A stretch of 20,070 nucleotides of DNA. Source: a virus. Below the pieces are notes generated by a model. The model searched no databases and was not told the origin of the DNA. It saw nothing but the letters and a program-made list of their open reading frames with translations. This document shows positions 1-20,070 of the stretch, in pieces. Position numbers and translations under genes: made by a program. Position 1 is the stretch's first letter. Each line of letters starts with the position of its first letter. The stretch lies in the IMG/VR virus record IMGVR_UViG_3300037191_002592, positions 1 to 20,070 of that record; one strand, written 5' to 3'.

Positions 1-1
1 A

Positions 2-748
2 GAGGAAGCCGAACCTGAAGTTGATGAGGAAGCTGCAAAGGTGGACGAGAAGTCGCACATGGTGCCGAAGGCACGTATGGACGAAGAGATTGCTCGCCGC
101 CGTCAACTCGAGGAACGTCTGGCCAAGTTAGAAGAGGGTGCAAAACCTCAAGAAGAGCCTGAACCTGAGTTTGATTTCGATAGCAAAGAAGCAGATTACA
201 TGGAAGCGGTATTGGATGGTGAGACGGACAAGGCTAAAGCGGTTCGTAAAGAGATCAGGAATGAAGAACGAAAAGCCATGGCCAAAGAGCTACGTCAGGA
301 CATCCACAACACAACGAATGTAACCAAGCAGCACTTAGATTTAGATGTTGCCGTTGCTGACATGGTGGAGTCATACCCAGTACTTGATTCCAAAAGTGAT
401 GAAGCTGATGCAGATCTAATTGCTGAAGCTAACGAACTGATGGGCATGTATGCAGAAAAAGGTATGGCACAAGCTGACGCGCTTCGTAAAGCAGTGCGAA
501 TGACGCTGGCAGCCAACATGCCTGAGTTGTTGCAACCGAAAGCAGTTCAGTCAAAGCCTGCAGCTAAAAAGCGGACAACTGATGTGAAGCAGAAGTTAGA
601 AGCAGCCAACAAGCAACCTGCCAAGTTAAAAGGCGAAAGTGCAGCAACGCGCGGTAACGATGTCGTCGACATTAGCACTATGACTGACGCGGACTTCGAC
701 AAACTGTCTGATGCCCAAATGAAACGCCTACGCGGGGACTTCGGTTAG
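2..748 (+). CDS. Phage capsid scaffolding protein (5'-partial)
   Basis: This is probably the scaffolding protein that templates procapsid assembly inside the head. The reading frame is open to the left edge, so the start lies outside the window; a GTG at 41 is in frame, but the acidic residues before it (E/D/A/P-rich) continue the same character and I do not take it as the start. Visible features are a very charged, mostly helical protein with an acidic N-terminal part, a VPKARMDEEIARRRQLEERLAKLEE segment typed here only in outline (positions 60-150) that resembles the VPKxRLDExxxER...LEE/Q coiled-coil of podovirus scaffolds, a second acidic patch (EEPEPEFDFD) and a basic, Lys-rich C-terminal half ending near MKRLRGDFG. 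Acidic N-terminus plus basic C-terminus and a position just before the capsid gene are typical of scaffolds. No catalytic motif is seen. The family assignment is by composition and position, not by a firm motif. Confidence 0.72.
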   Translation, partial: EEAEPEVDEEAAKVDEKSHMVPKARMDEEIARRRQLEERLAKLEEGAKPQEEPEPEFDFDSKEADYMEAVLDGETDKAKAVRKEIRNEERKAMAKELRQDIHNTTNVTKQHLDLDVAVADMVESYPVLDSKSDEADADLIAEANELMGMYAEKGMAQADALRKAVRMTLAANMPELLQPKAVQSKPAAKKRTTDVKQKLEAANKQPAKLKGESAATRGNDVVDISTMTDADFDKLSDAQMKRLRGDFG

Positions 749-1002
749 TGCGAGAGGGAATAGTAGAAGCTTATGACTTGGGGCCCTCTGGGCTCCTTTT
801 CATAGATGGGTTAGATGATGCAATTATTGGAGTATCTACGAAGAACCTGGTTCCAGTCGTTGTGTACTCCACGATCAAGATCCTGGAAAACCTTGTCCGA
901 CAAGGTATGGGTATTGACGAGGCTAAGGAATTTATCGAGTCCAATATTGAGGGTGCTTTTATGGGTGAGCACACACCCTTAATAGTAGATGACCTGTTTT
1001 AA
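748..1002 (+). CDS. Small conserved phage protein, function unknown
   Basis: This 84-residue protein probably starts at a GTG that overlaps the scaffold stop by one base (TAGTG), which suggests translational coupling; a purine-rich GCGGGGA lies about 10 nt upstream. The pattern LFIDGLDDAIIGVS near the N-terminus, followed by VVYSTIKILENLVRQGM, DEAKEFIESNIEGAFMGE and a final TPLIV, matches from memory a small protein found in many tailed phages (hydrophobic 'GLDDAxxGV' strand, then a helix, then 'EA..F.E.NI.GA..GE.TP'). No biochemical role is known to me. The conserved motif begins almost at the first residue, so the next in-frame ATG would delete it, which supports the GTG start. It sits between scaffold and capsid genes, but related proteins also occur elsewhere in phage genomes, so position alone does not make it structural. 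Confidence 0.7.
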   Translation: MREGIVEAYDLGPSGLLFIDGLDDAIIGVSTKNLVPVVVYSTIKILENLVRQGMGIDEAKEFIESNIEGAFMGEHTPLIVDDLF

Positions 1003-1022
1003 GGGCTATTAATTTCCCTTAA
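999..1022 (+). other. Perfect 7-bp inverted repeat after the small gene
   Basis: TTAAGGG (999-1005) and CCCTTAA (1016-1022) form a perfect 7-bp stem around a 10-nt AT-rich loop, overlapping the stop codon of the preceding gene. A second CCCTTAA at 976-982 could pair with the same TTAAGGG, so two alternative hairpins are possible. Only a short, interrupted T stretch follows, so it could be a weak terminator or an mRNA 3'-end stabiliser; I cannot tell which. Confidence 0.4.
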
Positions 1023-1023
1023 T

Positions 1024-1042
1024 TTATAAGCTGTGCTAATAT
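1024..1042 (+). promoter_or_regulatory. 19-nt inverted-repeat site A (degenerate) with extended -10-like element
   Basis: TTATAAGC (1024-1031), a 3-nt spacer, then GCTAATAT (1035-1042). The left arm is identical to sites B and C; the right arm is degenerate. The right arm also reads TGCTAATAT, an extended -10-like sequence of a sigma70 promoter (TG at 1034-1035, TAATAT at 1037-1042). No convincing -35 box lies 16-18 nt upstream. It could be a promoter, an operator or both. Confidence 0.4.
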
Positions 1043-1126
1043 ATGTACACAGGCTCGTCTTGCAGTACGACAACTGCCAAAGCTTATTAAATCGAAAACC
1101 GTACGATACACGGTAGCTATCGCCAG

Positions 1127-1162
1127 CTTAAAAAGGCCATGAGCTCGTCCCTCTTAAAAAGG
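1127..1162 (+). repeat. Direct repeat of CTTAAAAAGG in the capsid leader
   Basis: The decamer CTTAAAAAGG occurs at 1127-1136 and again at 1153-1162, offset by 26 nt, and each copy contains a ribosome-binding-site-like AAAAAGG. GCTCGTC is also duplicated in this leader (1053-1059 and 1143-1149). The repeats may be part of an RNA structure or protein-binding sites, or chance in a short AT-rich region. Confidence 0.45.
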
Positions 1163-1235
1163 TCGCTATTTCGTTCGGGCACGACACGTCCAACAGCATG
1201 CAGTGGTTGTCGCCCCTGCTTGATTAATGGCGACC
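1161..1235 (+). other. Candidate nested RNA hairpin in the capsid leader
   Basis: GGTCGC (1161-1166) is perfectly complementary to GCGACC (1230-1235), and inside it CGACA (1182-1186) pairs with TGTCG (1208-1212), flanked by GGG (1177-1179) opposite CCC (1213-1215) with two bulged bases. Three mutually compatible helices in 75 nt suggest a folded 5' leader that ends just before site B. It has no tRNA features such as a GTTCRANYC loop or CCA end. This is a by-eye fold only. Confidence 0.4.
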
Positions 1236-1237
1236 GT

Positions 1238-1256
1238 TTATAAGCAGTACTTATAA
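1238..1256 (+). promoter_or_regulatory. 19-nt inverted-repeat site B upstream of the capsid gene
   Basis: TTATAAGC (1238-1245), spacer AGT, then ACTTATAA (1249-1256): the arms match except at the innermost pair. It matches site C at 16 of 19 positions and lies 34 nt before the capsid start codon. A TATAAT (1252-1257) overlaps the right arm, so it could double as a -10 box, but there is no recognisable -35 at 17 nt. A late promoter, an operator or an mRNA processing hairpin are all possible. Confidence 0.5.
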
Positions 1257-1276
1257 TTTATTTTAAATCTATTCAA

Positions 1277-1283
1277 AAGGTGA
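1277..1283 (+). promoter_or_regulatory. Strong ribosome binding site of the capsid gene
   Basis: AAGGTGA ends 7 nt before the ATG at 1291, which is close to the ideal Shine-Dalgarno match and spacing. It fixes the start of the major capsid gene and fits very high expression. Confidence 0.75.
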
Positions 1284-1290
1284 TTTTCTC

Positions 1291-2400
1291 ATGGCATTAA
1301 CTAACTTTGCCGCTCTAACTTCAGAGCAAAAGACCGTATGGTCTCGCGACTTCTGGCACGCTGCCCGTAACGCATCCTTCATTAACCAATTTGCTGGTTC
1401 TGGCTCTAACGCCATGGTTCAGCGTATTACTGACTTAACTAAAAGTGAAAAGGGCGCACGCGCTGTATTAACTTTGCTAGCGGACTTGTCTGGAGACGGT
1501 GTTGTAGGTGATTACACTCTAGAAGGCAACGAAGAAGCGCTTTCTAGTTCTGACATCACAGTTCGTATCGACCAGATGCGTAACGCAAACCGTTTGGCTG
1601 GCCGTTTAGCCGACCAAAAATCTATCGTTAACTTCCGCGAAGCCTCTAAAGATTCATTGGCTTATTGGATGGCTGACCGTATGGACCAGTTAGCATTTTT
1701 AACTTTGTCTGGTTTGGCTTACACCAAGAAGAACAACGGTGGTTTGCGTACTGTAGCCGCTGCTGGCCAAAACTTAAGCAACCTTGAGTTTTCTGCAGAC
1801 GTAACTGCTCCTACTAGTGCACGTACGTTAATTGCAAACGCTGACGGTACTGTTGGTACTGGTAACCTAGCTACTACTGGCATCTTAGGCTACAAGAACA
1901 TCGTAAACCTAAAAGCTTACGCCAAAGATCACTACATGCGTGGTGTACGTGGTAAAGGTGGTGACGAAGGTTTCCATATGTTCGTTACTCCACAAGGCAT
2001 GGCTCAGTTGAAGTTAGATGCTGATTTCCTAGCTAACGTTCGTAACGCGGGCAACCGTGGACCAGTTAACTCTTTGTTCTCAGGTTCTTCTTCTGTAATG
2101 GTAGACGGCGTAATGGTTCATGAGTTCCGTCATGTATATGACACTTCTGGTGAAGCAGCTGATGGTAAGTTTGGTGCTGACGGCACAGTAAACGGCCAGC
2201 GCGCTTTGTTCTGTGGCGCACAAGCATTGGCAATGGCTGACATTGGCGACGCTGACTGGGTTGAAGACACTTACGATTACGGTAACCAGCACGGTATCTC
2301 AATCGGTAAGATCTTAGGCTTCCGTAAGCCAAAGTACACCAGCATGGTAACTGGCGATAGCCAAGACTTTGGCGTAATTACGCTAGACACTGCCATTTAA
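1291..2400 (+). CDS. Major capsid protein (N4 gp56 / DUF4043-like family)
   Basis: This 369-residue protein forms the icosahedral head shell, presumably with the HK97 fold. The family's signature region is visible in the N-terminal third: GDGVVGDYTLEGNEEAL (about residues 70-86), then IDQMRNANRLAGRLADQKS and an amphipathic helix FREASKDSLAYWMADRMDQLAFLTLSG, which corresponds to the conserved 'LEGNEE...IDQ.R......G....Q......E.A...L..W.....D......LSG' pattern of N4 gp56-like capsid proteins. The C-terminal part holds a GADGTVNGQRALFCGAQALA strand-helix stretch typical of the P/A-domain end. All 19 arginine codons are CGT or CGC, as expected for a very highly expressed gene. A long leader with a strong ribosome binding site precedes it and a strong terminator follows it, which isolates it as a transcription unit. 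No prohead protease or Ig-like insertion is seen in it. Confidence 0.92.
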   Translation: MALTNFAALTSEQKTVWSRDFWHAARNASFINQFAGSGSNAMVQRITDLTKSEKGARAVLTLLADLSGDGVVGDYTLEGNEEALSSSDITVRIDQMRNANRLAGRLADQKSIVNFREASKDSLAYWMADRMDQLAFLTLSGLAYTKKNNGGLRTVAAAGQNLSNLEFSADVTAPTSARTLIANADGTVGTGNLATTGILGYKNIVNLKAYAKDHYMRGVRGKGGDEGFHMFVTPQGMAQLKLDADFLANVRNAGNRGPVNSLFSGSSSVMVDGVMVHEFRHVYDTSGEAADGKFGADGTVNGQRALFCGAQALAMADIGDADWVEDTYDYGNQHGISIGKILGFRKPKYTSMVTGDSQDFGVITLDTAI

Positions 2401-2416
2401 ATAATTAGGGCCTCTT

Positions 2417-2443
2417 CCCCCGGCAGGACGCTGGGGGCTTTTT
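2417..2443 (+). terminator. Rho-independent terminator after the capsid gene
   Basis: CCCCCGGC (2417-2424) pairs with GCTGGGGG (2430-2437), with one G-U pair, around the loop AGGAC; after a single C a run of five T (2439-2443) follows. This is a textbook intrinsic terminator. Its place directly after the capsid gene parallels T-phi after gene 10 of T7, where partial read-through sets lower levels for the downstream tail genes. Confidence 0.9.
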
Positions 2444-2455
2444 GGAGTTTTATAT

Positions 2456-2836
2456 ATGTTGATTTCTGATAAGGCAATATACGTTAGCAGTATGACGGGC
2501 CAGTCGGCTTGGTTTGAAGCTGGTGTTGCGCGAGAAGTCCCACCACCTCTGGTGGATGAATGTATTGCTGCTGGAGCATATCTAGTAGGCAAACAACCAC
2601 AAATTAAGCAAGCAGTTGCTACTGAAACGGCGAGTGAAAATAGCGTAGACGGGGTCTCAGAAGAGGACCGTGCTATGGAAATTGTAGCCGCAATTGAGCA
2701 ATTGATGGAGAAAGGCGATAACAAAGCTTTTTCTAAAAACGGTGACCCTAGAGTGCAGAGCATTGAAAAGATTCTGGGCTATGACATCACCTCTAAACAA
2801 CGCGACGCAGCTTGGGCTGTGATTAGCGAGGCGTAA
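2456..2836 (+). CDS. Hypothetical head-completion or structural protein, 126 aa
   Basis: The ATG start is supported by GGAG (2444-2447) eight nt upstream, directly behind the capsid terminator. The N-terminal half (LISDKAIYVSSMTGQSAWFEAGVAREVPPPLVDECIAAGAY, listed here only as residues 2-43) is a small beta/alpha region. The C-terminal half, after a Ser/Glu-rich linker, reads RAMEIVAAIEQLMEKGD, then F..NGDPRVQSIEKILGYDI and RDAAW. From memory this C-terminal pattern (a helix, then 'F...G.P.v..ie..lG..it...RD.aW') recurs in small phage proteins encoded next to capsid genes, including Mu-like phages, but I cannot name a family with certainty. A role in head completion or as a capsid-associated protein is inferred from position. 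The stop overlaps the next start by one base. Confidence 0.68.
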   Translation: MLISDKAIYVSSMTGQSAWFEAGVAREVPPPLVDECIAAGAYLVGKQPQIKQAVATETASENSVDGVSEEDRAMEIVAAIEQLMEKGDNKAFSKNGDPRVQSIEKILGYDITSKQRDAAWAVISEA

Positions 2837-3486
2837 TGGCCATTTCATCGAACGACATTATCGGTAAAGCCCAGACGGTTTTACAGGATACCTCAGCAAC
2901 TCGTTGGCCAACAACGGAGTTGCTTTCTTGGTTAAATGACGGGCAGCGCGAAATCTGTCTTCTTAAGCCATCCGTAAGTGCAACCAATCAGTCGGTGGCA
3001 TTAGTAGCGGGCACGAAACAAACCATACCTGCTGACGGTCTGCAGGTATTACGTATCGTACGTAACCTAACCAGCGAAGGCTTAGGCGGCAAAGTAGTCC
3101 GTATCATAAGTAGGGATGTGTTAGATACGCGCCAACCGATGTGGCACACCGCCACACAAACTGCGGTTGCTGATCACTACACATTTGACGAGTTAGACCC
3201 ACAGACTTTTTACGTGTACCCACCCAATAACGGGGCGGGACATATTGAAACAGTATATGCGGTAGAACCAGCACAAGTAACGTCTGGGGGCAATATCACT
3301 ATCCCAGACATTCACTCAAACAATTTACTGGATTACATTTTGTATCGTGCTTATGCGAAAGAAACTGCCGGCGGCGGTGAGCAACGAAGCAGCCAGCACT
3401 ACCAAGCAATGATCGCTTCTCTAGGCGTTAAAATCCAACTAGATGCCGTGACTAGCCCAAACATGCGAACAGTAGCCCAGGGGTAA
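2836..3486 (+). CDS. Head-tail adaptor/connector-like protein (DUF6682-like)
   Basis: This 216-residue protein is probably the adaptor that docks on the portal ring. The N-terminus (IIGKAQTVLQDTSATRWPTTELLSWLNDGQREI, residues 7-39 in outline) has the pattern 'A...L.D....RW....LL.WLNdgQreI' typical of phage gateway or adaptor proteins of the DUF6682 type. It is followed by beta-rich sequence (SVALVAGTKQTIPADGLQVLRIVRN), a YTFDELDPQTFYVYPP strand pair and a C-terminal helix NNLLDYILYRAYAKE. The order after the capsid gene and the length are like T7 gp11 (adaptor, about 196 residues). The ATG at 2836 overlaps the preceding stop (TAATG), which suggests coupled translation. The domain name is from memory; the adaptor role is inferred from fold pattern and position. 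Confidence 0.78.
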   Translation: MAISSNDIIGKAQTVLQDTSATRWPTTELLSWLNDGQREICLLKPSVSATNQSVALVAGTKQTIPADGLQVLRIVRNLTSEGLGGKVVRIISRDVLDTRQPMWHTATQTAVADHYTFDELDPQTFYVYPPNNGAGHIETVYAVEPAQVTSGGNITIPDIHSNNLLDYILYRAYAKETAGGGEQRSSQHYQAMIASLGVKIQLDAVTSPNMRTVAQG

Positions 3487-3489
3487 ACT

Positions 3490-4116
3490 ATGAACTACAA
3501 AGATATGGTCAGCCTACTCCCATACCAAATAGCAGGCTGTCCTGAGTTTGTAGTGGAAAAGGCAATTAAGGATGCAGTGCTGAGCTACTGCAAGCGCAGT
3601 GGCGCATACCGCGCAACGCTTGACCCGATTCTAACCGTTGAAGGCCTGTTCGAGTACGATATCGACATGCCGAGAAATACAAACATTGTCGCAATCCACT
3701 CAGTAATCCTGGGGGAAAAAGAGATATTGCCTGACACCGTGCAAGGCGCAACTCAAGCAAACGCACAGTGGCGAACAGAAAAAAGTACCCCAACGCACTA
3801 CATACGCCCGAGCAACAAACTCATGTACTTAGTGCCTGTGCCTATTAAGTCTGGGGATAACGTAATTCTCCAGGCATCGCTGAAACCCAGCTTATCTTCA
3901 ACCAACATCGAAACTGATTTTGTTGAGGATCATGTGGATGGGATTATGGCAGGTGCATTGGCTAATTTATTTAACGCACATGAGATGCCATGGGCCAACC
4001 CACAGCGGGCAGCGAAACATGAGGCTGAGTTTGGCGCTCATATACGTGATGCAAGTGAAAAGGCTGACGGACGTAATGGACCAACGCGCAGAACAGTGCG
4101 ATACGGGGGCTTGTAG
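3490..4116 (+). CDS. Hypothetical head-tail connector protein, 208 aa
   Basis: An AGGGGT lies six nt before the ATG. The N-terminus begins with a helical segment (DMVSLLPYQIAGCPEFVVEKAIKDAVLSYCKRS, residues 5-37 in outline), in which the 'P....cP..vv..ai..A...fc..s' pattern is shared with phage neck and connector proteins. It continues with beta-rich sequence (DPILTVEGLFEYDIDMP, then IRPSNKLMYLVPVP, residues about 100-117) and a helical C-terminus with a basic tail. A neck, tail-terminator or short tail-tube role fits the place between the adaptor-like gene and the ejection genes. It is far too short for the T7 gp12 nozzle (about 800 residues), so it is not a simple equivalent of it. No enzymatic motif is visible. 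Confidence 0.68.
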   Translation: MNYKDMVSLLPYQIAGCPEFVVEKAIKDAVLSYCKRSGAYRATLDPILTVEGLFEYDIDMPRNTNIVAIHSVILGEKEILPDTVQGATQANAQWRTEKSTPTHYIRPSNKLMYLVPVPIKSGDNVILQASLKPSLSSTNIETDFVEDHVDGIMAGALANLFNAHEMPWANPQRAAKHEAEFGAHIRDASEKADGRNGPTRRTVRYGGL

Positions 4117-4550
4117 TGGTTGAGTTAGTGCCGGCCACTAAGGCCGAAATTAGGGCCGACTATTTATATTTTGAGAGTGGCATGAGGGACATCATCCTCA
4201 AGGTGCGGGCGAAGTTTTGTGTCGCCGACATCTACCACCACCTTATGCAGGGGAAGGTCCACCTTTACTGGGTAGAAGAAGGTATGGATCGTCTAGGGTT
4301 CGTGATACTTAGCCAATACGATTCCGGATACGAGGAAGTGTCCACCTTAGTGATTGACCACTTATGGCTAACTCCAGCGATCGATTGTTTCGCAGAAGCC
4401 ATTGCTGCAGGCCACGATTTGGCAAGCACATTGGGCGTTGATCGTATCGAATTTAATTCAGCCCGGTTAGGTTGGGGCAAACGTGTTAAGGAGCTGGGCT
4501 TTGAGCCAGCATTCGTAACATACCATTTTCAGGTGAATAGAAATGGGTAG
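4116..4550 (+). CDS. T7 gp13-like internal virion protein, degenerate GNAT fold
   Basis: This 144-residue protein has the length and layout of T7 gp13 (138 residues), a protein related to the GNAT acetyltransferase fold. The order of elements fits that fold: an N-terminal alpha part, a beta pair around VHLYWVEEGMDRLGFVILSQ, the strand STLVIDHLWLTP (about residues 72-83), a helix AEAIAAGHDLASTLGVD and the C-terminal RIEFNSARLGWGKRVKELGF plus FVTYHF. The acetyl-CoA pyrophosphate loop (R/Q-x-x-G-x-G/A) expected after the LWLTP strand is not visible, so acetyl transfer is doubtful and a structural or ejection role is more likely. The start is GTG in a TAGTG overlap with the previous gene. It heads the run of internal-virion-type genes, as gp13 does in T7. 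Confidence 0.75.
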   Translation: MVELVPATKAEIRADYLYFESGMRDIILKVRAKFCVADIYHHLMQGKVHLYWVEEGMDRLGFVILSQYDSGYEEVSTLVIDHLWLTPAIDCFAEAIAAGHDLASTLGVDRIEFNSARLGWGKRVKELGFEPAFVTYHFQVNRNG

Positions 4551-5148
4551 TTCAGCAAGTAAAACACAAGCAGGCGAACATGAAAAAGCATTGGTGGAAA
4601 ACGCCAACACAATTGCTAATCGCAATAAAGAATTATACAGACCCCTTGAAGCAGGCTTTGTTAAGGAGTCTGGGCGCGATGTTTCTGGCGTCCTTGGTGG
4701 CAGAGCAAACGCTGATACGGCTCAGGCCTTTTCTTCAAGTCAAGGGGCCGGTTTGGGTGCTTCCGGCAGTAGTGGGGGCTTTGGCAGTGGTCGTTCTATG
4801 ATGACACAAGCCAACCAGGGGGTTATCCAAAGTAACGCGCTTGGTGGTGCATTAGCTGGGGCAAGCAAAACAGCACAGACCGTAAAAGACGGCTCACAGT
4901 TAGGTGCTGTAAAGGTTGGGCAAGGTGGCAGAAGTGTTGCAATGCAAGGTTTATCCCAAGCGGCGCGTGCTCAGAACCAAGAAATTGTAGCTAAATCCCA
5001 AGCAGCAAGCAGTATGCAAGGAACAAACATGGCGTTCGGGGCTGACCTAGGTGCAGGCCTATACAAAAAGTTTAACCCAACACCAACACCAGAATTAGAC
5101 CGTCTTCAAGCACAAATAGACAGTTTTACTAAGGCGAGACAACCATGA
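4543..5148 (+). CDS. Putative internal virion (ejection) protein, gp14-like, first of two
   Basis: This 201-residue Ala/Gly/Ser/Gln-rich protein starts at an ATG that overlaps the preceding stop by 8 nt, with AGGTGA (4531-4536) six nt upstream. It has no enzyme motif. The N-terminal half carries a polar helix with NTIANRNKELYRPLEAGFVKE, then SGVLGGRANADTAQAF and a flexible Gly/Ser stretch (GASGSSGGFGSGRS); the second half is helical and ends in a proline-rich turn and DRLQAQIDSFTKARQ. Small Ala/Gly-rich helical proteins directly after gp13 are the hallmark of T7 gp14 and P22-type pilot proteins, which insert in the outer membrane during DNA ejection. The assignment rests on position, size and composition. 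Confidence 0.68.
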   Translation: MGSSASKTQAGEHEKALVENANTIANRNKELYRPLEAGFVKESGRDVSGVLGGRANADTAQAFSSSQGAGLGASGSSGGFGSGRSMMTQANQGVIQSNALGGALAGASKTAQTVKDGSQLGAVKVGQGGRSVAMQGLSQAARAQNQEIVAKSQAASSMQGTNMAFGADLGAGLYKKFNPTPTPELDRLQAQIDSFTKARQP

Positions 5149-5828
5149 GCATATTGGACTTAGCAGGTGATTTTTTAAGCAACGTTACGCAAGGGCCCGA
5201 TAGCCACAGACGTGGTATTGGCCACCCAAGCGCGACCTCTCCCGAAGCTCAGGGCTTGAAACCCCCTGTTGCGTCGACCAGTGACCAAGGGTCATCGAAT
5301 GATAATCAAGTGATACCGACAAATCAGCCTGCCGGATCAGTTGCGGGTGATGCGCTTGCGAGTATATCGCGTGACGAGCTTGCGAACTATCTAAAGGTAT
5401 ATGGCGGCACTGAAGAAGAATTGTTAGCAGACACTAACAGCACGAAGATGATCGATGACGCTAAGTCGTCTCAGGCGCTTGGTCAGCAGGTTTCTGCTGG
5501 CATGCAGCAACGTTCGTTGAGCCGTTATGGCGCAAACCTTACAGGCGCTCAGAAGGCCTCACAGCAGCGTATGAATTCCGTGGGTAACGCAGCAAGTTTT
5601 ACTGGCGCAGTTAACAACTCGGTACTCGATCAAAGGGACCGCAACTTAGGTCTGAAAGCCTCACTTTTGGGTATGGGTAAGGAGCAGTTAGGCGTAGCGA
5701 TGGGCGGGTTAGGCAGTGCTGCAGGTATGGAGGCGTCGAGAGAATCCCAGTATCAGCGCGATAAGGCAGCAGCTCACGCATCCAACATGCAAATGATAGG
5801 TCAAATTATTGGCTTCGGAATAAGTTAG
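5145..5828 (+). CDS. Putative internal virion (ejection) protein, gp14-like, second of two
   Basis: This 227-residue protein overlaps the preceding gene by ATGA. It starts with a short helix (ILDLAGDFLSNV), continues with a long disordered Ser/Pro/Gln region (about residues 15-70), then a helical Ala/Gly-rich C-terminal part with RSLSRYGANLTGAQ, QRMNSVGNAASFTGAVNN, GLKASLLGMGKEQLGVAMGG and a final hydrophobic IGQIIGFGI. The 'Rsl.RyG' and 'GlG..A' repeats with a short hydrophobic tail resemble small ejection proteins in many podoviruses. Composition and layout are similar to its left neighbour, and the two could share or split the role of T7 gp14. I see no clear residue-by-residue homology between them by eye. 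Confidence 0.68.
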   Translation: MSILDLAGDFLSNVTQGPDSHRRGIGHPSATSPEAQGLKPPVASTSDQGSSNDNQVIPTNQPAGSVAGDALASISRDELANYLKVYGGTEEELLADTNSTKMIDDAKSSQALGQQVSAGMQQRSLSRYGANLTGAQKASQQRMNSVGNAASFTGAVNNSVLDQRDRNLGLKASLLGMGKEQLGVAMGGLGSAAGMEASRESQYQRDKAAAHASNMQMIGQIIGFGIS

Positions 5829-5838
5829 GGAAAATACC

Positions 5839-7923
5839 ATGGCATATAGCAACCCCATTTTAGGCGCAGTACTTGGCAACGAGCAACAAAAGCTGCAGAA
5901 CAAACAGTTTGAGGCAAATCTTTCCCTCGACATCGAAAAATTAGGCTCCCAAAAACGCGGCTGGGACGCGTCTGCTAAGGCCTTAGAGTTAAGCAATAGA
6001 AACACAGAACTTAAAGAAGCCTTTGCCTATTACAAAAGTGGCGTAATGGATCAAGAAACGGGTAACTTCCCCTCACCAGAGCAGCTCGTTGCTGACCCAG
6101 CGTGGAACCAACGCGTTGTCGATTTTTACAACACAGACCTTGTCAAAAAAGTCTGGGACAATGATGGTACGGGTAAGACGTTTAAAGGTTTCGTGCCCGT
6201 AAGTGGCGGTCAAGCGGTCATGGAACTAAGTGACCCAAACGCGTCTCCCCAAGAACGTAAGTTCGTTACTGAAAAAGGCACAAGTGATCAAAACGATAAC
6301 CCCATGCTACTTGATGAAGCGGGATATGCTCGTTTCAACGGCAAGATTGTGTCACAGATGGAGAATGCGGCGGGCATGCTTGGCCAATTTGGCCGTGATG
6401 CAATGCAAGACGTTGGCAACGACAGCCGGGGTCAAACTGCAGCAGTACTTGAAGCGACGAACCCATTGAGTCGATCTACATTAAATAGTGCTGTACAACC
6501 TCAGCAGCCACAGCAGCCTCAGCCTCAGCCACAGCAGCAAGCAGCGCCCGCCGACGGCGTAACTGAGATACCTATAGACCAGTCAGCAGTTGAAGTTCCT
6601 GCCGCTTATGGCAGCGCTGACGGCCAACAACTATCCCTAATGAAACCGGGGGGCAATAAACGAAAAGCAAAGCTAGCTAATTTAGCTACGGTATACAAAT
6701 TGTTGAGGGACCCCCAAAAAGCCAGTGAACTATCCGGCTATACTCCGGAAGCGTTGGCTGGGATTAATGATACTCAGTTAAAGGATGCTGCAAAATTCCA
6801 TAAAAAGGCTATTGAAGGTTTCGGCAGAAAAGATAAAAGAGCGGGGGCTCGAACGCTAGAAAGTAAGCCATTAAGCGAAGATGATCAGAATCAACTAGCC
6901 CTGCACACTTCTGCTTTAAGTGAAATTAAGGCATTAGCGGCAAATCGCATGCAGATTGGTCAAGCTGTTGATCAAAATAACATGGCCGCCAAGGCAGCTA
7001 AGAACGCCGTTACCACACAGGCTGCTAGCGTTAATATGGTCACTGACCCTACTAAACAGCAAGTCCTTGACAGTGCGATTAAGGAAGAGATAGGTACTGA
7101 CCCGAAAGCTATCGAAGCGGCTGCAACCAAAGCAGCGACCAAAATAGCGGACATATCCCCTGGGAAAAAGCTGACCAAAAAGGACGTGTACCAGTTACTA
7201 ACGTTAAAAAACACAGACACCATCGATCAGGCCACGTTTAATCGGTTCATTGATCATGGCGTGCTGTCTAGCGACACAATAGACCTGGTGAAAAACAACA
7301 TCAACAAACAGGTTGAGCTGGCCAAGCAGGCAGGCATGAACCGAACGAAACTCCAGCAAGAACGGATCAAGCAGGCTGCTGACGAGAACGGCGATACGTT
7401 CGACCGGTTTACAGCGCTTGATGCGACTGCCAACGAAGACCCAGCTGCCTACCTAACCAATATGTTCGCTTCTAGAAATAAAGGTGGCCTATCAAACGAC
7501 GAATCCGCACACCTTAGTGTTCATATGGGACAGAAACTTAATGATGAATTCAACATTAATTGGTTCACCAGCCCATACGACACCATGGTTCAAGGCGATT
7601 TAGACCCACAAAATGCAGCCATCGGCATGTCCAGTTTCGCTCTAGACGGGGATAGACTTATTGCGTTGGATGAGAATGGTGAACCTCGCGGCGATCGAGA
7701 TGTTTACCTTAGCGAGTTTAGCGCAGATGAGCAGAAGTACTTCAAGTCAGAGCTGAAAGGCGTTTATGAAACGCGAGTGCAGAACATTACATCTGAGACT
7801 GCCCGCATTCAGAAAAAAATTAACGAAGGTTTTGAGAGTGTCGTCGACAAGCAAAATTCACTTGCCCGACTTATAGTTTTGAGAGAACAAGGCAAACTTG
7901 TGAAACAGCTGCAGGGTAACTAA
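5839..7923 (+). CDS. Putative internal virion protein, T7 gp15-like, 694 aa
   Basis: AGGGAAA before the ATG supports this start. The length is close to T7 gp15 (747 residues), and it sits at the same place between gp14-like and gp16-like genes. It is polar and mainly helical without a signal peptide, a membrane segment or an obvious catalytic motif. Residues 1-210 form a charged domain (NPILGAVLGNEQQKLQ..., then AYYKSGVMDQETGNFPSPEQL and a Trp-containing DPAWNQRVVDFYNTDLVKK). A Gln/Pro-rich linker at residues 220-234 follows, then a long helical part with Ala/Lys-rich stretches (about residues 380-450) and an EF-like acid cluster near DENGEPRGDRDVYLSEF. Such proteins form the periplasmic tunnel during genome ejection in T7. 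Specific function here is inferred from context. Confidence 0.7.
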   Translation: MAYSNPILGAVLGNEQQKLQNKQFEANLSLDIEKLGSQKRGWDASAKALELSNRNTELKEAFAYYKSGVMDQETGNFPSPEQLVADPAWNQRVVDFYNTDLVKKVWDNDGTGKTFKGFVPVSGGQAVMELSDPNASPQERKFVTEKGTSDQNDNPMLLDEAGYARFNGKIVSQMENAAGMLGQFGRDAMQDVGNDSRGQTAAVLEATNPLSRSTLNSAVQPQQPQQPQPQPQQQAAPADGVTEIPIDQSAVEVPAAYGSADGQQLSLMKPGGNKRKAKLANLATVYKLLRDPQKASELSGYTPEALAGINDTQLKDAAKFHKKAIEGFGRKDKRAGARTLESKPLSEDDQNQLALHTSALSEIKALAANRMQIGQAVDQNNMAAKAAKNAVTTQAASVNMVTDPTKQQVLDSAIKEEIGTDPKAIEAAATKAATKIADISPGKKLTKKDVYQLLTLKNTDTIDQATFNRFIDHGVLSSDTIDLVKNNINKQVELAKQAGMNRTKLQQERIKQAADENGDTFDRFTALDATANEDPAAYLTNMFASRNKGGLSNDESAHLSVHMGQKLNDEFNINWFTSPYDTMVQGDLDPQNAAIGMSSFALDGDRLIALDENGEPRGDRDVYLSEFSADEQKYFKSELKGVYETRVQNITSETARIQKKINEGFESVVDKQNSLARLIVLREQGKLVKQLQGN
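6496..6540 (+). repeat. CAG/CCT-rich simple repeat coding for a Gln/Pro linker
   Basis: Imperfect repeats of CAGCAGCCT and CAGCCT encode alternating Gln and Pro (residues 220-234 of the gp15-like protein). It most likely marks a flexible hinge between the N-terminal domain and the helical body, and is a natural site for length variation. Confidence 0.7.
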
Positions 7924-10900
7924 TGAGCGGATTCGACATAGACCAACAGATACAAGATCTCGAAAAGCAGATTGCTCTTGATATAAAAAGCGAGAGCGTA
8001 ATCCCCAACATAGATCTGATGATCGCTGATCTAGAAGCAGGGGAAGTAATGACCCCCCAGAATCTATCCGCTACTGAGGCGGGTTTTGAAGCGGGGCGTA
8101 AAGGCCTAATCTCGTCTAAGGAGACGGCAGGCGCAGCCTTTAATTATTTGATTGGCGACGATGAGGCTGGTGCTGCGCGTTTAAAAACAGCAGCGACAAT
8201 TGATGGTCAGGTTGGTCGATTAGCTAGCCAATACGCTAGCTTTGAAGATTTTATAGAGGACCCAGGGTTTAGTAACTTCGCTGAGATGTCAGCATTTAAG
8301 CTTGGCCAAGCGGTTCCATCAGCCATTGAAAGTTTTGCAGCGGGTACTGCAGGCGCAGCCATCGGTTTCTCAACTGGGGCAGGCGTAGGCGCATTGCCGG
8401 GTTTCGCTGCTGGACTAGTTGGTAAGGGTCAAGCAAAGCGCATGGTGCGTGATGCCATCCTCGAATATGCCAAAGGCAAAGGCACTAAAGAATCTATAGA
8501 GGTTGCTCAACAAGCACTTAAATTGAGTGCTATAAAAAGCCTGACATCCAAAGGGGCAAAAACGGGCGCCCTTAGCGCTGGTTATTACCAAGGTGTTGCT
8601 TCCTCCTTTAGTGAATCTCTAGAGACAGGACAAGATCGAACTGAGGCAGCTGGGTTAGCAGCATTGATGGGCGTTCCATTCGCTGTTGCCGACGTAGCAC
8701 CTGAGATATTGTTTGTAAAATCCTTGTCAAAGCTCGCAAAAACATCTGGAACGAAGTCTGTATTTGGGAATGTTGTAGGTTCTGCATTCAAACAAGGCGG
8801 GGCAGAAGCGCTTGCGGAAGCCAGCCAAGAAGGTTTAATTGTTGCACAACGCTTCCAGCAAGACCCAAACTACGATAAAGAACGCGCAATCATGCGGATT
8901 GCTGATGCAGCGTACTCAGGTCTAGTAGCTGGTGGTGCATTAGGTACTAGTTCAGGCACTATTAAAGCGACCTTCTCATCAGCGCAAAAAATCCTAAACG
9001 ACACACGAAAAACGATGGATGCGAAGCCTTTCACCCCCGGATCTACGGTTAACAGCTTTGAATTCGAGGATACATCCCCAGAAGGTATGGCCGGAGTCCC
9101 TCTTAACGAGTTGGTCTATGCAGTAAAAGATGCCCAAGACGGAGAAACACTTGGCGCCGACCCTACTACTCAGGAACATGCAGCCGCTGCCATTCAGGAA
9201 CTGAATCGACGTTCGGAAGAGATGGGCCCTAACAGGTTCCAAGAGCTCGTTAAAAAAGAGCTACAGCGAGGGGCAACCCTACCGGAAAACGATAAGTCTG
9301 AGGTTGAGCAAGAAATATTCAATGAGACGGATCTGCCAGAAGCAGGCGCTACTGAACAGCGCACGGCGGACGGTGAATTAAGTGAACAACCACAAGGCTT
9401 TGAAGAGCGTTTGTTAGGTAAAAATAACAAAGGTGACGGTTATGTGCCTGGCAGTCGCGCCATCCGTACACGTCTCAAAAAACTACAAAAAGAGAACCCA
9501 GGGCTTCAGTATCGCCTCGTTCAAAAAGAGGGCGCTGAGTTTATAGAAGAGGTTGTCGAAAGCAGCTTCGACGTCAGCCAGATAGTTAATGAAGGTATTA
9601 ACAAGGCGCGTGCTGGCACAAAGGAAGGCGGCAAAGACCGCACTCTTCCAGCAACCGATCCTCAAGGGAAGAACATTAAGTTGTCACCGGCGGAGCTTGC
9701 TCACGCAGGTATGAGGGCGAACAACAAAGACAAAGCTAATGCATCCAGCATGACTTACCCGCAGTTACTCATGTCGGGTTTCTTACGCATGAACCAGGAG
9801 CTTGCGGACAAAGGGTTCAAGATTGACCTTAATACGTTGCCTGATAGCACTATCATCGCCAAAGCGAATGGCAAAGCATACACATGGGGCGACCTTAAAA
9901 AAGCATGGTCCAAACGGGCAAACACAAAAGAAGGTTCTGCATTTGATGGCAAGGCCGCAAAAGAAGATGCGTTAATCAGCACAGAAGAAAAGATAGAGAA
10001 GTTGATTGCAGAGCTCGAGAAACTTGACCCCAATTCACAAGGACGTGCGGCAGAAATCAGTACCGAATTAGACACTGCCGAAGCCAGCCGTGAAGATCAG
10101 GCGAACGTTTTAGAACAGAATGAAGAAGTAGAAACTGACACCATCGCAATGGGTGAGGCCCAAGCACAACAGGATGCTAAAAAAACGCGGAACGTTGATG
10201 AGAATGGTAACCCTATTTCGTACTCAACACGTAAAGGGGCGAAACCTAAAACGACCGCTAAGCCGAAACCTAAGCAGGCCCAGAAGGCAGCACCCGTTAA
10301 AGAACGAGTGATTGGCAAAGTGTCAGTATGGGGAGCGTTTCCTGACGTATTCGCAAACTACGCCAACGCTATTATTGCGGCAGTTGGTATAAAGAAAAAA
10401 GTCAATATTATGTGGGCCGAAGATGCCGAAGCCTTTTTAGAGCAGCATCCAGGTGCGGTAGATGGCGCCATAATCAATAAGGCAACAGAAGGCTCACAAC
10501 GGGCAATGGTTTATCAGCTTGACGATGTTGCCTACGTCTTTGTTAAAAAAGGCGTTGATAACGATTACCGCATAGCAAACACCGCCGCTATTTTAGCGCA
10601 CGAACTTGGCCATATACTCTATCGCGAAAGCTTAGATAACATGACTGATGCCAACCTAGCCCGACTAAAAAAGGCCTATCAGGAACAGTTAAAGTCTAAG
10701 AGCAATAAGCAATATACAAACGACGATGCCGGCTTCCAGGAATGGTATTCGGATCAGGTATCTGCATGGGCTGCCAAACAAACAACTAACCCAACCAAAT
10801 TTGCTGAGTCACATTTCAAACGTGTTGCTGCAAAGATGCAAACGCTGTGGCGCAAGTCACGCCAGTTTGTTCGTCAGAATGTGCGTAATTTGACTGACAA

Positions 10901-13004
10901 ACAGAGGCAGGCATTACGGACGATGAAGGACCGTTTCACTTTGGACGAAACTTTCGAGCAGTACATGGAAAGCGTGATGGAAAGCGTCCACGGCGGACAA
11001 TCCCAGTCTTCCCAATCTGAGTCCCAATCTGAGCCCAATTGGCGATACGCTAACGAATCAACCAAAGCAAATCCTGCAGCTGATGTGGACATAGATGCTG
11101 CAATTAAGCGCCTCCAAAGCAAGCCAGCGGTAACTAAGCTGGTAGAAGCCATGCAACAGGTGTGGGAATCGGGTATGGCGGACGGCCTACTTAAGGTCAT
11201 TCTATCTGCAGATCAGTACGCTCGACTTCGGTTAGGTAAGTACGGCCCTGCGTTTGCTAACCTGTTCTACCACCGCACTCAGTCATCTAACAATAACCAA
11301 GGCGATATGCTCAACAAACAGCATCACGCATTAGATAAGTGGAATGCCCAGTTTGCAGAAATTCTAGGGGAAGATCCTGAGCACTCAGATAAAGTCCTGG
11401 AAGAAATGCAGGCCGGTGTTAACATCAACGACTCGATAGATCCAAAGATGCGACAGCAGTTGGCGGACGTCTTTGAGCGTTTCCACAAAGATTACCTAGT
11501 AAAGCGTATGCCGAAAATAGGAAAGATCCGCAACTACTTCCCAATTGTATACAACATATTGGCCATCCAGGAAAACCCAGATGCGTTTGTGGCCGAGCTT
11601 AAGAAGGGCGGGCTTAATCAAGCAGAAGCACAGACGGTCATGCGCACGATGCTTGAGAACGATGGTGCATTCATTGAAGACGTGCCAAACCATGAGTTAT
11701 TTGGCCCTAAGTTCAACGCCAAGATGCAGCGTACATTAAAGAACATGGATGCGAAGGCAATGCAGAAGCTTGGGTTCTACCAAAACCCGATGGTTGCCGT
11801 TCAGTTGTACTTAAAGCAAGCAACTAAACACGCAGAATACAACGTTATAAAGGATGACGCGGAAGCACTGTTAAACAAGATGCCTCCCAAGCAACGCGCT
11901 CATGCTCGTAAAATTGTGCTTGGTTACATGGGCCGGTTGGGTGCGCAGATCGACCCTAAGTGGAACAAGTTCCAGTCATACATCGCAGCATTGCAGTTTG
12001 CAACCACACTACTTTTCGCTACAGTGGCGTCGTTCACTGATCTGGGCAACCCAATCGTTCGGGCAAAAGATATGGACGGTTTTAAAAGCGCACTTGGCAA
12101 CTGGCGTAAATTCATGAGTAAACAAAGCCGGGAAGAGATGACTGAGTTCGCAGAGCGTATTGGCGCAGCGTCGCGTGAAGCTGTGCGTGAAGCATTGAAC
12201 CAGTCTTACAACTCAGAATATATTGATCCAGGCGCACGTAAGTGGTCAGACAAATATTTCAAGGCTATTGGACTAGAGCATTGGACGCGCATGACTCGTA
12301 TTATCTCAGCTAATATGGCGAGGGATTTTATTAGCACCCACGCCAAAAAAGCGACAGCGGGGGACAAACGCAGCATGCGCTACCTCAAAGAACTAGGCCT
12401 GACTGCTGAGACCGCCACCAAAGGCTATGACCGAGAAACAGACACACTTGATCTAACCACTCCGGAAGGTCAAGCAGTGCAAGATGCGATCCTCAATTTT
12501 GTTGACGAAGCCATTGTTCGGCCTAACGCCGCACAACGACCTACCTGGGCGAGTGATCCACACTACATGTTGATTTGGCAATTAAAGAGCTTCTTCTACT
12601 CATTCGGACAAATCGTTGTTGGCGGTGTCGCCCGCGAGATGCAGTCGCGTTGGGCAGAAGGCGACAGAGCGAAATCTGCGTTACCAGCAATGGTGTTGTT
12701 CGCTGCACTCTTACCGCTTGCAGCACTCGCATTACAAACTAGGGAGATGATCAAAGGGGCGTTTAAAGACGACGAACGCGAAAAGCCAGAAGAAGATACA
12801 ATCAACTACTTGTTCGACCTAGTTGATCGCGCCGGTATCTTAGGACCATTATCGATCATAAAATCAATGTCTGACGCAGGTAACTATGGGCGTAGCGGAG
12901 TGTTTGCTGCACTAGGCCCAACTGCGGGAACCCTTGAAACATTTTTGGATGGGGACACGCAGGGGTTGGCTAAAAGGCTAATACCCATCTACTCACAGTT
13001 ATAA
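7923..13004 (+). CDS. Giant gp16-like ejection protein with embedded zinc-metallopeptidase motif
   Basis: At 1693 residues this is longer than T7 gp16 (1318) and is the last of the ejection cluster. A Gly/Ala-rich hydrophobic stretch at residues 140-167 could insert in membranes; GGAEALAEASQEGL (292-305) resembles the 'G.EG.TE..QE' motif of large phage pilot proteins. Residues 440-560 are acidic and polar, and 740-785 are Lys-rich and probably disordered. HELGH at 893-897, followed by FQEWYSD with Glu940, is a gluzincin-like zinc site; the stretch before it (about 785-890) has a matching alpha/beta layout. The C-terminal half is helical, with hydrophobic segments at 1350-1371 and 1586-1604, and resembles the 'large polyvalent protein' tail domains (possibly LPD38). 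The SLT lytic transglycosylase found at the N-terminus of T7 gp16 is not visible, so the peptidase may replace it as wall- or envelope-processing activity. ATG overlaps the previous stop by one base. Confidence 0.8.
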   Translation: MSGFDIDQQIQDLEKQIALDIKSESVIPNIDLMIADLEAGEVMTPQNLSATEAGFEAGRKGLISSKETAGAAFNYLIGDDEAGAARLKTAATIDGQVGRLASQYASFEDFIEDPGFSNFAEMSAFKLGQAVPSAIESFAAGTAGAAIGFSTGAGVGALPGFAAGLVGKGQAKRMVRDAILEYAKGKGTKESIEVAQQALKLSAIKSLTSKGAKTGALSAGYYQGVASSFSESLETGQDRTEAAGLAALMGVPFAVADVAPEILFVKSLSKLAKTSGTKSVFGNVVGSAFKQGGAEALAEASQEGLIVAQRFQQDPNYDKERAIMRIADAAYSGLVAGGALGTSSGTIKATFSSAQKILNDTRKTMDAKPFTPGSTVNSFEFEDTSPEGMAGVPLNELVYAVKDAQDGETLGADPTTQEHAAAAIQELNRRSEEMGPNRFQELVKKELQRGATLPENDKSEVEQEIFNETDLPEAGATEQRTADGELSEQPQGFEERLLGKNNKGDGYVPGSRAIRTRLKKLQKENPGLQYRLVQKEGAEFIEEVVESSFDVSQIVNEGINKARAGTKEGGKDRTLPATDPQGKNIKLSPAELAHAGMRANNKDKANASSMTYPQLLMSGFLRMNQELADKGFKIDLNTLPDSTIIAKANGKAYTWGDLKKAWSKRANTKEGSAFDGKAAKEDALISTEEKIEKLIAELEKLDPNSQGRAAEISTELDTAEASREDQANVLEQNEEVETDTIAMGEAQAQQDAKKTRNVDENGNPISYSTRKGAKPKTTAKPKPKQAQKAAPVKERVIGKVSVWGAFPDVFANYANAIIAAVGIKKKVNIMWAEDAEAFLEQHPGAVDGAIINKATEGSQRAMVYQLDDVAYVFVKKGVDNDYRIANTAAILAHELGHILYRESLDNMTDANLARLKKAYQEQLKSKSNKQYTNDDAGFQEWYSDQVSAWAAKQTTNPTKFAESHFKRVAAKMQTLWRKSRQFVRQNVRNLTDKQRQALRTMKDRFTLDETFEQYMESVMESVHGGQSQSSQSESQSEPNWRYANESTKANPAADVDIDAAIKRLQSKPAVTKLVEAMQQVWESGMADGLLKVILSADQYARLRLGKYGPAFANLFYHRTQSSNNNQGDMLNKQHHALDKWNAQFAEILGEDPEHSDKVLEEMQAGVNINDSIDPKMRQQLADVFERFHKDYLVKRMPKIGKIRNYFPIVYNILAIQENPDAFVAELKKGGLNQAEAQTVMRTMLENDGAFIEDVPNHELFGPKFNAKMQRTLKNMDAKAMQKLGFYQNPMVAVQLYLKQATKHAEYNVIKDDAEALLNKMPPKQRAHARKIVLGYMGRLGAQIDPKWNKFQSYIAALQFATTLLFATVASFTDLGNPIVRAKDMDGFKSALGNWRKFMSKQSREEMTEFAERIGAASREAVREALNQSYNSEYIDPGARKWSDKYFKAIGLEHWTRMTRIISANMARDFISTHAKKATAGDKRSMRYLKELGLTAETATKGYDRETDTLDLTTPEGQAVQDAILNFVDEAIVRPNAAQRPTWASDPHYMLIWQLKSFFYSFGQIVVGGVAREMQSRWAEGDRAKSALPAMVLFAALLPLAALALQTREMIKGAFKDDEREKPEEDTINYLFDLVDRAGILGPLSIIKSMSDAGNYGRSGVFAALGPTAGTLETFLDGDTQGLAKRLIPIYSQL

Positions 13005-13017
13005 GCACGGCTTATAA
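12999..13017 (+). promoter_or_regulatory. 19-nt perfect inverted-repeat site C before the fibre module
   Basis: TTATAAGC (12999-13006), spacer ACG, GCTTATAA (13010-13017): a perfect 8-bp palindrome that overlaps the stop codon of the giant gene and matches site B at 16 of 19 positions. It stands in the only real gap between the ejection and fibre genes, 59 nt before the next ATG. A perfect TATAAT follows at 13026-13031, with no recognisable -35 box, so the palindrome may bind an activator or repressor or be the core of a phage-specific late promoter. Confidence 0.55.
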
Positions 13018-13025
13018 AATAGTGA

Positions 13026-13031
13026 TATAAT
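13026..13031 (+). promoter_or_regulatory. Candidate -10 box of a fibre-module promoter
   Basis: TATAAT matches the sigma70 -10 consensus exactly. The site 17 nt upstream (13003-13008, AAGCAC) does not resemble TTGACA and falls inside palindrome site C. A GGCATGCC palindrome lies at 13037-13044, near where transcription would start. The promoter call is tentative. Confidence 0.4.
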
Positions 13032-13076
13032 ATCTTGGCATGCCGATGCTGAGAATAACCCTTACTTGAGGTCAAA

Positions 13077-13448
13077 ATGGCTTACTACGATACACAGTTT
13101 CTCGTCAAGGGAGACACCCTGCCGCAATTGAATCTAATTATCCGGGATTCTAATACCGCTGCGTCGGGCGCAACTCTAGACGATTCTGACTCAAGTACCT
13201 GGGCTCCGATCGATTTGTCGGGTGCAACAGTGCGCTTAAAATTCAAGGCATTAGGCTCAACGGCGGTTAAGGAAAACTTAATCTTCAGCGTTCGTAACCC
13301 AGTAGAGGGCGACGTGTTTTTGGCATGGCCTGCTGCGGCGCTCGATACAGCGGGTACGTTCACTGGTGAAATTGAAGTAACTTACGCAGACGGCGGCATT
13401 CAAACGGTCTATGACCAGCTTAAATTTAAAGTGCGTGAGGATTATTAA
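13077..13448 (+). CDS. Ig-like tail protein, BppU N-terminal domain-like
   Basis: GAGGT (13068-13072) precedes the ATG, and the gene is the first after the intergenic promoter-like region. The 123-residue sequence is nearly all beta: GDTLPQLNLIIRD, then IDLSGATVRLKFKA, DVFLAWPAAALDTAGTFTGEIEVTYADG and a final VREDY. This follows the pattern 'GDtlP.l...l.d...pidLtGatv.f......v......G.v...w...dt...G.y..e.evt..dG' of the small immunoglobulin-like domain seen at the N-terminus of baseplate upper proteins (BppU) and as stand-alone proteins next to phage fibre genes. It probably acts as an adaptor or decorating domain that links fibres to the tail hub. The family recognition is from memory. Confidence 0.72.
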   Translation: MAYYDTQFLVKGDTLPQLNLIIRDSNTAASGATLDDSDSSTWAPIDLSGATVRLKFKALGSTAVKENLIFSVRNPVEGDVFLAWPAAALDTAGTFTGEIEVTYADGGIQTVYDQLKFKVREDY

Positions 13449-14284
13449 TGTCCTTACGCTTCTCGCTATCCACTAAGAGACTTAAACTTAGTGACGTAGA
13501 AACTGTTTCATCCGTTACGGTCCCCAGCGTCAGTGTCTCTATGAGCCATATCGCTGCGGCAACTGCAGTAATGGCACGAATGGTGGCGAGTGGCATCTGG
13601 TTTAATGCCAACCCGAAAGACAAAGCGTTGACTGAAACGGTAGGCTTGGTTGACCAACTTGCGGCGCATCTAGCCAAAATTGAAACTGATGTGGCTGACT
13701 TATCCGATGTAGCGACGATTGCCGTAAGTGCCGGGTTTATTGATGCAGCTAGCTTGTTGGATTCCGCTGCTATGAGTGTCGGGCTTAGTGTCGTCGATTC
13801 AGTTGCATTGACTGAATCACTTGCCTTTTTTATTCAGTCAGCATTACAAGACCCGGTAACCCTTCAAGACCATCATACCTTTGCACTATTAAGCTCTGCA
13901 GCTGATTCAACAGCTGTAGTTGACCAAGCACATTCGATGTTTGGAAAACAGTTAACTGACACCACATCCGTTTTAGATAACCTGGAACGTGCGGGGCAAT
14001 TCCAACGTGCGTTCGCAGATATCGTTAGCATCGATGACTTCTCACAAGTGGACAAGCAGTGGAGTGGTACGAAGCAAAACGTCGCCTTTACATCTGACCT
14101 AAGCCTATTTGGACTTTCAAAAGCTGCACTGGACTCAGCCCTTATAGGTGACGCGTATTCTTATGCAGCCAGTAAAGGACTTACTGATTCCGTCGGCTCA
14201 GTGGATGAAATAAGCATTCAATTGAACAGCGTTTCTACGCCCGTATTTAACGGGTTTACTTTTAATTCCAGTACCTTCGGGTAG
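13448..14284 (+). CDS. Repetitive structural protein, putative fibre shaft, 278 aa
   Basis: The ATG overlaps the previous stop by one base. From about residue 58 onwards the protein is a chain of roughly 18-residue repeats with the pattern D-S-x-x-hydrophobic-x-D followed by a hydrophobic stretch and ending L-T or similar. Clear units start at residue 117: DSVALTESLAFFIQSALQ, DPVTLQDHHTFALLSSAA and DSTAVVDQAHSMFGKQLT, followed by further 18-20-residue units. The C-terminus STPVFNGFTFNSSTFG has a 'FNG.tFNs.tFG' cap seen, from memory, on other phage repeat proteins. Regular short repeats capped by such a motif suggest an elongated fibre or stalk. No known enzyme motif is present, and the name of the family is not known to me. 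Confidence 0.65.
   Translation: MSLRFSLSTKRLKLSDVETVSSVTVPSVSVSMSHIAAATAVMARMVASGIWFNANPKDKALTETVGLVDQLAAHLAKIETDVADLSDVATIAVSAGFIDAASLLDSAAMSVGLSVVDSVALTESLAFFIQSALQDPVTLQDHHTFALLSSAADSTAVVDQAHSMFGKQLTDTTSVLDNLERAGQFQRAFADIVSIDDFSQVDKQWSGTKQNVAFTSDLSLFGLSKAALDSALIGDAYSYAASKGLTDSVGSVDEISIQLNSVSTPVFNGFTFNSSTFG
13796..14208 (+). repeat. Degenerate tandem 18-20-residue protein repeats
   Basis: Seven or so consecutive units, each opening with Asp/Gln followed by a hydrophobic residue at the fourth or fifth place, lie end to end. Identity is at the protein level only; the DNA is too diverged to be a recent tandem duplication, which points to an old, selected repeat architecture. Confidence 0.55.
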
Positions 14285-14294
14285 GAGAAGATTT

Positions 14295-14723
14295 ATGATT
14301 AATGATCAGTTGCAAATGACAGGTGCTTTAACTGTCGAGAAAAATGGTCAAGTTGTGCATGAAATACCCAACTTGGTCGTTACAGCCGGTAAAGCGCTTG
14401 TAGCTGCAAGACTTGCGGGGGGCGGTTCAAACGTCACTCATATGGCAGTAGGTACAAGTAATACAGCGGCAGCAGCAGGCCAAACAACGTTGGCCAGCGA
14501 ACTAGATCGTAATGGCTTAACTAACCCTGGTGGCACACCGTCATTAAACACAGTTCAGTACGCGTGTACTTGGGACGCAGGCGATGGCACGGGTGCATTA
14601 ACTGAAGCTGGTTTATTTACGGCATCGAGTGGCGGCACAATGCTGGCGCGCACTGTCTTTTCCGTCGTGAACAAAGGGGCCAACGACTCGATTACGATTA
14701 CTTGGACAATAACTATCTCATAA
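14295..14723 (+). CDS. Conserved phage fibre-associated structural protein, 142 aa
   Basis: GGAGAAG lies just before the ATG, ten nt after the preceding stop. The sequence reads GALTVEKNGQVVHEIPNLVVTAGKALVAARL, then VTHMAVGTSNTAA, TLASELDRNGL, GTGALTEAGLFTASSGGTMLARTVFSVVNK and ITITWTITI, here given by segments. From memory this is a widespread stand-alone phage protein ('NlVVt.GK..iA.r', 'MAVGt', 'L..El.R', 'G.ltEAGlF....gGtMLaRT.F.v..K...d.i.itWti') found among tail-fibre and neck genes of many tailed phages. It is beta-rich and probably a trimeric or decorating tail component. Its precise role is not established to my knowledge, but the match to the pattern is strong. Confidence 0.78.
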   Translation: MINDQLQMTGALTVEKNGQVVHEIPNLVVTAGKALVAARLAGGGSNVTHMAVGTSNTAAAAGQTTLASELDRNGLTNPGGTPSLNTVQYACTWDAGDGTGALTEAGLFTASSGGTMLARTVFSVVNKGANDSITITWTITIS

Positions 14724-14737
14724 GCGAGTAGCCTCAA

Positions 14738-15682
14738 ATGACTGTAAGATTCAGTAATGATGCAAAAACGACCCTGACCACTGGAATCAATGCGACTGCG
14801 ACCTCCCTGAGTGTCTACAGCGCAGCGACTTTCCCTAGTTTAAGTGGTGCCGAGTACACCTACATCACTCTTTCAAACGTACTTGATACGCAGAAAGAAA
14901 TTGTGAAGTGTACTGCAATTAATGGTTCTACGTTTACAGTCACGCGGGGCGCTGAGTCTACAACAGCTCAGTCATTCAATGCGGGGGATCACGTTCAGAT
15001 TCGCATAACTGCGGGGTTGTTCAGTGATGTGCTCGACGAAAAAGTAGACGACGGTCAGGTACTCACTAACGTACCTGCAGGCGCTGTATTTACAGACACC
15101 GTGTACAGTCACCCAGCAGGTGACGGTAACCAACACGTACCTGCTACAAGTACCACCAACGAAGGTAAATTACTAACCGCCGGATCTACAGCGGGTTCCG
15201 CTAGTTGGCAGCCAGCGCCTGTGTCTTTACCTGCACAAGCAGGTAATGCAGGTAGTAGATTAACAACTGATGGCACAGTTGCATCGTGGGTCGCAACTGT
15301 TGGTGGGACTACACAATCAGTGACAGCTACAGCAAACCAGACAACCTTCAGTGCTGCATATAGCGTGGGTTATGTCGCTGTATACCTAAACGGTATTTTA
15401 TTAGACGCTACGGATTACACAGCAAGTAACGGAACTTCTATCGTACTAGGCTTAGGAGCCACTGTTGGTGACACAGTGTTTATCCAGTCATTTGGTACGT
15501 TTGAGTTGGCGGATCATTACAATAAGGTAGACGCTGATGCCCGTTATGCTCAAACGGCTAACCACTACACTAAGACAGCAACAGATGGTTTGTTGGCTGC
15601 TGCTAACCCTTACACCACAGCAGTTGTTACATCCTTGCCAGCATCGCCAGATGCCAACACAATCTATTTTGTAACAGGATAA
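14738..15682 (+). CDS. Tail fibre protein, 314 aa
   Basis: The N-terminal 90 residues match the fibre attachment domain common in marine and other podoviruses: VRFSNDAKTTLTTGINATA, then YITLSN, IVKCTAINGSTFTVTRGAES and GDHVQIRITAGLFSDVLDEK, i.e. 'tTL...I....tsl.v.....FP.......t.......E.v.vta..G.tftV.RG.e.T.A..f..Gd.V..R.Ta'. A Gly/Ala/Thr-rich middle with VPAGAVFTDTVYSHPAGDG follows, and then a small strand-rich unit (TFSAAYSVGYVAVYLNGILLD) and a helical YNKVDADARYAQTANHYTK repeat. The C-terminus LPASPDANTIYFVTG resembles a common short fibre tip. It probably anchors or forms a trimeric fibre at the tail hub. There is no chaperone or enzyme domain. Confidence 0.8.
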   Translation: MTVRFSNDAKTTLTTGINATATSLSVYSAATFPSLSGAEYTYITLSNVLDTQKEIVKCTAINGSTFTVTRGAESTTAQSFNAGDHVQIRITAGLFSDVLDEKVDDGQVLTNVPAGAVFTDTVYSHPAGDGNQHVPATSTTNEGKLLTAGSTAGSASWQPAPVSLPAQAGNAGSRLTTDGTVASWVATVGGTTQSVTATANQTTFSAAYSVGYVAVYLNGILLDATDYTASNGTSIVLGLGATVGDTVFIQSFGTFELADHYNKVDADARYAQTANHYTKTATDGLLAAANPYTTAVVTSLPASPDANTIYFVTG

Positions 15683-15686
15683 TAAC

Positions 15687-15899
15687 ATGTACAGAATTTA
15701 CCATACTATTGCTGAGTATGAGCACATAGAGCTTGATGCTAACTCAATCGAATTTAAAGTTGAAACAGACGCTGGGGACGTAGTGGACGTAGTCGTAGAC
15801 ACGACTGCTTCACGGGAACAATTAGCTCTAGGGGGAACCTTAGAAGCTTATAACATCGATGTTATTGGTCACTTACTATATGCACTGGAGAATACATAA
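15687..15899 (+). CDS. Small hypothetical protein in the fibre cluster, 70 aa
   Basis: AGGATAA precedes the ATG, which follows the fibre stop by 4 nt, and the gene ends in a one-base overlap with the next gene. The product is acidic (VETDAGDVVDVVVDTT in the middle) with a short helix at the C-terminus (GHLLYALEN). I do not recognise it. The strict spacing and acidic, beta-like sequence support a real gene, perhaps an assembly factor or adaptor for the neighbouring fibres. Confidence 0.55.
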   Translation: MYRIYHTIAEYEHIELDANSIEFKVETDAGDVVDVVVDTTASREQLALGGTLEAYNIDVIGHLLYALENT

Positions 15900-17746
15900 T
15901 GGCTATTTTCTGGTGTGACCCTTACATAGAATCCCCTTCTGGAGGGGTTGATGGAACTACAGGTGTTGGTACGTTAGGCTCTTACGCCAATCCGTACAGC
16001 ATAGACAGCATAGGCAGTATTCCTTCCAACGTGTGGGCAGCCAATGGCGATGAGATTAGATTAAAGGCTTTACCTGCAAACCCTTGGCTCACTGACCCCC
16101 TACTTGCGTGGCACCAACAGTTCGCTGCTGGCGGGAGTTGGGGTGTGTTGTTTGCATCAACCCCAGCCCAGCATTCTTTTATCAAATACACCTCGATAAA
16201 AGGAGAGAAGACCTACCTTAGCTGGAATACACCGAGCCCATCTACAAGGGCTGACCCTCCAGTATGGGGAGGTATGAGTCCCTATGCAGATGTGACCCTA
16301 CCTGCCTATAAGTTAGACCCACAATATTACCTCAGTAATCTAGTCACCCCAAATCAGAGTAATATGCTACGGACGGTGTTTGGAGCAGAGACAACGCTAA
16401 CCGCAGGGTGGGTATCTGAAACTGCAAGAGGTGGTGAGACAATTATTCACAGAGTAAACCCTACAGCGGTTACAGAATGGTGGTTTGGTAACCATCATAA
16501 TGATCGAATGACAGTAGATGCCCCTGAGTTGACCATATCGCGCTCAACGACTAGCAATAGTAGGCATATACAGATCTTCGGAAGGACAGTCGAGGTTCAT
16601 GACATCATTGAACGCTCTGGTTCTGGGTCTTCATGCTCTGTAAAAATACGCACTGGGGAAACATTCAAAGCCAATAGTGTGGCCAGTCCTGGGTATATTT
16701 ATATGTATAGCCCTTACTATAACACACCAGCCACGCAAGGAATTAACAGGGATATTAAGCATATTACGACTGCGTATCAGCTGTATATATATGAACAAGG
16801 TCATGCTCCTGCTGTCAATCTCAAGTTTAAGAATCTTTCTTGCTATTATTTAAGTGTCTATGCTACAACTGCCTTTAGTTACTATGATGATTTCTTCTTT
16901 TTTAAGCGTATGGTAGCTAGTCAAACTCCTACAGAAATGGCAATTGACCCAGCAGTTAATCCAGCAACTGTCTTCCCTCTTAAAGGCCCTATGTCTACCC
17001 TTGCCCCTAAACTTAGCTATAATGATAATAGTAGTTACAGGAACTATAACTATAAACCTATCAAGACTTTTGGTGGTTACTTAGCAAAAGGTGCAGAGGT
17101 AAACACTAGTAGAGGAGATGTTTATTTTAGAGATTTATTATTACCAGTAGGGGGCACTTTAGAGAACACAACCTCTCATAGTGTTAAATCATCTCAATCT
17201 AGCACTTGGTATAGTTTTCACGGCAAGTCTTGGGGTGTCGATAGGAACTCAGGTAGGAGAGTCGCCTTTGGTACGACTCAAGGCGAGCAGCGCGCAATGA
17301 TGATGATGTATAACTCCACTGAGTACAATAACAAATTAGTGTATCACCTTATGCCTAATGCAAATTATGGGAGATGTTATGACCGTGTTTACATAGACAT
17401 GCCTACAGGCGTTAGTGAGATTGCTGATAGTACCAATCTTCGTATAAAGTATACGTTAGGCGGTGCTGTATCTACTGGTGTGACGCTTTCGCTTCAGTTA
17501 GAGGGTAATACTACTTGCTCCACCTGGGGTGCAACTGGTGTTTATAACACGTTTATACAACCCTCTGATGGAGGAGAAGGTACTGTTATTTATAGTGGTA
17601 CTTTTAATTCGGCTACTAGCGCATCTACCAGTAGCATTGCTGGGGCGCAACAACTGTTAGGTGTCCTTGAATTAGCACACCAAGAACAGAATCCAACTGG
17701 TGTCGCTAAGATATGCATTGATAGCATCGAGCTTGAGGTGGTGTAA
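15899..17746 (+). CDS. Putative tailspike/receptor-binding protein, 615 aa
   Basis: The opening MAIFWCDPYIESPSGGVDGTTGVGTLGSYANPY (in outline) is a pattern shared by phage spike proteins whose 'YWvDpy....nGtGt...P..s...a' start precedes a right-handed beta-helix of pectate-lyase type. GDEIRLKAL (about residues 50-58) fits the first strand turns of such a helix. The middle is rich in Ser/Thr/Tyr/Asn with short beta strands, and the C-terminal third looks like a jelly-roll carbohydrate-binding module. No catalytic dyad can be named, so enzyme activity is unproven. Fourteen of its 23 arginine codons are AGA or AGG and the DNA is visibly AT-richer than the capsid genes, which suggests a separate origin. 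The start overlaps the previous stop (TAATG). Confidence 0.65.
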   Translation: MAIFWCDPYIESPSGGVDGTTGVGTLGSYANPYSIDSIGSIPSNVWAANGDEIRLKALPANPWLTDPLLAWHQQFAAGGSWGVLFASTPAQHSFIKYTSIKGEKTYLSWNTPSPSTRADPPVWGGMSPYADVTLPAYKLDPQYYLSNLVTPNQSNMLRTVFGAETTLTAGWVSETARGGETIIHRVNPTAVTEWWFGNHHNDRMTVDAPELTISRSTTSNSRHIQIFGRTVEVHDIIERSGSGSSCSVKIRTGETFKANSVASPGYIYMYSPYYNTPATQGINRDIKHITTAYQLYIYEQGHAPAVNLKFKNLSCYYLSVYATTAFSYYDDFFFFKRMVASQTPTEMAIDPAVNPATVFPLKGPMSTLAPKLSYNDNSSYRNYNYKPIKTFGGYLAKGAEVNTSRGDVYFRDLLLPVGGTLENTTSHSVKSSQSSTWYSFHGKSWGVDRNSGRRVAFGTTQGEQRAMMMMYNSTEYNNKLVYHLMPNANYGRCYDRVYIDMPTGVSEIADSTNLRIKYTLGGAVSTGVTLSLQLEGNTTCSTWGATGVYNTFIQPSDGGEGTVIYSGTFNSATSASTSSIAGAQQLLGVLELAHQEQNPTGVAKICIDSIELEVV

Positions 17747-18813
17747 TGTATTTAAAGCTCGGAACACAATTACCCTATCTCAAGCTAGGTACACAATCAG
17801 GTGCTGCACCTCCTGCACCCCCCAGTTCAGGTATTACTCAAGTATATCTCGGCTCCTCTGCATTTACTGGCTTTAGCATAGGCTCGACAACTATAAGTTC
17901 GGTCTATGTAGGTGCTGCTAAGGTTTGGGGGATGGCCTTGGTATCTGCACCAGCCGTTTCTGCAACTGGCGGCACTATAACTACTGTAGGTGCTTACACA
18001 ATCCACACTTTCACGACATCTGGCACATTCACTGTTGAAGCTAGTGGCGATATTGATGTTCTTATCGTAGGCGGTGGTGGTGGCGGTGGCCCTAGAATAG
18101 GTGGCGGTGGCGGTGCTGGCGCTGTTTATCATAGAACTGCTTATGCTGTCACTGCAGGCAGTAACGCGATTGTCATAGGTTCTGGCGGTGCTGGTGGTTT
18201 AAGCAATAGTGGTGCTGGTGTTGGTGGTGCAACCACTACAGCCTTCTCTGTATCAGCAACAGGCGGTGGCGGTGGCGGTTTTTATGGTGGTGCTGCTACT
18301 GGTGGTGCTAACGGGGGTGGAGGCAATAATGCTGCTGCTGGCGGCACTGGAACACTGACAACCTACACAGGCTGGACAGGTTATGGAGGAAATGATGGTG
18401 GTGGTGGAGATACTGCTACTCATTCATCTGCTGGTGGTGGCGGTGCAACAGCAGACGGAGTCGCTAATGATGGTAGCGGTGGAGGCAAACAAGGTGGCGC
18501 AGGTGTCCTTAACGATATAAACGGATCTGCTCTCTACTGGGCAGGTGGTGGTGGTGGTTCCTCTTACAATCTAGGCGACGGAGGCGATGGTGGTATAGGC
18601 GGTGGTGGCGGTGGTGGTGCTGTTAATGGTGGCAATGGTAGCTCTGGTGGCACTAGCGCATTAAATGCAGGTACAGCAGGTGGTGTTGGTTTTCATACTC
18701 CAGGTGGTGCAGCAGGAGAAAACACAGGCGGTGGTGGCGGTGGTGGTAACTATATTAGTGGAGCAGGTGGTGCAGGTGGTTCAGGTATCGTAATCGTGAG
18801 GTATTTAACATGA
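17746..18813 (+). CDS. Glycine-rich adhesin-like fibre tip protein, 355 aa
   Basis: The start overlaps the previous stop by one base. The N-terminus has a duplicated YLKLGTQ (residues 2-8 and 11-17), then a linker rich in Pro and a small beta unit with QVYLGSS and SVYVGAAKVWG, typical of phage tail attachment segments. TIHTFTTSGTFTV-like sequence (YTIHTFTTSGTFTVEASGD) leads to VLIVGGGGGGG, the known opening of the glycine-rich domain; about 250 residues of Gly-rich runs follow and the protein ends in GSGIVIVRYLT. Proteins with such runs form sandwiched polyglycine-II helices in the S16 gp38-type receptor-binding adhesins, with host-range loops between the Gly runs. All three arginine codons are AGA or AGG. 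The receptor-binding role is inferred. Confidence 0.78.
   Translation: MYLKLGTQLPYLKLGTQSGAAPPAPPSSGITQVYLGSSAFTGFSIGSTTISSVYVGAAKVWGMALVSAPAVSATGGTITTVGAYTIHTFTTSGTFTVEASGDIDVLIVGGGGGGGPRIGGGGGAGAVYHRTAYAVTAGSNAIVIGSGGAGGLSNSGAGVGGATTTAFSVSATGGGGGGFYGGAATGGANGGGGNNAAAGGTGTLTTYTGWTGYGGNDGGGGDTATHSSAGGGGATADGVANDGSGGGKQGGAGVLNDINGSALYWAGGGGGSSYNLGDGGDGGIGGGGGGGAVNGGNGSSGGTSALNAGTAGGVGFHTPGGAAGENTGGGGGGGNYISGAGGAGGSGIVIVRYLT
18061..18790 (+). repeat. Polyglycine-coding low-complexity DNA (GGT/GGC-rich)
   Basis: Dense GGTGGCGGT-type triplets encode the glycine runs of the adhesin-like protein, interrupted by short variable segments such as YTGWTGYGGNDG. Repetitive DNA of this kind recombines easily and is a likely site of host-range change. 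Confidence 0.65.
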
Positions 18814-19139
18814 GTAACTTTGCGAAGATACATAACAACATTGTCACAGAAGTCATAGTCGCTGATACAGCTTTCATTAACTCAGGTGCAGTTGGTGATT
18901 CGTCCTTATGGGTAGAGACTTCATACAATGCCGATTTCAGAGGCAAGTTTGCTGGGATTGGTGACACTTGGAATAGTGTGAATGATGTGTTTATTTCACC
19001 TCAACCCTACCCTTCGTGGTCTTTAGGCTCTGACTTTACTTGGCAACCCCCCGTAGATATCCCTGATGCAACAGAGGGGACTTTACACTATTGGAACGAA
19101 GACACGCTTTCATGGAAATTACTTACAGTAACTCCTTAG
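18810..19139 (+). CDS. Conserved marine-phage fibre-associated protein, 109 aa
   Basis: The start overlaps the previous stop by ATGA. The sequence contains FAKIHNNIVTEVIVAD near the start, LWVETSYN, GKFAGIGDTWNSVNDVFI, PQPYPSWSL, then a Trp-Pro-Pro segment (FTWQPPVDIP) and YWNEDTLSWKLL at the end. From memory the pattern 'fa.i..nIV..Viv....f......w...sYn....g.yAGIG..y....d.Fi.p.PypSW.l......W..P......y.WnE.t..W' is very common in cyanophage and pelagiphage tail genes. This is the best single clue in the window to a marine virus. It probably binds or caps a fibre; its biochemical role is unknown. Confidence 0.78.
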   Translation: MSNFAKIHNNIVTEVIVADTAFINSGAVGDSSLWVETSYNADFRGKFAGIGDTWNSVNDVFISPQPYPSWSLGSDFTWQPPVDIPDATEGTLHYWNEDTLSWKLLTVTP

Positions 19140-19168
19140 TAACTATTATCTGACAAGGATATTTTAAA

Positions 19169-20070
19169 ATGAGTAAATCAAGAAATATAGCAGACCTATT
19201 GGATAGCAATGGAGACGTTAAATCGTCCAGCTTAGATAATGTTGCTGCTTTGAGTGGTAGTAGCACTGGTCTAGGTGAGTCTGCATTAGCCAACGATGAT
19301 GGTACATATAATAGGAATACCGCTTTTGGTCATGAAGCTTTAACCACTAACACAACAGGTAGTTATAACGCTGCTAGTGGTTGGTCTGCTTTAAAATATA
19401 ACACCACAGGTGATGCTAACACAGCTACGGGTTATGGTACTTTACTCTTGAATACCACAGGTGATTATAACACAGCTAATGGTGTGATGGCTTTATACTC
19501 AAATACCACAGGTAATAGTAATACAGCTAATGGTTTTGATGCTTTAAAATTTAACACCACAGGTGCTAATAACACTGCTACTGGTTCATATGCTTTAACA
19601 AGTATCACCACAGGTGTTCTGAACATAGGTCTTGGTCGTGGTGCTGGTGATGCTATCACTACTGGTTCTAATAACACTGTAATTGGTGATTTGACTGGCA
19701 CTGCTACAATGGCTGACACAGTCTTAATTGGCGCTGGTAATACAGAGCGATTGAAGGTTACTAGTTCTGGTTTATTTGTTAATGGATCATCTACTGCTTT
19801 GACAGGAATTACTTCAGCCCAAGCAGCAGCGATTACAGCTAATACAGCTAAGGTATCCAACGTAGACCACCCATTGGTTGAGACTGCGGTTCCCTCAGGT
19901 GCCGTATTTACAGACACCAACACTGACACCACTTACACTGTTGGTGATGGTGGCCTTACACAGATTAACTTTACTACAGCAGATAATACTAAGTTAGATG
20001 GTATAGCTACCGGAGCTAATAACTACAGCCATCCAGCTAACCACTCTATTTCCGTTATCACAGGGCTACA
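19169..20070 (+). CDS. Tail fibre with 17-residue NTTG repeats (3'-partial)
   Basis: AAGGA (19155-19159) lies nine nt before the ATG, and the frame stays open to the right edge (300 codons seen). After a short N-terminus (MSKSRNIADLLDSNGDVKSS) there are seven 17-residue units of the pattern TTGxxNTAxGxxALxxN, a trimeric head-type repeat found in fibres and adhesins of marine phages and bacteria. TERLKVTSSGLFVNG follows, then a segment with AVPSGAVFTDT, TYTVGDGGLTQINF, TKLDGIATGANNYSHPANH. Fibres of this type often end in an intramolecular chaperone (peptidase S74 type) that would lie beyond the window, so I cannot confirm it. It is probably a distal receptor-binding fibre. Confidence 0.78.
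   Translation, partial: MSKSRNIADLLDSNGDVKSSSLDNVAALSGSSTGLGESALANDDGTYNRNTAFGHEALTTNTTGSYNAASGWSALKYNTTGDANTATGYGTLLLNTTGDYNTANGVMALYSNTTGNSNTANGFDALKFNTTGANNTATGSYALTSITTGVLNIGLGRGAGDAITTGSNNTVIGDLTGTATMADTVLIGAGNTERLKVTSSGLFVNGSSTALTGITSAQAAAITANTAKVSNVDHPLVETAVPSGAVFTDTNTDTTYTVGDGGLTQINFTTADNTKLDGIATGANNYSHPANHSISVITGL
19352..19708 (+). repeat. 51-bp tandem repeat, seven units
   Basis: Seven consecutive 51-bp units begin at 19352, 19403, 19454, 19505, 19556, 19607 and 19658. Each starts with ACC/ACA/ACT-ACA-GGT (Thr-Thr-Gly) and most contain AACACAGCT (Asn-Thr-Ala). The first five are close at DNA level; the last two are degenerate. An irregular unit precedes them. Such arrays can lengthen or shorten by slippage. 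Confidence 0.85.

What the first reader, a model, noticed from the sequence alone, without database searches (positions are those of the whole stretch)
10599..10744. HELGH zinc-metallopeptidase embedded mid-protein in a gp16-like ejection protein
HELGH at residues 893-897 with a downstream Glu940 in FQEWYSD looks like a complete gluzincin-type site, while the lytic transglycosylase expected at the N-terminus of T7 gp16 is not visible. The phage may carry a protease into the cell with its DNA: to open the peptidoglycan or envelope, to mature the ejection proteins themselves, or to cleave a host defence protein on entry.
Basis: partly seen in the sequence, partly recalled or inferred. Interest (0 to 1): 0.7.

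Follow-up and report, generated by a model that had tools for sequence, protein, structure and literature searches.

The report
Protease domain in phage ejection protein
A marine-type phage packs a giant protein, probably injected with its DNA, that carries an intact zinc-protease domain; the domain is real and strictly conserved, but phage proteins of this general kind were already described in 2017.

Summary
ORF 7923-13004 (1693 aa) has HELGH at residues 893-897 and Glu940 in FQEWYSD. It is not chance: all 101 distinct relatives compared keep HExxH (or HExxxH) with a downstream Glu. In the set retrieved only through the C-terminal domain, every protein long enough to contain the site keeps both. 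A 55-sequence AlphaFold2 model (pLDDT 89.7) has the zincin fold order. Its best solved-structure matches are gluzincins (M1 aminopeptidases, LTA4 hydrolase, M61, M9, lethal factor).

Context supports an ejected internal virion protein. Gene order and sizes parallel T7 13-14-15-16, the C-terminal module is shared with annotated virion structural proteins of KPP25 and tf, and four relatives carry an N-terminal peptidoglycan hydrolase in the same chain. That last point argues against the protease replacing the missing transglycosylase.

The closest known kind is the phage-type 'polyvalent protein' with a zincin MPTase (Iyer 2017). This clade has no Pfam family of its own and is not alignable by profile to the N4 vRNAP MPTase. 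Most likely role: proteolytic processing of the ejected polypeptide (inferred). Cleavage of a host protein is the main rival. New member of a known kind; moderate-low interest.

The parts
7923..13004 (+). 1693-aa polyvalent, gp16-like internal virion (ejection) protein
   Evidence: PHROG virion structural protein matches over residues 1112-1683; full-length relatives
7923..9122 (+). N-terminal conserved region (res 1-400), hydrophobic stretch 242-265; invariant E/E/Q motif in the family
10023..10313 (+). variable K/P-rich linker before the protease (res 701-797)
10314..10973 (+). zincin (gluzincin-type) metallopeptidase domain, res 798-1017
   Evidence: AlphaFold2 model pLDDT 89.7; VIA-align matches to gluzincins; PDB profile hits all clan MA peptidases
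10599..10613 (+). HELGH, H893/E894/H897: zinc ligands and general base (by analogy)
10734..10757 (+). FQEWYSDQ, E940 = predicted third zinc ligand; F938, E940, W941, D944 invariant in alignment A3
10974..11120 (+). hypervariable S/Q-rich linker after the protease (res 1018-1066)
11076..13001 (+). C-terminal virion module (res 1052-1693), two hydrophobic segments 1354-1372 and 1586-1604; shared with KPP25, tf, BroderSalsa, CRP-810 gp34
5839..7923 (+). 694-aa ORF directly upstream, position and size of T7 gp15; a 620-840 aa ORF lies there in about 92 of 144 relatives tested
4543..5828 (+). two small ORFs (201 and 227 aa), position of T7 gp14; second has a weak virion-structural PHROG hit
4116..4550 (+). 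144-aa ORF in the place of T7 gene 13; GNAT-like by eye only, no BLASTP similarity to gp13
1291..2400 (+). major capsid protein; holds a conserved HEFRH without a Glu partner, a built-in negative control

Best explanation
The gene encodes a phage-type polyvalent protein: a giant internal virion protein that sits at the place of T7 gp16 and is probably ejected into the cell with the DNA. Between two flexible, fast-changing linkers it carries an intact gluzincin-type zinc peptidase. H893, H897 and E940 bind zinc and E894 activates water (by analogy with clan MA). The most likely role is processing: the peptidase cuts the ejected polypeptide, in itself or between copies or partner ejection proteins, so that the N-terminal part and the C-terminal module can act apart. 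Shown: ORF, residues, conservation, predicted fold, module boundaries, synteny. Inferred: zinc binding, activity, packaging and ejection of this protein, and the substrate.
For: Catalytic residues are invariant in all distinct relatives, in a set not chosen by the motif as well. A HExxxH variant matches one described for polyvalent-protein MPTases (PMC5512222). Fold order is beta-alpha-beta-beta then HExxH helix then Glu helix at pLDDT 89.7. VIA-align's top rows are all gluzincins, Z up to 9.6, and 13 of 13 PDB profile hits are clan MA peptidases, though each is weak. Viral structure matches include 'large polyvalent protein' entries. One relative passes Pfam's M48 cut-off. The C-terminal module is shared with annotated virion structural proteins. 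For processing: the domain is bounded by linkers on both sides. In Roseobacter phage CRP-810 the downstream module is a separate gene (gp34, module from residue 99) just after a gene with two HExxH sites, so the two halves need not be one chain. P1 DdrB, another MPTase polyvalent protein, is processed before packaging (PMC5512222).
Against: No cleavage data exist for this family. N4 vRNAP, which has an MPTase domain, is packaged unprocessed (PMC5512222). The linkers are not conserved, so no fixed self-cleavage site is visible. The protease body has diverged more (36-38% identity) than the modules beside it (about 60-74%) in the next-closest clade, which would also suit a changing host target. 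PDB Foldseek gave no match below E 0.1, and most VIA Z values are in the range that can be a common arrangement.
Confidence: 0.5

Rival explanations
1. Injected effector: the peptidase cleaves a host protein (defence factor, envelope or regulatory protein) at entry.
For: Polyvalent proteins commonly carry injected effector domains (ART, nucleases; PMC5512222). phiA008's relative has an SNase domain at its N-terminus and CRP-810 gp35 a below-cut-off ART-PolyVal match beside HExxH sites. The protease body diverges faster than its neighbours while the active site stays fixed.
Against: An arms-race effector would be expected to be lost or dead in some members; none of 101 was. No substrate is suggested by any data.
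Confidence: 0.33
2. It opens the peptidoglycan or envelope in place of the missing lytic transglycosylase.
For: No SLT domain in this record or in two related ~60-kb records.
Against: Relatives L058, L084, L088 and L082 have an N-terminal peptidoglycan hydrolase plus this protease in one chain, so the two are not alternatives. The fold resembles peptide-cleaving gluzincins rather than known wall amidases or endopeptidases.
Confidence: 0.07
3. The HExxH/Glu is a chance or degenerate motif in a structural protein.
For: HExxH alone also occurs, conserved, in the capsid protein here and once in T7 gp16.
Against: Joint motif never arises in shuffles; invariant HExxH and Glu; zincin fold.
Confidence: 0.04

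Closest known systems
Phage-type polyvalent proteins with zincin-like MPTase (Iyer et al. 2017, PMC5512222)
   Same: Giant multidomain late/virion protein, MPTase in the middle, HExxH plus Glu on the next core helix, HExxxH variant present, relatives with lysozyme-like, SNase or ART domains
   Different: This clade has its own signature GF[EDQ]EW[YF][AS]DQ and no named Pfam family; no LPD or MPTase-PolyVal Pfam match in the window protein
N4 virion RNA polymerase C1/MPTase domain (gp50)
   Same: Ejected giant virion protein with HExxH and a following (N)E[FY]MAW helix; both are zincin-like
   Different: No polymerase here; profile comparison does not unite the two beyond the motif (prob 3.5%, E 0.012)
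P1 DdrB
   Same: MPTase in a head-packaged polyvalent protein, HELGH
   Different: MPTase at the C-terminus with a ParB-like N-terminal domain; weak pairwise match only (E 0.0016)
T7 gp16 internal virion protein
   Same: Gene position and size order 13-14-15-16; relatives have an N-terminal peptidoglycan hydrolase
   Different: No significant sequence similarity found; T7 gp16 has no such protease domain known to me
Gluzincin peptidases M1/M48/M61
   Same: Fold and HExxH+Glu site; one relative just above the M48 cut-off
   Different: Glu is 47 residues after the first His of HExxH in this protein (45-56 in the set), unlike M1's short spacing; window protein below the M48 cut-off

Membership tests
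Zincin / gluzincin (clan MA) metallopeptidases | HExxH on a helix, conserved | tested here: met
Zincin / gluzincin (clan MA) metallopeptidases | Downstream Glu as third ligand, conserved, on a following helix | tested here: met
   E940 in helix; conserved in all
Zincin / gluzincin (clan MA) metallopeptidases | Zincin fold | tested here: met
   AF2 model plus VIA-align best rows all gluzincins; Foldseek PDB itself weak
Zincin / gluzincin (clan MA) metallopeptidases | Zinc binding and peptidase activity | not testable with these tools
   needs protein
Phage-type polyvalent proteins | Large multidomain protein encoded among virion structural genes | tested here: met
Phage-type polyvalent proteins | Zincin-like MPTase combined with unrelated activities in one chain across the family | tested here: met
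   SNase in phiA008; PG hydrolase in L058, L084, L088, L082
Phage-type polyvalent proteins | Match to a named Pfam LPD or MPTase-PolyVal family | tested here: not met
   none in the window protein at E<=1; LPD1 only in a remote relative
Phage-type polyvalent proteins | Packaged and delivered with the DNA | not tested
   inferred from KPP25/tf virion annotation
T7 gp16 family | Sequence homology to gp16 | tested here: inconclusive
   no significant match
T7 gp16 family | Gene order 13-14-15-16 before fibres | tested here: met
   620-840 aa upstream ORF in about 92 of 144 loci
T7 gp16 family | N-terminal lytic transglycosylase | tested here: not met
   absent in the window protein, present in some relatives
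N4 vRNAP MPTase clade | Profile-level similarity | tested here: inconclusive
Peptidase M48 (Pfam) | Score above the curated cut-off | tested here: not met
   window 15.5 vs 20.3 bits; relative L005 20.8 bits

The most novel reading that the evidence does not exclude
A large, mostly uncultivated clade of aquatic podoviruses injects a dedicated protease that cleaves a specific host protein at the moment of entry, with the substrate tracking the host.
Probability: 0.25. Interest if true: 0.7.

Novelty: new member of a known kind. Interest (0 to 1): 0.35.

Why it matters
It gives a clean test case for an open question raised in 2017: what the commonest domain of phage polyvalent proteins does. Here the protease is strictly conserved, sits next to a recognisable virion module, and has a relative in a cultured phage (Aeromonas phiA008), so one active-site mutant could decide between self-processing and host targeting.

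Tried and rejected
Pfam on the ORF: only sub-threshold M48. Plasmid search: no match. Sequence search of PDB with the five-sequence profile: nothing relevant. Five-sequence AF2 model was mediocre (67.8) and was replaced by the 55-sequence one. KPP25's own HESMH site does not align to this domain, so KPP25 shares the C-terminal module, not demonstrably this protease. tf, BroderSalsa and TL-2011b have the C-terminal module with no HExxH, so the protease is optional for podoviruses in general. N4 and DdrB profile comparisons were weak. PHROG 873 search of two related records was uninformative, no control rang. Bacterial genome scan returned only one marine MAG contig, so no prophage or host evidence. 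T7 gp16 homology not shown. Conservation of FxEWxxD in the set is partly circular because that peptide was a search pattern; the set was used instead.

Full report
What is there. The window is a 20-kb virus record. ORF 7923-13004 encodes 1693 aa. Upstream are a major capsid protein, two SU10-type adaptors, a 144-aa ORF, two small ORFs and a 694-aa ORF; downstream are fibre-type genes. The order and sizes parallel T7 genes 13 (138 aa), 14 (196 aa), 15 (747 aa) and 16 (1318 aa).

Is it more than chance? HExxH alone can be chance: the capsid protein here has a conserved HEFRH and T7 gp16 has HERLH. The joint motif did not arise in 5000 shuffles of this protein. Four full-length relatives found without the motif keep it. 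Aeromonas phage phiA008 gp66, 25% identical in the domain, keeps HELGH and FDEWFADQ (hhalign prob 98.4, E 9e-15). To avoid circularity I retrieved 80 loci through the C-terminal module only. Every protein long enough to hold the site has HExxH and the Glu; the three lacking it are contig-truncated. In all, 101 of 101 distinct proteins have it, one as HExxxH.

Fold. With 55 sequences in the alignment the domain model reaches pLDDT 89.7: strand, helix, two strands, HExxH helix, then, after one more helix, a helix bearing Glu940. VIA-align's best solved structures are M1 aminopeptidases, LTA4 hydrolase, M61, M9 collagenases and lethal factor, Z up to 9.6; the top rows are all gluzincins. Plain Foldseek against PDB gave no E below 0.1; against viral models its best hits include entries named 'large polyvalent protein'. 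The 55-sequence profile against PDB sequences gives 13 weak hits, all of them clan MA peptidases. Residues H893, E894, G896, H897, F938, E940, W941 and D944 are invariant in that alignment (HExxxH in L083 is aligned with a gap).

Architecture. The protease lies between a K/P-rich linker and an S/Q-rich linker that change quickly. The region after it, residues 1052-1693, is a module shared with KPP25, tf, BroderSalsa and CRP-810 gp34, annotated as virion structural in KPP25 and tf. tf-like proteins have the module without any HExxH. In CRP-810 the module is its own gene following a gene with two HExxH sites. Four relatives have an N-terminal peptidoglycan hydrolase in the same chain as the protease; L082 shows an SLT-like ESGGG..ARGPFQFM stretch. 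phiA008 has an N-terminal SNase domain. The catalytic domain has diverged to 36-38% identity in a clade where the modules downstream of it are about 60-74% identical.

Mechanism. The anatomy fits a proteolytic unit carried by an ejected polyprotein. I favour processing of the ejected chain or its partners, because the domain sits at a junction between modules that exist as separate genes elsewhere and because its active site is never lost. Prior cases cut both ways: P1 DdrB is processed, N4 vRNAP is packaged whole (PMC5512222; the HExxH of the N4 C1 domain is also noted in PMC12633501). Fast change in the body of the protease is compatible with a host target. Peptidoglycan opening is unlikely, given the co-occurring hydrolases.

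Known or new. Iyer et al. 2017 (PMC5512222) described zincin-like MPTases as the commonest domain of polyvalent proteins, including phage ones, with 12 clades, HExxxH variants, fusion to lysozyme domains, and the self-processing and effector ideas. This is a further clade of that kind with a distinctive GFxEWYADQ signature, abundant in uncultivated viral contigs and found in one cultured phage among 50,697 phage records searched. I could not check whether it coincides with one of their 12 clades.

Noticed in passing
window 1291-2400: The major capsid protein carries a conserved HExxH (HEFRH) with no Glu partner, a useful warning against motif-only protease calls.
   Followed up: partly
L008:4030-10182 (phiA008 gp66): N-terminal staphylococcal-nuclease domain in the same chain as the protease: a possible injected nuclease.
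   Followed up: no
L083:5424-10514: HEALGH (HExxxH) variant of the active site in an otherwise typical member.
   Followed up: partly
L012 (CRP-810 gp35) and L013 (Mae-Yong1326-1): Giant proteins with two HExxH sites each, plus a weak ART-PolyVal match and an LPD1 domain respectively.
   Followed up: no
window 19169-20068: ORF with repeats of the type NTTGxxNTAxGxxAL, resembling a repetitive fibre or adhesin head; runs off the contig end.
   Followed up: no
L202 gp16 res 1081-1111 versus window protein res 1528-1557: Short resemblance DEA..RP...Q.KSF between T7 gp16 and the C-terminal module at a similar relative position; not significant (E 4.9).
   Followed up: no
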